From Paenibacillus xylanexedens (GTDB lineage: Bacteria > Bacillota > Bacilli > Paenibacillales > Paenibacillaceae): 64,000 bases of DNA. Location of the stretch: assembly GCF_001908275.1 (NCBI RefSeq), contig NZ_CP018620.1, positions 3,658,001 to 3,722,000 on the forward strand. Reading direction: 5' to 3'. The first letter of the stretch is position 1; each line of letters opens with the position of its first letter. A program made the translations under genes and the position numbers. The notes beneath the pieces were generated by a model that did no database searches, was not told the origin of the DNA, and was given only the letters and a program-made list of their open reading frames with translations. Below, in pieces: positions 1-64,000 of this stretch.

Positions 1-747
1 ATGGAAGAGGCAGTAAGGATGGGAGCCGACGTAATTGGTGGAATTACTTATGTTGATCCCATACTGGATGATCATCTGAATTTTGCGTTTGAACTGGCTG
101 CGCGGTACAATCGCCCCCTTGATTTCCATGCTGATTTCTCATTAAATGCTGAAGATGAAGCTATACTTCACATTGCGAATAAGACCTTGGATTATGGGTT
201 CCAGGGTAGAGTTTCGGCTGGTCATGTAACTTCGCTTGCGGCTATGCCTCGGGAAAAGGTGAAGTTATACGCTAGAAAGATTGCAGAAGCGGATATCCAT
301 CTCATGACCCTTCCTGCAACAGATCTGTACCTGAATGGTCGAGCGGATAACGATAACACCCGCAGAGGCATAACGCCGGTTAGTTTGTTGCGGGACGAAG
401 GGGTCAACGTGATTTACGGCGCTAACAATATTCAAAATGCCTTTACACCTTTTGGTAATGGCAATCCGTTTGATATCGCTTGGTTGCTTGCCCATGCGGC
501 CTACATGGGGAGTGAAGCGGATGCCGATACTTTGGTGGAGATGGCAACACTTGGTGCAGCACGGGCGATGGGGATAGAAAATTATGGTCTTCGAGCTGGA
601 GCACAGGCCGATCTGGTCATATTTCCAGTGCAGTCAAGGCGTGAACTGATTATTGAACGACCGCGACCTGTTGGAGTATGGAAGAATGGTCGCCTTCTGA
701 CTACGAGAGTGGAGGATGGAGAATGTCATGAAATTAGTTATCGATAA
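1..747 (+). CDS. Cytosine deaminase-like amidohydrolase, 5' end cut by the window edge
   Basis: This is the C-terminal 248 residues of a metal-dependent amidohydrolase of the cytosine deaminase group (TIM barrel). The barrel motifs DFHAD (about residue 41) and SAGHVTS (about 72) are present, and the C-terminal segment that closes the composite beta-sandwich (ADLVIFP) is intact. Where the next gene has GSDNIRD, this protein reads GANNIQN (residues 140-146), so the usual catalytic/metal Asp is Asn. It may be a variant deaminase or an inactive partner. The first in-window codon happens to be ATG, but the family is about 400 residues long, so the true start lies upstream of the window. The 3' end overlaps the start of the next amidohydrolase, which suggests translational coupling. 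The exact substrate cannot be told from sequence. Confidence 0.85.
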   Translation: MEEAVRMGADVIGGITYVDPILDDHLNFAFELAARYNRPLDFHADFSLNAEDEAILHIANKTLDYGFQGRVSAGHVTSLAAMPREKVKLYARKIAEADIHLMTLPATDLYLNGRADNDNTRRGITPVSLLRDEGVNVIYGANNIQNAFTPFGNGNPFDIAWLLAHAAYMGSEADADTLVEMATLGAARAMGIENYGLRAGAQADLVIFPVQSRRELIIERPRPVGVWKNGRLLTTRVEDGECHEISYR

Positions 748-1885
748 TGTACTTTTGCCTACTGGAACACACACTTTGGTTATTGAAGAGGGGAAGATTA
801 CACAGGTCATAGCAGAATCCACGGATCAGGATCAAATAATACATGCTCGCCAGAGCGCTTCCGAATCATGGAACGCTGCCGGGCTTGTGTACCTTCCCAC
901 ACTTGCAGACATGCATTGCCATCTGGACAAACATCATATCGGTGAACGCTGGATTCCCCTAGAGCCGTTCCAGACACTGGAGTCCCATCTTGCTTATGAA
1001 AAAAAGCTGCTGGGTGGATTGACCCAAACGGTGGGACAACGGGCGAAAGTTCTTGCGGAACAAATGATTGATTACGGTACAACGCGCATTCGTACACATG
1101 TGGATGTGGACTCTGAGGTGGGGCTCCGAAATCTGGAGGCAATCCTACGCGTACGAGATGAGCTTCGTGATGATATGGACATTGAGATTGTGGCATTTCC
1201 ACAGCAAGGGCTCATTCGTTCATCATCTGAACAGATCGTGAAGGAGGCGCTGGCACTAGGTGCCGATCTGGTTGGTGGTGTCGACCCGGCAGGTCTGGAT
1301 CAGGATATGGAACGCAGTTTACAGATGATGTTCGATTTGGCTACGGCTACAGATAAGGGGATCGACCTTCATCTGCATGATGGAGGTGAACCCGGTTTAG
1401 CTACCTTACGGCGATTTGCTGAATTGACAATGGAGGCAGGACTTCAACATCGAACAGCGGTTAGTCATGCCTATTGCTTGGGGCAGCAAACGGAATCCGA
1501 CGTACAGCCTACCCTTGATGTATTAAAACATGCTGGAGTAACACTCGTATCTAGTGTGCCTATTGATCGTCCAATGCCGCGAGGAAGCCAAATCCTCAAA
1601 ACAGGTGTTAACTTCATGCTTGGCTCCGATAACATCCGTGATGCCTGGTCTCCATTCGGCAACGGGGATATGTTACAGCGAGCTTCCCGAATGGCTGAAC
1701 GTGAAAATTGGGTCAGTGATGACAGGTTGCTGGGCACCTATGCGTGGGTGAGTAATGGCAAGTTAACCCCGAGCGTTGGTGATTCGGCTGACTTCATGTT
1801 AGTTCGGGCATTAAACGCCCAGCACGCCCTAACTTCTGTACCCGCGCGCGCGGCGGTATTCAAAAAGGGCAAACGTATACGTTGA
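728..1885 (+). CDS. Cytosine deaminase-like amidohydrolase
   Basis: A 385-residue amidohydrolase, full length for the cytosine deaminase group, which hydrolytically deaminates pyrimidines or related heterocycles in the cytosol. The metal-binding motif MHCHLDKHH lies near residue 60, DLHLHDGGE is about two thirds along, and the catalytic Asp is in GSDNIRDAW (D301). I start it at the ATG at 728 because GGAGGATGGAG lies just upstream; an in-frame ATG at 716 would sit on that site. It overlaps the 3' end of the preceding paralogue by about 20 bases, so the two were probably duplicated and are co-translated. The pair may be a salvage or catabolic operon for pyrimidine-like compounds. The substrate is unassigned. 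Confidence 0.85.
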   Translation: MKLVIDNVLLPTGTHTLVIEEGKITQVIAESTDQDQIIHARQSASESWNAAGLVYLPTLADMHCHLDKHHIGERWIPLEPFQTLESHLAYEKKLLGGLTQTVGQRAKVLAEQMIDYGTTRIRTHVDVDSEVGLRNLEAILRVRDELRDDMDIEIVAFPQQGLIRSSSEQIVKEALALGADLVGGVDPAGLDQDMERSLQMMFDLATATDKGIDLHLHDGGEPGLATLRRFAELTMEAGLQHRTAVSHAYCLGQQTESDVQPTLDVLKHAGVTLVSSVPIDRPMPRGSQILKTGVNFMLGSDNIRDAWSPFGNGDMLQRASRMAERENWVSDDRLLGTYAWVSNGKLTPSVGDSADFMLVRALNAQHALTSVPARAAVFKKGKRIR

Positions 1886-2036
1886 GATAAAAAAATACGT
1901 TTTACATTCCGAACACAAATTGCTGAAGCAAATGTCCTTGACTGCCTCATTGCAACATACCATTAACTAAAGGACAATTCGAAGGGTTGGGTTGCCTTTT
2001 AAGCATAGCCATGTAATGGCAGATGGGAGCGCTGTA

Positions 2037-4310
2037 ATGACGAAACGGGTAGTTCTGTTGAAAGAAGGTACGGCAGAGATGAAAGGGCTGATGGGTAGTA
2101 AAGGGGCTGAACTTGCAGTGTTGCTTCAGGCAGGTTGGCCCGTTCCGGCCGGGTTCATTGTAACAAGGGAAGGCTGTCGCGCGTTCTGTACCCGTCTTGG
2201 ACATCTTTCCACAGAAGAAGTTCAAGAGATTGGCAGCGCAGTTCGGCACTTGGAGGAGCAAACAGGAAAATTTTTCGGTGATTCTTTAGCACCGCTGCTG
2301 CTTGCCGTGAGGTCAAGTGAAGCGAGTTCCCATGATACGGAATCCCTTGCTTTGCTTCATGTGGGATTGAATGATGTGACGGTTGAGGGGCTCGCCAGGC
2401 AGACCAATGATCGACGGTATGCGCTTAACTGTTATCGGATTTTATTGCAGGATTATGGTCAGCTAGTACATGGCATCTCGTATTCCCTATTTGAAGAGAA
2501 ATTGGGTGACCTCTCGATCCTCGATGAAGCGAAGCTGGAATTCGCCATTGCAGAATATAAGCAATTAATAGAAGATATAGGGCTTCATCCATTCCCTCAA
2601 GATGTTCAATTACAATTAAAAGAAGCGATTCGTGCGGTTTCTCATACACAGTGTGTACCTCGACTCAATTCCCAACAAGAAGCTGTTCTCCAAACCACTC
2701 CACGCTCAGGGGATCATCAAGGAGCTGCGGCTCTTATTCAGGTGATGGTCAATGGTGAGCAAGGTGAACGCAGTGGCAGCGGCACGGTATATTCCCGTCA
2801 TCCGGCTACGGGGGAAAGAGGCATGACAGGCGAGTATTCTGCATCTGCTGTTTCCCAATTTCAGGATGAAGGACTGAATCAGTTGCGGAGAGAAGAACCT
2901 GAATTATATGATCTTCTATTGGAAGCCTGCAGCTATCTGGAGAATGGTATGGGAGAAGTTCAAAAAATCCAATTCATTATTGATTCAGGGGAGCTGTATC
3001 TTTTGCATGTCAGTCCAGCGTGCTTGAGTGCTAAGGCCGCCTTGCGGAGTACTTTTGATTTTGTGCATGAAGGGGTAATCACCAAAGCAGATGCGCTATT
3101 GCGTATCAAGCCGTGGCATGTGACAGAGATGTTGAGAGGGTTCTCAAGTTATACACCAGAGCTACAGCTTCTGCTCGAATGGGCAGATGAATTAAAGGCA
3201 ATAACGATACTGTCCAATGTAGATCATCCACAAGACGCGATTACAGCTAGGGCACTCGGCTCGGAAGGTATTGGTTTGTGCCGTACAGAACATATGCTCA
3301 TGTCTGCTTCAAGGCTTCCTTTTGTACAAAAAATGATTCTGGCAGACAGTGAATCTGAGCGCAGGCGTGGGTTGGAGCGTCTGTTACCGATGCAGCAGTC
3401 TGATTTTGAACAGATATTTGAAGCGATGGATGGATACCCGGTAACGATACGTTTGCTCGATTCGCCGTTGCATGAACTGCTACCGGATCTGGGAGTGTTG
3501 GAGAAACGACGTGAGTGGTTACGAGCAGAGGAGTGGCAGGAGCAAAAAGACCATCAGATTGAACTCGAGGAACTGGAGCGTGTAATTCGCAGAGTCTGTG
3601 AATTGCATGAACATAATCCGACATTGGGGCAACAGGCTTGTCGGCTGAGTACGGTGTTCCCGGAGATCGTTGATATGCAGCTGGAAGCGATATTCCGCGC
3701 AGCGGTGAAAGGTATCCGGCAAGGCTGGTGGGTACGTCCCGAGATTATGATCCCGCAGATCGGTCATGTGCATGAACTTCAGGTGATGAGAGATCTGGTG
3801 GATCATGTGGCTGACCAAGTGCTTGGTGAGGAGAAGCGGCATTGTCTGTATAGAGTGGGGGCGATGATCGAAGCTCCGAGAGCGGCGCTGACGGCGACTC
3901 ACATTGCTCGCCAGGCTGACTTTTTCTCGTTTGGCACGGATGAGCTGACAGAGATGACATTTGGATATAGTCGCCATGAAGCCGAGAAGCGATTCATTCA
4001 ACTGGATACGGACTCTCGCACGGTAACGAATAATCCATTCCATGTGCTGGACACGGAGGGAGTCGGACAACTGATTGAGATGGCGGTAGTTCAGGGTCGA
4101 ATTCGAAAACCTCATCTGAAGACAGGGATCTGCGGAGCGAATGTAGTTGATCTGGAGTCCATTACGTTCTGCCACCGCATTGGTCTGGATTACGTAAGCT
4201 GTTTGCCTGAACAGATCCCTTATGCACGAATTGCTGCTGCACAAGCAGCCATTAAGGCACAGAGAGAGGGAGCGGACACGCAGAACACGGATATCTCTAC
4301 AATTGCGTAA
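2037..4310 (+). CDS. PPDK-like protein lacking the phosphohistidine (swivelling) domain
   Basis: The N-terminal half resembles the ATP-grasp domain of pyruvate phosphate dikinase (MGSKGAELA near residue 20, GSGTVYSRHPATGE near 246). The C-terminal half resembles its PEP/pyruvate-binding TIM barrel (ARALGSEGIGLCRTEH near 400, MTFGYSRHEA, LDTEGVGQLIEMA). Normal PPDK has a domain of roughly 120 residues between them with the motif GGMTSHAAVVAR, whose His carries the phosphate. Here the sequence passes from ADALLRIKPWH (about 350) almost directly to LSNVDHPQDA (about 391), and no such motif exists. Length is 757 residues against about 875 for PPDK. The active-site loop CGEHGGDP is also changed to CGANVVDL. 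The protein is probably not a dikinase; a regulatory or scaffold role is conceivable. An in-frame TTG at 1992 is an alternative start; ATG 2037 is preceded by GGGAG. Confidence 0.75.
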   Translation: MTKRVVLLKEGTAEMKGLMGSKGAELAVLLQAGWPVPAGFIVTREGCRAFCTRLGHLSTEEVQEIGSAVRHLEEQTGKFFGDSLAPLLLAVRSSEASSHDTESLALLHVGLNDVTVEGLARQTNDRRYALNCYRILLQDYGQLVHGISYSLFEEKLGDLSILDEAKLEFAIAEYKQLIEDIGLHPFPQDVQLQLKEAIRAVSHTQCVPRLNSQQEAVLQTTPRSGDHQGAAALIQVMVNGEQGERSGSGTVYSRHPATGERGMTGEYSASAVSQFQDEGLNQLRREEPELYDLLLEACSYLENGMGEVQKIQFIIDSGELYLLHVSPACLSAKAALRSTFDFVHEGVITKADALLRIKPWHVTEMLRGFSSYTPELQLLLEWADELKAITILSNVDHPQDAITARALGSEGIGLCRTEHMLMSASRLPFVQKMILADSESERRRGLERLLPMQQSDFEQIFEAMDGYPVTIRLLDSPLHELLPDLGVLEKRREWLRAEEWQEQKDHQIELEELERVIRRVCELHEHNPTLGQQACRLSTVFPEIVDMQLEAIFRAAVKGIRQGWWVRPEIMIPQIGHVHELQVMRDLVDHVADQVLGEEKRHCLYRVGAMIEAPRAALTATHIARQADFFSFGTDELTEMTFGYSRHEAEKRFIQLDTDSRTVTNNPFHVLDTEGVGQLIEMAVVQGRIRKPHLKTGICGANVVDLESITFCHRIGLDYVSCLPEQIPYARIAAAQAAIKAQREGADTQNTDISTIA

Positions 4311-4425
4311 CGCTCACCCTGTCCTACACGGAACTTCCATGGAATAGCAACCAGAAAACTGTTATACTGAAATATGCGTTTTGTAAAATGAACGTAAAAT
4401 TTCAGGGTAAGGGTTGAAAGCGACC

Positions 4426-6363
4426 ATGTATAATTCCAAAAATGAACGAACTTCATCACGGACCTTATTCGCCGTGTTATTCATTCTTATGCTGCTGAAG
4501 CTGTCACTGTTGCGGTATTTCTTTTTCCAGGGTCTGTCCGGCATCGGTCTGTTAACTGATGCATTAGGCGCACTAACTGTGGTATGCCTGCTGGATCTGA
4601 TTGTGCCCAAAGGCTGGAAGCGAGCAGTATACGGAGGATTCAATATTTTGTTTTCTCTACTTCTGTTCGCGGCAACGCTGTACAACGTTCATTTCAGTTC
4701 GGTGCCTACGTATACCGTGCTAAGTGAGTTGGGTCAGGTTGCCCAAGTACGGGGAAGTATCGGACCACTGGTACGACCGGAGCACTTTCTGTTTTTTGCA
4801 GACATCGTACTGGCATTGCCAATATGGTTGATTATGCGCAGACGTATCGGCGATCGTAATCGCAACAGTTACCGCGATAGCGGGTTGACATTTGGCAGAA
4901 TTCGCAGACGTTACTGGGGCAAACTCGGCGTTGCGCTTACGGCTGCATTCTGCATCGTGCTGTCAGGCAGTATTATTGTCAAAGGTGAAACGATTGATAA
5001 CGAGCTGGTGCGGGCCGAGAATCTCGGTTTCCTGAACTATCAGGTATCGTCAGCCATTCTGACGAGCAAAGAAAATGAGGCCATTGCGAATGGCAACATT
5101 AACGAAACCATTGCCAAGATTAATGAGCTGGTTAGCCAGTATCCGTATCAGGATACACCAAGTGACGGCACAGCTGTGAAAGCCAAATATTTTGGTCAGG
5201 CCAAAGGCAGCAATCTGATCGTACTGCAACTGGAGTCCTTTCAGAATTTTCCGATTAATGCTTCTCTAGACGGTCAGGAGTTAACACCGGTACTGAATGA
5301 TCTGGCCAAAGAAAGCTATTATTTCTCTCATTTTTTCCAACAGATCGGACAGGGAAACACATCAGACGCGGAGTTCATGTCGAACACGTCTATCTATCCA
5401 ACCGGAGTTGTTCCCATGTCAGCAGGGTACAGTGACCGCGAACTGCCGAGTCTTCCCAAGTTATTAGGAAAAGAGGGATATGAGTCCGAGACGTACCACG
5501 TCAATGACGTCACCTTCTGGAACCGGAATAAAATGTATCCGGCACTCGGATTCACTCGTTACTTCGACAAGCCCAGCTTCGAGAATGACAGATTCAATGA
5601 CTTTGGACCATCGGATGAAGAGCTGTACCGTGTAGGTATGGAAAAAATGACTGCGCATCAGGCTGCGAATCAGCCGTTCTATGCTCAGTTCATTACGGCA
5701 TCGAGCCACTCGCCGTTTACGGTTCCCGCTGATCGTGCACGGATCACGATTCCTGCGACCATTACGAACAAACTGCTTCACGATTATCTGCAAGCGATCA
5801 ACTATACGGATTATGCCATCGGTCAACTCATTAATGAGTTGAAGGCGGATGGATTATGGGATAATACTACTTTAGTGCTCTACGGAGACCACTTCGGTCT
5901 GCCTGCTGACGAAGAGATTACACAGCAGATTCAGGCCAATCTGGGCGTCCCGTATGACGGTAAAGTAAGTCGATTTAACATCCCGTTCATGATTCATACG
6001 CCCAAGCAGACCAAAGGGCAAGTGATTGAGCAGCCAGGCGGTCAATTGGATATGTTGCCAACGATCATGAACCTGATGGGTGTTTCCCTTCAAGATGAGA
6101 AGTTCACTGCCTTCGGACATGATCTGCTCAACATGGACCACAATGCCTTTGGTATCCGGTATTACTTACCGACGGGTTCATTTGTCAACAATGACATCAT
6201 GTTTATCCCGGGTGCGGGCTTTGACGATGGAACAGCCTATTCGTTGAAGACATACGAGCCGGTAACGGATTTGGAACCGTATCGTGCCGATTATGAACAT
6301 GTGCTCAGCCTGATGAAACTGTCTGACGAGTATGTGAAATTGTTACCGAAACGTGCACCATAA
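4426..6363 (+). CDS. Lipoteichoic acid synthase-family phosphoglycerol transferase
   Basis: A polytopic N-terminal region of about five membrane segments (first 190 residues) is followed by an extracellular sulfatase/alkaline-phosphatase-fold domain, as in LtaS and the YfnI/YqgS/YvgJ group. These enzymes move glycerophosphate from phosphatidylglycerol onto a growing lipoteichoic acid chain or glycolipid primer at the outer face of the membrane. Active-site signatures are visible: LQLESFQNF, the nucleophile Thr in GQGNTSDAEF (about residue 312), TASSHSPF and YGDHFGLP. The length (about 645 residues) is normal. An in-frame TTG at 4414 is an alternative start. A strong terminator follows, so it appears to be monocistronic. 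Whether it is the main LTA polymerase or a primase-type paralogue is not decidable here. Confidence 0.88.
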   Translation: MYNSKNERTSSRTLFAVLFILMLLKLSLLRYFFFQGLSGIGLLTDALGALTVVCLLDLIVPKGWKRAVYGGFNILFSLLLFAATLYNVHFSSVPTYTVLSELGQVAQVRGSIGPLVRPEHFLFFADIVLALPIWLIMRRRIGDRNRNSYRDSGLTFGRIRRRYWGKLGVALTAAFCIVLSGSIIVKGETIDNELVRAENLGFLNYQVSSAILTSKENEAIANGNINETIAKINELVSQYPYQDTPSDGTAVKAKYFGQAKGSNLIVLQLESFQNFPINASLDGQELTPVLNDLAKESYYFSHFFQQIGQGNTSDAEFMSNTSIYPTGVVPMSAGYSDRELPSLPKLLGKEGYESETYHVNDVTFWNRNKMYPALGFTRYFDKPSFENDRFNDFGPSDEELYRVGMEKMTAHQAANQPFYAQFITASSHSPFTVPADRARITIPATITNKLLHDYLQAINYTDYAIGQLINELKADGLWDNTTLVLYGDHFGLPADEEITQQIQANLGVPYDGKVSRFNIPFMIHTPKQTKGQVIEQPGGQLDMLPTIMNLMGVSLQDEKFTAFGHDLLNMDHNAFGIRYYLPTGSFVNNDIMFIPGAGFDDGTAYSLKTYEPVTDLEPYRADYEHVLSLMKLSDEYVKLLPKRAP

Positions 6364-6392
6364 ATCAATGTTTTCTGCAATAGGTCAGATCT

Positions 6393-6430
6393 AAAAACGT
6401 CACCAGTTCAAAAACTGGTGGCGTTTTTTT
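6393..6430 (+). terminator. Intrinsic terminator after the LTA synthase-like gene
   Basis: A stem of ACGTCACCAGTT paired with AACTGGTGGCGT is followed by seven T residues, a classical Rho-independent terminator 30 bases after the stop codon. Confidence 0.92.
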
Positions 6431-6475
6431 GCATGTTTCTTGCACAAGTGTGGTAATAAAGAGAATAACTAAAGT

Positions 6476-6503
6476 TTGAAACTGTAATAATTAATGTTAC
6501 AAT
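6476..6503 (+). promoter_or_regulatory. Sigma-A-type promoter of the LLM oxidoreductase gene
   Basis: TTGAAA (6476-6481) and TACAAT (6498-6503) are separated by 16 bases and lie about 100 bases before the start codon at 6601. Assigned by consensus only. Confidence 0.5.
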
Positions 6504-6600
6504 GGAATGAGCAAGAATGAAGTGAGCAAAAGCGCGTAATATTCGCAGATCTCATATTCACAGTACTTATGAACCTAACAGACGAGAGGATTGAATATAT

Positions 6601-7608
6601 ATGAAACTGAGTGTACTCGAACATGGACATATCAATGAAGGACGAAGTGTACAGGATACGTTGCAGGAAACGGTGAAACTCGCACAACATGCGGATCAAT
6701 TGGGGTACTCCCGTTTCTGGATGTCGGAGCATCACGGTAGTGGTGCGCTGTCTTTCTCCAGTCCTGAAGTTATGATTGCACATGTGGCTGCACATACGGA
6801 TCGGATTCGCGTAGGTTCCGGTGGCGTTATGCTACCTCATTATAGTGCCTATAAAGTTGCGGAGAATTTCCGCCTGCTGGAAGCTTTGCATCCCGGGCGA
6901 ATTGACCTTGGGATTGGCAGAGCACCAGGTGGCATGCCAATTGCCAGCAGAGCTCTGAATGAGGGGAAATCATCGAATGTACAATTCTTTCCGCAACAGA
7001 TTGCGGATCTGGGTGGATACTTCCATGAGCAATTGCCCGAGGATCATCGGTTTGCATCTCTGGTAGCCGGACCATCGGTTCCCACGGTACCAGAAGTGTG
7101 GTTGCTGGGTTCCAGCTCCGAAGGTGCAAGAATTGCTGCGGCGCAAGGGACATCGTATGCGTTTGCCCAATTCTTCGGAACACCAGGCGGCGAAGAAGCG
7201 ATGAAACATTACCGCAGACATTTCAAGCCGTCCATCCTGAATGACAAACCACATTCAATGATTGCTGTTTCGGCATTCTGCGCGGAGACAGAGGAAGAAG
7301 CTGCTGAACTTGCACGCAGCAATGAACTTTTCTTCTTACGCCTTGGACGAGGTCTTGAACAAAGTTCATTCCCATCTCTGGAGACGGTGAACAACTATCC
7401 ATATACAGCGATGGAGATGGAACAGATCCGTCAACGTCGTTCTTTTTCCATCGTGGGAACACCGGATCAGGTGAAAGATAAAATTACCGCAATGGCTGAA
7501 CGCCATGAAGCAGATGAAGTCATTATCGCGTCAGCGGTCCATTCGTTTGAAGCACGTCTGCGCTCATTCGGCTTGATTGCAGAAGCCTTTGGACTCAAGC
7601 AGGACTAA
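6601..7608 (+). CDS. LLM-class flavin-dependent oxidoreductase (luciferase-like)
   Basis: A 335-residue cytosolic protein of the bacterial luciferase-like monooxygenase superfamily, an FMN/F420-type TIM barrel. The N-terminal VLEHGHINEG, SRFWMSEHHGSG (metal/flavin-side loop), GGVMLPHYSAYKVAENFR and DLGIGRAPGG motifs are typical of the MsnO8/YwcH-like subgroup. This subgroup is common in Firmicutes and its physiological substrates are generally unknown. The start ATG follows GAGAGGA with normal spacing. It stands alone between a terminator and a phosphatase gene that begins 100 bases later; the two genes could be co-transcribed, because no terminator is seen between them. Confidence 0.88.
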   Translation: MKLSVLEHGHINEGRSVQDTLQETVKLAQHADQLGYSRFWMSEHHGSGALSFSSPEVMIAHVAAHTDRIRVGSGGVMLPHYSAYKVAENFRLLEALHPGRIDLGIGRAPGGMPIASRALNEGKSSNVQFFPQQIADLGGYFHEQLPEDHRFASLVAGPSVPTVPEVWLLGSSSEGARIAAAQGTSYAFAQFFGTPGGEEAMKHYRRHFKPSILNDKPHSMIAVSAFCAETEEEAAELARSNELFFLRLGRGLEQSSFPSLETVNNYPYTAMEMEQIRQRRSFSIVGTPDQVKDKITAMAERHEADEVIIASAVHSFEARLRSFGLIAEAFGLKQD

Positions 7609-7707
7609 TGGTGAGCAAGCGGGAATAACTACTCTGAACAGACTGGAATCTTGCGCTTGCAAGGTTCCGGTTATACTCTTGCGTGATCAGGGAGAGGAGA
7701 GATTCAC

Positions 7708-8460
7708 ATGCGCAGATGTGTCATTAGTGATATTCATGGCTGTTACGATGAATTTAATGCATTGCTTAAGCTTGCAGATTATAATCCGCAGCAGGATGAA
7801 TTGATTTTACTCGGTGATTATGTGGATCGCGGTCCAAGCAGCAAACAGGTCATCGAAAAGATTATGCAGCTTCAGCAACAGCACCATATTATTGTGATTA
7901 AAGGCAATCACGATGCCATGATGGTCAAGGCGTTAACCCAGGATGTTGAGCAATATGATCAACACTGGATCCGCAATGGTGGACTACAGACGATGGCAAG
8001 TTATCTGGATCTGGAGCTTACTTATGATGAGCAACAGATAGATTGGGAAGCTTATGCTGAAGCCAAAAAGTGGATACTTACACACTATGAACACCATCTT
8101 CGTTTTCTGGAACAGCTTCCGCTGGTGTACGAAATTCCGGGTTATATTTTTGTACATGCCGGGATCAACCCGGATATCGAGGATTGGAGAAGCCAGTCCG
8201 AGCGGGACTTCATTTGGATTCGTGAATCATTCTATTCCAGACCAACGACGATTAGAGAGACGGTCGTATTTGGCCACACCCCCGTGAAGCATTTGCATGA
8301 TGAGACAGGCATCTGGTTTGACCCGAGCGGAGACAAAATTGGCATTGACGGTGGTTGTGCCTACGGAGCGCAATTGAACCTGCTGGAGATAAGCGAGGAC
8401 GGCAGTCTACAGACCTTTTTTGTACGGCAAGGGCAGAGCGCGGAAGAGCCTGAGATTTAA
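7708..8460 (+). CDS. PPP-family metallophosphoesterase (PrpE/ApaH-like)
   Basis: A 250-residue calcineurin-like phosphoesterase. The three metal-binding blocks of the PPP family are all present in order: SDIHGCYDEF (about residue 7), LGDYVDRGP (about 35) and KGNHD (about 68), with FGHTP and the C-terminal DGGCAYG motif supplying the remaining ligands. Enzymes of this type remove phosphate from Ser/Thr/Tyr residues or cleave diadenosine polyphosphates in the cytosol, using two Mn or Fe ions. In Bacillus the related PrpE acts during spore germination; I cannot say whether this one does. The start ATG follows a strong GGGAGAGGAG site. Substrate specificity is unresolved between protein phosphatase and Ap4A hydrolase. 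Confidence 0.85.
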   Translation: MRRCVISDIHGCYDEFNALLKLADYNPQQDELILLGDYVDRGPSSKQVIEKIMQLQQQHHIIVIKGNHDAMMVKALTQDVEQYDQHWIRNGGLQTMASYLDLELTYDEQQIDWEAYAEAKKWILTHYEHHLRFLEQLPLVYEIPGYIFVHAGINPDIEDWRSQSERDFIWIRESFYSRPTTIRETVVFGHTPVKHLHDETGIWFDPSGDKIGIDGGCAYGAQLNLLEISEDGSLQTFFVRQGQSAEEPEI

Positions 8461-8622
8461 TGTTTTCGTTGCATATCAGAGTGTCGTATGCTAATTTATA
8501 AGGTTGTACGATGGAATAAATAGGATACATACCATATCGACTTGAGGGTAATGAACCAAGTTTGGCTTTTTTCCAAAATGACTTGCCTGAGAATGATTTG
8601 CAATTAATTCGCTGTAAAGGGA

Positions 8623-8651
8623 TTGGAATTAAGCCTTATTAGCGCTATAAT
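8623..8651 (+). promoter_or_regulatory. Sigma-A-type promoter of ppaC
   Basis: TTGGAA (8623-8628), 17-base spacer, then the consensus TATAAT (8646-8651), ending 64 bases before the ppaC start codon. The upstream 160 bases hold no gene. Confidence 0.6.
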
Positions 8652-8715
8652 CAGTAGGGTATGATTAAATATGACATGTATTATTCTAAATCAGAATTGA
8701 CGGAGGGCTATGAAT

Positions 8716-9648
8716 ATGGAAAAAGCGTTAATCTTCGGTCACAAAAATCCCGATACGGATACGATCTGTTCGGCAATCGCCTATGCGGATCTCAAAACAA
8801 AATTGGGTCAGGACGTTGAAGCTGTTCGTCTCGGCGAAGTCAATGGTGAAACCCAGTTTGCACTGGATCAATTCAAAATTGCTGCACCACGTCTGATTAA
8901 AACAGCTGCAAATGAAGTAAACAAAGTTATTCTGGTTGACCACAACGAGCGTCAGCAAAGTGTAAGCGATATTGAGGAAGTGACTGTTGTTGAAGTTATC
9001 GACCATCACCGTATTGCTAACTTTGAGACAAGCGGACCTCTGTATTTCCGTGCAGAGCCTGTAGGTTGTACTGCAACTATTTTGAATAAAATGTACAAAG
9101 AAAATGGCATCGAAGTGAGTGCACCAATTGCTGGCCTGATGTTGTCTGCCATTATCTCCGATTCCCTGTTGTTCAAATCCCCGACTTGCACAGAGCAGGA
9201 CGTAGCCGCTGCGCGTGAACTGGCTGCCATCGCTGGTGTAGATGCAGACAGCTATGGTCTGGACATGCTGAAAGCCGGCGCGGATCTGAGCCAAAAAACT
9301 ATTGCTGAACTGATTTCTCTGGATGCCAAAGAATTCGTAATGGGTCAATCCAAAGTAGAAATTGCACAGGTTAATGCCGTTGACGTGAATGATGTTCTCG
9401 TGAAGCAACCTGAGCTTGAAGCAGCTATTGATGCGATCATTTCCAGTAAAGGTCTTGACCTGTTTGTATTTGTCGTAACTGACATTCTGAACAACGATTC
9501 CGTAGCTCTGGCATATGGTACATCCACTAAAGCTGTGGAGAAAGCCTACAATGTGACGCTGTCTGATAGCAGAGCTATCTTGAAAGGCGTAGTATCACGC
9601 AAATCACAAATTGTACCGGTTCTGACGGAAGCATTCAACACCCTGTAA
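8716..9648 (+). CDS. ppaC: Manganese-dependent inorganic pyrophosphatase
   Basis: A family II inorganic pyrophosphatase of 310 residues that hydrolyses PPi to two phosphates and so pulls biosynthetic reactions forward in the cytosol. It belongs to the DHH phosphoesterase family. The metal ligands are in GHKNPDTDT (residues 8-16), VDHNE and the DHH motif VIDHHRIA. The C-terminal DHHA2 domain carries the SRKSQIVP substrate-binding segment. The length matches Bacillus PpaC (about 309), as does the N-terminus MEKALIFGH. For that reason I choose the ATG at 8716, which sits 8 bases after GGAGGG, rather than ATG 8710, which is too close to that site. Monocistronic, with its own promoter. Confidence 0.95.
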
Positions 9649-9660
9649 ATCAGACGCATT

Positions 9661-9748
9661 AGCGTATTCGTACGCTGATATGTATTACAAATAAGTGGCA
9701 ACACCATCCTAGCCTGCTCTGATCCGTAAATGGTCAGGACAGGCTTTT
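9661..9748 (+). promoter_or_regulatory. Two hairpins between ppaC and the IF-3 gene (terminator or leader)
   Basis: AGCGTA-TTCG-TACGCT (9661-9676) is a perfect hairpin with a UUCG-type loop. A second stem, AGCCTG...CAGGCT (9711-9744), is followed by TTTT. The second could terminate ppaC or act as an attenuator ahead of the IF-3 paralogue, whose ribosome binding site begins only a few bases later. Confidence 0.5.
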
Positions 9749-9768
9749 GATGTAGAGGAGGAAGAATC

Positions 9769-10260
9769 ATGATCAAAAATGAAAAGATCAAAGCAGCCGA
9801 AGTGCAGTTGACCGGCCTGAATGGTGAAGATCTGGGTGTCATGTCCACGCAGGAAGCACTTTTACTTGCGAAGCAGCATAAAGTAGATCTGGTGTGCTTG
9901 TCCTTGATGACGAGTCCACCGCCATGCAAGCTGATTGGAGCTGGAGCGGCCAAAGCAGAAGCGCAGCAGGCGAAGAAAAAAGCGAGTAAATCTCCCGATA
10001 AACGTAAAGTAAAGGAAATTCGATTAAACCTTGCGATGGAAGATCATGACCGGGAGACGAAGCAGTCTCAGGCGGAGCGCATTCTGAAGAAGGGCGATTC
10101 GGTAAAACTCGTCATCCAGGTGCATGGAGCCAAAGAAGGAGTTGCAGGCAAGGAGTGGGCTGAGCAGCTGAGCAAATCGCTGGCTGAATTCGGTAGCAAA
10201 ACGACAGGTGTTCAGGTAAGTGGTAAACAGGTTGTTGTGCAACTGGACCCGAATGTGTAA
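9769..10260 (+). CDS. Translation initiation factor IF-3 paralogue
   Basis: A 163-residue protein with both IF-3 domains: an N-terminal domain with the segment GVMSTQEALLLAKQ and CKLIGAG, then a Lys-rich linker (residues 68-85), and a C-terminal domain beginning KVKEIRLNLAMEDHD. IF-3 binds the 30S subunit, prevents premature joining and checks the initiator tRNA. Canonical infC lies in an infC-rpmI-rplT operon and starts with AUU or AUC, which supports autoregulation. Here neither L35 nor L20 follows, and translation starts at a plain ATG behind GAGGAGG. The usual SRSQRGRT-type linker sequence is also changed. I therefore infer a second IF-3 copy, possibly used in a special growth phase, rather than the housekeeping gene. 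Confidence 0.8.
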   Translation: MIKNEKIKAAEVQLTGLNGEDLGVMSTQEALLLAKQHKVDLVCLSLMTSPPPCKLIGAGAAKAEAQQAKKKASKSPDKRKVKEIRLNLAMEDHDRETKQSQAERILKKGDSVKLVIQVHGAKEGVAGKEWAEQLSKSLAEFGSKTTGVQVSGKQVVVQLDPNV

Positions 10261-10335
10261 ACCGCCAGGAGCGTTCCTCGATGTAACACAAAGGTAAGGA
10301 ATGTCGGTACAGTAATGATTCTTTGGATGTAAAGA

Positions 10336-10378
10336 AAGCCCAATGAGGTGGCAGATTAACTGCTGCTGTATTGGGCTT
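10336..10378. terminator. Bidirectional terminator between the IF-3 paralogue and tgl
   Basis: AAGCCCAAT (10336-10344) pairs with ATTGGGCTT (10370-10378), with an inner GGCAG/CTGCT stem. It lies between the convergent 3' ends and can serve both genes. Confidence 0.8.
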
Positions 10379-10445
10379 GTTTGTCATCACTTAGATTGAG
10401 GTATTGTTCGCAATTGAATGCAAAAGCCGTTTCCGTTTCAGTAGT

Positions 10446-11270
10446 TCAACTGCGTAAATAACGGCTGCCACCAAGTCGTACATATAACTGTCCGGGTAAT
10501 ACAGGCGTAGAGCCAGCTGCAATATTATTCTGGCTGTTTTTGGCGAATCGGGATAAATAAAAGAAGTCCGGATAGATCACCATATCCATTAAGTAGGCGG
10601 AGACTCGGCTACCTGGAACGCGGAACTGATTCAGGGTACGTATAATCTCTTCACCACTTGCAATACCAATGCCATGACCATAATACCAGTTCTCACGCAG
10701 CATGAACGTATTCTCTCCCTGCCACTCGGGGGTTTCCGGAGAAACATCCGGATTTTTGAAATACAGCACATCTCCTGGCAGAGCGGTTTCGCTACCGTTT
10801 TTTTCGGTTAATCGCAGGTCACTGTCATAATGCCAGTCAAAGAGTAACAGATTTCGAAACAGGGAATTAAAGGCGTCTTCGCGAATGCTTCCCAGCACGC
10901 CACCATACAGCACAATAACGGTAGCTGTTGCACATTCAAAGGCATATAAGTGTCCATTCCTCCAGATATCCCGGATACCGTCGGCGGGGGTCACGTTTGA
11001 TCTTAGCTCGAACCCACCTTCCGAATTACGATTCCAGTAGGCAGGATTACATCTGGATTTTTCAAAGGATGCAAAACTCACACCGCTTCGATCCAGTCCT
11101 TCCGCGGCTTCCACGAGAGAGCCCCTCAAGTCCCATTCAAATCGAAGATGATCCATGGATTGGTACACATACCTCGTTGGACTATTCTGGAGTTGCTGTA
11201 ACCAATACCATTCAAAATCAGACCATTCCGAGCGGTTCAGCTGGACGGGTTGATTAGCAACAATGATCAT
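10446..11270 (-). CDS. tgl: Protein-glutamine gamma-glutamyltransferase (spore coat transglutaminase)
   Basis: A 274-residue homologue of Bacillus Tgl (245 residues), which forms isopeptide bonds between Gln and Lys side chains of spore coat proteins. The catalytic Cys is in YAFECATATVIVLY (C113), the His is in YYGHGIGIA (H199), and the family signatures SIREDAFNSLF, LLLFDWHY and DVLYFKNPD are all present. The C-terminal 30 residues extend beyond the Bacillus protein and are weakly conserved. Start: ATG preceded by GGAGG with 9-base spacing. It stands alone. The upstream region shows CATATACTA, which loosely resembles a mother-cell sigma-E/K -10 element, but I could not pair it with a convincing -35. 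Its presence implies an endospore-forming host. Confidence 0.93.
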   Translation of the reverse strand: MIIVANQPVQLNRSEWSDFEWYWLQQLQNSPTRYVYQSMDHLRFEWDLRGSLVEAAEGLDRSGVSFASFEKSRCNPAYWNRNSEGGFELRSNVTPADGIRDIWRNGHLYAFECATATVIVLYGGVLGSIREDAFNSLFRNLLLFDWHYDSDLRLTEKNGSETALPGDVLYFKNPDVSPETPEWQGENTFMLRENWYYGHGIGIASGEEIIRTLNQFRVPGSRVSAYLMDMVIYPDFFYLSRFAKNSQNNIAAGSTPVLPGQLYVRLGGSRYLRS

Positions 11271-11542
11271 GATCCATAACCTCCGTTCCTATTCGAATAT
11301 TCAACATTGTATAATCGGGAGAGCACGGGTATTGTGTAGTATATGACGTGATGTGTTCGAATTGGTATGTACACAATGAAAGTTGTCAGCATCCAAAATT
11401 AAAAATGTCAATTCATGCAGGGATTTTGTCCGATCTCGTTTATTAATCATGGCATTTGGGGTAGTACTCTATAGATGAAGTTATGTTCAGGTCGATCTAT
11501 TCATACGGAATACATTCAGATTCTCATAAAGGAGGACATGTA

Positions 11543-14290
11543 ATGTCGAAATCCATTACAGAGAGCCGATCTCTGTTCGAACAATTGTATACGCACGCAC
11601 CAATCGGCATTGCTGTCGCATCGCATGTAAACGGACGATGGTTGCAGCTTAATCCTGCATTTTGCGAGATGCTTGCATACAGTGAAGATGAACTGGTCGA
11701 TACTTCGGTCATACATATGATCTACGAAGAAGATCTGCATATGGAGGAATTCCGCAGCAAGTTCTGGGAAATGACTCATGAAACAAGTCCGATGTACGAG
11801 ACGGAGGTTCGTCTGAAACGAAAGGACGGTTCGTTATTATGGGCAACCATTAGAGCTTGCATTGTTAGGGATGAAACGAATGGTGAGCCCTTGTATTTGC
11901 TGGTACAAGCTGCTGATATTACGAAACAAAAAGATGCAGAGGAAATCCTCATTGTGCAACGTAAGCAATTGGAAGAGAGCAGTCGCATCTCTCGACTGCT
12001 GGCAGAGTCTTCACTAGACCTGATTGCAATACATGATGCCGATTCAAGTCGTACATTTAAATATGTATCGAATGCATGTAAGAGCATGTTGGGCTATGAG
12101 TTGGAAGAAGTTATAGGTAAGCCGGGAACATTTGTGATCTATCCGGAGGATGTGCCTTTGGTTGAAGCGTATGTAGAAGAGCAGAGAAAGGGTCTGGCTC
12201 CCAAACGGCTCAATTATCGCCTGTTACATAAGGATGGATCTACGGTATGGGCAGATACGATTACGCACTATGTATATGACGATTCAGGTGAATTAATGGA
12301 GATGGTCGCCGTAACCCGGGATATCACAGCCAGCCAGCAACAACAGTTAAGCATGCAGGAGTACAGATCGTTATTTGACTGTAATCCCCTAGGTGTGGCT
12401 TCTCTTGATCTGGAAGGCAATCTGCTGAAAGCCAATATGGGTCAGGAACAGTTGACAGGACACACCAAGGAGGAGCTGCTGAGTCGGCCTTTTGATCACC
12501 TCATTGATCCTGTGGATCTGGAGAAGACTCGATATCATTTTGAGGAAACGGTGAAGGGCAATGCACAGAGCTACGAGATAGGTTTAATTCACAAAAATGG
12601 GCAGCGGATTGAAACAAATGTGATTAATGTTCCTATTATACTTGAGGACAAAGTTGTTGGGGTCTACGGGATTACGAGTGACATTACAGAGTCCAAACGT
12701 TACGTCGAGGAAATCGAGAATCTTAGTTATGAACGGGCATTGATTTTGAATGGCATGTCTGAGGGTGTTATTGGACTGGACCTGGAAGGGAATCTGAACT
12801 TTGCCAATCCGGCCGCTGCGGAGATCATGAACTTCTGTCCAAGTGAATTGAATGGCAAACCATTAGAACAATTGATGATCCAAATGCAGAGCGAAGGCAT
12901 CCCCTACCCATCCAAGGATACACCAATTCTACAGGCTGTTCGTGAGGGACGAGGTCTGCCACGTACCGAATCCGTATTCTGGAGACAGGATGGGTCCAGT
13001 TTCCTGGCGGAGTTCCAATTGAAGCCGATTATGGATCAGGGTAGAACCCGCGGAGCAGTGTTGGTTTTCCGTGATATGACATCTGTTAAGGACATCATAC
13101 GTGCCAAGGAAGCAGCAGAGCATGCAGACCGGGCAAAGTCCGAGTTTCTCGCCATCATGAGTCATGAGCTTCGTACGCCATTGAACGGCATCATGGGCAT
13201 GGCACATCTGTTAATGGAAACCGAGCTGGATAATGAACAGAAAGGTTTTGCGGAAATCATGATTGATAGCGGCGAATCCCTTTTGTACATTTTGAACGAA
13301 ATTTTGGATTTCAGCAAAATCGAAGCAGGCAAAATGGATCTTGAGCGCGCACCTGTAGATATTAAGGCGATGCTGGGTGGGGTGATCGAGCTGTTTGCAC
13401 TGAAGGCATCAGAGAAAAATATTGAACTCTATTGTGAAATGTCGGATCACATTCCTGAACGCATTCGAGGGGATGAGACACGAATCCGGCAGATTTTGAT
13501 TAATTTGGTGGGTAATGCCGTTAAATTCACAGAGCAGGGCTGCATTATGGTGAGCGTAGGTGCTGATTTCTCAGATGAGCATGGTCAGGATAACCTGATG
13601 TTGACCTTTAAGGTGAGAGATACGGGGATTGGCATTCCAATAGAAAAGCAGCATCAGTTATTCCAATCCTTCTCACAGCTTGATCCGGCCATTAATCGTA
13701 AGTTTGGCGGGACAGGTCTAGGCCTTGCGATCAGCAAAAAACTGGTGGAGTTAATGGGCGGAGCGATTGGCGTACAGAGTGAGAGCGGTGAGGGGGCAGA
13801 ATTCCAGTTCACCCTCGTAGTGGAGCGGTGGTTAGAGGAGAGTAATGACCCGATTGAAATCACCACGAATGATGAACTGCAATTGGATCGAGCTAGTCTT
13901 GCCCATGACATCAAAATTTTGATTGCTGAGGATCAAGCGGTCAACAGTCACCTGTTGGAGGAGATGCTGCGCAAGTTTGGCGGAGTATGTGATATCGTTG
14001 AGAATGGTGCACAGGCCGTCGACTCATTGAACAAGGTTCAATATGACCTGGTGTTTATGGATATTCAAATGCCAGTTATGGATGGGATTGAAGCGACCTG
14101 CCACATCAGACAGAGCCACCCAGAAATACCGGTTATTGCAGCGATTACAGCTTTTGCAGGCGCCGGTGACCGTGAGGAGTGTCTGAAATGCGGGATGCAG
14201 GATTTTATCAGCAAACCGTTTCATTCCACGGAGATTAGCCGCGTATTGAATACATGGGTTCCATATATTCGCTCTCAAAGGGTAACGTAA
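11543..14290 (+). CDS. Four-PAS hybrid sensor histidine kinase with receiver domain
   Basis: A 915-residue soluble signalling protein. Four successive PAS/PAC modules occupy roughly residues 10-130, 140-260, 280-390 and 405-525 and have no membrane segment, so the signal is probably sensed in the cytosol. A HisKA dimerisation domain follows with the phospho-accepting His in MSHELRTPLNG (H541). The ATPase domain has the N box (INLVGNAVKFTE) and G boxes (DTGIGIP, GTGLGLAIS). A C-terminal receiver domain has the phospho-acceptor Asp in FMDIQMPVMDG (D840) and KPF near the end. No partner regulator gene is adjacent, so output may pass to an Hpt protein or DNA-binding regulator elsewhere. Start: ATG at 11543 after AAAGGAGG; an upstream in-frame ATG at 11483 has no ribosome binding site. 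Confidence 0.9.
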   Translation: MSKSITESRSLFEQLYTHAPIGIAVASHVNGRWLQLNPAFCEMLAYSEDELVDTSVIHMIYEEDLHMEEFRSKFWEMTHETSPMYETEVRLKRKDGSLLWATIRACIVRDETNGEPLYLLVQAADITKQKDAEEILIVQRKQLEESSRISRLLAESSLDLIAIHDADSSRTFKYVSNACKSMLGYELEEVIGKPGTFVIYPEDVPLVEAYVEEQRKGLAPKRLNYRLLHKDGSTVWADTITHYVYDDSGELMEMVAVTRDITASQQQQLSMQEYRSLFDCNPLGVASLDLEGNLLKANMGQEQLTGHTKEELLSRPFDHLIDPVDLEKTRYHFEETVKGNAQSYEIGLIHKNGQRIETNVINVPIILEDKVVGVYGITSDITESKRYVEEIENLSYERALILNGMSEGVIGLDLEGNLNFANPAAAEIMNFCPSELNGKPLEQLMIQMQSEGIPYPSKDTPILQAVREGRGLPRTESVFWRQDGSSFLAEFQLKPIMDQGRTRGAVLVFRDMTSVKDIIRAKEAAEHADRAKSEFLAIMSHELRTPLNGIMGMAHLLMETELDNEQKGFAEIMIDSGESLLYILNEILDFSKIEAGKMDLERAPVDIKAMLGGVIELFALKASEKNIELYCEMSDHIPERIRGDETRIRQILINLVGNAVKFTEQGCIMVSVGADFSDEHGQDNLMLTFKVRDTGIGIPIEKQHQLFQSFSQLDPAINRKFGGTGLGLAISKKLVELMGGAIGVQSESGEGAEFQFTLVVERWLEESNDPIEITTNDELQLDRASLAHDIKILIAEDQAVNSHLLEEMLRKFGGVCDIVENGAQAVDSLNKVQYDLVFMDIQMPVMDGIEATCHIRQSHPEIPVIAAITAFAGAGDREECLKCGMQDFISKPFHSTEISRVLNTWVPYIRSQRVT

Positions 14291-14296
14291 CAGAAA

Positions 14297-14333
14297 AATA
14301 ACCTGTGCCTTGAAATTCAAGGTACAGGTTATT
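14297..14333. terminator. Bidirectional terminator after the hybrid kinase
   Basis: AATAACCTGT and CCTTGAA pair with TTCAAGG and ACAGGTTATT around a short loop, giving a long, nearly perfect hairpin between two convergent genes. Confidence 0.85.
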
Positions 14334-14340
14334 CTGTCAT

Positions 14341-14553
14341 TTACGACCAGCCTCCGATTAAACCGGAGAGAGTCACACATTCGTCATCTTCCAAATCTGC
14401 AATCAGAGTGAGTTCTTCGTTGTCTTGTGGATCAACGGAGAATAATTCACGGCGTCCGTCCTCATGCACAATAATGACTAACTGATGGCCGCCCTTAGTA
14501 TCAAACTGGTACTTAACTCCGATACCAGGTAGTGGGCATTCGCGGATATTCAT
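14341..14553 (-). CDS. Stand-alone N-terminal domain of a KhtT/YhaT-type antiporter regulator
   Basis: A 70-residue protein whose sequence (MNIRECPLPGIG, KGGHQLVIIVHEDGRRELF) follows the N-terminal domain of KhtT (YhaT), the about 165-residue regulatory subunit of the KhtTU potassium/proton antiporter. Full-length KhtT continues into an RCK_C ligand-binding domain. This protein stops right after the first domain at LIGGWS, and neither the RCK_C domain nor a khtU antiporter gene is nearby. Start: ATG at 14553 after AAAGAGG; an in-frame GTG at 14565 lies on that site. It could be a truncated relic or a functional single-domain adaptor. The conserved reading frame and good ribosome binding site favour expression. 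Confidence 0.72.
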   Translation of the reverse strand: MNIRECPLPGIGVKYQFDTKGGHQLVIIVHEDGRRELFSVDPQDNEELTLIADLEDDECVTLSGLIGGWS

Positions 14554-14671
14554 GAAACCTGTCACCTCTTTAGCTTTGCTTAATAAAAAATTAACCGTTC
14601 ACACAGTACGGATGTATTCTACTATCCATAACACCGTTTGGCAAGTCACAAATAAAATTGGTGTGAAGGAA

Positions 14672-15427
14672 TTAATTTTTTCCGCGATGTGATCTTGCAC
14701 TATGACGCTGTCTGGCCCGTCTGCGACGAACAAAAAACCAAATGAGCAGAGCAGCGATTAATAATAGGCCAATGACTGCAATGATGATGATATTCCGGAT
14801 ATTGGGAACCTGTACAGTCAGATCCAGTTTATTCATCTGGAGGGGTGAAACGTGCCAAATGAGCGTTTTTCCGCCATCCTCCACCTGATCCGCATTCGAA
14901 TCGGCTGCTTTGATGGGCAAAGACAACTTGAAGTCAAAGTTAACATCTTTTAACAAGAGGTTTTTAAGAAAGCTAGGCACCTTGTTAATTTGATTTTTGA
15001 TCTCACCATCGGGCATGGACTCCATGAGATCGGCTTCTGCTGTAATGTGCATCTTGGAAGTGAAGAAGCCGGGGGAAGTTGATTGTTCAACCTTGATCCC
15101 TTGTGGCAACTTGGACGTATCAAAGCTGGTTTTATTGCTTCTTTCATAATGGGTGGTCGCTGTGAGCTGCTTCTGATCTCCCTGTTCCGAAACCTCTGCC
15201 TGGAAGTTATTTCGATTCAATGCATCTGCGATCAGAGGCATGAGATTGTCTTGTCCAATTTTTCCAAGAGCGGAGTTCTTTACGTTGAGATTGAGATCCA
15301 GATCCGTTGATCCATCCATATTCACCGTTAGATGGGCTTCTCCATCAGCACAGGCGGTCAAAACAGATAACATAAGGGTTAATAAAACAGTAAGAAATAG
15401 CTGACGTAAGGGAATGCGAGTTGACAT
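14672..15427 (-). CDS. Lipoprotein with C-terminal membrane anchor, unknown function
   Basis: A 251-residue protein with a type II signal peptide: a hydrophobic stretch ends in the lipobox LTAC at about residue 28, so the Cys should be lipidated. The exported region (about 30-215) is rich in beta-strand-like polar sequence (HLTVNMDGSTDLDLNLNV). Then comes a single membrane helix (IIIIAVIGLLLIAALLIWFF) and a very basic tail (RRRRARQRHSARSHRGKN), which should lie in the cytosol. The protein would therefore be held at both ends. It resembles the LppM/DUF3153-like group in layout, but I do not assign a role. Start: ATG at 15427 after AGAAAGG; an in-frame TTG three codons upstream overlaps that site. 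Confidence 0.75.
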   Translation of the reverse strand: MSTRIPLRQLFLTVLLTLMLSVLTACADGEAHLTVNMDGSTDLDLNLNVKNSALGKIGQDNLMPLIADALNRNNFQAEVSEQGDQKQLTATTHYERSNKTSFDTSKLPQGIKVEQSTSPGFFTSKMHITAEADLMESMPDGEIKNQINKVPSFLKNLLLKDVNFDFKLSLPIKAADSNADQVEDGGKTLIWHVSPLQMNKLDLTVQVPNIRNIIIIAVIGLLLIAALLIWFFVRRRRARQRHSARSHRGKN

Positions 15428-15676
15428 GTCTTTCAACCTTTCTGCTTAAAAATCCAAATTCCATTTCATAGAAGTATAGTATACACCGTAAGCATGGCGG
15501 ATGAAACTTTGCACCGTGCAGCGAGGTACGTATGATTTAGTGTGATCGGTGAAATAATCCATTTATTAAAATTAAAGATTTCGTATTTTTGTCAATGTTC
15601 GGTCAATTCAAACGGCGCTTCACCGTGTACACTAGTAGTAGTGTGATGAATATACGGAAGCAGGGAGGTTACATTC

Positions 15677-15769
15677 ATGACATATATCATTATTATGGCC
15701 GTTATTATGGTCGTGGGCATGGTCGGAATGGGCTGGTTCTATCAGATTATGGATAAAGACCAAAGCTAG
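15677..15769 (+). CDS. 30-residue single-span membrane peptide
   Basis: A short open frame with a strong GGGAGG ribosome binding site 7 bases before its ATG. The product starts MTYIIIMAVIMVVGMVGMG, one uninterrupted hydrophobic helix, and ends in a polar tail with the residues QIMDKDQS. Bacillus and relatives carry many such sub-40-residue membrane proteins, some of which regulate transporters or kinases. A hairpin resembling a terminator follows at 15804, so it looks like an independent transcription unit. The function is unknown. Confidence 0.6.
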   Translation: MTYIIIMAVIMVVGMVGMGWFYQIMDKDQS

Positions 15770-15803
15770 TATTGTTTAAATGTGAAAAGAAGAGAGACAA
15801 CCT

Positions 15804-15840
15804 ATAAGCTGGCTTCGCTAACGCGAGGCGGGCTTATTTG
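15804..15840 (+). terminator. Hairpin after the 30-residue membrane peptide
   Basis: ATAAGCTGGCTTCGC pairs (with G-U pairs) to GCGAGGCGGGCTTAT, followed by a short T-rich stretch. It is a plausible terminator with a weak T tract. Confidence 0.6.
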
Positions 15841-16033
15841 TGTGGGGAATATTTTTGAGGCACTGACCTTACATAAGTACGTAATATATGTAACTATTCA
15901 TGTTGAACAATTTGACCGATGGACAAATATTTTTCGTAATTATGGGATTTTTTAGCTGCTCTTTTGTATAATAGGGGGTAGTTTAACTCGGGATACTCCC
16001 GAAATTCTGCCAAACAGGAAAGGGTGTACATAA

Positions 16034-17728
16034 ATGAAATTTAGTGAGTATACGTATACACGTCCGAATCTGGAACACATCAAGACATCTTTCCGTGAGC
16101 TGCTGAGCGGTTTTGAAGCTGCGGAAACGGTTGAAGAACAAAGTGGGTTCATGGATCAGATTAACGCGCTGCGCAGTGATTTCGAGACGCAAGCCCAATT
16201 GGTCTACATCCGTCATTCCATTGATACCAATGATGAGTTTTACAAGGCGGAGAACGAATTTCTGGATGAGAATGCACCAATTGTGCAGGAATATATTACA
16301 GATTTTTACCGTGCACTGGTTAACTCCAAATTCCGCAATGAATTGGAACAAAAATGGGGTTCACAGCTGTTCCAGCTGGCGGATCTTTCACTGAAAACAT
16401 TCAGCCCGGAAATTATTGAAGAACTCCAGAAGGAGAACAAACTTTCCACAGAATACAATCAATTGATCGCTTCGGCCAAAATTCCTTTCGAAGGTGAAGA
16501 GCGTACGTTGCCACAGCTTCATCCATTTGAACTGTCCACGGACCGCTCCATGCGGGAGCGTGCTTCGGAAGCCAGATACACTTTCATGGCTGAACATGAA
16601 GCTGAGTTCGATCGCATTTACGATGAACTGGTTAAAGTGCGTACACAAATCGCGAAGAAACTGGGTTATCCAAGCTATGTAGAACTCGGTTATGATCGTA
16701 TGAACCGTACGGATTACAACGCCGAGATGGTTGCCAACTTCCGGGCACAAGTTCGTGATTACATTGTACCTGTAGCGACCAAGCTCAGAGAGCGCCAGCG
16801 TAATCGGATTGATGTGGAGACATTGTATTATTACGATCAGGGCTTCAGCTTCAAGACGGGTAACCCGACACCTAAAGGTGACGCGGATTGGATTATCGAT
16901 AATGGTAAAAAAATGTACGCTGAATTATCACCAGAGACGGATGCATTTTTCCAGATGATGACCGAAAACGAGCTTATGGATCTGGTAAGCAAAAAAGGTA
17001 AACAGGGCGGCGGATATTGTACGTTCCTGAACGATTACAAAGTGCCGTTTATCTTCTCCAACTTCAACGGTACATCCGGTGATATTGATGTATTAACGCA
17101 TGAAGCAGGTCATGCTTTCCAGGTGTATGAAAGCCGTGATTTTGCAGTGCCTGAATACAACTGGCCGACATATGAATCGGCTGAGATCCATTCCATGAGT
17201 ATGGAGTTCTTCACATGGCCGTGGATGCAGTTGTTCTTCAAGGAAGATACGGACAAGTACAAGTTTGATCACCTGTCTTCCGGTCTGTTGTTCATTCCGT
17301 ATGGTGTAGCTGTGGATGAATTCCAGCATTTTGTGTATGCGAACCCGGATGCAACTCCAACGGAGCGTAAGCAGGCATGGCGCAACATTGAGAAGACCTA
17401 TCTGCCACACATCAATTACAAAGATAATGCGTATTTGGAGCAAGGTGGTTTCTGGCATAAACAGGGTCACATTTTCTCATCGCCATTCTATTACATTGAC
17501 TACACGTTGGCACAAATCTGTGCATTCCAGTTCTGGAAACGCAGCAATGAGGACATGAAGTCCGCATGGGCCGACTATCTGACATTGTGTAAAGCGGGAG
17601 GAAGCCTGTCCTTCACTGGATTGGTTGAACTGGCTGGATTGAACTCACCATTCGAGGACGGTTGTGTATCCTCCGTAATTGGCGATATTGAGGCATGGCT
17701 TGACGGCGTGAACGATAAGGCGCTGTAA
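16034..17728 (+). CDS. M3-family oligoendopeptidase
   Basis: A 564-residue zinc metallopeptidase of the PepF/thimet oligopeptidase family, which trims short peptides in the cytosol. The zinc site is in LTHEAGHAFQ (H356, E357, H360), with the third ligand Glu a little further on in YESAEIHSMSMEF. The C-terminal region with FIPYGVAVDEFQH and QGHIF/SSPFYYIDY forms the substrate-binding wall typical of the family. The length is normal for M3B enzymes. Start: ATG behind GGAAAGGGTG. It stands alone, and a terminator follows at 17806. Confidence 0.92.
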   Translation: MKFSEYTYTRPNLEHIKTSFRELLSGFEAAETVEEQSGFMDQINALRSDFETQAQLVYIRHSIDTNDEFYKAENEFLDENAPIVQEYITDFYRALVNSKFRNELEQKWGSQLFQLADLSLKTFSPEIIEELQKENKLSTEYNQLIASAKIPFEGEERTLPQLHPFELSTDRSMRERASEARYTFMAEHEAEFDRIYDELVKVRTQIAKKLGYPSYVELGYDRMNRTDYNAEMVANFRAQVRDYIVPVATKLRERQRNRIDVETLYYYDQGFSFKTGNPTPKGDADWIIDNGKKMYAELSPETDAFFQMMTENELMDLVSKKGKQGGGYCTFLNDYKVPFIFSNFNGTSGDIDVLTHEAGHAFQVYESRDFAVPEYNWPTYESAEIHSMSMEFFTWPWMQLFFKEDTDKYKFDHLSSGLLFIPYGVAVDEFQHFVYANPDATPTERKQAWRNIEKTYLPHINYKDNAYLEQGGFWHKQGHIFSSPFYYIDYTLAQICAFQFWKRSNEDMKSAWADYLTLCKAGGSLSFTGLVELAGLNSPFEDGCVSSVIGDIEAWLDGVNDKAL

Positions 17729-17805
17729 GCCTTCGTAAGGATGCTTTTAGTGTAAGTACCTTCGGTAAGGTATAAGTAGTGGATAAAGCTTTAAGATAGA
17801 TAAGT

Positions 17806-17846
17806 AAGACGGCTTGGAGACCTTCGGGTGTCTGGGTCGTCTTTTT
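17806..17846 (+). terminator. Intrinsic terminator after the M3 peptidase gene
   Basis: AAGACGGCTTGGAGACC and GGTGTCTGGGTCGTCTT form a stem around TTCG, followed by a run of five T. Confidence 0.85.
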
Positions 17847-17974
17847 CATTACGGGGAAAAATCAACCGCAAGTGTAACATTTATCGGTTTCATTGTGATT
17901 TATTTCACTATATCTGAAAACGGATTCAGTTACAATGGAGATAGTAAATCAGGGGTTACAGGAGGCTGGTTCAA

Positions 17975-19126
17975 ATGGCAACACATGCATATTATGTTCC
18001 GCCCGTGAACTTGATGGGTAGAGGCTGTTTACAGGAAGCAGGTCAGATGATCGAACAGATGGGTATCCGCAAGGCGCTGGTTGTAAGTGATCGTCAATTG
18101 ATTACTTCAGGCGTTGCTGAACAGGTACTGTCTATACTAAGAAAATCAGGGTTAGACTATGTAGTATATGATGAGGTTCAGCCTAATCCAACATGTCAGA
18201 ATGTACATGATGGACTTCAAGTATTCCAGGATCATGGCTGTGACGCCATTATATCGATAGGCGGAGGTTCACCGCAGGATGCTGCCAAAGGCATTGGTAT
18301 TGTGGCTACGAACGGTGGGCATATCCGCGAATATGAAGGATTTCATCAATCAAAACATAAGTCCGTGCCACTTGTGGCGGTTAACACAACGGCTGGCACA
18401 TCGAGTGAGGTGACAATTAACTACGTGATTACAGATGAGGAACGTAAAGTGAAGATGGTGATGGTGGACCGCAACAGTCTGGTCTCCCTGTCGGTTAATG
18501 ATCCTGAGCTGATGCTCAGCAAACCTGCAAGTCTCACAGCAGCAACAGGAATGGATGCGTTGACACATGCCGTAGAAGCGATGGTTACACCGGGGGGATT
18601 TACAGTGACAAGTGCGACAGCTGCAGCGGCTGTTGAACTGATCTTTGAATATTTGCCTAGAGCCGTGAGAGACGGCAGTGATCTGGAAGCGCGGGAACAT
18701 ATGACGTATGCGTGTTTCCTTGGCGGGATTGCTTTTAATAATGCAGGCTTAGGTTATGTCCATGCGATGGCGCATCAACTGGGTGGCGTATATGATCTGC
18801 CGCATGGTGTCTGTAACGCAATGTTACTCCCCTATGTGGAAGAGTTGAACGCGAAGCATGTACCCGGCAAATTCCGTCATATTGCTAAGGCAATTGGTAT
18901 GGATGTGAAAGGTAGAAGTGATGAGGAGTGTTCCGATTACGTTATTGAGGCCATACGTCAGCTATCGAAGGAAGTCGGGATCCCTGACAAGCTGTCTGAA
19001 CTGGGTGTAAAAGATCCCGATGTGGAACTGCTTGCCGATAACGCGATGAAAGATGCCTGTGCACCAGGCAACCCCTATCAACCATCCAAGGATGAAGTGA
19101 TGGAGCTGTTCCGCAAAATTATATAA
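17975..19126 (+). CDS. Iron-containing alcohol dehydrogenase
   Basis: A 383-residue group III alcohol dehydrogenase (FucO/YiaY/AdhB type) that interconverts alcohols and aldehydes with NAD(P). The dinucleotide-binding segment GGGSPQDAAKG lies at residues 97-107 and NTTAGTSSEVT near 138. The Fe ligands fall where the family has them: D194 and H198 in TGMDALTHAVEA, H263 in YVHAMAHQLGG and H277 in LPHGVCNAMLLP. Length and start (AGGAGG, ATG) are normal. It has no obvious operon partner. Natural substrates may be propanediol, butanol, ethanol or similar; sequence alone does not choose. Confidence 0.93.
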   Translation: MATHAYYVPPVNLMGRGCLQEAGQMIEQMGIRKALVVSDRQLITSGVAEQVLSILRKSGLDYVVYDEVQPNPTCQNVHDGLQVFQDHGCDAIISIGGGSPQDAAKGIGIVATNGGHIREYEGFHQSKHKSVPLVAVNTTAGTSSEVTINYVITDEERKVKMVMVDRNSLVSLSVNDPELMLSKPASLTAATGMDALTHAVEAMVTPGGFTVTSATAAAAVELIFEYLPRAVRDGSDLEAREHMTYACFLGGIAFNNAGLGYVHAMAHQLGGVYDLPHGVCNAMLLPYVEELNAKHVPGKFRHIAKAIGMDVKGRSDEECSDYVIEAIRQLSKEVGIPDKLSELGVKDPDVELLADNAMKDACAPGNPYQPSKDEVMELFRKII

Positions 19127-19139
19127 GTGAGAACGTATC

Positions 19140-19166
19140 GAGTCGGAGGGGATCCGGCTCTTTTTT
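19140..19166 (+). terminator. Intrinsic terminator after the iron alcohol dehydrogenase gene
   Basis: GAGTCGGA pairs with TCCGGCTC around a GGGGA loop, followed by six T. It separates the core gene from the recombinase module. Confidence 0.88.
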
Positions 19167-19284
19167 GTTTTTCAAATCTCGGATATTGTATATATGCCTT
19201 TGGGCATCTTCACAAATGGAGTTCAATGCGTAATAATGTAGGTCGGGCCATTGGCAACATATGACATCGACATCAGGAGGCATC

Positions 19285-20223
19285 ATGAGACTTAGTACAA
19301 GTAACCTAAACACCTATATTAAGCAATATGAGACTTATTTAAGCGTGGAGCGTAATCTATCCCTTAAATCCATTAAAGCCTATCTGTCTGATCTCAACAG
19401 ACTTGTAGAATGGCTTGATACTAAACATATTCATGATGTAACCAGAGAAAATTTACGAATGTATCTGGAACAACTAAACAGTGAACACACACTTAAAGAC
19501 TCGACCATTAAAAGAAAGTACATATGCTTCAAAGCATTTTTTAATTATTTGGTTCAAAGCGGTGATATAATCGAGTCCCCAATTATTGGTTTCGGAAAAA
19601 AATTCAAAACGGCAAGACGTATTCCAAAGACACTTTCTGTCAATGAGGTTGAAAAGTTATTAAATGCACCACAAGAGCACATGAAACAATTACACACGAG
19701 TTTTAGAAGAAGAATCAACCTTCGCAACGATGCTATCATTGAACTGCTCTATGTTATTGGAATTCGTATTGGAGAACTAGTGAATATTGATATGGAGCAC
19801 ATCGATCTCGAAGAAAAAACCGTGTTGATTTTTGGAAAAGGTCGTAAGGAGCGATTGCTCTACATTTCAAGCAGCGAAGTCATCCATAAAATTAAAACAT
19901 GGTTGCATGCCCGCGAACATTTCGACCCCCAATCTGATGCTCTGTTCCTCAACAAATATGGTGATCGACTCTCCATTTACTCCATTGAGGATATTTACTC
20001 TAAATACAGGGACTTATCTAAAGTTAGCAAAAAATCAACACCGCATTATCTCAGGCACAGCTTTGCTACACATCTTCTGAACAATGGTGCAGATTTACGA
20101 TCAGTCCAAGAAATTCTCGGACATACCAATGTCAGCACGACCCAAATATACACAGAAGTGTCTGTTGAACGGAAGAAGGATGTGCTTTCACGGTTTAATC
20201 CGAGGAATAATCTAAAAGTGTAG
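19285..20223 (+). CDS. XerC/D-like tyrosine recombinase
   Basis: A 312-residue site-specific recombinase. The N-terminal SAM-like core-binding domain covers about residues 1-100 and the catalytic domain 115-305. All catalytic residues are present: R161 (GIRIGEL), K185 (FGKGRKER), H254 and R257 (PHYLRHSF), H280 (LGHTNVS) and the nucleophile Y289 (QIYTE). It cuts and rejoins DNA through a covalent phosphotyrosine. The size fits XerC/D and simple invertases rather than phage integrases with an arm-binding domain. Start: ATG at 19285 after AGGAGG; the ATG at 19261 has no such site. The gene ends 8 bases before the dif-like site, so read-through into the following gene is expected. It is the likely driver of inversion between 20231-20259 and 22919-22947. 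Confidence 0.92.
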   Translation: MRLSTSNLNTYIKQYETYLSVERNLSLKSIKAYLSDLNRLVEWLDTKHIHDVTRENLRMYLEQLNSEHTLKDSTIKRKYICFKAFFNYLVQSGDIIESPIIGFGKKFKTARRIPKTLSVNEVEKLLNAPQEHMKQLHTSFRRRINLRNDAIIELLYVIGIRIGELVNIDMEHIDLEEKTVLIFGKGRKERLLYISSSEVIHKIKTWLHAREHFDPQSDALFLNKYGDRLSIYSIEDIYSKYRDLSKVSKKSTPHYLRHSFATHLLNNGADLRSVQEILGHTNVSTTQIYTEVSVERKKDVLSRFNPRNNLKV

Positions 20224-20230
20224 AGAAAAA

Positions 20231-20259
20231 CCTCCAAATAACTATAAATTATTTGGAGG
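20231..20259 (+). repeat. Left dif-like recombination site (inverted repeat copy 1)
   Basis: Arms CCTCCAAATAA (20231-20241) and TTATTTGGAGG (20249-20259) are perfect inverted partners around a 7-base spacer CTATAAA, the 11 + 6-8 + 11 plan of Xer core sites. Bases 20237-20262 recur as an exact 26-base inverted copy at 22916-22941. The inner arm contains the GGAGG that serves as ribosome binding site for the gene starting at 20267. Confidence 0.75.
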
Positions 20260-20266
20260 TCTTGTA

Positions 20267-21487
20267 ATGAAATTGCCGTTATATCATGATACAAATATAG
20301 AACCACTTTTACATAAAATTAATAGTGAAACATGTTTCTTATCCAATTGGAATAAAGAAAACAATAGTCTAAACTTTCCCCCTGAAATCATTAAAAATGC
20401 TGTGAACAGCAGTCTTGATCAAAGTCAAAATAATTACTTTTTTTTAGATGAGTTACAGGAAGCAAAGAAATGGTTTATCCACGAGGCTTTAGACAATACC
20501 AATGTTAATTCAAATAATTTCGACTTCTCAATATCTTCAAATGGAACTTCGAGTGCATATTTATTAATTAATCTATTTCATATGAAAAAGAAAATGAAGG
20601 CATTGTTAATTACACCAATATATTTTACTTATATAAAAGTTTTGCAAGATTTAAAAGTTGATACATATTATATTGAGGTTTTGGAGGAAGGAAAAGTAAC
20701 CATAAATTTGCATAAATTAGAAGACATCATTATTGAATATGGAATTAATTTACTAATAATGAATGATCCTTTATTGGGAAGCGGTATTAAAATTACAAAA
20801 GAAATGTATATTGATATTGTTAACATTTGCAAAAAGCATGATGTTACATTGTTCATTGATTTTATGTATGGCGGTATGGAGTGGAATTTGAGAAATTTAA
20901 ATGTTATAGATGAATTTTTACTTAGTTTATTCGATATATATCCAGAAATTATTATCATTGAATCCATATCTAAGAGACTGTTCTTAAATGGAATCAAGAA
21001 TTGTTTAGTTTATGGTAGTAAAGAAAATATAAGCCTATTTGAAAGAGTTTCCGTTCATTCCCTTGGTTCTTTAGTCTACTCACAGGTCACGCTATTTAAA
21101 CAACTTTATGATAGCAACAATAGATCCACAGTATTAAATACAATTAAAAGTAATATTTTATTTGCAATGAATAATTTTGAGTTGATTAAAACATTATTAA
21201 TGGACACGGAATATGTTATTAGTGATTGTGAAAGTGGATACTTCTGTTTAATAGGGGTACCTTATAGCGAAATAGGTAATAAAAACAACATGGATATTGC
21301 TAGCAAGTTAATAGAGAATATTAACATACTAACAATACCCCATGATAGATATCTCTTTGAAAGTCAAACCCATTATTATTTCAGAGTCAATCTTTCGATT
21401 GAACAGTCTATACTAATACCTGCTTTAAGAAAAATTGTAGAGTTCTATAGTAGATCTAAAACTCCTTATGCACCAATATCTATTTGA
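20267..21487 (+). CDS. PLP-dependent aminotransferase-fold protein (class I/II)
   Basis: A 406-residue protein with the fold-type I layout of class I/II aminotransferases. SSNGTSSAY (about 90-98) fits the phosphate-binding turn. MNDPLLGSG (N166) matches the Asn that contacts the PLP ring. FIDFMYGGM (D198, Y201) gives the Asp that pairs with the pyridine nitrogen. ESISKRLFL (K236) gives the Schiff-base Lys, and YFRVNLS (R373) gives the carboxylate-binding Arg. So it is probably an active PLP enzyme, but the substrate is unknown. The coding sequence is far richer in A+T than flanking genes. Its ribosome binding site GGAGGT lies inside the left recombination site. The 3' end overlaps the convergent pentapeptide gene by 22 bases, so each gene is antisense to the other's end. 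Confidence 0.75.
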   Translation: MKLPLYHDTNIEPLLHKINSETCFLSNWNKENNSLNFPPEIIKNAVNSSLDQSQNNYFFLDELQEAKKWFIHEALDNTNVNSNNFDFSISSNGTSSAYLLINLFHMKKKMKALLITPIYFTYIKVLQDLKVDTYYIEVLEEGKVTINLHKLEDIIIEYGINLLIMNDPLLGSGIKITKEMYIDIVNICKKHDVTLFIDFMYGGMEWNLRNLNVIDEFLLSLFDIYPEIIIIESISKRLFLNGIKNCLVYGSKENISLFERVSVHSLGSLVYSQVTLFKQLYDSNNRSTVLNTIKSNILFAMNNFELIKTLLMDTEYVISDCESGYFCLIGVPYSEIGNKNNMDIASKLIENINILTIPHDRYLFESQTHYYFRVNLSIEQSILIPALRKIVEFYSRSKTPYAPISI

Positions 21488-22869
21488 TTAACTATTTCTT
21501 TGAAAGCTTCAGTCACAATAATATTATCAAATGATGGATTTGTCAGACCTGATTTTTCAGAGGTGTCTAAAATTAAGTTGAATTGCTCTAAAGATTTGGG
21601 TATGTTTTCAGGGTCTATACGAATATTGTCAAGCAACACTCCTAAAATTTTTAATTTTTTTCGTTTTAAGGAAAAATCAAAGAAAGTTTTGGAGTAGTCA
21701 TTTAACATTTTTGGCATCATTAACGCTACTACACCAACAACTGCAAAAGTTAAAATCCATGAGCCTTTTTCTTTTTGTATTAATTTATAATTTTTATCTA
21801 ATCCCAATTTCAAATGAAGGTCATCCAATAGGTCACTGGTTAATTTTAGAGCTTCCTGATAATCATCTGTTTTGCATCTGAACGTTACAAAAAGAGTTTC
21901 TCCTGCAGCACTCTCAATGAAACTGTCATCATAATGAAAAGTATTCATTATCATTTCGATTTTTTTATGCATGGAAATATACACAAGCTGCTCTTCAAAC
22001 GGGAATGCTGTCCAATCAAAATCATCTAAAATATTTAATACCTTGGAGACAAGCTTATAGGGTAATTGATTATTTAAGATATAGAATGTAAACATGTCAA
22101 ATAAATTGGTCATTTCTAATTTGCGAGTTGTATTATTTATTTTTGATAATTCACTTAATGCATTATTGATTTGATCAGGGACTCCTTCAAAATTTCTAAA
22201 CAAGAATATATTTGCATTTATAAATTCAGAAAATCTTTGTTGCGTTAATAATGAAACGATATATTCTGAGAAGTTATCAACATTTATTTTCACGGTGTTT
22301 CCTCTGTAAAGCACATCGAGTCTCGAAATATCTGTCTTATAAAATAAATAACCGAAAATATAACTTTTTCCTAAACTCACATTTTCTAAAACACATGATT
22401 TAAAAATAAAATTTTCAGCATGCATTGTGGCCAAATCGGTATTATAGATTTCGCATCCATTAAACTCCAATTTTTCAGTTGTAGAACGTTCAAAATCACA
22501 ATTTCTCATAGTGCAATTTATAAACTTACAATTTTTCATGTTTACTAAAAATTTTTCATCTTCAAAAGTGCAGTTTTCAAAAGTACATTCTTGTATCGAC
22601 GTGTTTGCATAATTATTTAGAGTGAAATTACATTCATTAAAGTAACAATTTTTAATTTCAGAGGCTGCAATATCAACCTCAGTGAATAAACATTTTTCAA
22701 ATATCGCTGAAATAAAATCTGCACGATCAAAATTATTCTCATAAAAAGATACATTTACAAATCTTGATCCTCTAAAATCACTTCTGAAAAATGAGATTTT
22801 AGGCAGTTCATTAATAAAATCTAACTTTTCAAACAATGTATATGTTAGATCTTCCTTTTCACGTGACAA
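21466..22869 (-). CDS. Pentapeptide-repeat protein with C-terminal membrane-like segment
   Basis: A 467-residue protein. About residues 28-190 show pentapeptide-type repeats with Phe/Leu/Cys at five-residue spacing (SFFRSDFRGSRF, CTFENCTFEDEKF, CKFINCTMRNCDF), which fold as a right-handed square beta-helix. The rest is unassigned, with one hydrophobic segment (WILTFAVVGVVALMM, about 375-390) and a charged C-terminus. Pentapeptide proteins serve as gyrase mimics, adaptors or effectors; I do not assign one. The start is doubtful: the frame opens at a TTG with no well-placed ribosome binding site. The inverted repeat upstream offers GGAGGTCTCT-ATG at 22913, but that ATG is in another frame and stops after 22 codons. 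A one-base deletion near 22875 would explain this. Very AT-rich; probably acquired. Confidence 0.65.
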   Translation of the reverse strand: MSREKEDLTYTLFEKLDFINELPKISFFRSDFRGSRFVNVSFYENNFDRADFISAIFEKCLFTEVDIAASEIKNCYFNECNFTLNNYANTSIQECTFENCTFEDEKFLVNMKNCKFINCTMRNCDFERSTTEKLEFNGCEIYNTDLATMHAENFIFKSCVLENVSLGKSYIFGYLFYKTDISRLDVLYRGNTVKINVDNFSEYIVSLLTQQRFSEFINANIFLFRNFEGVPDQINNALSELSKINNTTRKLEMTNLFDMFTFYILNNQLPYKLVSKVLNILDDFDWTAFPFEEQLVYISMHKKIEMIMNTFHYDDSFIESAAGETLFVTFRCKTDDYQEALKLTSDLLDDLHLKLGLDKNYKLIQKEKGSWILTFAVVGVVALMMPKMLNDYSKTFFDFSLKRKKLKILGVLLDNIRIDPENIPKSLEQFNLILDTSEKSGLTNPSFDNIIVTEAFKEIVNQIDIGA

Positions 22870-22918
22870 ACTTCCGTTATCAGTAAACCTGTATACTTAA
22901 TAATACCACTCATAGAGA

Positions 22919-22947
22919 CCTCCAAATAATTTATAGTTATTAGTATG
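22919..22947 (-). repeat. Right dif-like recombination site (inverted repeat copy 2)
   Basis: Inner arm CCTCCAAATAA (22919-22929), spacer TTTATAG (22930-22936, the complement of the left spacer) and a degenerate outer arm TTATTAGTATG (8 of 11 bases as in the left site). Bases 22916-22941 are the exact reverse complement of 20237-20262. Read on the minus strand it supplies GGAGGTCTCT followed by ATG. Confidence 0.7.
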
Positions 22948-23536
22948 TAACTCCTTGATAGACTGCATGCTTAAGCAAATTCAAACACTACTTTCATATT
23001 ACATCTATAGCTATTCGACACATTTCTATATATTCCTCTAAAAATTTACAAATTGATTGCCATTTTCTGATTCATAAGCCCTGCATTTTTGATTTTATAG
23101 GTTTATGGGTCTAGAGTGTCACACTTTTACCATGAATTTTCCAAAAGGAGTTTGATTCCCTTTTATCGAATACAATATGAATAACAGCGGCACAAAAAAG
23201 GGTAATCTCATCCGTAAATTGTTGTCGATGTTTTCCAGTAAGATTCCCCAGTCCGTTTCGTGTTTAATGTTAAATAGGAGTAGTCTATTTCATTGTTCAC
23301 GAGCTACACCTTAAGTTCTGCATCTAACATTCACCTCTGTAAGACAGTCAAGCAATTCTACACCAGCATCATCTCTATCTCAGGCTTTACAATCCAAGAA
23401 GTTCAACTGCAATAAGATTCATCCGGTTACACATCTGTACAGCAAGCTCCTAATCAAGACAACAGTGTCCACACAACAGAATATTGATTATGGGCTCTGA
23501 AATGAATCAGAACGAATGCACGTGGAGGAGGCTGTA
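22948..23536. other. Gene-free AT-rich stretch between the inversion module and glgC
   Basis: About 590 bases with no supportable gene on either strand. Two overlapping minus-strand frames of about 55 codons (roughly 23110-23290) lack a start codon with a ribosome binding site and have no recognisable motif; they may be decayed coding sequence. The last 150 bases must contain the glgC promoter, but I could not pick a convincing -35/-10 pair. Confidence 0.5.
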
Positions 23537-24709
23537 ATGATGGCGAAAAAAGAAGTTGTAGCGATGCTACTTGCCGGAGGGCAAGGTAAGAGGTTAAAAG
23601 GATTGACCAAATCACTGGCTAAGCCGGCTGTATATTTTGGCGGCACGTACCGAATCATTGATTTTCCGCTGAGTAACTGCTCTAATTCTGGTATTGATAC
23701 AGTGGGTGTATTGACTCAATATGAACCACTTGTCTTACATTCCTATATTGGCATTGGCAGTGACTGGGATCTGGATCGGAAAAACGGCGGGGTATATGTA
23801 CTTCCTCCACATGAACGTGAAGACGGAAGCAGCTGGTACCGGGGTACAGCAGATGCCATCTTCCGTAACCTGAACTTTATTGAACAATTCGATCCTGAGC
23901 ATGTGCTCATTCTGTCAGGGGATCATATCTATAAGATGGACTACGAAAAAATGCTCCAGTATCACAAAGAAAAAGATGCGGATTGCACCATATCGGTCAT
24001 TGATGTCTCATTGGAAGAAGCCAGCCGATTCGGGGTGCTGAACACCAACGATGACTATAGCATTTATGAATTTGAAGAAAAACCTCCTGAGCCCAAGAGC
24101 ACACTCGCTTCCATGGGTATCTATCTCTTCAAGTGGGATGTACTGAAACGTTTCCTGATCCAGGATGAACAACAGGCATCCACCTCCTATGATTTTGGTA
24201 AAGATATTATTCCTTTATTGCTTGAAAATGAAAAATCCTTATATGCGTATCCATTCGAAGGGTATTGGAAAGACGTTGGTACCATTCGCAGTCTGTGGGA
24301 ATCCAATATGGACCTGTTGGACGAAGATACACCATTTAATCTGAATGATCCGGACTGGCGTATTTTCACACGTAATCCGAACCAACCTGCACAATATATC
24401 TCACCTTCGGGCAAGGTGCGGAATTGTATTATTAGTGAAGGTACTGTAGTGCATGGTGAGGTCAATCATTCTGTTCTGTTCTATGGAATTGAAGTTGGCG
24501 AGAACAGTGCTGTTATCGATTCGGTCATCATGCCAAGAGTGAAAATCGGGCAAAATGTGCGCATTTACCGAGCTATTATCGCAGAAGGATTGGTTATTCC
24601 TGATGGAACACAGATTTCGCCTGCACCGGGAGATGAGAGTGATATATTGCTCGTGGATCAGGAAGAACTGGAACGTCAGCTTCGCCAAGGAATAACCAGC
24701 AAGGCCTAA
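23537..24709 (+). CDS. glgC: Glucose-1-phosphate adenylyltransferase, catalytic subunit
   Basis: A 390-residue ADP-glucose pyrophosphorylase that makes ADP-glucose from glucose-1-phosphate and ATP, the committed step of glycogen synthesis. The nucleotidyltransferase loop [20 protein letters not shown] (residues 12-31) has the Gly-rich turn and conserved Lys; [14 protein letters not shown] and [12 protein letters not shown] complete the active site. A left-handed beta-helix domain with hexapeptide repeats ([18 protein letters not shown]) forms the C-terminus. Start: ATG at 23537 directly after GGAGGAGG; an in-frame ATG at 23516 precedes that site. glgD follows after 26 bases, giving the two-subunit GlgC/GlgD enzyme typical of Bacillales. 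Confidence 0.95.
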
Positions 24710-24735
24710 TTGAAGTCAAAAGGACGGTGCATGCG

Positions 24736-25839
24736 ATGAAACAATTGATCGGAGTTATTAACCTTGACCATGAACTTGAAGAATTGAAGGAATTGACGTA
24801 TTTTCGCTGCGGAGCCGCGGTGCCTTATGCCGGGCGTTACCGTCTGATCGATTTTGTTCTATCCAATATGATGAATGCAGGCATTGAGAGTATTGGTGTA
24901 TTTGTACGGCGAAAATATCGCTCGCTGATGGACCATCTTGGTGACGGTAAACCTTGGGATTTGGATCGCAAGCATGGGGGTATGTTTATTTTGCCACCAG
25001 ACTGGAACGATCCAACAGATACATCACAAGGGGACTTGCAGCATTTCCATAACAATTTAGACTTTTTCCACAGAGGAGCAGGACAATATGTTGTGCATGC
25101 GGGCAGTCGCCATGTGACCAAAGCAGACCTCCAGGATGTCTACAGGTATCACATCAGTAAAGGAGCGGACGTTACACTGGTCTGCAAAAAAGTAGATCAG
25201 CTGCTGCCTGAGCATGATGCCTGTGTCAAAGTTGACCATGACGGGGACGGTAACGTGGTGGACATTCACCAAAGCGCTAATCACCCGAATATATATACAG
25301 AAATTTTCATCATGGAAAAAGAATTGTTCCTGCGCCAGGTGCAACGCTGCATTGATCATGGCGAGAGCCATTTCTTCCGGGATGTGATTCAAAAAAATCC
25401 GGATGGATTGAATATCGCTGCGTATGCATATGATGGCTATCACGCAGTCATCAATTCCATTGACAGTTATTATCGCAACAGTATGGATCTGCTGAACACA
25501 GGGCAATATGAACAACTGTTCAAGGAAGATCCGATCCAGACGAAAATTAAATACGAAGCGCCTGCCAAATACCTGGATACCGCCGATGTTAAACATTCAC
25601 TTCTCGCGAATGGCTGCATCGTAGGTGGAGAGGTGGAGGACAGCATTCTGTTCCGTGGTGTACAGGTGGCCAAGGGTGCTAAAATAAAAGGTTCTATCAT
25701 CATGCAGAAATGTTACATTGGTGAGGGGACTGTACTTGAGAATGTTATTCTCGATAAAGACGTGAGGCTGACCGGAGGACAGACGCTGATCGGTGACCCG
25801 TCGAATCCATACATTTTAGCAAAAAGTACTATTATCTAA
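24736..25839 (+). CDS. glgD: Glucose-1-phosphate adenylyltransferase regulatory subunit GlgD
   Basis: A 367-residue paralogue of GlgC with the N-terminus MKQLIGVINLDHE typical of GlgD. The Gly-rich GGGQGKRL loop of the catalytic subunit is missing (it reads INLDHELEEL), so it should not catalyse by itself. In Bacillus and Geobacillus, GlgD associates with GlgC and raises its activity. The IDFVLSNMMNAGIESIGVF and DLDRKHGGMFILPP segments mirror GlgC and show the shared ancestry. The beta-helix C-terminus is intact. Start: ATG at 24736 after AAAGGA; an in-frame GTG three codons earlier is less well placed. Probably co-transcribed with glgC. Confidence 0.93.
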   Translation: MKQLIGVINLDHELEELKELTYFRCGAAVPYAGRYRLIDFVLSNMMNAGIESIGVFVRRKYRSLMDHLGDGKPWDLDRKHGGMFILPPDWNDPTDTSQGDLQHFHNNLDFFHRGAGQYVVHAGSRHVTKADLQDVYRYHISKGADVTLVCKKVDQLLPEHDACVKVDHDGDGNVVDIHQSANHPNIYTEIFIMEKELFLRQVQRCIDHGESHFFRDVIQKNPDGLNIAAYAYDGYHAVINSIDSYYRNSMDLLNTGQYEQLFKEDPIQTKIKYEAPAKYLDTADVKHSLLANGCIVGGEVEDSILFRGVQVAKGAKIKGSIIMQKCYIGEGTVLENVILDKDVRLTGGQTLIGDPSNPYILAKSTII

Positions 25840-25883
25840 TGCCCACACGTAACCGATATCTTCTATAAATATATATAAAATAA

Positions 25884-26156
25884 AAATCCTGTAGGATGGA
25901 TTTAAGGTTCATACTCTTTCCACGCATGAATTGCATCTTCGAAAGTTCTCACCAGCATGCAAACGTAGTGGAGGGGACGAAATCGATTCTGAAGAAGCGT
26001 AGCGGTCGTCTTTATCACTGTATTTTCACATCTAAATAATAAATTCAAGAAAATACAGGGGTAACAGCGATCATAAGAACGATTCGTAACTGTAACGGCC
26101 ACTTTGCAGAGTGCTGAGCAACTGAGTGTATGAACCGCCACCATCCTGCAGGATTT
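25884..26156 (+). ncRNA. Structured leader RNA of glgP (copy 1 of a three-copy element)
   Basis: The 270-base glgP leader folds into one long domain. Outer pairings are AAATCCTGTAGGATGG with CCATCCTGCAGGATTT, GGTTCATAC with GTATGAACC, GCAAA/GTGG with CCAC/TTTGC (25959-25971 and 26099-26107), and ACGAA-TCG-TTCT with AGAACGATTCGT (26076-26087). Inside is a core shared with two other places in the window: TGAAGAAGCG (25990-25999), CTTTATCAC (26010-26018), a helix CTGTATTTTC/GAAAATACAG, and GGGGTAACAGCGATC (26058-26072). Helix sequences differ from the other copies while pairing is kept, as expected for a functional RNA. The element ends 20 bases before the glgP start, immediately ahead of its ribosome binding site GGGAGG. 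A cis-regulatory role is inferred. Confidence 0.65.
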
Positions 26157-26175
26157 CCCCGGGAGGAACCTACTT

Positions 26176-28608
26176 TTGTTTGACAACAAGGAAACGTTCA
26201 AGAGTATCTTTACACGGAATCTGGTCAGCAAATTGGGCAAACCGATTGAAGAAGCAACACAGGAAGACGTGTACCATGTACTGGGAAGCATGATCCGTGA
26301 ATATGCAGGCCAGGATTGGGCAGCGTCGAATCAGGGGTTCAAGCAGCGCCAGGATAAACAGGTCTATTACTTCTCGCTGGAATTCCTGATTGGACGTCTG
26401 CTCGGCAACAATCTGTTGAATGTGAATGAATTGGAATTGGTGCGTGACAGTTTAACTGAGCTGGGCTTCTCCTTGGAAGAGATAGAAGAACAGGAGGCGG
26501 ATGCAGGACTCGGTAACGGAGGTCTGGGACGACTCGCTGCCTGTTTCCTGGATTCACTCGCATCACTACGATATGCAGGACATGGTTGCGGGATTCGATA
26601 TAAATACGGGTTGTTTGAGCAAAAAATCATCAATGGTAATCAGGTAGAGTTACCCGACAATTGGCTGGATAAGGGCAATGAATGGGAAGTCCGCCGTCCA
26701 GACAAAAAGGTGGAAGTACAGTTCTGGGGCCGAGTAGAAGCTCATGAGCAGGATGGAGAATATCAGTTTGTTACAAAAGATGCCGAATCGGTTGTCGCCA
26801 TTCCCTATGACGTGCCTGTCATCGGTTATGGTCAAACTCATGTGAATACATTGCGTCTATGGAGTGCCGAGCCAAAGCGCGAGACTTCACTCGACACCCC
26901 TTCGAATTACTACGGCTATCTGGATTATAGCCGATCGGTTGAATCAATCTCGGAATTCCTGTATCCGGACGACTCTCAGTATGAAGGAAAGCTGCTGCGA
27001 TTGAAGCAGCAATACTTCATGTGCTCAGCAGGTGTACAGAGCGCCTTGCGTACGTTCAACAAGCTGGAGCTACCGTATGATCGGTTGCCTGATAAAGTGG
27101 CCTTCCACATTAATGACACGCATCCAACCTTGGTTATTCCAGAACTGATGCGCATCCTGATTGATGTGAAGGGGTATGGCTGGGATGAAGCATGGGATAT
27201 CACAACCCGAACTGTATCGTATACCAATCATACAACGCTTAGTGAGGCTCTTGAGAAGTGGCCTGTATCCATGATCAGCAAGCTGCTGCCACGAATCTAC
27301 ATGATCATTGAAGAGATCAACAAACGCTTCTGTGGCATGCTGCTGGACCGGTATCCGGGAGATCAGGATCGCATAGGGCATTTGGCTATTGTTGCAAACG
27401 ATCAGGTACGGATGGCACATCTGGCGATTGTAGGCACTCATAGCGTGAATGGTGTTGCTGCTCTGCACACCGAGATTTTGAAAGAGCGCGAGATGGCTCC
27501 GTTCTATGAACTGTATCCAGAGCGTTTCAATAACAAAACGAATGGTATCACCCATCGTCGCTGGTTGATGCATGCCAATCCGAAACTGTCGGATCTCATC
27601 ACGGATACAATCGGTAACGAATGGATAACAGAGCAGGGCAAGCTGGACCAGTTGGCTGGTTTTGCGGATAATACATCATTCCAGGAGCAGTTCCGTTCAA
27701 TTAAGCGGGATAACAAAGAGCGGCTTGCTGCGTATATTCTGGATCATACCGGGACAGCAGTGAATCCGGATTCCATCTTTGATGTACAGGTGAAGAGACT
27801 ACACGGGTACAAACGTCAACTGTTGAACATTCTGCATGTTATGCATCTGTATAACCGACTTAAGCATGATGCTTCGTTTGATATGGTACCACGTACGTTC
27901 ATCTTTGGTGCCAAGGCAGCGCCGAGTTATTATTTTGCCAAGAAAATTATCAAGCTGATCAACAACGTGGCTGACACGGTGAATCGGGATGCGGCCGTGA
28001 ATGACCGCTTGAAGGTATTTTTCCTCGAAAATTATTCCGTCTCTCTTGCAGAGAAGATCATTCCCGCTGCGGATGTTAGTGAACAGATCTCAACCGCAGG
28101 TAAGGAAGCTTCCGGTACGGGCAACATGAAATTTATGATGAACGGTGCTTTAACCATTGGCACGATGGATGGAGCCAACGTGGAGATGGCGGAGCAGGTT
28201 GGGGAAGAAAATATGTTCATCTATGGTCTGCGTGCAGACGAAGTACTTGAGTATTATCGTTCCGGCAGCTATCGTCCAAATGAGATTGTGCAGCACGATG
28301 AACGCATTCGCGAGGTCGTGGAGCAACTGGTGCATCCAGGTGCATTCTGTTATCGTGACGGGGAGTTCTGGGATATTTATGACTCCTTGCTGGCCCATGG
28401 TGATGAATACTTTGTATTGCGTGATTTTGCTGCTTATGCAGACGCGCATGCAGCGATTGACCAGGCATATCGGGATATTCCCGGCTGGACTCGGAAAGCG
28501 ATATTAAACACGGCACATTCCGGCATATTCTCCAGTGATCGTACCATTAGTGAGTATGCGACAGATATCTGGGGTATTCATCCGGTGTCCGGGAACTGGA
28601 AAGGTTAA
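26176..28608 (+). CDS. glgP: Glycogen/maltodextrin phosphorylase
   Basis: An 810-residue GT35 alpha-glucan phosphorylase, which uses phosphate to release glucose-1-phosphate from glycogen in the cytosol. The PLP site is in EASGTGNMKFMMNGALTIGT (about residue 640-660), where the Lys after GNM binds PLP. GNGGLGRLAACFLDS near residue 115 and VKRLHGYKRQLLN near 540 are further family signatures. Length is normal (about 800). Translation starts at TTG, 9 bases after GGGAGG, which lies at the end of the structured leader. glgC-glgD precede it, but the synthase (glgA) and branching enzyme (glgB) usually found in such clusters are absent from this window. Confidence 0.95.
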   Translation: MFDNKETFKSIFTRNLVSKLGKPIEEATQEDVYHVLGSMIREYAGQDWAASNQGFKQRQDKQVYYFSLEFLIGRLLGNNLLNVNELELVRDSLTELGFSLEEIEEQEADAGLGNGGLGRLAACFLDSLASLRYAGHGCGIRYKYGLFEQKIINGNQVELPDNWLDKGNEWEVRRPDKKVEVQFWGRVEAHEQDGEYQFVTKDAESVVAIPYDVPVIGYGQTHVNTLRLWSAEPKRETSLDTPSNYYGYLDYSRSVESISEFLYPDDSQYEGKLLRLKQQYFMCSAGVQSALRTFNKLELPYDRLPDKVAFHINDTHPTLVIPELMRILIDVKGYGWDEAWDITTRTVSYTNHTTLSEALEKWPVSMISKLLPRIYMIIEEINKRFCGMLLDRYPGDQDRIGHLAIVANDQVRMAHLAIVGTHSVNGVAALHTEILKEREMAPFYELYPERFNNKTNGITHRRWLMHANPKLSDLITDTIGNEWITEQGKLDQLAGFADNTSFQEQFRSIKRDNKERLAAYILDHTGTAVNPDSIFDVQVKRLHGYKRQLLNILHVMHLYNRLKHDASFDMVPRTFIFGAKAAPSYYFAKKIIKLINNVADTVNRDAAVNDRLKVFFLENYSVSLAEKIIPAADVSEQISTAGKEASGTGNMKFMMNGALTIGTMDGANVEMAEQVGEENMFIYGLRADEVLEYYRSGSYRPNEIVQHDERIREVVEQLVHPGAFCYRDGEFWDIYDSLLAHGDEYFVLRDFAAYADAHAAIDQAYRDIPGWTRKAILNTAHSGIFSSDRTISEYATDIWGIHPVSGNWKG

Positions 28609-28630
28609 GAATAAATTGTTAAACAAACAA

Positions 28631-28710
28631 GTCCCCTTGTTCACAAGAGCTATCTCTGCTGGTAAATTAACCAGTGTAGAGAGCATCTCCTTGTAGAACA
28701 AGGGGATTTT
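28631..28710 (+). terminator. Terminator after glgP
   Basis: CCCCTTGTTC (28633-28642) pairs with GAACAAGGGG (28696-28705), followed by ATTTT. The loop holds a further small stem (CTGGT/ACCAG). Confidence 0.75.
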
Positions 28711-28744
28711 GGCATACAGTGTATCATAATGTCATTCAACTTGA

Positions 28745-28912
28745 AGAGAACCGCAACTCGCGTATTTTTCATCATACAAGTTCGCACCCAATGGCAGCTG
28801 GCTGCCGCAGTCCAACTATGAGCGGAGGGAAGGACCAGACTTTGAAGTGACGGATGTATGGAAATCGACCCCTGAACAATTGGACATGAAGATCTATATC
28901 CCGTTAAAATAG
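28745..28912 (+). pseudogene. C-terminal remnant of a GyrI-like effector-binding domain
   Basis: An open frame of 55 codons with no start reads ...FAPNGSWLPQSNYERR, GPDFEVTDVWKS and ends DMKIYIPLK. That arrangement (acidic Y-E then F-E-x-Y/T, ending D-I-Y-I-P-x-K) is the C-terminus of the GyrI-like/AraC effector-binding domain. The remaining two thirds or more of the protein are missing, and a stop codon lies just upstream at 28742. The glgP terminator abuts it, so this is a gene remnant and is probably not expressed. Confidence 0.6.
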
Positions 28913-28953
28913 ACCTACCGCTTTGCGGAAAACAAGGTCGGAGGATAGAAGGA

Positions 28954-29412
28954 ATGAACGAAAAGTCATGGCTCCACTCCAAGTTTATGCTCGTAATTGT
29001 TGGTTGCATGGCAGTGCTATACATACTCATTATGGGCAATTTACTGTTTGTCAGTGGACGAACGCCACGCATGCATTATCAATATAATCTCGTGCCCTTT
29101 GAGACCATTCGACCACTTCTATTGGAAAGGGAGAGGTACCATACAGAGGCCTGGGTCAAGAATTTGTTCGGCAATATTGTATTGTTCATTCCACTGGGCA
29201 TCTGGATTCCGTGGTTGTTTCGGAGGTGCCGTTTGTTCCTGACTTTTACATCCACAGTGGTTTTGCTTCTGCTTGGTGTTGAAGTCACACAATTGATTAC
29301 ACGTGTAGGTTCGTTCGATGTGGATGACATTATTCTGAACACGATCGGTGCCTGGATCGGTTACGCCGGATTTAAGTTAATCTTATGTTCAGGAAGAAGG
29401 ACTCGGAATTGA
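28954..29412 (+). CDS. VanZ-family membrane protein
   Basis: A 152-residue protein with four predicted membrane helices and the VanZ pattern: YNLVPFETI near residue 46, NLFGNIVLFIPLGIW near 70, then VEVTQLITRVGSFDVDDIILNTIGAWIGY near 105-135 with the family's conserved Glu-Gln, Asp-Asp and Asn-Gly positions. VanZ confers low-level teicoplanin resistance in the VanA cluster by an unknown mechanism; most genomic homologues have no demonstrated role, and no van genes are nearby. Start: ATG after GGAGGATAGAAGGA. It appears to be monocistronic. Confidence 0.85.
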   Translation: MNEKSWLHSKFMLVIVGCMAVLYILIMGNLLFVSGRTPRMHYQYNLVPFETIRPLLLERERYHTEAWVKNLFGNIVLFIPLGIWIPWLFRRCRLFLTFTSTVVLLLLGVEVTQLITRVGSFDVDDIILNTIGAWIGYAGFKLILCSGRRTRN

Positions 29413-29421
29413 GCCGCAGAT

Positions 29422-29445
29422 CGCGGTCCATGACCGGGTCTTTTT
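29422..29445 (+). terminator. Probable terminator after the VanZ-like gene
   Basis: CGCGGTC-CAT-GACCGGG hairpin followed by TCTTTTT, 10 bases after the stop codon. Confidence 0.6.
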
Positions 29446-29531
29446 GCATAAGATACCTTTCAAATGTTTACAAGGGAATCATTTCGGATAAAACATATTA
29501 ACGGCTTATTTATATCGTGAGCAGAGATTAT

Positions 29532-29721
29532 ATATATAAATTGAACTAAACATTTACACGAAACGGAGAGGACAGAAATAACCTGAAGAAGCGAAAGCGT
29601 TCGCCTTTATCACCGGATTTTCCCCTTATAAGGGGAATTCATAAAATCTGGGGATAACAGCGATCGGAAGGTTGTTCTGTCATCGGAGTGTCCAGTGTAA
29701 ATATTCTTTAGTTCAATTTTT
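29532..29721 (+). ncRNA. Structured leader RNA of the GH13 glucosidase gene (copy 2)
   Basis: The closing stem TTGAACTAAA/TTTAGTTCAA (29541-29550 and about 29707-29716) continues as TTTACAC/GTGTAAA and GACAGAA/TTCTGTC, then AACCT/AGGTT. The core matches the glgP leader: TGAAGAAGCG (29584-29593), a GCGAA-AGCG-TTCGC hairpin, CTTTATCAC (29605-29613), helix CCGGATTTT/AAAATCTGG capped by CCCCTTATAAGGGG, and GGGGATAACAGCGATC (29650-29665). The 3' strand of the closing stem runs up to the possible GTG start at 29725, so folding could affect translation initiation. The ligand and role are unknown. Confidence 0.65.
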
Positions 29722-29724
29722 ATA

Positions 29725-31437
29725 GTGGACAATGATGAGAGCGAGGTGGGCGATATCGTTTGGTGGAAAGAGAGTGTGGTATACCAGATTTACCCGAGCA
29801 GCTTTAAGGATTCGGACGGGGATGGATATGGCGACTTGCAGGGAATCTATGAGAAGCTCGATTATTTGGAGAATTTAGGCGTAGATGTGATCTGGCTCTG
29901 TCCCATTTACGATTCACCAGGACATGATAACGGATATGATATCCGGGATTACTACGGCATTTTACGCAAGTATGGCACGATGGAGGATTTTGATCGATTA
30001 TTGGCAGAGGCACACAAACGTGGTCTCAAGATCATGATGGACCTGGTGCTGAATCATACGTCAGATGAACATGCTTGGTTTGCTGAATCGCGTTCTTCAA
30101 AGATGAATCCGAAGCGGGATTATTATATTTGGCGTTCAGGCAAAAATGGGCAAGTGCCGAATAATTGGGAGTCCTATTTTGGGGGTTCGGTGTGGAAGCA
30201 TGATCCCGAGACAAATGAATATTATCTGCATCTGTATTCGGAACAGCAACCGGATCTCAACTGGAACAATGCACAGATGGCAGAAGAGATGTATGAGATG
30301 GTGCATTGGTGGCTGGAAAAAGGGGTCGACGGATTCCGTTTTGATGCAGTAGCGCATATCGCCAAGGCAGAGGGTCTGCCAAGTGCCCACAATCCGGATA
30401 ATCTGCCGGTGGTTCCAGCTTATCAGCTCTTTTCCAACCTGGAACAGGTACACTCCATCCTGAAGAAACTGAATAACATGATCCTGAAACCTTACGGACC
30501 CATGACGGTTGGCGAGACTTCCGGACTTGGGCCTGAGCAGGCCTTGGCTTATGTGGGGACGGATCGTGATGAACTTAATATGGTATTCCAGTTTGAGCAT
30601 ATGTTTATCGATGCCAAATCCTCTGGAATTGGTAAATGGAACTATAAAGAATGGAAATTGACAGATCTCAAAGAAATCATGAGCCGGTGGCAAACGGTTT
30701 TGCATGGTAGAGGCTGGAACGCCAATTATATGGGGAACCATGATCAGCCACGTCCGGTTTCCCGTTTTGGTGATGATGGTAAATATCGGGTGCGTTCTGC
30801 TCAGATGCTGGCGACATGGATGCTTACACTCGAAGGGACCCCCTACATCTACCAAGGAGAAGAGATCGGCATGACCAATGTCGCTTTCCCGAATATCGAA
30901 CAATACCGGGACATCGAGACCAAAAATTATTTCAATCATTACATTGGTCAAGGTAAGTCGAAGCATGAAGTTATGCAGGCAATCTGGCTGAAGAGTCGCG
31001 ATAATGCCCGCACGCCGATGCAATGGGATGAGACGGAACACGCAGGGTTTACCCAGGGTCAGCCGTGGATTCAGGTGAATGATAATTATCCTGAGATTAA
31101 TGTTGCTGATGCCGAAAGTGATCCGCAATCCATTCTGCATTATTACCGTAAGTTAATTGCGCTTCGCAAACAGCATAAAGTGCTTATCTATGGCGCGTAT
31201 GAACTGCTGCTGCCGGATGATCCGGATATCTATGCCTATACCCGAACGCTGGATGATGAGCAGATGTTGGTCATTCTGAATTTCCGTGGTCATGAACCTG
31301 AGATGCACTGGCCGGAAGGCTGGGATTCCGAGCATGCCAAGCTGATCATCAGCAACGTAAGCAGACGTTATTCTACCGATGAAGGTGCCATTCAGCTTCA
31401 GCCGTATGAGGCAAGGATATATCGTAAGCAGCGGTGA
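29725..31437 (+). CDS. GH13 alpha-glucosidase (oligo-1,6-glucosidase type)
   Basis: A 570-residue intracellular GH13 enzyme without signal peptide, of the oligo-1,6-glucosidase/trehalose-6-phosphate hydrolase subfamily. Its four conserved regions are DLVLNHTSDEH, GFRFDAVAH (nucleophile D207), VGETSGLG (acid/base E264) and MGNHDQPRPVS (D340). It hydrolyses alpha-glucosidic bonds at the non-reducing end of short sugars; isomaltose, maltose, sucrose and trehalose-6-phosphate are all possible. It is a distant paralogue of the treC-like gene at 34199 but has no transporter next to it and is preceded by the structured leader. The start is uncertain: GTG 29725 lacks a ribosome binding site, whereas GTG 29746 follows GATGAGAG and leaves the conserved WWKESVVYQIYP intact. 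Confidence 0.88.
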   Translation: MDNDESEVGDIVWWKESVVYQIYPSSFKDSDGDGYGDLQGIYEKLDYLENLGVDVIWLCPIYDSPGHDNGYDIRDYYGILRKYGTMEDFDRLLAEAHKRGLKIMMDLVLNHTSDEHAWFAESRSSKMNPKRDYYIWRSGKNGQVPNNWESYFGGSVWKHDPETNEYYLHLYSEQQPDLNWNNAQMAEEMYEMVHWWLEKGVDGFRFDAVAHIAKAEGLPSAHNPDNLPVVPAYQLFSNLEQVHSILKKLNNMILKPYGPMTVGETSGLGPEQALAYVGTDRDELNMVFQFEHMFIDAKSSGIGKWNYKEWKLTDLKEIMSRWQTVLHGRGWNANYMGNHDQPRPVSRFGDDGKYRVRSAQMLATWMLTLEGTPYIYQGEEIGMTNVAFPNIEQYRDIETKNYFNHYIGQGKSKHEVMQAIWLKSRDNARTPMQWDETEHAGFTQGQPWIQVNDNYPEINVADAESDPQSILHYYRKLIALRKQHKVLIYGAYELLLPDDPDIYAYTRTLDDEQMLVILNFRGHEPEMHWPEGWDSEHAKLIISNVSRRYSTDEGAIQLQPYEARIYRKQR

Positions 31438-31535
31438 CACGGAGGCTAGCGTAATTTTGCGTTGGTGAAGAGCTATGATTTATAATATATAGTGGTTTTC
31501 AAAATAATCAAAACATAAGTCGGGAGGAATCCAAG

Positions 31536-32228
31536 TTGTTGAATATTACGTTCCACGGTCACTCCAGTGTACAGCTGGGCACAGAAGAAAAGTCTCTGAT
31601 CATTGATCCCTTCCTGCGTGGCAACGAGCTTGCCGTCACGAAGCCTGAAGATATTAAGACCGATGTTGTGTTGCTGACACATGCACATATGGATCACATC
31701 CTCGATGCTGAACCTATTGCCAAAGCAAATAACGCCAAAGTTGTGGCTATTGTGGAATTGGCTACATATATGTCTTGGAAAGGTCTGGATACACTCGGCA
31801 TGAACATGGGCGGAACGGTAGATCTTGATTTTGCTCAAGCCAAAATGATTCAGGCGTTCCATACTTCCGGGATTGTGCTCGAAGAAGAACAACGGATCAT
31901 GTATGCAGGTTTGCCTGCTGGATATATCATTAATATTGGTGGTAAAACGATTTTGCATGCCGGAGACACAAGTCTCTTCGGGGATATGAAAATGATCGGT
32001 GATCGTCATGATATTGATGTAGCTTTCTTGCCGATTGGTGGACATTTCACCATGGGACCTGAGGATGCGCTCCAAGCGGCCGAATGGTTTAATGCCAAAC
32101 TGACGATTCCGGTTCATTATGATACGTTCCCGGTAATTCGTCAGGATGCGGAACACTTCGTGCAACAACTTGCTGCAAAAGGGTTGGAAGGCCGTGTGCT
32201 GGCCCCAGGAGAATCGATTACCCTGTGA
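31536..32228 (+). CDS. UPF0173 metal-dependent hydrolase (metallo-beta-lactamase fold)
   Basis: A 230-residue homologue of Bacillus YtkL (UPF0173). The metal-binding loop THAHMDHILD (around residue 50) is the HxHxDH motif of the metallo-beta-lactamase fold, and further ligands lie in HTSGIVL, HAGDTSLFG and PVHYDTFP. The cellular role of the family is not established; a general hydrolase or phosphodiesterase activity is likely. Translation starts at TTG 31536 behind GGGAGGA, which gives the family N-terminus MLNITFHGHSS (a following in-frame TTG is also possible). Monocistronic, with a strong terminator. Confidence 0.9.
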   Translation: MLNITFHGHSSVQLGTEEKSLIIDPFLRGNELAVTKPEDIKTDVVLLTHAHMDHILDAEPIAKANNAKVVAIVELATYMSWKGLDTLGMNMGGTVDLDFAQAKMIQAFHTSGIVLEEEQRIMYAGLPAGYIINIGGKTILHAGDTSLFGDMKMIGDRHDIDVAFLPIGGHFTMGPEDALQAAEWFNAKLTIPVHYDTFPVIRQDAEHFVQQLAAKGLEGRVLAPGESITL

Positions 32229-32271
32229 TGCACATTTAACCCCTGTTCAATAATAAATGGATTTATGGATA

Positions 32272-32318
32272 AAGACGAATATCACGTCAAGATAACTGAC
32301 GCGATATTCGTCTTTTTT
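32272..32318 (+). terminator. Intrinsic terminator after the UPF0173 gene
   Basis: AAGACGAATATC and CGTC pair with GACG and GATATTCGTCTT, followed by TTTT. Confidence 0.9.
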
Positions 32319-32466
32319 CGGTTTCAGGTTCAATTTTCACCAATAGAGTTGGTACAAATGACAAAAACATTGAAATTCCATTGTTGAACTCCTGTTTAGA
32401 ATGATATAAAAAGTTACACGGAAACCAAACGGAAATCCGAATTGACCGCAAACAGGGGGAGCGTTC

Positions 32467-33822
32467 ATGTCATTTATGAAATCATTATTTTTTCAAATTA
32501 TTGTAGCGGTAATCATCGGGATTGGCGTTGGCATTCTGTGGCCGGATCTGGGTAGCTTGCTGCAACCGCTCGGAACAGGTTTCATCAAATTGATCAAGAT
32601 GATCATCGCACCACTGATTTTCATGGTGATTGTGACAGGTATTGCCAAGATCGGTGATCTGAAGTCGGTAGGTCGCATCGGACTGAAAGCCATCGTGTGG
32701 TTCGAGATTGCAACTACAGTTGCGCTGGTACTTGGATTGGGAACAGCTAATCTGCTTCGCCCAGGTGCCGGAATGAACGTGGACCCTTCAACCATAGACG
32801 CAAGCGGCATTGAAGCAAAAACCAATGGTTCCGAGTTACCGCATACGGTAGACTTTATCATGAATATTATTCCGACAAGTGTTGTGGATGCCTTTGCACA
32901 AAATGCACTTCTGCAAGTACTGCTCGTGGCCTGCCTGTTCGGGGTTGCGCTGGCAGCAACGGAGAGTAAGGCAAAAGAGAATGTACTTACGCTGATTGAG
33001 AACTTGCTCGGCATTGTGTTCCGCATCATCGGTTATATCATGAAACTCGCGCCAATTGGTGCATTTGGAGCCATGGCTTACACGGTAGGTGCCTATGGGG
33101 CTTCCACTTTATCATCCTTTGGTCTGCTAATTCTGGCCTGTTACGGCGCAGCACTGCTGTTTCTGGTCATGCTGGCATTGGCTGCCTGGTGGATTACCGG
33201 GCTAAATTTCCTGCAATTTGTGAAGTATACCCGTTCTGAAGTGATGCTGGCGATTGGAACCGGGTCATCAGAAGTGGTGATGCCACGCATGATGGACAAA
33301 CTAACCAAGGCGGGTTGTGATCGTGCGGTTGTGGGTCTTGTGGTGCCGACGGGGTACTCGTTTAATCTGGATGGCGCTTCGATCTATTTATCCTTGGCAA
33401 CGGTTTTTGTTGCTCAGGCCGTAGGGATTGAACTGACATTGATGCAGCAGATTACGATTTTACTGGTGCTGATGTTAAGCTCCAAAGGCATGGCAGGAGT
33501 ACCTGGATCCGCATTCTTGGCCCTGTCCGCAACGGCAGTGGCTGTCAATGCTTTTCCGGTAGCAGCGGTTGCTCTGTTGCTTGGTGCAGATCGATTCATG
33601 GATACAATGCGTGTATTCACCAACCTGATGGGCAACTGTGTCGCAGCATTTGTGGTTGCAAAATGGGAAGGTCTGCTGGATCAAAAGCGAATGCGTGCTG
33701 TACTCTCTGGTGAGATCAGTGCTGCTGAATTGGAAAGGGAAGAGCAAGCTGCACTATCTCTATTGAAGTTGAATATGCAGGAAAAACAAGGGAAAGCCGT
33801 TGTTTCACCGGAGATGTCGTAA
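32467..33822 (+). CDS. Dicarboxylate/amino acid:cation symporter (DctA-like)
   Basis: A 451-residue transporter of the glutamate/C4-dicarboxylate (DAACS) family, using a cation gradient for uptake through the cytoplasmic membrane. The N-terminal LKSVGRIGLKAIVWFEIATT segment and the transport domain IGTGSSEVVMPRMM (hairpin 1), PTGYSFNLDGASIYL (helix 7, equivalent to NMDG) and SKGMAGVPGSAFLALSA (hairpin 2) are all preserved. The sequence is closer to DctA than to GltP, so succinate, fumarate or malate are the likely substrates. Start: ATG after GGGGGAG. A hydrophilic 40-residue tail follows the last helix. No DctS/R-type two-component pair is adjacent. Confidence 0.88.
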   Translation: MSFMKSLFFQIIVAVIIGIGVGILWPDLGSLLQPLGTGFIKLIKMIIAPLIFMVIVTGIAKIGDLKSVGRIGLKAIVWFEIATTVALVLGLGTANLLRPGAGMNVDPSTIDASGIEAKTNGSELPHTVDFIMNIIPTSVVDAFAQNALLQVLLVACLFGVALAATESKAKENVLTLIENLLGIVFRIIGYIMKLAPIGAFGAMAYTVGAYGASTLSSFGLLILACYGAALLFLVMLALAAWWITGLNFLQFVKYTRSEVMLAIGTGSSEVVMPRMMDKLTKAGCDRAVVGLVVPTGYSFNLDGASIYLSLATVFVAQAVGIELTLMQQITILLVLMLSSKGMAGVPGSAFLALSATAVAVNAFPVAAVALLLGADRFMDTMRVFTNLMGNCVAAFVVAKWEGLLDQKRMRAVLSGEISAAELEREEQAALSLLKLNMQEKQGKAVVSPEMS

Positions 33823-33942
33823 GAGGCGTGGCTCCGCTGTGGTGATGAAGTCAAGTGACAGCAGCCCTATAATAACAATCCATTGCAACAGTAAAAAACA
33901 GTAGAATACATTTAAAAAGTTCAACCAAGTTCAACCAAATTA

Positions 33943-33988
33943 GACCGTCTGTTGCCCGCATCAATGTTGGGGAGAACAGACGGTTTCT
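33943..33988 (+). terminator. Terminator downstream of the dicarboxylate symporter
   Basis: ACCGTCTGTT (33943-33952) pairs with AACAGACGGT (33975-33984), followed by a short T-rich stretch. It sits in a 376-base gene-free gap; the remainder of that gap holds the treC promoter region. Confidence 0.75.
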
Positions 33989-34107
33989 TGTTGTCCCAAT
34001 ACAGATATCATTGGGTTCACGAACGCAGGTTCCAAAATAAATGTTACAGAGGAAAGATTTATGGGGAATGTGTAGAAGAGGCGAAGAATATACATAGTAT
34101 AGTTTCA

Positions 34108-34123
34108 ACTTGTATATACATGT
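34108..34123 (+). promoter_or_regulatory. TreR-type operator palindrome upstream of the trehalose genes
   Basis: ACTTGTATATACATGT contains the 10-base perfect palindrome TGTATATACA and resembles the Bacillus tre operator (TTGTATATACAA). It lies 76 bases before treC. No treR gene is in the window, so the repressor must be encoded elsewhere. Confidence 0.55.
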
Positions 34124-34198
34124 TTACTTATGTAATATAGATATGAAGTTAACCGAGAACATCACATGAGAGCATTACAATTTATTGGAGGCGTTAAC

Positions 34199-35920
34199 AT
34201 GAGTTCTAATAACACCACCCCGTCATCTTGGTGGAAGACATCAGCGGTGTATCAGGTATATCCGAAGAGTTTTAATGATACAACCGGATCGGGTACTGGA
34301 GATATTCGTGGATTAACCGAGAAGCTTGATTATTTGCAGCATCTGGGTATCGATATTGTGTGGTTGCAGCCGGTATATGTATCTCCGCAGCATGATAATG
34401 GGTATGACGTAGCGGACTATTATCGGATTAATCCGGATTATGGAACGATGGAGGATTTTGACGAATTGCTGAAAGGTCTGAAGGCTCGTGATATGAAACT
34501 GATGATTGATATCGTGGTGAATCACTCCTCGACCGATCATGAGTGGTTCCAGCAATCCCGTTCTTCCAAGGATAATCCGTATCGGGATTATTATATTTGG
34601 AAAGATCCTGCTCCGGATGGCGGTGTGCCAAACAACTGGCAATCCAAGTTCGGTGGGCCTGCTTGGCAGTTCGATGAACAGACGGGACAATATTTCCTGA
34701 CTTTATTTGATAAAACGCAGGCAGATCTCAATTGGGAGAATGAAGAAGTACGCAAAGCTGTACGGGATATGATCAAGTTCTGGGCCGAAAAAGGTGTGGA
34801 TGGTTTCCGTATGGACGTGATCAACCTGATCTCCAAAGACCAGCGGTTCCCTGATGATGATGGTAGCGTGTCACCGGGTGATGGACGCAAATATTACACG
34901 GATGGACCGCGTGTGCATGAGTACATCACCGAGATGTACGATGAAGTATTCGGGCCTTACAACATGGTGACCGTAGGGGAAATGTCCTCCACAACACTGG
35001 AACATTGTATCCAATATTCGAACCCGGCTTCCCGGGAGTTTTCGATGACGTTTAACTTCCATCACCTGAAAGTGGATTATCCGAATGGTCAGAAGTGGGA
35101 ACTGATGCCGTATGATTTCGAAGCGATGAAGCAGCTCTTTAGTGAGTGGCAGACAGGCATGCAAGCTGGTGGTGGCTGGAACGCGCTGTTCCTTAATAAC
35201 CATGATCAGCCTCGGGCACTGTCCAGATTCGCCGATGATGGTGACTATCGTGCCGAGAGTGCGAAGATGCTTGCAACAACGATACACGGCATGCAAGGTA
35301 CGCCTTATGTCTACCAGGGAGAAGAGATCGGCATGCCGAATCCGGTCTGGAATGACGTTAGTGAGTTCCGCGATATCGAATCAACGAACATGTACCGCCT
35401 GCTTCAGGAAGAACGGGGCAAATCTGCTGAAGAAGCATTCAACATTGTAAAAGAGCGTTCCCGGGACAACTCTCGGACACCGATGCAATGGAATGGAAGT
35501 AAGAACGCCGGATTTACTAGCGGAACACCTTGGCTTAAGGTGGATGAGCGGTATCCTTCCATTCACGTGGAACAGCAGCTGGCTGATCCAGATTCGATCT
35601 ACTATCACTACCGCAAATTGATTGCCCTGCGTAAACAGGTTAACGTGTTGATCGACGGTCTATATGGACGATTGGACGATGCACACCCGAATGTATTCGC
35701 GTACGCACGGACCAATGGAAGTGAAACTCTGATTGTTGTATCCAACTTCAGTAAACGAGACGTCACGTTCTCGCTTCCGGAAGCGGTCTGGAATGATCAC
35801 ATTGCAGGCAAATCAGCAGAGTTACTCATAGGAAATACGGAGGCAGCCCCTGCGCTGACGCAGGAAATCTCTCTCAGTCCGTATGCATCCTATATGTGGC
35901 TTGTGCCACAACAGGACTAA
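34199..35920 (+). CDS. treC: Trehalose-6-phosphate hydrolase (alpha,alpha-phosphotrehalase)
   Basis: A 573-residue cytosolic GH13 enzyme that splits trehalose-6-phosphate into glucose and glucose-6-phosphate. The conserved regions are DIVVNHSSTDH, GFRMDVINL (nucleophile D206), TVGEMSSTT (E261) and LNNHDQPRALS (D336). The assignment to trehalose rests mainly on context: it is followed after 28 bases by a PTS permease of the trehalose/sucrose class, and a TreR-like palindrome precedes the pair. Oligo-1,6-glucosidase is the main alternative. Start: ATG 34199 after GGAGG; an upstream in-frame ATG at 34166 has no such site. The Bacillus homologue is named treA. Confidence 0.88.
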   Translation: MSSNNTTPSSWWKTSAVYQVYPKSFNDTTGSGTGDIRGLTEKLDYLQHLGIDIVWLQPVYVSPQHDNGYDVADYYRINPDYGTMEDFDELLKGLKARDMKLMIDIVVNHSSTDHEWFQQSRSSKDNPYRDYYIWKDPAPDGGVPNNWQSKFGGPAWQFDEQTGQYFLTLFDKTQADLNWENEEVRKAVRDMIKFWAEKGVDGFRMDVINLISKDQRFPDDDGSVSPGDGRKYYTDGPRVHEYITEMYDEVFGPYNMVTVGEMSSTTLEHCIQYSNPASREFSMTFNFHHLKVDYPNGQKWELMPYDFEAMKQLFSEWQTGMQAGGGWNALFLNNHDQPRALSRFADDGDYRAESAKMLATTIHGMQGTPYVYQGEEIGMPNPVWNDVSEFRDIESTNMYRLLQEERGKSAEEAFNIVKERSRDNSRTPMQWNGSKNAGFTSGTPWLKVDERYPSIHVEQQLADPDSIYYHYRKLIALRKQVNVLIDGLYGRLDDAHPNVFAYARTNGSETLIVVSNFSKRDVTFSLPEAVWNDHIAGKSAELLIGNTEAAPALTQEISLSPYASYMWLVPQQD

Positions 35921-35948
35921 TCACATTTTATAAATAGGAAGTGACACT

Positions 35949-37967
35949 ATGGCAATCGATAAAAAACAGGTTGAGGAGATCGTCCGGGCAGTCGGTGGCA
36001 AAGAGAATATTGAAGCTGCTACACACTGTGTTACACGACTCCGGTTTGCCTTGTACGATGAGAGTAAAGTGGATACTGAAAGTCTGGATCAGAATGATCT
36101 GGTTAAAGGTCAGTTCTCTTCCCAAGGACAATTCCAGGTCGTTATTGGGCCTGGTCTGGTGGATAAAGTCTATGATGAGATGATTCAGATTACCGGGGGA
36201 GATCGTTCTTCCAAGGATGATGTGAAGGCGGTTGCTGGTAAAAAGCAAAATCCAATCCAGCGAGCGATCAAAACACTCTCGGATATTTTCATTCCGATCT
36301 TGCCTGCAATCATTACGGCAGGTCTTTTGCTCGGGATTAACAATATTCTGACAGGTCCAGGCATTTTCTTTGATGGAAAATCACTGGTGGATGTTTATCC
36401 AGCCTGGAAGGATCTTGCGTCCATTATTAATACGATTGCAAGTACAGCCTTCACGTTCCTGCCAGCGCTAATTGGTTGGGCAGCTGTAAAAAGGTTCGGC
36501 GGCAGTCCGCTGCTCGGGATCGTGCTGGGTCTCATTCTGGTACATCCCGATCTGCTGAGTGCCTATGGTTACGCTGATGCTGTGAATAATGGCACGGTGC
36601 CAACATGGAATCTGTTCGGTTGGGAGATTGAGAAGATCGGTTATCAAGGGCAGGTTCTGCCAGTACTGGTATCGGCCTATCTACTTGCGAAGATGGAAAT
36701 TTTCCTGAACAAAAGGGTACATGATTCGATCAAACTGCTGGTCGTTGCACCAGTTACGTTGCTGATTACCGGATTCCTGGCATTTACAATTATTGGACCG
36801 GTTACATTCGCCATTGCGAATGCAATTACTTCCGGCTTGATCTATGTTTACGATTCATACGCGGCGCTGGGTGGTCTGATCTACGGTGGTCTATACGCTT
36901 TGCTTGTTATCACCGGTATGCATCACACGTTCCTTGCGGTAGATGTTCAGCTCATCGGTAGTCAGGGCGGAACGTTCCTGTGGCCGATGCTGGCATTGTC
37001 CAATATCGCACAGGGTTCAGCGGCACTTGCGATGATGCTTGTCCTGCGTGAGAAGAAAATGAGAGGACTTGCGGCAACGTCCTCGGTATCGGCCTTCCTC
37101 GGGGTAACTGAGCCGGCGATCTTCGGAGTGAATATCCGTTACCGTTATCCGTTTATCTTTGGTATGGTCGGTTCTGCGATTGGTGGTGTGCTGCTGACGA
37201 TGAATAATGTTCAGGCAACCTCCATCGGTGTAGGTGGCGTACCGGGATTCCTGTCGATTTTCCCTGACAAATGGGGTGTCTTCTTCATCGGCATGGCGAT
37301 TGTCCTGGTTGTACCATTTGTACTGACCGTCCTTTTTGGCAGAGCCAAACTGAGAAAAGAAGATCGTAGTGCAAGCAATGAAACCGTTAATGAGCCTAAA
37401 GCGGCTACATCGCAGTCTGATTCAGGTGTTACCTCTTCAACTGCAAAAACAGATCCAAACCAGCGCACACGTAGTGCAGCTCAAGTAGGGGACGAAGCAG
37501 TGAATACGCTGGAAATCATGGCGCCATTAACAGGCCAGGCTGTGTCACTGGAGCAAGTACCTGATCCGGCTTTTGCTGAGAAACAGATGGGTGAAGGTGT
37601 AGCGATTGAACCTTCCGGCAACGTTGTTGTTGCCCCGTTTGATGCTCAGGTAGCTCATGTGATTAAAAGCAAACATGCGGTGATTCTTGAACACGCAAGT
37701 GGATTACAAGTCCTGATCCATGTAGGGATTAATACAGTATCCCTCAAAGGTGAAGGTTTCAACATGCATGTGGAAGCTGGCGAGCATGTAAAAGCTGGAC
37801 AAAAGCTGTTGGAGTTTGATCGTAAGGTAATTGAAGATGCGGGATACCCGCTGATTACACCGATTATCATTCCAGATGGTCAAGATATGGTTGAGCGGGT
37901 GGAAGTCACGACAGGTGATGTTACAGCTAATCAAAATGGTGTGTTGAAGGTTCATTTGAAAGGTTAA
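35949..37967 (+). CDS. treP: Trehalose-type PTS permease EIIBCA
   Basis: A 672-residue phosphotransferase permease that imports and phosphorylates a sugar. The EIIB domain (residues 1-90) has the phospho-Cys in EAATHCVTRLRF (C27). The EIIC domain spans about 105-470 with ten or so helices and the GITEPAIFG-like signature FLGVTEPAIFG. A linker rich in Ser/Thr/Asn follows, then an EIIA-Glc type domain (about 525-672) with the active His in LIHVGINTVSLKGEGF. Bacillus subtilis TreP lacks the IIA domain, so this version is self-sufficient. Together with treC it forms a two-gene operon: trehalose enters as trehalose-6-phosphate and is hydrolysed. Start: ATG behind GGAAGTG. A terminator follows. Confidence 0.88.
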   Translation: MAIDKKQVEEIVRAVGGKENIEAATHCVTRLRFALYDESKVDTESLDQNDLVKGQFSSQGQFQVVIGPGLVDKVYDEMIQITGGDRSSKDDVKAVAGKKQNPIQRAIKTLSDIFIPILPAIITAGLLLGINNILTGPGIFFDGKSLVDVYPAWKDLASIINTIASTAFTFLPALIGWAAVKRFGGSPLLGIVLGLILVHPDLLSAYGYADAVNNGTVPTWNLFGWEIEKIGYQGQVLPVLVSAYLLAKMEIFLNKRVHDSIKLLVVAPVTLLITGFLAFTIIGPVTFAIANAITSGLIYVYDSYAALGGLIYGGLYALLVITGMHHTFLAVDVQLIGSQGGTFLWPMLALSNIAQGSAALAMMLVLREKKMRGLAATSSVSAFLGVTEPAIFGVNIRYRYPFIFGMVGSAIGGVLLTMNNVQATSIGVGGVPGFLSIFPDKWGVFFIGMAIVLVVPFVLTVLFGRAKLRKEDRSASNETVNEPKAATSQSDSGVTSSTAKTDPNQRTRSAAQVGDEAVNTLEIMAPLTGQAVSLEQVPDPAFAEKQMGEGVAIEPSGNVVVAPFDAQVAHVIKSKHAVILEHASGLQVLIHVGINTVSLKGEGFNMHVEAGEHVKAGQKLLEFDRKVIEDAGYPLITPIIIPDGQDMVERVEVTTGDVTANQNGVLKVHLKG

Positions 37968-37983
37968 TTGAATACAACAACAA

Positions 37984-38014
37984 GAGGGGGCTGCGAGATG
38001 TGCAGCTCCTTTTT
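37984..38014 (+). terminator. Terminator of the treC-treP operon
   Basis: AGGGGGCTGC pairs (one G-U) with GCAGCTCCT around GAGATGT, followed by five T. Confidence 0.85.
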
Positions 38015-38192
38015 GCTGTTTGATCGTTATTTTCATGACGATCATGGTAAACTGTATATAAAATGGAAGAATCACATTTTTAAAATAATGGTGGTTGGAA
38101 AGGTTCTTCTGACAAAGCAAGCTGCAGGCATGTTCGAGTCGTGGCGTTCATATGGTGGAGAAAGAGTTCCTAGATCGATGAGGAGGAGAGCC

Positions 38193-39041
38193 ATGACACG
38201 TATTGCGGTGATGGTCATTCACGGGCTGGGTATGCGGAAGGATGGGTACGCGGACAAGCTGATTGCTTGTTTGCATAAGGAATTGGACAAGGTAATGGTC
38301 TTGCCTGGAGCCTCCAAACAGATGCTGGATATCGAACCTGTATATTGGGCGGATGTATTTGAGGAGCGGGAAGAGGCGCTCTTTCAACAGCTCGTCAGCT
38401 CTCCGGGATTGAACTTTCAGGCGTTGCGCCGATTTGTCATCCACTACCTGGCTGATGCGGTTGCTTATCAACCGGTGGAAAATCAAGGCCATAACTACGA
38501 TGCCGTACATCGAACGTTGAATCAGGCGATGCATACCCTTGCACAGCGTAATGGACCGGAAGCTCCGCTCTGTGTAGTTGCCCATAGTTTGGGCGCCGTA
38601 ATCGCCAGTAACTTCTTCTACGATCTGCAATATCCGTCCAGTCGTATTCCTGAGGTTGTGGATGTGAACTCGGCCCTGGAGCGGGGGGACACGCTGACCC
38701 ATTTTTACTCGTTTGGTACAACCCTGCCCTTATGGAGTTTGCGTTACCATGACTTTAGTTGTCCAATTCAGGTGCCCTCTTCCCATGTGAATCAGTACTA
38801 TGCTGGGCTGGAAGGGGAGTGGGTGAACTTCTACGATCGGGATGATATTCTGGGTTATCCATTACGCCCCATTGATCCCGCTTATGAGAAAGCGGTCAAA
38901 GAAGACATTGAAGTGAACTCTGGCGGCGTGGCTATGAGTTGGAACCCGCTAAGTCATGGAGGGTATTTTTCCAATCGAAGTATGAATCGGAGAATGGCTC
39001 AGGGGCTCGCTCGAACCTGGACTTGGATAAATCGTTCATAA
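38193..39041 (+). CDS. Alpha/beta hydrolase of unknown specificity
   Basis: A 282-residue protein with a lipase/esterase-like nucleophile elbow VVAHSLGAVIAS (Ser near residue 130) and an N-terminal strand followed by VMVIHGLGMRKDGY, which would form the oxyanion hole. The C-terminal SHGGYFSN could supply the catalytic His, and YDRDDILGYP contains acidic candidates. There is no signal peptide, so it acts in the cytosol. Start: ATG 38193 after AGGAGGAG. A longer frame begins upstream at 37968, but its first 75 codons run straight through the trehalose operon terminator and lack a ribosome binding site. The substrate is unknown. Confidence 0.75.
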   Translation: MTRIAVMVIHGLGMRKDGYADKLIACLHKELDKVMVLPGASKQMLDIEPVYWADVFEEREEALFQQLVSSPGLNFQALRRFVIHYLADAVAYQPVENQGHNYDAVHRTLNQAMHTLAQRNGPEAPLCVVAHSLGAVIASNFFYDLQYPSSRIPEVVDVNSALERGDTLTHFYSFGTTLPLWSLRYHDFSCPIQVPSSHVNQYYAGLEGEWVNFYDRDDILGYPLRPIDPAYEKAVKEDIEVNSGGVAMSWNPLSHGGYFSNRSMNRRMAQGLARTWTWINRS

Positions 39042-39073
39042 TTAAGAGGTTCTATCTTCATCCCATCTTCTTG

Positions 39074-39102
39074 GTACTGAAAACCGGTCTTTTTGAACAC
39101 GT
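39074..39102 (+). repeat. 29-base REP-like repeat, copy a
   Basis: TACTGAAAAC followed by a GGTCTTTTTGAACACGTA segment. The same sequence with one mismatch occurs in reverse orientation at 44237-44265, and its right half recurs at 51243-51256. Confidence 0.6.
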
Positions 39103-39141
39103 ATTGTAAGTACTATAAGTTTTAATCAGGAGGGAATATGT

Positions 39142-39405
39142 ATGGAATGCAGGACAGGCTGTGCCGCATGTTGTATCGCGATTTCCATATCATCACCGAT
39201 ACCGGGCATGGTTCATGGCAAGCCGGCAGGTGTACGTTGTGTGCAGCTTACCGATGATAATCGCTGCGGAATTTTTGGCCAAAAAGATCGTCCTGCGGTA
39301 TGCAGTGGATTGCAAGCTGAGGAAGAGATGTGTGGTAGCACCGATCAGGAAGCATTTGATATTCTAACTTGGTTGGAGCAAGAAACTGCACCAAAGGTAA
39401 TATGA
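39142..39405 (+). CDS. YkgJ-type cysteine cluster protein
   Basis: An 87-residue protein of the YkgJ/zinc- or iron-chelating domain family. The N-terminal CRTGCAACCIAISISSPIPGM, the central CVQLTDDNRCGIFGQKDRPAVC and the later EEMCGSTDQEA match Escherichia coli YkgJ closely, and eight Cys residues are suitably spaced to bind metal. The cellular role is unknown. Start: ATG after GGAGGGAATATGT. It lies alone between a hydrolase and a small membrane protein. Confidence 0.85.
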   Translation: MECRTGCAACCIAISISSPIPGMVHGKPAGVRCVQLTDDNRCGIFGQKDRPAVCSGLQAEEEMCGSTDQEAFDILTWLEQETAPKVI

Positions 39406-39481
39406 GTAGGTTGTTTTAATGAATTGGGATAATTATACTTAATAGGGAAGAAGGTTGATTAGGGAGAGGAGACGCGAATCC

Positions 39482-39685
39482 ATGGGGCTTGTTAAACGTT
39501 TTGTATTGGTTGTAGTGAATATGATCGGAGAGTTATGGATGGGGTTTTACCGACGTAACTCGGATTATTATGACCATCAGACTTCGGAGTCCAAAAGTAA
39601 GATTGGCTATTATGCATTTATTATTGGGGCAACAGTGGTTACGGTGGGCATTGTAGGCTGGATGTACAACCGAATTTATTCATAA
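39482..39685 (+). CDS. Small membrane protein, unknown
   Basis: A 67-residue protein with an N-terminal hydrophobic stretch (FVLVVVNMIGELWMGFY), a polar middle (RRNSDYYDHQTSESKSK) and a C-terminal membrane helix (YYAFIIGATVVTVGIVGWMY). I do not recognise a family. Start: ATG at 39482, after GGGAGAGGAG with slightly long spacing; an in-frame ATG at 39455 is less likely. A convergent terminator follows. Confidence 0.6.
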   Translation: MGLVKRFVLVVVNMIGELWMGFYRRNSDYYDHQTSESKSKIGYYAFIIGATVVTVGIVGWMYNRIYS

Positions 39686-39743
39686 GTAGTCATTATGCTT
39701 AAAATTGAATGAAGCCAAATGTTGAAGTTAAGTCTGTACAAAT

Positions 39744-39788
39744 AAAGAGAGTATCCGCAGGATGTGGCATCAAATGGATACTCTCTTT
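39744..39788. terminator. Bidirectional terminator
   Basis: AAAGAGAGTATCC pairs perfectly with GGATACTCTCTTT (39776-39788), between the convergent small membrane protein gene and the AbrB-type gene. Confidence 0.88.
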
Positions 39789-39813
39789 GGCATGGGATCG
39801 GGGCGAAATATGA

Positions 39814-40929
39814 TCATTGAAGTGAGGGATCTGCTTTCTTTTCTTTTAACATATGTACAAGAATCATCTTCAGTACGGAAGAGACGATGAAAAAGATAAA
39901 CAGGATGCGGAACAATTGATACCCGGATACAACCGAAAGATCGGCATTCACTTCATGTGCCATGATACTCATCTGATCCATCCCGCCAGGGGCCATACTG
40001 AGTAGTGAGGTTGCCGCGGAGAGGGAGAACACATTCATTAACAGATAACTCAATCCAAGCGCACCAACAATGAGCAGTACACTACTCATCACCGCTAGCG
40101 TGACTGTCTGTGTCTTGCGTTGCAACTGTTCCGGCTTGAGCATCAATCCAACGTGACTGCCAATCATCAATTGCGATACGTTTAAGAGGGAGGTTGGCAG
40201 ACTGGGTGTGTGCATCGATGTACTTAATTGAACGACACACATGACAATCATGGGACCCAGCATAAAGGCCGTCGGAAATCGGAGTTTGCGTGCAACCCAT
40301 GCACCCGCTACACAGAGCGGAGCATAGACAAGAATCTCCGGAAAAAGGGAACCCCACGTCGCTACGTCAATGAACGGATGATCCAAACCTCCACCTGCGG
40401 TACCTCCAATCCACGGACTGAACAGCAGGAACGGAACACAGAAGACAATCATGATCAGCCGGGTCACCTGCAAAAAGGTAACTAGCGTCAGATTGATGGA
40501 TTTCATCTCTTCTGCAAGGGACACCATCTGGGATAGTCCTCCTGGAATGCTGCCCACCAGTAGGGAGGGGAAATCAAAGTCGGTTACCTTTGAAGCGATG
40601 TAGGCCGTAATTACACACAATCCGATTAACAGCAAGGTCATCAAAAGCATCATGGGAAGTTGTTGCAAAATGCCGTGAAGTGCCTCTTTTGTTAAGGTGA
40701 GTCCAATCGAATAACCAACAATCAGAATGCCATAGTCCCGAATGGAGGCAGGCCACATGAGGGGCCATTTGGCGACTTGGGAGCCAAGCAGCATAAATAC
40801 CATTGGCCCGAGCAACCACGGGATTGGTGTATGAATGGCTGTGAACAGCAATCCGCCAAGAACAGAGACACCCAGACTAAGAAAAAACCGAAAGACAACG
40901 TGGGAACCAAGCTTGCGCATCAGTTCCAT
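39814..40929 (-). CDS. AbrB-family (AmoA-like) integral membrane protein
   Basis: A 371-residue protein with about ten hydrophobic helices arranged as two similar halves: IPWLLGPMVFMLLGS near residue 35 and PTAFMLGPMIVMCVVQLS near 215 are equivalent repeats. That is the pattern of the family named after Escherichia coli AbrB (regulator of aidB), sometimes mis-called ammonia monooxygenase; it is unrelated to the Bacillus AbrB transcription factor. GSIPGGLSQMVSLAEE and SMAPGGMDQMSIMAHE are the paired conserved motifs. Transport of an unknown substrate is likely. Start ambiguous between ATG 40929 and ATG 40920. Confidence 0.85.
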   Translation of the reverse strand: MELMRKLGSHVVFRFFLSLGVSVLGGLLFTAIHTPIPWLLGPMVFMLLGSQVAKWPLMWPASIRDYGILIVGYSIGLTLTKEALHGILQQLPMMLLMTLLLIGLCVITAYIASKVTDFDFPSLLVGSIPGGLSQMVSLAEEMKSINLTLVTFLQVTRLIMIVFCVPFLLFSPWIGGTAGGGLDHPFIDVATWGSLFPEILVYAPLCVAGAWVARKLRFPTAFMLGPMIVMCVVQLSTSMHTPSLPTSLLNVSQLMIGSHVGLMLKPEQLQRKTQTVTLAVMSSVLLIVGALGLSYLLMNVFSLSAATSLLSMAPGGMDQMSIMAHEVNADLSVVSGYQLFRILFIFFIVSSVLKMILVHMLKEKKADPSLQ

Positions 40930-41077
40930 CCGTTTAGCCTACCGGTTGAATGAGGTGGTATGAGATTCAGGTATGCATTCAGGTTTAATGAAGGATTCAT
41001 GTTCATGTGTGATCACTCCTGATGATGAGATACGTTGCGTTATCTGCGGAACAACCGGACTGCTACTGTTCAACTCA

Positions 41078-42388
41078 TTAAGATCCTGCGAGAGCCGTAG
41101 CGGAAGGTTTGGGTTCTCTGAACATTACAAAGTACATCAGTGATGAAATAACATATAGACAGCCTGTGATGCTGAAAGTGATCGCGTAACCCCAATACGT
41201 TCCGTACGTGGTGACCAGATAGGATTGAACGGGTCCCATGGTCGCCCATCCAATCATGAACGAGGTCTGCATCAGTGAATTGGCAATGCCGCGGCGTTTG
41301 TCCGAGATCCGATCCACCAGTATCGCTGAATGAATGGGATTGGCTGCGTTCATCAATGCTTGTCTGAATAAGAAACTGAGCGAAGCGATGAACAACAGAT
41401 TGGTGAAGCCTGTTAATAGAAGGAAGGGTAGCGACATGACCTGGAAAATGACAACGGCTCTTACGCTTCCGACCTTTGCCGCCAAGGTAGGACCAATCAG
41501 CATGGATACAATCGTCATAATCTGACCAAGTGCAATTAGTAAGCTCATGCCGCTCAGAGAAACCGAGAATCGATTGGTGAAATACAGATTCAGATACGGT
41601 ACAACCAGTCCGGAACCTAATCCAATTAACAACTGAGTCACTATAAACTGACCAATCAGTCGGGAATCTTTTTTCTTCGTGATCGAATCGTCCGTGCTTG
41701 GGGTATTTGTTGAACTTTCTTTTAGATCCGCATTGGGTTGAAGAACGGGTTGCGCCGGAATCGTGGTCTGCGGAGCAGCCTTGCCTTCGGTTACAAATAA
41801 CAGTGGAATAAATGCAGCTAGTGTTGCTGCACCACCGACAAATAAAACCGTCTGCAATCCGGTCACCTTGGCGAGTCCTGCCGTATGTAACAAATCTGCG
41901 ATTACGCCGCCACCCAGGCTACCAAGCACCTGGGAAGCGAGCACAAGGGATGAATAATAACTGAACATTTTCAGCCGCTGGCTTTTCTTGACGTTTTCCG
42001 CCAGATAAGGAATGGCCAGTACTTGGAACACCCCAGCGAAAAGGCCAGAGAATACCGCGAACCAGATCAGTCCTGTAGCCGAATAATCGAAGGAGCGTCC
42101 GATCAGAAAGATTCCGCTGAATAACGCCCCGGTAATGAGTAATCGCTTGCGGCTGAACAGATCACCGCATAGACCGATAGGAACAAACATAATGGCTGTT
42201 GCGAGTGATTGAATACTTACAATCTGGCCGTTCATTGTATCATTATAGCCCAGACCCTGAATGTACAGATTGTACAAGACAGAGAACATGCCATTTCCGA
42301 TCTGATACAGAATGCTAGCCAGGAAAAACAGTTGAATATTGCGGGACCAGCCGCGAATTTCATCATGAATATGTTGTAAAACTCTCAA
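41078..42388 (-). CDS. MFS transporter
   Basis: A 436-residue major facilitator with twelve predicted helices in two bundles and a polar central loop (about residues 200-240, rich in Ser/Thr/Pro). The motif-A-like turn GLCGDLFSRKRLL lies after helix 2, and an equivalent DRISDKRRGIANS lies in the second half. The substrate is not predictable; multidrug or sugar export are both possible. Translation starts at TTG 42388 behind GGGGGGAACC. It lies downstream of, and on the same strand as, an O-methyltransferase gene, with 77 bases between, so the two may share a transcript. Confidence 0.85.
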   Translation of the reverse strand: MRVLQHIHDEIRGWSRNIQLFFLASILYQIGNGMFSVLYNLYIQGLGYNDTMNGQIVSIQSLATAIMFVPIGLCGDLFSRKRLLITGALFSGIFLIGRSFDYSATGLIWFAVFSGLFAGVFQVLAIPYLAENVKKSQRLKMFSYYSSLVLASQVLGSLGGGVIADLLHTAGLAKVTGLQTVLFVGGAATLAAFIPLLFVTEGKAAPQTTIPAQPVLQPNADLKESSTNTPSTDDSITKKKDSRLIGQFIVTQLLIGLGSGLVVPYLNLYFTNRFSVSLSGMSLLIALGQIMTIVSMLIGPTLAAKVGSVRAVVIFQVMSLPFLLLTGFTNLLFIASLSFLFRQALMNAANPIHSAILVDRISDKRRGIANSLMQTSFMIGWATMGPVQSYLVTTYGTYWGYAITFSITGCLYVISSLMYFVMFREPKPSATALAGS

Positions 42389-42465
42389 GTGGTTCCCCCC
42401 AGTCTGCCTGTGCAGTGATTCCAGTTTAACAGGAAAGGGGAATTTGCGGAAGAATTGACCACTGT

Positions 42466-43170
42466 TTATTTTGGTTCAGGGGCATCAATCACACGAGCAA
42501 TGACGAATCCATCGTAACCTTTGCTACCGACCGTTTGCAGTGCTGTAGCTTCAAGTCGAGGGTGATCCGCGATCAACTGCAGGAATGATCGAACGCCTTG
42601 AACTCTGGGGTCTGTACTGTTTGTGCGGATCACTTCACCTTCCCTGATGATATTATCACCAATAATAAGACTTCCCGGCCGAGTCAGTCGCAGGGCCCAT
42701 CTCAAATAATCGGGATTACTCGGTTTGTCAGCATCGATGAAGATCATATCAAACGGTTCCCTGTATTCTTCCTGAACATCGGGAAGGGTGGTTAGGGCAG
42801 GACCAACTCTCAGGTCAACCTTGTGCATCAGTCCTGCTCGTGTGAGATTGGCTCGGGCCAAGTCTGCATGGTGTGATTCCGATTCCAGTGAGACGATGCG
42901 TCCGTGTTCAGGCAGCGCTCTTGCCATCCAGATGGTACTGTATCCACCCAATGTGCCGATTTCAAGTACACGGGATGCACCTTGGATTTGCAGCAGGAGT
43001 TGAAGTAACTTTCCTTGATTTGGTGTTACGTCATGAGCAGGGAGCCCAGCTTCGGCATTGCTTTGCAGTGTATGTTCCAGCAGGGAATCTGATGGAATCA
43101 GCAGATCGTTCATGTAGTCGTCAACTTGAGTCCAGGTATGCTGTAGGTTGGTCGTATTTATATTTTTCAT
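42466..43170 (-). CDS. SAM-dependent O-methyltransferase
   Basis: A 234-residue class I methyltransferase of the catechol/caffeoyl-CoA O-methyltransferase type (YrrM-like). The SAM-binding motif is VLEIGTLGGYSTIWMA. The acidic residue contacting ribose lies in IVSLESESHH. The metal-binding Asp is in FDMIFIDADKPSNPDY, and LIIGDNIIREG completes the site. It methylates a hydroxyl group of a small molecule, probably catecholic. Start: ATG at 43170 with AAAGGA upstream; an in-frame ATG 48 bases earlier is less well placed. It is divergent from the LysR regulator at 43309, which probably controls it. Confidence 0.88.
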   Translation of the reverse strand: MKNINTTNLQHTWTQVDDYMNDLLIPSDSLLEHTLQSNAEAGLPAHDVTPNQGKLLQLLLQIQGASRVLEIGTLGGYSTIWMARALPEHGRIVSLESESHHADLARANLTRAGLMHKVDLRVGPALTTLPDVQEEYREPFDMIFIDADKPSNPDYLRWALRLTRPGSLIIGDNIIREGEVIRTNSTDPRVQGVRSFLQLIADHPRLEATALQTVGSKGYDGFVIARVIDAPEPK

Positions 43171-43267
43171 GTTTACATGTTCCTTTCCTTGTTCCTTGTA
43201 TTGGATTTCATATTTCAACTATAAATGGAGTAGATGTATAAATAAAATATATATTATGTATGTTAAT

Positions 43268-43282
43268 ATAACTTCAGGTTAT
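43268..43282. promoter_or_regulatory. Candidate LysR operator between divergent genes
   Basis: ATAAC-TTCAG-GTTAT is a perfect palindrome of LysR type, 27 bases before the regulator start and about 100 bases before the O-methyltransferase start. LysR proteins usually bind such a site to regulate both themselves and the divergent gene. Confidence 0.55.
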
Positions 43283-43308
43283 GTATTTGACGTGGAAGAG
43301 GTGTAAAC

Positions 43309-44205
43309 ATGAATCTGCATGGATTACGATTATTTCATGCCATCGTGAGATATGGCGGGGTCACTCGTGCCGCAGAGGAACTAAATATTAGTCAACCTGC
43401 GGTATCTTCTCAGGTGAAGAAGTTTGAACGTGAATTGGGAATCCAGCTTTTTGTTTCGGAGGGAAGAAGACTGGTGCTTACGGATGCGGGGATACAGTTG
43501 ACAGGTTATGCGGAACGTCTGTTCATGCTGGAGCAGGATGTCGAGAATTTTGTACAGGATTTTCGGGAGGGCAAGAAAGGACTGATCCGTCTTACGGCAA
43601 CCTACTTGCCTTCGAATTTTCTGTTGCCGGGCTGGATTGCGCGGTTTAAGCAAATGCACGAGGATGTGGAGATTGTTGTGAGCACAACCAACACCAGGAT
43701 GGCTTTTGACCAATTACTTCGTTATGAGGCAGAGATTGCAGTGTATGGTGGAAGTGGCATTACACATGCAGGTGTCCAATGGGATGAATTGTTTGACGAT
43801 GAGATGTGGTTTGTTGTGCACCCTGACCATCCGTATGCGGGAAAAGAAATCGAGCTACATGAGATGATGGCAGAACCGTTCATCATGCGTGAAGAAGGCA
43901 GTGCCACGCGTGAGCGACTCGTCTCCCTTTGCACAACAAATAACCTGGCCGCTCCCCGCATTGCGCTTCAGTTCAACGGGCTGAACGAAACGATTAGTGC
44001 GGTGAAGGCAGGTTATGGGGCCAACTTTATATCTTCTTTGGTTGTGAACGAAGATGTGCAGCAAGGCAGGCTGGCACGTGTGTTTGTTCGAGGTGTACAG
44101 CTGAGAAATACGGTTGCCGTATGTACACGAGCCGGGGAGGTATTATCACCTGCTGCACAGCATCTGGTCAAGCTTATCCGCCAAGAAGCTACTTTGATGA
44201 AATAA
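43309..44205 (+). CDS. LysR-family transcriptional regulator
   Basis: A 298-residue regulator. The winged helix-turn-helix occupies residues 1-60 (GGVTRAAEELNISQPAVSSQVKKFERELG), and the periplasmic-binding-like effector domain occupies 90-295 with typical strands (IRLTATYLPSNFLLPGW, AEIAVYGGSG). It is divergently transcribed from the O-methyltransferase gene at 43170 across a short intergenic region carrying a LysR-type palindrome, so control of that gene is likely. The inducer is unknown. Start: ATG after GAGGTG. Confidence 0.92.
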   Translation: MNLHGLRLFHAIVRYGGVTRAAEELNISQPAVSSQVKKFERELGIQLFVSEGRRLVLTDAGIQLTGYAERLFMLEQDVENFVQDFREGKKGLIRLTATYLPSNFLLPGWIARFKQMHEDVEIVVSTTNTRMAFDQLLRYEAEIAVYGGSGITHAGVQWDELFDDEMWFVVHPDHPYAGKEIELHEMMAEPFIMREEGSATRERLVSLCTTNNLAAPRIALQFNGLNETISAVKAGYGANFISSLVVNEDVQQGRLARVFVRGVQLRNTVAVCTRAGEVLSPAAQHLVKLIRQEATLMK

Positions 44206-44236
44206 ATAGCGTGATTGTACTTAAAACAACTTAAAG

Positions 44237-44290
44237 TACGTGTTCAAAAAGACCAGTTTTCAGTATCCTAAAGCGGACTTTTGAACAGCC
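44237..44290. repeat. 29-base REP-like repeat, copy b, with hairpin
   Basis: 44237-44265 is the reverse complement of 39074-39102 with one mismatch. TGTTCAAAAAG (from 44241) can pair with CTTTTGAACA (44278-44287), so the unit forms a stem-loop between two convergent genes and may act as a terminator. Confidence 0.6.
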
Positions 44291-44332
44291 ACTTGAACAT
44301 GGACAGGTTACTTCTTCTATTATTAACTTTTA

Positions 44333-45049
44333 TTAACCTTCACTTTGTTGTGAAGTTCCCCATGCATGTAATCGGGCGTATAGGGTTACGCCGCCAATGA
44401 TCAGGACAGGAATCCAGACTGCAATCATGGGCACACGGTGGAATAACAATGCGGCTGCAATGACGCCGATCAAATAGATGACAACAGCACCTGCACGAAG
44501 GTAGGAGTCTGTAGACAAGGCTTTGGTTAACGATCGAATATTGGCATGTCGCAGCTTTTTGAGGATGTTTACGGTATCCTCAACCACAGCGGCCAAATTA
44601 TTGGTGAGCACGGTTGTTGAGATGCCAGCAATGCCAATGCGGCGTGCCGCAGTTGTTTGCATCCCCATTGCAACGGCTAGGATGACAATTAACAGATAGG
44701 ACAGTTGTTCTGAAAATGGACTAATCATGGCGATCGCGAACAGCAGGAGCAATATGCTTTCAACAGTAAATACAGCTGTGACCTTAGAAGACCAGCCATT
44801 TTTGGTCTGCACAGGTCCAACCATATGTGCTGCAATGGCATTGCCGGCAATAAAACCGATGAGAGCAAGCAATGACCGCAGCACGACAAATTCCTGAGCA
44901 CGGGCAATGGCAATACCGAGCAGTACAATATTTCCCGTCATATTGGCTGTGAGCACATGCCCCAGTCCCAGATATCCGATCAGGTCCACCATTCCGGCAG
45001 ACATGCAGAGTAGCAACATGGCGTATTTTTGGAGGGTGCTTTGATTCAT
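44333..45049 (-). CDS. YoaK-family (DUF1275) membrane protein
   Basis: A 238-residue protein with six to seven predicted helices and the YoaK signatures SAGMVDLIGYLGLGHVLTANMTGNIVLLG and MGMQTTAARRIGIAGISTTVLT. Family members are widespread in bacteria and thought to be transporters, but no substrate is established. Start: ATG at 45049 after AAAGGACGG. A longer in-frame start (45157) would add 36 poorly conserved residues and overlap the preceding gene, so I reject it. The gene lies 85 bases after an esterase-like gene on the same strand and may be in the same transcript. Confidence 0.85.
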   Translation of the reverse strand: MNQSTLQKYAMLLLCMSAGMVDLIGYLGLGHVLTANMTGNIVLLGIAIARAQEFVVLRSLLALIGFIAGNAIAAHMVGPVQTKNGWSSKVTAVFTVESILLLLFAIAMISPFSEQLSYLLIVILAVAMGMQTTAARRIGIAGISTTVLTNNLAAVVEDTVNILKKLRHANIRSLTKALSTDSYLRAGAVVIYLIGVIAAALLFHRVPMIAVWIPVLIIGGVTLYARLHAWGTSQQSEG

Positions 45050-45134
45050 CCTATCCGTCCTTTCAAAAAACGTAGCCCCTCCAGTATACAGCCATAACCC
45101 ATGCATCTTCAAAATGAAATTCATCGCGCAAGAC

Positions 45135-46034
45135 TTAAGGTGCAGCGAGCCAATCAAACATATTGTTCACCGCTGACTGATGTATTTTCTCGTGAAAATG
45201 ATGATCCTGCCCGCCGTAGGCGTGAAATGTGACATCCGCACCTCGGCGCTTAAGCCAGTGATACATTCGGGTTCCGTGACTATAATTCACCTGTGTATCT
45301 GATGTACCATGCATGATTAGCACGGGACAAGATAGTTTGTTCGCTTTTGACAAGGGAGAGCGGGCGAGATAAGCTTCCGGAACTGCGCGTGGGGAACCTC
45401 CCAGCACACGTTTCAATGTGCGCCTCAGGTCGGTTCGCTCATGGTAAGTGCGTTCCACATCGGAGACACCGCTCCAAAGAACTAACTTATGTACTTTGTC
45501 CGGTCCCTCATTGTAGGCAGTTGCGGTATGTACAGCATTAATGGCTCCACGGGAGAACCCCATTAACGATATCCGAGTTGGGTCGACAAAAGGTAAACGC
45601 TGTATCAACCGGTAACCGGCATGCACATCTTCGGCATCTCTTCCGCCATACTCGTCACGCCCCTCACCGCCTTCGTTGCCACGATAGGATGGGGCGAACA
45701 CGATATAACCTTTATGTACAAATTGCTCAAGCCAAACGGTATTTACCCCGCCATAGCTGCCAAGTCCACCGCGACAATAGATCAGCACCGGCCACTGTTC
45801 TTGTGTGGGAGTGATATCATGCATGTTTGCAGCAGGGTAGTGGCTGGCGAGTGGTTGCAGATGTAGAGACTTATGTATGGAAGCGAAGCCTGGGAAGGAA
45901 GAGGAGACAGAGCCGGGATGAGAAGTTTCATATGTCGTGATATCAGGTAATGAACAACCTTGTGGCAGGTATAAATAAGCTTTAACTCGAAGTGTGTCGG
46001 ATGAATACGTCACTTGATAGAGCAGGAAAATCAA
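45135..46034 (-). CDS. S9-type peptidase/dienelactone hydrolase-like alpha/beta hydrolase
   Basis: A 299-residue alpha/beta hydrolase. The oxyanion-hole region is LIYCRGGLGSYGG and the nucleophile elbow is LMGFSRGAINAV (Ser near residue 170). The Asp and His sit in LIMHGTSDTQVNY and YGGQDHHFHE. YRGNEGGEGRDEYGGRDAEDVHAGY is typical of the prolyl-oligopeptidase (S9) group, but there is no beta-propeller domain. No signal peptide is evident. The start is uncertain: the frame opens at TTG 46034, which directly abuts the GAAAGAGG site, so a start a few codons downstream (CTG or GTG) is possible. Confidence 0.78.
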   Translation of the reverse strand: MIFLLYQVTYSSDTLRVKAYLYLPQGCSLPDITTYETSHPGSVSSSFPGFASIHKSLHLQPLASHYPAANMHDITPTQEQWPVLIYCRGGLGSYGGVNTVWLEQFVHKGYIVFAPSYRGNEGGEGRDEYGGRDAEDVHAGYRLIQRLPFVDPTRISLMGFSRGAINAVHTATAYNEGPDKVHKLVLWSGVSDVERTYHERTDLRRTLKRVLGGSPRAVPEAYLARSPLSKANKLSCPVLIMHGTSDTQVNYSHGTRMYHWLKRRGADVTFHAYGGQDHHFHEKIHQSAVNNMFDWLAAP

Positions 46035-46255
46035 CCTCTTTCATCGGTAATAACAGGCCAAATGACAGGGATGCTTCTATAGGATGCGCGTAAAATAAGT
46101 TCCCATACCTTCCAGGCTGAATCGCCAGCCCAAATGTGAGAAATTCGTTTATTGGCTCCATATGATTTATAATGGTTCAGGAGACATGTGGATTGACCGC
46201 TTGTTCTCATATTCATAAAACTAATTTTAGTGTGCAGAAAGAAAGGGAGAAAGCC

Positions 46256-47002
46256 ATGATGAACGCTCCACATCCAATCGATCAATTCAAGAAATTCAAA
46301 TATGAAATTACCAGATTTATGATGATCTATAAATTTGCTCTGGATCAAATGGAGACCAAGATTGAAGTCCTGAAGGAAGAATTCCAGTCTCTGCATGATT
46401 ACAGTCCAATTGAGCATACAAAGTCCAGACTGAAATCACCTGAGAGCATTATGAACAAGATGTTCCGCAAAAATCATGAGTTAACGTTTGAGAGCATCAA
46501 GCAAAATATCAAGGATATTGCCGGGGTACGGATTACATGTTCCTTTATCTCCGATATCTATCGCATTAAGGATATGCTGTGCAACCAGAGTGATCTGCGT
46601 GTACTGGAGGTCAAAGACTACATCGAGAATCCGAAGCCAAACGGCTACCAAAGCCTTCACCTTCTGGTGGAAGTGCCTGTGTACATGTCCAATGGTGAGG
46701 AACGAGCATGTGTGGAGATCCAGATCCGAACAATCGCGATGGATTTCTGGGCGAGTCTGGAGCATAAGATTTTTTATAAATACAATAAGGATGTTCCCGA
46801 GCATTTGACGAGAGAGTTAAAGAGTGCGGCAGATTCGGCAAATGCGCTGGATCAACAGATGGAGCGACTTCACCGGGAAATTCAGGAGATTAAGGACGCC
46901 GATAACGAGCGGGATGAAGAAGAACTGCGCCGTATTATTATTAACAATCAACAGTTCACACTGCCGTCCAACTTGCTCAAGCTGTTGGGTAGCAGGGAGT
47001 AG
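46256..47002 (+). CDS. ywaC: Small alarmone synthetase, YwaC/RelP type
   Basis: A 248-residue synthetase-only (p)ppGpp enzyme: it transfers pyrophosphate from ATP to GTP or GDP, and lacks the hydrolase and regulatory domains of Rel. IEHTKSRLKSPESI, DIAGVRITCSFISDIY, NPKPNGYQSLHLLVEVPV and VEIQIRTIAMDFWASLEHKI are the synthetase motifs, with the GTP-binding Tyr in NGYQSLH. The match follows Bacillus YwaC (SAS2, induced by cell-wall stress) more closely than YjbM. A C-terminal helical tail of about 40 charged residues extends beyond YwaC. Start: ATG 46256 after AAAGGGAG. An MFS gene begins 6 bases after its stop, so the two are co-transcribed. Confidence 0.9.
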   Translation: MMNAPHPIDQFKKFKYEITRFMMIYKFALDQMETKIEVLKEEFQSLHDYSPIEHTKSRLKSPESIMNKMFRKNHELTFESIKQNIKDIAGVRITCSFISDIYRIKDMLCNQSDLRVLEVKDYIENPKPNGYQSLHLLVEVPVYMSNGEERACVEIQIRTIAMDFWASLEHKIFYKYNKDVPEHLTRELKSAADSANALDQQMERLHREIQEIKDADNERDEEELRRIIINNQQFTLPSNLLKLLGSRE

Positions 47003-47008
47003 TATTTG

Positions 47009-48244
47009 ATGAAAAGTACAACAGCTTCATTGAACACAAACTCCACATCTCGTGTACGGATGGCTTTAATTCTGGGGACACTGTCGGCCTTTGGGCCGTT
47101 GTCCCTGGATATGTATTTACCCGCATTGCCCACGCTGGCTGATGAGTTTGGTTCATCTACTTCGTATGCTCAACTCAGTCTGACGGCGTGTATGATTGGA
47201 CTTGCGGTTGGACAGTTGCTTGCCGGACCTCTAAGTGATATACGTGGTCGGCGAACACCGCTTATTGCAGGGCTTGTGCTCTATACTATCGCCTCCATAC
47301 TTTGCCTGGTCAGCCCGACGATGGGCTCTTTTGTTGTGCTGCGGTTCATTCAAGGTGTAGCTGGAGCAGCAGGGATTGTCATCTCACGCGCAATCGTCAG
47401 AGACGTATATTCGGGCCCGGAACTGACACGGTTCTTCTCTCTGTTAATGCTGATTAACGGCGTAGCCCCGATTGCTGCACCAATCATTGGTGGACAATTG
47501 TTGACGTATACGTCGTGGCGCGGCGTATTTATTTTGCTTAGCCTCATCGGAATACTGACGCTGTTGGCTGTCATTTTCGGTCTTGGAGAGACCTTGCCTT
47601 CCAACCGCAGATCAAGCGGAGGATTGAAGCAGACATTACTTACGTTTCGCCAAATCGCGGGGGATCGTCAGTTTATGGGTTATGCGTTAACCCAAGGATT
47701 TGTAGCTGCTGGCATGTTTGCGTACATATCAGGTTCACCGTTTGTGCTTCAGAAAATATACGGGGTATCCCCGCAAATGTTCAGTGTATGCTTCGCCATT
47801 AACGGGTTAGGCATTATTCTGGCCAGTCAGATTGCCGGTAGACTTGCAGGAAAGGTATCAGAGAATCGCCTGTTAATCGCGGGGCTGCTAACCGCGGCGC
47901 TCGGAGGAACTTCATTGCTTATCGCCATTCTGGCTGGAGGTAATCTAATCTCTGTACTGATTCCGTTATTTCTGGTGGTATCCAGTGTTGGGTTGGTCAA
48001 TACCGCGTCCTTCGCCTTGGCGATGGCCAATCAGGAGAAGTCGGCAGGCAGTGCTTCTGCGCTTATTGGTGTGATGACGTTCCTGTTCGGAGGTATTGTC
48101 GCTCCCCTCGTAGGTCTCGGGGGAGAAGGCACAGCTGTGCCAATGGGAATCGTTATTGCGTGTGCGGATCTCGGTGCCTTGGTGATTTACTTCCTAATGG
48201 TCAGTAAAGGCAGGAAGCGCCAGAACGATCAAGTGTTGAGTTAA
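47009..48244 (+). CDS. Bcr/CflA-family MFS drug exporter
   Basis: A 411-residue major facilitator with twelve helices. LSLDMYLPALPTLADEF (helix 1), LSDIRGRRTPLIAG (motif A) and VLRFIQGVAGAAGIVISRAIVRD (motif C-like) are characteristic of the Bcr/CflA subfamily, which exports bicyclomycin, chloramphenicol, sulfonamides or cysteine. Here the natural substrate is unknown. The ribosome binding site GGGAG overlaps the end of the alarmone synthetase gene, so translation is coupled. A terminator follows at 48319, making a two-gene operon. Confidence 0.88.
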   Translation: MKSTTASLNTNSTSRVRMALILGTLSAFGPLSLDMYLPALPTLADEFGSSTSYAQLSLTACMIGLAVGQLLAGPLSDIRGRRTPLIAGLVLYTIASILCLVSPTMGSFVVLRFIQGVAGAAGIVISRAIVRDVYSGPELTRFFSLLMLINGVAPIAAPIIGGQLLTYTSWRGVFILLSLIGILTLLAVIFGLGETLPSNRRSSGGLKQTLLTFRQIAGDRQFMGYALTQGFVAAGMFAYISGSPFVLQKIYGVSPQMFSVCFAINGLGIILASQIAGRLAGKVSENRLLIAGLLTAALGGTSLLIAILAGGNLISVLIPLFLVVSSVGLVNTASFALAMANQEKSAGSASALIGVMTFLFGGIVAPLVGLGGEGTAVPMGIVIACADLGALVIYFLMVSKGRKRQNDQVLS

Positions 48245-48318
48245 ATGTACTGATTATGTACACCTTGCGTTTATGGAGTCTTAGTAATGTAAAGGTGCAT
48301 CTGGATAAAAGGACGAAA

Positions 48319-48362
48319 AAGAGCCTCACTTGGAAGGAATCTTGCTTCCAAGTGGGGCTCTT
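48319..48362. terminator. Bidirectional terminator
   Basis: AAGAGCCTCACTTGGAAG pairs with CTTCCAAGTGGGGCTCTT between the MFS gene and the convergent coat-like gene. Confidence 0.9.
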
Positions 48363-48381
48363 GCTGTAGGTAAGGACAGGT

Positions 48382-48990
48382 TTAGCAGAGCGCAAACAAA
48401 ATCTGTGTATTGGACAGTATACCTGGCGTGAGGAATGGATAGAAGTACCCCACCACAAAACCAAACAGATTAATCGCAGGCCACATCAGGTAGACATCAT
48501 TGTATGTGAAGACAAGGGACCATCGGTTGTAACAAAAGTTGGGCAGCGCACGTTCTTCGTTATCTCGTGGTGCCGCTGCACCAGTCTGTGCAAATTGCAC
48601 AGCTTGAGTGAGACTTTGCGGCTGTTGCTGGAGGAAGAGCGGAAGCAGACCCGGGCTGCTTTTGATCAGGTTATACAGAAAAAGCATTTCTGCCGGAGGC
48701 TGACCTACCGGACGAGGATAGGCACTAAGCAGGGTGGGCAGATTGCCTTGCGCCAGTTGCGCAGGTACGCCCGATGCTGTACCCGGGAATGTACCCGGAA
48801 TGCCTCCGGGGATATAGGGACCAGGTCCTCCGCCTGGAATGTATGGAGGATAGGAGCCTTGACCGCCAGGTGTACCTGGAAACGTCTGACCACCCGGTAT
48901 GCCGCCACTGCCACCACCTGGGAACAGTGGAGGCAGTTGAAAGGAACGGTCTTCTCCATAACTTAGATAAGGGTTATATTCGTAATACAT
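48382..48990 (-). CDS. Pro/Gly-rich protein, possibly spore-coat-like
   Basis: A 202-residue protein with a Tyr-rich N-terminus (MYYEYNPYLSYGED) and a low-complexity block of PGG/PGGIPG/PGGQ repeats (about residues 20-75). A middle section rich in Gln and Leu (FLQQQPQSLTQAVQFAQTG) follows, then a C-terminal section rich in aromatic residues (NRWSLVFTYNDVYLMWPAINLFGFVVGYFYP). Such composition is common among Paenibacillus and Bacillus coat or exosporium proteins and in heterogeneous surface proteins, but no specific family is recognised. Start: ATG at 48990 after AGGAAGGATG. It stands alone. Confidence 0.6.
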   Translation of the reverse strand: MYYEYNPYLSYGEDRSFQLPPLFPGGGSGGIPGGQTFPGTPGGQGSYPPYIPGGGPGPYIPGGIPGTFPGTASGVPAQLAQGNLPTLLSAYPRPVGQPPAEMLFLYNLIKSSPGLLPLFLQQQPQSLTQAVQFAQTGAAAPRDNEERALPNFCYNRWSLVFTYNDVYLMWPAINLFGFVVGYFYPFLTPGILSNTQILFALC

Positions 48991-49101
48991 GTACAGAACA
49001 TCCTTCCTGTCGTCGTATTCTGCATTCAGCATATGGCGGCATCCGCCTATATGTGAGTGCCGTCAAGAAGATTTTATATGATTGCCTCGCCCATAATCGA
49101 A

Positions 49102-49134
49102 TTGACAACTGAACTGATAACAATTATCATTGTC
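49102..49134 (+). promoter_or_regulatory. Promoter overlapped by a Fur box
   Basis: TTGACA (49102-49107), 17 bases, TATCAT (49125-49130). Overlapping the -10 is GATAACAATTATCATTGTC (49116-49134), which matches 15 of 19 positions of the classical Fur box. Fur with iron should block this promoter, so the following siderophore-binding protein would be made under iron starvation. Confidence 0.72.
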
Positions 49135-49258
49135 AATGGAATCGGACAAATGTACATACGGATATTATATGTATCAATAATAGTATCAATATTTTTGAAC
49201 GTAGATATCTGTCATAATAACGCCTAATGAGGTGTTCATATTGAAAGGGGTTAATACA

Positions 49259-50257
49259 GTGTTTAAGAGAAATAGAAAGATGATCATGCTTCTGATTACG
49301 GTGATGGTCATGTCCATCTGGTTGGCCGCGTGTGGAGCGAAGCCTGCAGAGAACGGAGCAGCAGGAGAGAACGACACAACAACGGAGACAGAGACGCAAA
49401 CAGAAGCCGCTACAGAGCGCACATTAACAGATGCTATGGGACATGAAGTAACCATCCCAGCTAATCCGGAGCGTGTCATCGCGTCTTACCTGGAAGACCA
49501 CCTCGTTACACTCGGTGTTAAGCCAGCAGCACAGTGGTCCATCAACAACGGCAGTGGTTTGCAGGATTATCTGCAAAACGATCTGAACGGCATACCCGGC
49601 ATTGCAAGTGATCAACCTTTTGAAGCGATGGCCAGTTTCTCCCCAGACCTGATTATTATGGGCTCTGAAAGTACTGTTGAAGGAGAGAAATACGAACAGT
49701 ACAACAAAATTGCTCCTACTTATGTTCTCGGAGATGAGGTTAATAAGGATTGGCGCCAAGCTCTGCTCAAGATTGGTGAAATTCTGAACAAATCGGATGT
49801 AGCACAGAAGGCGTTAGACAATTATGATGCCAAAGCAAAGGAAATTAAAGAAAAAGTAACTGCTGTTACAGGAGGAACAAAATCGGCCGCCGCGTTGTGG
49901 TTATTTAATAACAAGTTTTATGTTGTAAGCAACAATGTTTCCAGTGGTGAAGTGATGTACAATGAACTTGGATTTGCAGAGCCTAATGTCGTGAAGGAAG
50001 CATCCGCGAAGGCAACGGGTAACTGGTCTGAGATTTCATTGGAAAAGATCGCGGAAATGGATGCAGACTATCTGTTCCTGGTAAACAGTGATAGGGGAGC
50101 AGGCTCAGAAGCGCTGCAAGATGCCGTATGGCAGAGCATCCCTGCTGTGAAGACAGGTAATGTGTTCGAATTTGAAAGCACAAGCAGTTGGTTGTACAGT
50201 GGTGTTCAAGCAAATACGCAAATTCTGCAAGATATTCAAAGTAGTATTGTGAAATAA
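49259..50257 (+). CDS. Iron-siderophore ABC transporter substrate-binding lipoprotein
   Basis: A 332-residue FecB/FhuD-type binding protein. The signal peptide ends in the lipobox LAAC at about residue 24, followed by a Glu/Thr-rich linker (about 30-55) and two lobes. TLTDAMGHEVTIPANPERVIA is the usual start of the first lobe, and FSPDLIIMGSE and AEMDADYLFLVNSD occur in the two lobes. It captures a ferric siderophore at the outer membrane face for a permease of the BtuCD type. No permease or ATPase gene is adjacent, so it is an orphan component that must work with a system encoded elsewhere. Translation starts at GTG 49259 behind GAAAGGGG, and a Fur-controlled promoter lies upstream. Confidence 0.9.
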   Translation: MFKRNRKMIMLLITVMVMSIWLAACGAKPAENGAAGENDTTTETETQTEAATERTLTDAMGHEVTIPANPERVIASYLEDHLVTLGVKPAAQWSINNGSGLQDYLQNDLNGIPGIASDQPFEAMASFSPDLIIMGSESTVEGEKYEQYNKIAPTYVLGDEVNKDWRQALLKIGEILNKSDVAQKALDNYDAKAKEIKEKVTAVTGGTKSAAALWLFNNKFYVVSNNVSSGEVMYNELGFAEPNVVKEASAKATGNWSEISLEKIAEMDADYLFLVNSDRGAGSEALQDAVWQSIPAVKTGNVFEFESTSSWLYSGVQANTQILQDIQSSIVK

Positions 50258-50285
50258 CACCAAAATATATACGAAGCAGTCGTTT

Positions 50286-50321
50286 AAACGCTTTGATGCC
50301 ATGAGCATTAAGGCGTTTTTT
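50286..50321 (+). terminator. Terminator after the siderophore-binding protein gene
   Basis: AAACGCTTTGATGC pairs with GCATTAAGGCGTTT, followed by a T run. Confidence 0.88.
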
Positions 50322-50414
50322 GTTTTTTGAACAGATATGGATATATAATAACGAGGAAGCAATGTAAGTGAACCACGTTTAACGTAACATGAGCAGGGAA
50401 GGGGATATTTACAT

Positions 50415-51035
50415 ATGTATACATTGGATCCACGTGAAATAACGGGAAGAGACAACTATAAACTGATGAGTGGTTCGGTGGTACCACGTCCAATTGCTTT
50501 TGTGACGACACTTTCAGATGAGAATGGTGTAATTAATGCAGCGCCTTTCAGTTTCTTTAATGTGGTTAGTTCGGACCCACCGCTGTTATCCATATCCATT
50601 GCACGTAAAGACGGTATCATGAAAGATACTGCTCGTAATGTGCTTGCTCATCAAGAACTGGTCGTGCATATCTGTGATGAAGCAATCATAGCAGAAGTGA
50701 ATGAGACAGCAGCCATACTGGAACCCCACGAAAGTGAGCTTGATCGGACAAAACTCACTACAGTGCCAAGTATCAAGGTTACTGTGCCAGGAATTCAGGA
50801 AGCACTCATTCGGATGGAGTGTGAGCTGTATCAGCACATCCCGATCACGAATGATGAGGGCAAACCGGTGAGTGACCTGCTGCTGGTACGCATTGTGCAG
50901 TATCATTTCAGCGAACAAGTCTACAATCCGGACAAGGGCTATATCCTGATGGATCATTTGAAACCAGTCAGTAGACTGGCGGGTAATGATTATGCCAAAC
51001 TTGGGGAGAGATTTACTATAGTTCGGCCTGAGTAG
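50415..51035 (+). CDS. Flavin reductase-like (FMN-binding) protein
   Basis: A 206-residue protein of the flavin reductase-like domain family (split beta-barrel FMN-binding). SGSVVPRPIAFVTTLSDENGVINAAPFSFFNVVSSDPPLLSIS contains the FMN-contacting residues and the PFSFF turn. It could reduce flavin for an oxygenase or act as an oxidoreductase itself; the LLM oxidoreductase at 6601 is a theoretical client but is not linked. Start: ATG after GAAGGGG. Terminators on both sides suggest a single-gene unit. Confidence 0.88.
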   Translation: MYTLDPREITGRDNYKLMSGSVVPRPIAFVTTLSDENGVINAAPFSFFNVVSSDPPLLSISIARKDGIMKDTARNVLAHQELVVHICDEAIIAEVNETAAILEPHESELDRTKLTTVPSIKVTVPGIQEALIRMECELYQHIPITNDEGKPVSDLLLVRIVQYHFSEQVYNPDKGYILMDHLKPVSRLAGNDYAKLGERFTIVRPE

Positions 51036-51087
51036 TTCTGACAGATCGAATATGTAATATGTAATATAGGAACGGGTTTAATCCGGT

Positions 51088-51137
51088 AGCAAAGGCGGAC
51101 AGCACGTGCGAAACTCGCATATGTTGTCCGCTTTTGC
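51088..51137 (+). terminator. Terminator after the flavin reductase gene
   Basis: AGCAAAGGCGGACA pairs with TGTCCGCTTTTGCT with a small inner stem. Confidence 0.8.
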
Positions 51138-51228
51138 TTGTTAATATGAACATAAACAGGACAGGTAGTGAATAGACTTGTACTATATCCTGCACACATG
51201 TCATATGAACCTATTTTATATATAGGTT

Positions 51229-51263
51229 GTTTAAAAAGCCTACTTTTGAACACGTACTATAAG
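51229..51263 (+). repeat. REP-like repeat, copy c (half unit)
   Basis: GTTTAAAAAG-CCTA-CTTTTGAAC forms a hairpin, and CTTTTGAACACGTA (51243-51256) repeats the right half of the unit at 39074. It ends at the ribosome binding site (AAGGAGG) of the polyketide synthase gene and so may affect its expression. Confidence 0.5.
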
Positions 51264-51275
51264 GAGGTTAAGCCG

Positions 51276-52430
51276 ATGAACCAGCTTGAGGCAACTACTG
51301 GGGCAAGTATTATGGGAATAGGAACGGCGTGGCCTACCCACCGTATTGAGCAAAAGGATGTGTCTGCCCGTCTCGCGCAAGCGCTGGAACATGAGCCAGA
51401 TGCGAGAAGATGGGCCAAACGAATCTTTAATCAGTGCGGTGTGGAGACTCGGTATACGTGTGAACCGAATCTGCTTGAGCCTGTTGATTCTTGCCGATAT
51501 TTACCCTTTACCAATGCGGACGAGGTTCCGACTACATCCGAGCGTATGGGCAAATACAAAGCTGCTGCTGTTCCACTTGGTCTCGAGGCGGCCGGACAGG
51601 CCCTTCAGGATGCAGACGTAACCTCCTCGGAACTTACACATCTCATTACGGTGAGTTGCACGGGGCAATTCCTGCCCGGACTTGATGTTCGGCTGATCCA
51701 ACAGCTTGAACTGTCACCGCAGATCAACCGGATTCCACTGGTGTTTCAAGGATGTGCAGCGGGTCTGAAGGCGATCCAACTGGCGAATTCCATTGTAACG
51801 ACAGATCAGAAGGCTACGGTTCTCATCGTGTGTGTGGAACTATGTACACTTCACTTTCAGCCATCTGCCAAACGGGATGACCTGTATGCTGCATCTTTCT
51901 TCGGAGACGGTGCCTCTGCCTGTGTTATTGGTGCGTCCGGAACAGACCGCAATGAATGTTTTCGACTGGGCCGAGGGCACTCAACGCTGCTCCCGGATTG
52001 TGCAGAAGAAATGATCTGGGAAGTGGGCAATACAGGCTTTGATCTCTACCTGTCACCACAGATTCCGAAGCTGCTTGGTTTGCATCTCGGTCCAGAGGTA
52101 GAACGGTTGCTGGAGGGGAGCGGTTTACCGGAAATATGGGCAATCCATCCGGGAGGCAGAGGCATCGTGGATGCCGTTCAGAAGCTGTATCAGTTGACAG
52201 ATGAGCAGGTCTCCTACAGCCGAAACATCCTGCGGGATTATGGCAATCTGTCGTCCGTGACGATTCTTTTTGTTCTTCAAGCCATCCGCGAGGATTACAG
52301 ACAGAAGGAAAAGCATTCCAGTGGGATAGCGCTGGCCTTTGGCCCGGGACTGACGGCAGAGTTACTTCCTTTTACATACATCCCTGCCCCCATTGCGAAC
52401 AGAACACCTGTGAATCATGGCATTCAATAG
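51276..52430 (+). CDS. Type III polyketide synthase (chalcone synthase-like)
   Basis: A 384-residue homodimeric type III polyketide synthase, which extends an acyl-CoA starter with malonyl-CoA and cyclises the product into an alkylpyrone or resorcinol. The catalytic triad is visible: C160 in VFQGCAAGLKAIQ, H291 in AIHPGGRGIVDAV and N324 in RDYGNLSSVT. The starting sequence MGIGTAWPTHRIEQKDV and YAASFFGDGASACVIG are family signatures. The nearest characterised relative is Bacillus BpsA (bcsA), which makes alkylpyrones. The next gene is an MMPL exporter, which could carry the product to the membrane. Start: ATG 51276 after AAGGAGG. No methyltransferase is directly attached. Confidence 0.9.
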   Translation: MNQLEATTGASIMGIGTAWPTHRIEQKDVSARLAQALEHEPDARRWAKRIFNQCGVETRYTCEPNLLEPVDSCRYLPFTNADEVPTTSERMGKYKAAAVPLGLEAAGQALQDADVTSSELTHLITVSCTGQFLPGLDVRLIQQLELSPQINRIPLVFQGCAAGLKAIQLANSIVTTDQKATVLIVCVELCTLHFQPSAKRDDLYAASFFGDGASACVIGASGTDRNECFRLGRGHSTLLPDCAEEMIWEVGNTGFDLYLSPQIPKLLGLHLGPEVERLLEGSGLPEIWAIHPGGRGIVDAVQKLYQLTDEQVSYSRNILRDYGNLSSVTILFVLQAIREDYRQKEKHSSGIALAFGPGLTAELLPFTYIPAPIANRTPVNHGIQ

Positions 52431-52537
52431 TTCACGAACCCGAGTGAAGGAGATATACACCGCAAGTGTATGAATGTGCTTAGATCTTACCGATGAACAT
52501 AATCGAATGACTAATCTGATCGCAGAGGAGCTTAGGT

Positions 52538-54769
52538 ATGGGTTATCGCAGACTTGCTGCCTTCATCAGCCGATATCCGAGGTTCATTATTCTCTGCTGG
52601 GTATTTATCATCGGGATGTCAGCGGTCTGGGCGTGGAAGTTACCTGACATAGTTCAGGATCACGGATTAAAACGGGTTCACGGGGATGCGCAAGCAGTTG
52701 ATGCTGTTCTGGAGGACGAATTCGGTTCTCCTGCTGATCCGGTTATTCTGGTTTTTGAGAAAAAGGAAAATACCTCGCCGTTACAGTTCAGGCAGTGGAT
52801 CAAGGATCGTTTGACACAGGTTCAAGTGTTGCCTGCGGTAACCTCTATCACGTCCCCTTTGGATGCTAGCGAAAGGGTGACGCTTAAAGACCATAGGGCA
52901 TATTCCCTTGTGAAAATGGATGTGCCCGCGCATCAGATGGGTCCCCCACTGGAGCAGTTGCGCGCCGTGCTGGAAACAGACGGTCCAGGTACGGTGCAAT
53001 TGACGGGGAAGGCAGTCGTGCAGCAGGATGTCAATAATCTGAGCTTTCGTGATCTGGAACGGGCAGAGATGGTGGGCCTGCCGATTGCCCTGATCGTTTT
53101 GTGTTTTGCATTCAGGGGGCTATATGCTGCATTGATTGCTGTCATGATGGGGATCAGTGCTGTGATTACTGCGATGGGAGTCACGACACTCCTTGGTTAT
53201 CATCTGGAATTGTCCAACTTTATCATTAATGTGATTCCCATGGTGGGCATGGCACTGAGTATAGATTTTGCCCTGATCATCCTGAGCAGGTACAGGGAAG
53301 AAGTTCAGCGGGCCTATGAAGATGAAGGCGAAGCTAATGTTCTGGGTAGAAGTCTGGATATGCAAAGCGAGATACTTCAGCGAACATTACGTACAGCAGG
53401 CAGAGCAGTGTTGTTCTCGGCAGCTTGCGTGCTCCTTGGGCTGCTGGGTTTGCTCTGGATCAGACTGCCAATGTTTCTGAGTGTCTCCTTGGGGGCCATT
53501 ATTGTTCTGCTCCTATCGCTATTGTTAAATGTTACGCTGCTGCCAGCTCTACTGTCACTGTCTGCGGATCGGGTCTTCAAGCGAAAGTTAGTCCATTCGT
53601 TGCCCAGACGCTCGGTCTGGCATCGATGGTCAGCATTGGTCATGAAACGACCAGTCAGTATGGCCATTGGAGGTACGGTTGTGCTGCTCCTGTGTGTTTA
53701 TCCAGTGACCCGGCTGGAACTGTCCGTCCCGGATGCTTCTTCACTCCCAGAGAGAATGGAGTCCCGCCAGGCAGCAGAGCAGTTGCAACATGATCTGGGG
53801 CAAAAGAATACCTCCGCCATCGAGATCGTGATTGGCGGACAGCAGGAACTGTTGACTGCCTCTCACTGGCAGTTGGCCTACAACAAAGCCCGTCAACTAC
53901 TGCAGGACTCAGACGTATTGAGCATTGTTTCACCATGGGGCCTATTACAGCCGAATCAAAATGACTCGCGGAGCCTTTTTCAAATTCCACCGTCGGCGCT
54001 CACTCCTTCCATAGAAGGCAAGGAGTCAACAAGGACGGCATGGCTGCGTTCAACGGTCTCTGACCATTCCATACGATTGATAGCCACCGTGCACGGGGAG
54101 CCTGGGTCGGAACAGGTTGCAGACTGGCTTGAACGAATAAGGAATAGCGATTATGCACCAGGTTTCAACAACGTAAAACTACGTTATGGCGGGGAAGCTG
54201 CCAAGCAGCATGAAATAATGCAGGAAGTCACAAGTCAACTGCCCAAAGTGCTGGTATTTGTAGTGGTCACCAATTATCTTGTGTTACTGGCGGCATTCCG
54301 ATCGATGCTCATTCCAACCAAGGCAATTCTGATGAATCTGCTCAGCTTAGCCGCTTCATTTGGCATATTGGTGTGGGTGTTCAATGAAGGACATCTGGGG
54401 ATGGAGCCGTCAGCGATTGCCATTATGATTCCTGTATTCATTGCAGGATTGGTGTTTGGCATATCCATGGATTATGGCGTGTTTATGCTGAGCCGTATTC
54501 AGGAAGTGTATAGACGAACCGGAGACAGTGATGTGGCTGTACAGCAGGGATTGGCTTCTACAGGTCGTTTGGTTACCTCAGCAGCGGCAATTCTGCTTGC
54601 GGTGACCATACCGTTTGCCTTTGCTGAAGTCGCAGGTGTGAGGCAGTTAGGGATCGGAATCACGGCAGCGGTGTTGATTGACGTTACATTAATCCGTCTA
54701 ATACTGGTACCTGCATTGATGAAATTAATGGGTAGGTGGAACTGGTGGCTGCCAGGTCAGATGAAATGA
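52538..54769 (+). CDS. MMPL-family RND transporter
   Basis: A 743-residue exporter with two repeats of one helix, a large outer domain and five helices. IINVIPMVGMALSIDFALIILSRYREE (about residue 230) and PVFIAGLVFGISMDYGVFMLSRIQEVY (about 640) are the paired GxxxDY-type motifs with the Asp residues used for proton coupling. MMPL proteins export lipids, siderophores or polyketides. The gene begins about 100 bases after the type III polyketide synthase and has the same orientation, so transport of that product is a reasonable inference. Start: ATG after GAGGAG. A terminator follows. Confidence 0.9.
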   Translation: MGYRRLAAFISRYPRFIILCWVFIIGMSAVWAWKLPDIVQDHGLKRVHGDAQAVDAVLEDEFGSPADPVILVFEKKENTSPLQFRQWIKDRLTQVQVLPAVTSITSPLDASERVTLKDHRAYSLVKMDVPAHQMGPPLEQLRAVLETDGPGTVQLTGKAVVQQDVNNLSFRDLERAEMVGLPIALIVLCFAFRGLYAALIAVMMGISAVITAMGVTTLLGYHLELSNFIINVIPMVGMALSIDFALIILSRYREEVQRAYEDEGEANVLGRSLDMQSEILQRTLRTAGRAVLFSAACVLLGLLGLLWIRLPMFLSVSLGAIIVLLLSLLLNVTLLPALLSLSADRVFKRKLVHSLPRRSVWHRWSALVMKRPVSMAIGGTVVLLLCVYPVTRLELSVPDASSLPERMESRQAAEQLQHDLGQKNTSAIEIVIGGQQELLTASHWQLAYNKARQLLQDSDVLSIVSPWGLLQPNQNDSRSLFQIPPSALTPSIEGKESTRTAWLRSTVSDHSIRLIATVHGEPGSEQVADWLERIRNSDYAPGFNNVKLRYGGEAAKQHEIMQEVTSQLPKVLVFVVVTNYLVLLAAFRSMLIPTKAILMNLLSLAASFGILVWVFNEGHLGMEPSAIAIMIPVFIAGLVFGISMDYGVFMLSRIQEVYRRTGDSDVAVQQGLASTGRLVTSAAAILLAVTIPFAFAEVAGVRQLGIGITAAVLIDVTLIRLILVPALMKLMGRWNWWLPGQMK

Positions 54770-54770
54770 A

Positions 54771-54815
54771 GGGTATTTCCGTAACCTGTCTTCAGGTTGG
54801 AGATATCCTTTTTTT
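54771..54815 (+). terminator. Terminator after the MMPL gene
   Basis: AACCTG-TCTT-CAGGTT hairpin, extended by GGTATTTCC/GGAGATATCC, followed by seven T. Confidence 0.85.
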
Positions 54816-54960
54816 GGCTAGAAATCGTGTGATTCCATTCAAAACAGGCAAACATGTTCAATTCATGGGTGACATAGATGTTCTATAATGGATGGAATTA
54901 ATTCCATATAACAGTCTTTTATCTACGTTATCCTATGAAAAACAGGAGGGACACAGGCCC

Positions 54961-55980
54961 ATGTCTGATATTGAAGCCTATCTACAACAACAAACGAATC
55001 TTCGTGGTCGTTCCGCGTATCATGCAGATCAACCCCTGGAGTTATGGCACAGTCAGTTACGTACTCGCGTGAAAGAACGGCTGGGCGGTTTCCCTACGAT
55101 GGCGGCAGCACTGAATCCTGTCTTACTGGAGCGCATTACATGTGACGGATATATTCGGGAGCGGATTGAAATCACGACCTATGCAGGACTTCGCATGCCA
55201 GTGTATTTATTAATTCCGGGTGATGGAAGCATTATCGAGAACAAGAGACCTGCTATCGTTGCTTGTCATGGGCATGGCTACGGTAGCCGAGAGATATCGG
55301 GTATGGAACCGGATGGGTCACTACGGACAGGAGAGCCCGGATTACACAAGGACTTTGCAGTAGCTCTTGTGAAGCGTGGTTATGTGGTTGCGGCTCCAGA
55401 GCTGCTCGGATTTGGTGATCGAAGACTGGAAGAGGACCGCGATGCGCCACCAGGGGTAAGCTCCTGTACGAAGATTGCTGCGCATCTGCTTATGGTGGGG
55501 AAGACCCTCGCCGGTCATAGGGTGTATGAAACAACACGTGTATTGGATTATATATCGACTCGGCCAGAAGTGGATTCGGAGCGAATTGGAAGCATGGGTA
55601 TCTCGGGCGGTGGGCTGGTGACTGCATTTACAGCCGCGTTGGATGAACGGTTCAGGGCAACTGTGGTAAGCGGTTATGCAAATACATTCCAGGGCAGCAT
55701 ACTGGATCGGAACCATTGTCTGGACAACTATGTGCCAGGTATCCTGCGTGAAGCGGAGTTGCCGGATCTCATCGGCCTGATTGTGCCTAGGCCACTTTTT
55801 ATTGAAGCTGGAAGTGATGATCAGGTGTTCCCCATCCATGCAGCGAGAGAGGCGTATGAGCGTTTGACACACATATATGAGCAGGCGGGAGCAGAAAAAT
55901 CGCTGGATGCGGATTTCTTTATAGGTGGACATGAGATTAGCGGAGCGAAAGCCTATGACTGGCTTGACCAAGTTCTGTGA
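54961..55980 (+). CDS. Alpha/beta hydrolase (acetyl xylan esterase/dienelactone hydrolase-like)
   Basis: A 339-residue protein with an Arg-rich N-terminal extension typical of abhydrolase_7-like acetyl esterases. The oxyanion region is AIVACHGHGYGSREI, the nucleophile elbow is SMGISGGGLVTA (Ser near residue 220), the acid is in FIEAGSDDQVFPI and the His in FIGGHEISG. PELLGFGDRRL resembles the family's conserved loop. There is no signal peptide, so it deacylates imported or intracellular sugars or related esters. Start: ATG 54961 after GGAGGG; an in-frame start 69 bases upstream lacks such a site. The substrate is unknown. Confidence 0.82.
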   Translation: MSDIEAYLQQQTNLRGRSAYHADQPLELWHSQLRTRVKERLGGFPTMAAALNPVLLERITCDGYIRERIEITTYAGLRMPVYLLIPGDGSIIENKRPAIVACHGHGYGSREISGMEPDGSLRTGEPGLHKDFAVALVKRGYVVAAPELLGFGDRRLEEDRDAPPGVSSCTKIAAHLLMVGKTLAGHRVYETTRVLDYISTRPEVDSERIGSMGISGGGLVTAFTAALDERFRATVVSGYANTFQGSILDRNHCLDNYVPGILREAELPDLIGLIVPRPLFIEAGSDDQVFPIHAAREAYERLTHIYEQAGAEKSLDADFFIGGHEISGAKAYDWLDQVL

Positions 55981-56000
55981 AGCTGAGGCTTATTACCATC

Positions 56001-56263
56001 TATATAAGTTGAACTAATCATTTACACGATAACGGAGAAGATAGAAAAAACCTGAAAAAGCGAAGCTACAAGCTTTCTGCAAGAAAGCTACTTCGAAAGC
56101 ATACACTTCGCCTAAAAGCTTTCTTAAAGAAAGCTACATCGGAAGCATACGCTATCACCGGATTTTCCCTTGAGAAAAGGGAATCGAAAAATCTGGGGAT
56201 AACAGCGATTGGAAGGTTATTCTGTCTTCGTAGAGTCTGTGTAAATAATTTTTAGTTCAACTA
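56001..56263 (+). ncRNA. Structured RNA element upstream of the SGNH esterase (copy 3)
   Basis: Same architecture as the copies at 25884 and 29532. The closing stem is TTGAACTAA (56009-56017)/TTAGTTCAA (56252-56260), with TTTACAC/GTGTAAA and an inner GATAGAA/TTCTGTC. The core is TGAAAAAGCG (56053-56062), CTATCAC, helix CCGGATTTT/AAAATCTGG capped by CCCTTGAGAAAAGGG, and GGGGATAACAGCGATT (56195-56210). The first internal hairpin is enlarged by a tandem duplication that forms two extra hairpins of AGCTTTCT/AGAAAGCT (56071-56089 and 56118-56135). It lies about 380 bases before the esterase gene, so it might regulate it from a long leader or act independently. Confidence 0.6.
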
Positions 56264-56608
56264 GAGCGTGTCTTCAAATTGAACGTGTCTGGAGCAGGGC
56301 ACGGAGCGGGAGCGCTAACGACCCTGTGACGTCTTATTCAGCGATTTGAAGCGCCCGCAGCAATCTAAGGAATCTGAAACACGCTATATTGGAATAAGCA
56401 GTCGTTTACAGCTTGTTTATTAGGTGAATTTGGTTAATAACGTGTCTCAGGTTCCTTACAAAATAAAAGGAGGACTCGAAGGCTAAATAAGACTTCCTCG
56501 GTTCCTTAGAAAAACTTCTGGACAATTCGCCAGGATCAGCAATTCTTGACTTCAAGCTGTTGGACCCTGACATCCTTCAACGTATTGCATGCCTAAGTTT
56601 GAAGACAC
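56264..56608. repeat. Palindromic non-coding block before the SGNH esterase
   Basis: GTGTCTTCAAA (56268-56278) reappears as TTTGAAGACAC at 56598-56608, so about 340 gene-free bases are bounded by 11-base inverted repeats. A shorter unit inside it, from AGCGTGT (56264) to ACACGCT (about 56386), has nested arms such as CTTCAAAT/ATTTGAAG and CAGGG/CCCTG. It could be a MITE-like or REP-like element. The right end lies in the region just before the signal peptide gene. Confidence 0.4.
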
Positions 56609-56646
56609 ACCCTAATATAATTCTGATTCGAGAGGAGAATTCAGTG

Positions 56647-57819
56647 ATGAAATGGTCAATATCGGTAAAGCTTCTGCTCTGTCTTGTTCTGTTTGCGAGT
56701 ACAATGGGCATCGGTTTGGGAAGCGGTGGAGGGCGAGTCGCCGAAGCGGCAACAGACAATTACAGATTTGATTTTGGTTCGGGTGGTGTTGAGAGCGGTT
56801 ACACAGGCGTGTCCGCAGGAGATGCTTATACGCCTATGAAAGGTTATGGCTTCAACACACCTGCACAGATGAGGAATGTGTCTGCCTCAGGAAGCGGGGT
56901 TAAGAGTGACGCTGTGCAGTTTCTGACTTACGGCACCAAGAGTACCAATACCTTCAATGTGAATCTGTCCAATGGTCTCTATGAGGTCAAAGTGGTTCTG
57001 GGCAATACAGCCAGAGCGAGTGTGGCTGCAGAAGGTGTCTACCAGATCATTAATATGACGGGCAACGGGGCAACGGACCAGTTTCAAATTCCGGTGACTG
57101 ACGGGCAATTAAATCTGCTGGTTACAGAAGGAAAGACAGGAACGGCCTTCACACTTAGTGCACTCGAAATCCGGAAGTTATCCAATCAGACCGTTACCAA
57201 CCGCACAATCTACATTGGTGGTGACTCAACAGTTTGCAATTACTATCCGCTGGGTAGCAGTGTACAAGGAGGTTGGGGACAGCTGTTTCCGTCCTATGTG
57301 AACAATTCCACCTTCCAGGTTCGAAATATGGCGTCAAGTGGTCAATTTGCGAGAGGCTTCCGCGATGATGGTCAGATGGAAGCGATTCTGAAGTATATCA
57401 AGCCGGGAGATTATTTTATTTTGCAATTCGGAATTAACGATACCAATGCCAAGAATAATACAACGGAGGCGCAGTTCAAGGAGATTATGCGGGATATGGT
57501 ACGTAAGGCGAAGAACAAAGGAGCAACGGTGATCCTCTCCACGCCTCAGGGCCGGGCAACAGACTTTAATACAGCCAATGTACATCAAGCGGAGAACCGC
57601 TGGTACAATCAATCCACACGTGCACTCGCTCAGGAAGAGGGAGTTACCCTTGTTGAACTGAACAAGCTGAGTTCTGCCTATTTCACGTCTATTGGTCCTG
57701 CGGCAACACTTGCTCTATATATGACAGGGGATAGTCTGCATCCGAATCGTCAAGGGGCTGCGGAGCTTGCACGTATTGTGGCTGCGGATATGAGAAGACA
57801 GGGACTGAGTGGATTCTGA
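56647..57819 (+). CDS. Secreted SGNH/GDSL esterase (rhamnogalacturonan acetylesterase-like)
   Basis: A 390-residue exported protein. A signal peptide ends near VAEAATD (about residue 37). A beta-rich N-terminal domain (about 40-180, starting YRFDFGSGGVESGYTGV) resembles the carbohydrate-binding-type module found ahead of pectin acetylesterases. The SGNH domain has block I IYIGGDSTVCNYYP, the Gly and Asn blocks (MASSGQFARGF, QFGINDTNAK) and the Asp-x-x-His block DSLHPNRQGA. It should remove acetyl groups from rhamnogalacturonan or similar plant polysaccharides outside the cell. Start: ATG 56647 after GAGGAG (GTG three bases earlier is possible). A bidirectional terminator follows. Confidence 0.88.
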   Translation: MKWSISVKLLLCLVLFASTMGIGLGSGGGRVAEAATDNYRFDFGSGGVESGYTGVSAGDAYTPMKGYGFNTPAQMRNVSASGSGVKSDAVQFLTYGTKSTNTFNVNLSNGLYEVKVVLGNTARASVAAEGVYQIINMTGNGATDQFQIPVTDGQLNLLVTEGKTGTAFTLSALEIRKLSNQTVTNRTIYIGGDSTVCNYYPLGSSVQGGWGQLFPSYVNNSTFQVRNMASSGQFARGFRDDGQMEAILKYIKPGDYFILQFGINDTNAKNNTTEAQFKEIMRDMVRKAKNKGATVILSTPQGRATDFNTANVHQAENRWYNQSTRALAQEEGVTLVELNKLSSAYFTSIGPAATLALYMTGDSLHPNRQGAAELARIVAADMRRQGLSGF

Positions 57820-57888
57820 CTATGCTATGCTACTTAATCTGTCTGCATAATCAGTGCTTGATATGATCCGTGTATGCAAAATAAAAAA

Positions 57889-57939
57889 ATACCCCCGGGA
57901 ATATGCCGCAAAACGAGCGGTTGATCCCTTGGGGGTATT
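57889..57939. terminator. Bidirectional terminator between the esterase gene and mrpG
   Basis: AATACCCCC (57888-57896) pairs with GGGGGTATT (57931-57939), with A-rich and T-rich flanks on the appropriate sides for both convergent units. Confidence 0.85.
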
Positions 57940-57959
57940 CGTTATGCCTAGGCTTGGGA

Positions 57960-58352
57960 TTATTCCATCATATCCTTGGCCTCATGGTTCACCTTTTTCC
58001 CTTTTAACAAAGGTTCCAGTTCATCTTGAACGCTCTGCTCCCACAGCGGTACATCTGTGCGATAGGCGGCCCGTCCGTTCAGATGTCCGGCCACCGGAGC
58101 CGTGATGAATACAAACAGGATACCAAGCAACAAGCGGGCACTGATATAGTTATCGAAGTACCAGAAGTAGAAAAACGTAGCGCTTAATACACAGAATACT
58201 CCAAGTGTCATACTTTTGGTTGCGGCATGGGCTCTCAGATATACATCAGGCAGACGAATAAGTCCGAATGCACTGAGCGCACTGAGTAGTGCACCGAGCA
58301 GTACGAGTAGACCTATAGCGGTTTCAGTGGTTACTTTAACGATCTCCATCAT
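57960..58352 (-). CDS. mrpG: Mrp Na+/H+ antiporter subunit G
   Basis: A 130-residue membrane protein with three helices. LLVLLGALLSALSAFGLIRLPDVYLRAHAATKSMTLG is the signature of MrpG/MnhG, followed by FVFITAPVAGHLNGRAAYR. It is the last gene of the Mrp operon and overlaps mrpF by 17 bases. The C-terminal 30 residues are hydrophilic. Mrp is a multi-subunit antiporter related to complex I that expels Na+ in exchange for protons and supports growth in alkali and salt. Confidence 0.92.
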   Translation of the reverse strand: MMEIVKVTTETAIGLLVLLGALLSALSAFGLIRLPDVYLRAHAATKSMTLGVFCVLSATFFYFWYFDNYISARLLLGILFVFITAPVAGHLNGRAAYRTDVPLWEQSVQDELEPLLKGKKVNHEAKDMME

Positions 58353-58620
58353 TTTTGAATACCGCCCCCCGTTCGATATAACGTGCAAATGCCACTGTAC
58401 TTAGAAAGGCCAGAATACCAATCAGCAAGATGATATCCAGATAGGCTTGGGTTTGCAGCATCATCGACAGAACGGCAACGATGGCGATTACATTGATACC
58501 GATGGTATCCAGTGCCGTGATCCGGTCAGCCATGGATGGTCCCCTAAGCACCCTGTACAAGCAACCCAGAATGGCTAAGGAGAGAATGAGCAATGAGATG
58601 AACAACAGTGAGGATAACAT
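58336..58620 (-). CDS. mrpF: Mrp Na+/H+ antiporter subunit F
   Basis: A 94-residue protein with three helices; LYRVLRGPSMADRITALDTIGINVIAIVAVLSM is the conserved MrpF core, and IERGAVFKND is the C-terminus. Its start overlaps the last base of mrpE, and its end overlaps mrpG. The size is as expected for MnhF. Confidence 0.93.
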   Translation of the reverse strand: MLSSLLFISLLILSLAILGCLYRVLRGPSMADRITALDTIGINVIAIVAVLSMMLQTQAYLDIILLIGILAFLSTVAFARYIERGAVFKNDGDR

Positions 58621-59102
58621 TAACGCGTCACCTCCATAATTGCTTTTTCGAATGTATTTTGGATATCATCTCTCATTTTCTGTTCATCCTTGATATCCAG
58701 TGCGTGAATAAACAGTTTGCGTTGATTACCCGAGATCTCAAGCGGCAGAGAACCTGGTGTCAATGAGATGAGTAAGCAGAGCAGAGTAACCTCCCAATCC
58801 GAGGACAATTGAGTTTTATACGTAAAAATACCGGGCCTTATATCGAGCTTTGGCTTGATAATCTGGCGTATAACCTCAATGCTGGCTCGCACCAGTTCCT
58901 TGAAAAGCAGTGTAATCAGTTTGAAGATGGCCCAGACCCGCACAATATAGAAGCGCTGGGGGAAGAATCTGCGCATCCCCCCGATGAGAAGCAGTCCAAG
59001 CAGGTAACCTATGAGAAAACCAACACCATTCCAGGCATTGTTCAGAAACATCCATACAAAGGCAATGATAAGATTCAGTACAATCTGAAAGGCCATAGAC
59101 AT
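58620..59102 (-). CDS. mrpE: Mrp Na+/H+ antiporter subunit E
   Basis: A 160-residue protein with two to three N-terminal helices and a cytosolic domain. FLIGYLLGLLLIGGMRRF and TLLCLLISLTPGSLPLEIS are family signatures. The ATG lies directly behind the mrpD stop codon, and AAGGAG is placed inside the end of mrpD, so translation is coupled. The length is normal. Confidence 0.93.
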   Translation of the reverse strand: MSMAFQIVLNLIIAFVWMFLNNAWNGVGFLIGYLLGLLLIGGMRRFFPQRFYIVRVWAIFKLITLLFKELVRASIEVIRQIIKPKLDIRPGIFTYKTQLSSDWEVTLLCLLISLTPGSLPLEISGNQRKLFIHALDIKDEQKMRDDIQNTFEKAIMEVTR

Positions 59103-60581
59103 CTACTCCTTCAATACGGCATCAATATAAATATTGGGATGCAGTAGAATATCGCCTGCGCGGGAGGTTAATTGGAACATACCTTCAGCCCCCACACCCA
59201 TTACGATGATGAATACAAACAGAATTCCGGCAGGAATCAGCAGGCCGTTCACCGCGTAAGGGCGTCTTGTAACCCCGGCAGGCGGTTCGCCCCAGAACGC
59301 TTGTATGAAGATGCGTAGTACCGAATATAACATCAACAAGCTCGAAAGCACCGCAATGCCGGTAAGACCATATAAGCCTGCCTGCAAGCCTCCTTCAAAG
59401 AGAAGCAACTTCCCTGGAAATCCACTAAATGGCGGCAAACCTGCCAAGGCAAGTGCGCTAATGAAGAACATCCAGCCGAGCAGCGGATAGCGATGGATCA
59501 GCCCGCCCATGTTGTCGAGTTTGGATGTTCCGGCAACAGCGATCAAAGCACCGCCGAGCAGGAAGAGCAATGTTTTGATCAACATATCATGCAGCATATA
59601 GAAGAGCAGCCCCTCCAGTGCAGGGCGACTGGCCGAAGCCATACCAAAAGCGACAAAACCTACACCTGCGACTACGTTGTAAATGAGAATTTTGTTCACA
59701 TCGCGGTATGAGATCGCACCGATGACACCAAGGACCATCGTTGCACCAGCCATCCATCCGATCAGTGTATGGAAGAAATCAGGATCATGATAGAAGATTA
59801 GTGTGAATGTTCGCACAATTGCGTACAAGCCAACTTTGGTGAGCAATCCTGCGAACAATGCAGTGACGACAGCAGGTGGTGCAGCATAAGAGCCCGACAG
59901 CCAGAAGAACAGGAACAGTCCGGCTTTGATGCTAAATACGATTAGGAAGAGTACGGCAATTAAGGTAATAACCCCGCTCTGTCCCACTTCAGCAATTTTT
60001 ACGGACAAGTCTGCCATGTTCAATGTGCCAGTAATAGAGTAGAGGAAGCCGATGGAAGCGACAAACAGTGCTGAAGAAACGATGTTAATCAAGACATATT
60101 TAATCGTTTCACGCAATTGTCTTTCCGTACCTCCCAATACGATCAGTGCATAGGAAGAGATGAGCATCAGTTCAAAGCTGACAAACAAATTGAACAAATC
60201 TCCAGTTAGAAATGAACCGTTAACTCCCGCAATCAGGAAATGAAAGAACGGATAGAAGTGGTGCTCTTCCCGCTCCTTGTTCACACTGCGGAAAGCATAC
60301 AGTAGACACGCCAGTGCAATGATGGAAGCGGCTACGACAAGTAGCGCCGACACCATATCCGCAACAAGCACAATACCATAGGGAGGTGCCCACCCACCCA
60401 TATTAAGCGTTAGAACTCCAGTCTGTGCTACCCGCGTAATGAGTATCGTTGACACCGCTGCTGTAAACAAAAGTCCAATGACACTAATGATCCGCTGGAT
60501 ATTTGTTTTTCGGAAAAATAGCAGAGCCAGAACACCTGTAATCAAAGGCAACAGAATCGGCAGAACGACGAGATTATTCAT
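59103..60581 (-). CDS. mrpD: Mrp Na+/H+ antiporter subunit D
   Basis: A 492-residue polytopic subunit related to complex I NuoM/N, with about 14 helices and a likely proton path. SFELMLISSYALIVLGGTERQLRE contains the conserved Glu, and LFAGLLTKVGLYAIVR the conserved Lys of the channel. ALAGLPPFSGFPGKLLLFEGGL is a further signature. It overlaps mrpC by 8 bases. Together with MrpA it is the likely ion-translocating unit. Confidence 0.94.
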   Translation of the reverse strand: MNNLVVLPILLPLITGVLALLFFRKTNIQRIISVIGLLFTAAVSTILITRVAQTGVLTLNMGGWAPPYGIVLVADMVSALLVVAASIIALACLLYAFRSVNKEREEHHFYPFFHFLIAGVNGSFLTGDLFNLFVSFELMLISSYALIVLGGTERQLRETIKYVLINIVSSALFVASIGFLYSITGTLNMADLSVKIAEVGQSGVITLIAVLFLIVFSIKAGLFLFFWLSGSYAAPPAVVTALFAGLLTKVGLYAIVRTFTLIFYHDPDFFHTLIGWMAGATMVLGVIGAISYRDVNKILIYNVVAGVGFVAFGMASASRPALEGLLFYMLHDMLIKTLLFLLGGALIAVAGTSKLDNMGGLIHRYPLLGWMFFISALALAGLPPFSGFPGKLLLFEGGLQAGLYGLTGIAVLSSLLMLYSVLRIFIQAFWGEPPAGVTRRPYAVNGLLIPAGILFVFIIVMGVGAEGMFQLTSRAGDILLHPNIYIDAVLKE

Positions 60582-60912
60582 ATGGGCGCCCCCTTACTTC
60601 TTCCATATCGTCTGTTTTTAACTTCAGATAAGAACGATAGGAGAGAACAAAGAAGAACGCAGTGAGGCCAAAATTAATAACAATTGAAGTTAGTATCAAA
60701 GCCTGAGGAAGTGGATCGACATAACGTTCAGCCATCTCCCCAAGCAGTGGTGGTGCCCCAGTTTTGAGACGTGACATGGTGATCAAGAGCAGATGCACGC
60801 CATGGGTTAGTATGGACATGCCAAGTACGATGCGGAGCAGGCTCCGCGACAAGATTAAAAAGACGGCAACCGCAAACAGAATGCCAACGGCTACACACAT
60901 CAATATTTCCAT
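60574..60912 (-). CDS. mrpC: Mrp Na+/H+ antiporter subunit C
   Basis: A 112-residue NuoK-like subunit with three helices. SLLRIVLGMSILTHGVHLLLITM and DPLPQALILTSIVINFGLTAFFFVLSYR are family signatures. It begins immediately after the stop codon of the fused MrpA-MrpB gene and overlaps mrpD, as expected for a coupled operon. Confidence 0.94.
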   Translation of the reverse strand: MEILMCVAVGILFAVAVFLILSRSLLRIVLGMSILTHGVHLLLITMSRLKTGAPPLLGEMAERYVDPLPQALILTSIVINFGLTAFFFVLSYRSYLKLKTDDMEEVRGRPYE

Positions 60913-60913
60913 A

Positions 60914-63871
60914 TCAGCGATCCTCCCCGATCTGTAGAATGATGGTCATGGTGACACCCAGGACAGCGAGATACACGCCAAGATCAAACAGCATGGCCGT
61001 GGCGAGTTCTGTTTCTCCCAGCAAAGGAAGTTCGAAATAACCGAAGGTTTGACTTAGGAACGGGACTCCGAATATAAATGAACCCGCACCCGTAAGTAAG
61101 GCTATACCCAATCCGATCCCTGTGAGAACACGGAAGTCAACGGGTAACGCTTTGCGTATTGTATCAGTACTGAATGCCAGGGCAATCAATACGAGCGCTG
61201 CCGCTGTGACCAAGCCGCCGATGAAACCTCCGCCCGGATTATGGTGACCTGCAAAGAAGAGATGCATGGCAAACGTCAGAATGATGAACACAACGACCTT
61301 GGTGGTCGTTTGCAGCAATACATCATTACTCTGCAAGGGGACAGTATCCCACGAGGATGAGCTGCGTTCCCGGTTACCATACTTTTTCGTATTGTCTGTT
61401 TCATCATCCAGATCGGGCTCGGAATCCTTAGTTTCGTCTTTCTTACGGAACTTCAAGCGGGCTCCGAGATCCTTCGCTTCGAGGTTCAGATTAATCATGG
61501 AGTAGATGGACAATGAAGCAACCCCAAGCACCATAATCTCCAATAACGTATCGAAGCCTCGGAAATCCACCAATAACACGTTCACGACATTTTTACCACC
61601 GGCCGAATCATAGGCTTCCTGAAGGAAGAAAGTAGAAATGCTGTCGAGTGATGCTGTTCCGCTTGCAGCCAGTGCCACAAAAGTCATCACGATCCCGACT
61701 GCTATCGCTACAATCATATTCACCGTGAGATAACTGCGGCTTGATTTGCCACGTTGAAGCTCAGGCAGATGGTAGAAACAGAGCAGGAACAATGCAACGG
61801 ACACCGTCTCAACAATCATCTGTGTCAACGCCAGATCCGGCGCCCGGAAGAGTACAAACAGCAGGGTTACGAGGTAACCAACCGCTCCGGTCATAATGAC
61901 TGCCGACAGTCTGTTCTTGGCAAAAGGAATTGAAACTGCAGCACCGATGAGCGTGACTAGCAGTACCACCTCATAGAATGAGTATGGTGCATTGCCCTGC
62001 AGATTCCAGGTAATATTTTCTCCTGAACGGAAGAAGGCATAGACCAGCAACGCGACCGTGAATGAGAAAATGTAAACGAGATAATTACGAACCGAGCCAT
62101 TCATATAGGCTTCCGTCCATTTGCGTGCATAATGCTGAAGATTATCCAGCACGACATGGTACATATTGTTAATTGTTAGTCCTTGTGGATAATGCTCATA
62201 AATATTCCTCCATCGTGGCAACAGCTTGTAAAGAGTGATTCCGAGAATCACAACTCCGATCGTCATAATCAGTTCCGGAGTCCATCCATGCCACAGAGAG
62301 AAATGTACATCGAAGCGCTCATTCCCATTCAAGAGGGATGGAAGCACAGCGGCCATGGCCGGTTCAATCAGTGATCCGGCCAGCAGATTCGGGAAGAGTC
62401 CGAATACAACGACAAGAACACCTAGAACAACAGGCGGAATGAGCATGCCAGCGGGCGCTTCGTGTAGCTTCTCGGCAGGGATCTCGCTTTGGCTACGACC
62501 GAGGAATGTTTTGAACACGATAATAAGCGCATAGATCAGGGTAAACACACTTGCAAGCCAAGCGAATACCGGCAATAGAACACTCCAGGACCCAAGTCCA
62601 AAGATTCGTAGATGCGTGACTTCCACCATCGCCTGGAAGAATAACTCCTTGCTCAGGAATCCGTTGAACGGCGGAATACCCGCCATGGCAAGTGAACCGA
62701 TTAATGCCACGGTGAATGTAATTGGCATGAATGAAGCAAGTCCACCGAGCTTCCGTATGTCACGTGTACCCGTTTCATGATCAACAATCCCTACGACCAT
62801 GAACAGAGCGGCCTTGAAGGTCGCATGATTAAACAGGTGAAGCAGCGCAGCGGTTATTGCCACAGTGTACATCGCAGAGGATTCGCCATATCCGAAGTAG
62901 AGAGCAGCAGATCCAACCCCTAAGAGGGACATGATCAGACCAAGTTGAGAGATGGTCGAATAGGCAAGAATCGCTTTGAGATCGTTTTTTTTCACCGCCA
63001 GGAATGATCCATAACACAAAGTCAGAAGACCAACGCCGGTAACGAGCCAGAACCAGAGTCCCTGTCCACCGAAGATCGGCGTAAACCGGGCGACAACGTA
63101 CAGTCCGGCCTTGACCATGGTGGCTGAGTGAAGATAGGCACTAACAGGTGTCGGAGCTTCCATGGCATCCGGCAACCAGATATGGAACGGGAACTGAGCT
63201 GACTTGGTGAAAGCTCCAATCAGGATCAAGATAAGTGCGGGTAGAAATAGTGCGCTTTCCTGAAACTGACCCAATCCTGCAATAGTTGCACGAATACTGA
63301 ACGTTCCGGTAATGAGATACATCATCATGAATCCGGTAAGCATGGCGAAACCGCCAAATACCGTAATCAGGAATGATTTTTGTGCTCCTGAAGTCGAGGC
63401 TTTACGTTTGTAATGGAATGCAATCAACAGGAATGACGTAATACTGGTCAATTCCCAGAATCCGTAGAGCACGATCATATTATCAGATAGCACCACGCCC
63501 AACATGGCTCCCATGAACATCAACAGATACAGGTAGAAACGGTTCAGCGCTTCTTTCATATCCATGTAGAAGATGGAGTAGAGAACAACGAGGACACCGA
63601 TTCCGGTGATTAGCAGTGTCAGCATGAGGCTCAGACCGTCCAGATACAGGTTAAATCCAATGTCCAGTGAAGGAATCCATGGGATATTTCCAGATACGGT
63701 ATTGCGCTGTGACACAGCGGGTATGAGACTCGCAAAGTATACAAATAATAGTGCCGGAACAAGGAGAACCGGCCATCCCAAATGTAATTTACGGAAGAAA
63801 CGATGCAGCATGGCAAGAAGAATGCCAGCGGCAAAAGGCAGAATAACAGCAACATGAAGCAGGCTCAACAT
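60914..63871 (-). CDS. mrpA: Mrp Na+/H+ antiporter subunits A and B fused
   Basis: A 985-residue protein. Residues 1 to about 770 are MrpA, related to NuoL, with FWELTSITSFLLIAFHYK, PTPVSAYLHSATMVKAGLYVVARF and MAGIPPFNGFLSKELFFQA; the extra C-terminal NuoJ-like helices also belong to MrpA. A charged linker (about 815-845, RKKDETKDSEPDLDDETDN) joins it to an MrpB domain (about 855-985) with HLFFAGHHNPGGGFIGGL and TFGYFELPLLGETELATAMLFDLGVYL. In Bacillus and Staphylococcus MrpA (about 800 residues) and MrpB are separate; here no separate mrpB exists and the mrpC gene follows directly. Start: ATG 63871 behind GGGGGTG; a longer start at 63961 is not supported. Confidence 0.92.
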   Translation of the reverse strand: MLSLLHVAVILPFAAGILLAMLHRFFRKLHLGWPVLLVPALLFVYFASLIPAVSQRNTVSGNIPWIPSLDIGFNLYLDGLSLMLTLLITGIGVLVVLYSIFYMDMKEALNRFYLYLLMFMGAMLGVVLSDNMIVLYGFWELTSITSFLLIAFHYKRKASTSGAQKSFLITVFGGFAMLTGFMMMYLITGTFSIRATIAGLGQFQESALFLPALILILIGAFTKSAQFPFHIWLPDAMEAPTPVSAYLHSATMVKAGLYVVARFTPIFGGQGLWFWLVTGVGLLTLCYGSFLAVKKNDLKAILAYSTISQLGLIMSLLGVGSAALYFGYGESSAMYTVAITAALLHLFNHATFKAALFMVVGIVDHETGTRDIRKLGGLASFMPITFTVALIGSLAMAGIPPFNGFLSKELFFQAMVEVTHLRIFGLGSWSVLLPVFAWLASVFTLIYALIIVFKTFLGRSQSEIPAEKLHEAPAGMLIPPVVLGVLVVVFGLFPNLLAGSLIEPAMAAVLPSLLNGNERFDVHFSLWHGWTPELIMTIGVVILGITLYKLLPRWRNIYEHYPQGLTINNMYHVVLDNLQHYARKWTEAYMNGSVRNYLVYIFSFTVALLVYAFFRSGENITWNLQGNAPYSFYEVVLLVTLIGAAVSIPFAKNRLSAVIMTGAVGYLVTLLFVLFRAPDLALTQMIVETVSVALFLLCFYHLPELQRGKSSRSYLTVNMIVAIAVGIVMTFVALAASGTASLDSISTFFLQEAYDSAGGKNVVNVLLVDFRGFDTLLEIMVLGVASLSIYSMINLNLEAKDLGARLKFRKKDETKDSEPDLDDETDNTKKYGNRERSSSSWDTVPLQSNDVLLQTTTKVVVFIILTFAMHLFFAGHHNPGGGFIGGLVTAAALVLIALAFSTDTIRKALPVDFRVLTGIGLGIALLTGAGSFIFGVPFLSQTFGYFELPLLGETELATAMLFDLGVYLAVLGVTMTIILQIGEDR

Positions 63872-64000
63872 TACACCCCCAATGTTTAGTATTTCGATTA
63901 CTCTCTCTGTGACATACAGGCGCATGATCCTTTGTAGGATATGCTTGCTCTCTATATTCATAACCCAAGTATGTATATACAGAATCGTGTCTATTCTTTG
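63872..64000 (-). promoter_or_regulatory. Region upstream of the Mrp operon
   Basis: About 130 bases of AT-rich sequence precede mrpA up to the window edge and should hold its promoter; no convincing -35/-10 pair or other gene was found. Confidence 0.3.

Follow-up and report, generated by a model that had tools for sequence, protein, structure and literature searches.

A dispersed Paenibacillus repeat, likely an IS630-type MITE family with a selected RNA hairpin and possibly domesticated at glgP

The window analyzed here is a stretch of 64,000 nucleotides from Paenibacillus xylanexedens (G000:C1:3658001-3722000, with G000 denoting the source genome of 7.10 Mb); positions are those of the window unless stated otherwise, and the leader parts and repeat copies described lie on its forward strand. 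The leader of glgP sits between glgD (24727-25839) and glgP itself (open reading frame 26176-28608, TTG start, Pfam Phosphorylase), where the names GlgC and GlgD are our reading of two nucleotidyl-transferase genes preceding a phosphorylase. An outer stem is predicted to pair its 5' side (AAATCCTGTAGGATGG, 25884-25899) with its 3' side (26141-26156), which stops 4 nt upstream of the likely glgP ribosome binding site GGGAGG (26161-26166). Between both sides lies a repeat element of what we term subtype B (TGCAAACGTAGTGG ... CCACTTTGCA, about 25958-26108), as read in the sequence and from matches to this copy: the stretch in common with other subtype B copies runs from about 25965 to 26102, and matches in the genome mostly cover positions 75-225 of the query. 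The conserved core consists of a left arm (25990-26018, with TGAAGAAGCG at 25990-25999 and CTTTATCAC at 26010-26018) and a right arm (GGGGTAACAGCGATC, 26058-26072, from sequence and alignments). For the leader RNA (25886-26156) the predicted fold has an energy of -92.5 kcal/mol (z = -6.08), which was equalled by 0 of 200 shuffles. The region 25800-26200 holds two promoter-like matches (mean of shuffles 0.8, sd 0.9) and no terminator-like site.

Two further copies are found in the window, both of subtype A. The first has inverted ends (TATAAATTGAACTAA ... TTAGTTCAATTTTTATA, 29533-29724, ends approximate) and is located directly upstream of a GH13 gene at 29725; between 29400 and 29760 there is no promoter-like match, and the two terminator-like sites (29424-29440) are outside the element. 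The second (56001-56264) is expanded by two inner hairpin modules (about 56065-56152; such modules were counted over 160 elements, see below), starts about 20 nt past the stop of the preceding gene and ends about 295 nt upstream of the start of an esterase gene. A sequence-only reading of this DNA had described three related foldable copies at these places, and nhmmer, run over a 458 kb stretch of the source genome that includes the window, indeed gave exactly these three matches above 35 bits within the window. Its further statements that the glgP copy retains the core and ends against the ribosome binding site agree with the features given above. The same applies to its remark that the core could not be matched to a named riboswitch class: scanning the complete window against Rfam at the gathering score gave nothing, and for four copy-bearing loci even a cutoff relaxed to E = 1 brought up no family.

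The covariation proposed in that reading was confirmed by comparing orthologous leaders of glgP. Twelve of these were aligned (two with a nested insert were left out, and named records stand for two genomes), in which 95.7% of 630 cells are paired, against at most 46.5% with slid partners. Changes on both sides are seen in 13 of 53 pairs (shuffled mean 7.3; 1 of 500 shuffles as high), the number of cells with a double change is 37 (against 12.1 in shuffles, sd 3.0) and the covariation score amounts to 0.229 (against 0.134; 0 of 500 as high). Further pair types in these 12 leaders do not exceed the shuffles (391 of 500 as high). For the outer stem (helix 1), double changes are observed in 3 of 10 counted pairs.

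The number of copies is far larger than the 'three-copy' RNA of the earlier reading: the exact pattern GGRNWAACAGCGAT occurs 140 times in the source genome (62 forward, 78 reverse; 0 for a reversed-pattern control). DNA searches gave at least 42 matches with a subtype A copy (40 of 238 candidates scored) and at least 46 with the glgP copy (40 of 132), both being lower bounds because only part of the candidates was scored. Among 59 genomes, the source genome included, pattern RAYAACAGCGATY is abundant in 21 of the 36 that belong to the genus (40-183 occurrences each). Counts are 2-13 in the remaining 15 Paenibacillus and 0-4 in the 23 representatives of other genera. The element-rich genomes belong to one Paenibacillus clade.

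For a census we used 160 elements with scores above 60 bits in 0.94 Mb of the source genome, largely fetched around known matches and thus no random sample. This set comprises 115 elements of subtype A, 22 of subtype B and 23 unassigned by simple motifs, and one or two inner hairpin modules are present in 56 of the 160. Copies are about 190-260 bp long and carry no transposase gene inside. The inner core is common to both subtypes despite their different outer parts, and forms one long hairpin with fixed internal loops. Identity of a copy to its nearest-neighbour copy is 89.9% (median; maximum 96.7%); background identity is about 90.5% between the source genome and G016, and 76.6% between the source genome and G003.

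Sites were compared for 458 kb of the source genome and 400 kb each of G016 and G003. Out of 18 copies, 14 could be placed in G016 (9 filled, 5 not) and 10 in G003, where the glgP copy is the one filled site and 9 copies are missing. In G016, remnants of the element persist at two of the five unfilled sites, which are therefore taken as deletions. A duplication of TA could be read cleanly in two events (position 391266 of the source genome against G016, and G016 186834 against G003), the insert being flanked by TA on either side and the empty site having a single TA; these are 2 of 18 filled/empty pairs, most others being too diverged or deleted and the one at 271207 of the source genome ambiguous. 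One of both events lies at CTAG, and C precedes the TA in 63% of 68 left ends; the preference for C-TA-G rests on these left ends together with single events. Nesting is also observed: G016 and G008 have a complete subtype A element lodged in the apical loop of the subtype B element ahead of glgP.

The ends of subtype A (TATAARTTGAACTAA) also bound IS630-type transposase genes in relatives, with the 15-base ends themselves in the first two of the three loci that follow. In a genome of another family of the order (L324), TATAAGTTGAACTAA is present at both ends of 1172 bp around a match to DDE_3 (PF13358, IS630-type transposase). In G006 the ends TATAAGTTGAACTAA and TATAAATTGAACTAA enclose 1162 bp around such a match (L340), and a second locus (L325) has near-identical ends 1131 bp apart with a DDE_3 open frame of 355 codons. 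The right end of the latter repeats ACCTGAAGAAGC of the left arm of the core, scoring 24 beyond the first 15 bases (95% of shuffles at most 17), and a fragment from within the clade (L337, in G008) scores 21 (against 16 for 95% of shuffles); most of the 18 comparisons of extended ends are not above chance. Given the shared ends, the best reading of subtype A is that of a MITE belonging to such an insertion sequence. This holds for subtype A alone, as the ends of subtype B gave no match to IS630-type ends.

DDE_3 matches are found in 16 of the 59 genomes and not in the source genome (0 matches to PF13358). Within the genus the pattern is inverse to that of the element: 2 of 21 element-rich genomes (G008 and G012) have matches, partial only, against 9 of the 15 element-poor ones. 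The family seems close to dormancy, given that most carrier genomes now show no sign of the transposase; descent as a MITE does not need an IS630 transposase in the same genome. Candidates for a parent inside the source genome were rejected. For an autonomous version, 20 left arms without a listed right core all turned out to have one (one element is truncated at the 3' end); five lone ends were read, of more listed, and are remnants; and none of seven PF01609 transposase matches has the ends of the element.

Retention of the glgP copy follows a different pattern from that of other copies. Among 29 genomes searched, 16 have a close GlgP: the copy is present in all 10 with a GlgP at least 90% identical (8 with the exact motif, 2 with AACGGCGAT, by eye) and in 0 of 6 with a GlgP about 68% identical, which are more distant Paenibacillus. 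This contrasts with the 9 of 10 placeable copies missing in G003. From 80 named glgP loci 18 were read, 6 with the element (some being the same genomes as above) and 12 without. The named records with the best GlgP identity are Paenibacillus sp. PAMC 26794 (99%), sp. OVF10 (98%), P. taichungensis (94%) and P. xylanilyticus (93%). One locus titled Chryseobacterium sp. ISL-80 (L272) has a GlgP that ranks with those of Bacillaceae (58% to the query), and its organism name may be wrong. In G016 and G008, where a subtype A element broke into the glgP copy, the left arm of the old core is shortened or altered. The old arms still pair overall (-34.3 and -33.5 kcal/mol; two insert-free leaders gave -28.7 and -42.0), and the altered arm gives a weak hint that the old core was replaced.

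Changes in the core were traced over 91 unexpanded cores out of the 160 elements (FastTree tree, Fitch parsimony). With the restriction that counts of covariation and strand asymmetry overstate independence, because copies share ancestry and may recombine, 65 changes from one Watson-Crick pair to another are spread over 26 of 40 core pairs, and 83 changes lead from Watson-Crick to other mismatches in the core; changes from Watson-Crick to G-U and to A-C amount to 51 and 23 in the core, against 15 and 22 in five pairs of the apical hairpin (Fisher p = 0.007); and the sense RNA is stabler than the antisense RNA in 139 of 160 elements of the source genome and 42 of 46 in G036. Copies in 5' UTRs are no better paired in their core than the others (mean of 2.39 against 2.00 broken pairs for 23 and 27 copies; p = 0.29). 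This gives no support to a role at every individual host gene and argues for selection on the element more than through each host gene.

These data also bear on a plain MITE without any role at the RNA level, whose hairpin and covariation would stem from template-switch correction of palindromes or from gene conversion, and whose position bias would reflect survival of selection against harm. We regard this as unlikely, yet deserving of serious weight. It is in line with the equally good pairing outside 5' UTRs, with the decay of copies (the two G016 sites that keep a piece, the five lone ends read as remnants) and with two core states, TTATC/GATAA and TTGTC/GACAA, each found repeatedly in the genome, as would be expected from spread by conversion. 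Against it, the excess of G-U over A-C changes is seen in the core and not in the apical hairpin; a DNA process should not distinguish strands. Moreover, the outer stem at glgP also has double changes even though its sequence is not shared with other copies, and the glgP copy is retained across the clade.

Movement of the hairpin as single-stranded DNA by a Y1 (IS200/REP-type) transposase has very little to commend it. Subtype B copies begin with GTAGTG and are hairpins, a GTAG tag marks REP repeats according to the title of PMC3733652, and Y1_Tnp matches are present in the source genome. Nonetheless, no Y1_Tnp was found in 7 of the 21 element-rich genomes (including G008, G016, G034 and G045, with 119-149 cores each), and subtype A instead has inverted ends and, in two readable events, a TA duplication.

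Gene context was derived from simple ORF calling around 100 of the 140 matches in the source genome, namely those that come first by coordinate. Nearly all (98) are intergenic, the 2 inside genes being taken as chance matches. Sites between tandem genes make up 58 of the 98, with 43 copies sense and 15 antisense (p = 0.0003), and convergent sites 19; 64 copies are on the leading strand, and in 34 an opposing gene is next downstream. Copies on the lagging strand, too, are oriented with their genes (Fisher p = 0.014, based on small numbers). With ends of the element approximated from the motif, a start codon lies no more than 40 nt from the 3' end in 38 of 64 cases and from the 5' end in 4 of 36; proximity to stop codons, in the same survey and with the same approximation, was 24/34 and 15/62. 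For tandem copies in the 400-458 kb regions the ratio of sense to antisense is 12:2 in the source genome, 12:0 in G016 and 3:1 in G003. G036, which at about 92% identity is not independent of the source genome, has 24 sense against 5 antisense copies, with start codons at 20/33 (3' end) against 1/14 (5' end). From position and orientation taken together, the 3' end of the element points at a gene, whichever way the gene runs, a polarity that may stem from insertion preference or from survival.

In the sample used to compare pairing inside and outside 5' UTRs, 43 genes start right after a copy. Pfam scans of 20 of these gave one glycoside hydrolase, next to thymidylate synthase, SAICAR synthetase, nucleoside hydrolase, 5'-3' exonuclease, peptidases and regulators of the TetR and LacI types; functions are mixed and no common pathway was found among the 20. 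A carbohydrate regulon is rejected on this result and on the dispersal of 140 cores. The sequence-only reading had placed the RNA ahead of carbohydrate genes, which does not hold for a dispersed element (and at 56001 the esterase is some 295 nt away). What stands of its functional RNA is a covarying structured element in the glgP leader without an Rfam match, not an RNA class tied to carbohydrate genes. It had described a MITE as scattered and also without covariation; the copies are scattered, and covariation is present. That glgP and other carbohydrate genes are under the control of a metabolite riboswitch sensing sugars or sugar phosphates is scarcely credible: a structured, covarying leader beside the glgP ribosome binding site would suit this idea, as would the two of three window copies directly before carbohydrate genes, but the exact cores adjoin genes of unrelated function, 34 of 98 copies face an opposing gene, orthologous sites are both filled and empty, six more distant Paenibacillus lack the element in their glgP leaders, and the region 25800-26200 is free of terminator-like sites.

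Altogether we consider it likely that the copies constitute a MITE family of IS630 type whose RNA hairpin is under selection, with a possible domestication at glgP. Its mobile past is documented by the dispersal, the filled and empty sites, the shared ends, the TA in both readable events and the nesting. For the hairpin we observe compensatory changes, a G-U excess restricted to the core, asymmetric stability, polarity and long retention at glgP. Counted against this reading are the absence of an IS630 transposase from the source genome, the restriction to partial matches in 2 of 21 element-rich genomes, the core pairing of 5' UTR copies (no better than elsewhere), the shared ancestry and possible recombination of copies, and the fact that only two insertion sites could be read cleanly.

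In mechanistic terms, mobilisation of subtype A most likely took place in trans, through IS630-type transposases recognising the ends TATAARTTGAACTAA; such a transposase would duplicate TA, often in a C-TA-G setting, and has presumably since been lost from most carrier genomes. The pattern of change in the core is that of a sense-strand RNA, which suggests RNA as the selected unit. A co-transcribed copy would provide a folded spacer ending beside a ribosome binding site or stop codon, and for that reason probably alters processing, stability or translation of the mRNA in cis, by analogy with Correia elements. At glgP, an old subtype B copy, enclosed by the covarying outer stem in the gap between glgD and glgP, has persisted throughout the clade and probably acts as an intercistronic hairpin that separates stability or translation of the glgP mRNA from that of glgC-glgD; this copy is possibly domesticated. 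A bolder version is conceivable, which we put forward tentatively: a MITE lineage in which the sense-strand RNA module is the lasting unit under outer parts A and B, making insertions tolerable or even useful through the mRNA near ribosome binding sites; domestication would then have turned the glgP copy into a fixed regulator of glycogen breakdown.

Several known repeats resemble the element. CREE of Neisseria are short, structured and without a long gene inside, and occur in about 120 (gonococcal) to 250 (meningococcal) copies; they often have a TA target, inverted ends and a directional core, are often found 5' of genes and vary between strains, and RNase III is able to cleave their RNA hairpins (PMC2649163). 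The Paenibacillus element shares the short structured form, copy number, inverted ends, directional core, location 5' of genes and presence/absence variation, with TA seen in its two readable events, but has other ends and another core, the latter conserved under two outer kinds and with a strong orientation bias. The nearest Gram-positive parallels are RUP and BOX of Streptococcus pneumoniae (PMC3049150). RUP is about 107 bp long and dispersed, with inverted ends, a target duplication and IS630-Spn1 as proposed mover in trans; our element likewise shares its ends with an IS630-type element, whereas its transposase is found in relatives and not in its own genome, and sequence and conserved covarying core differ. 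BOX is modular, with an optional, repeatable inner module, dispersed, foldable as RNA and seemingly dormant; about 61% is on the leading strand, with over-representation between convergent genes. Here the likeness lies in the one or two inner modules (56/160 copies) and in the leading strand (64/98), and the difference in sequence, ends and location, which in Paenibacillus is convergent for 19/98 and tandem, mostly sense, for 58/98.

No prior description of the element was found in titles and abstracts among the matches listed for the open-licence PMC literature on Paenibacillus repeats, MITE and IS630. As far as these searches go, it represents an undescribed, abundant repeat family of Paenibacillus, here joined to a likely IS630 parent. 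A review states that MITE transcripts could conceivably form riboswitches or terminators (PMC10969869, in which the word Paenibacillus does not occur). The strand-specific conservation of the core makes selection on MITE transcripts at the RNA level, a matter usually left open, directly testable. With more than 100 natural insertions in each genome, for some of which a sister species has the empty site, the effect of a folded insertion on its neighbour gene can be measured. The element also serves as a warning that covariation together with a leader position is no proof of a riboswitch.

Some variant forms of the element were noted in addition. The inner hairpin module consists of AAGCTTTCTGAAAGAAAGCT plus ACATCGGAAGCATACGC; the core has two insertion points for it and carries one or two modules. 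Among 61 occurrences, 58 are within a scored element, and the remaining 3 also adjoin a core. At about G000:C1:5673740-5674190 (L066 and L067) three subtype B copies stand in a row with motifs about 182 bp apart, an array for which insertion alone is no sufficient explanation. Finally, a pair of subtype A ends (TATAAGTTCAACTAA) in facing orientation, separated by 95 bp and with no core match listed, is present at G000:C1:4314243-4314337 and is possibly a still smaller derivative.
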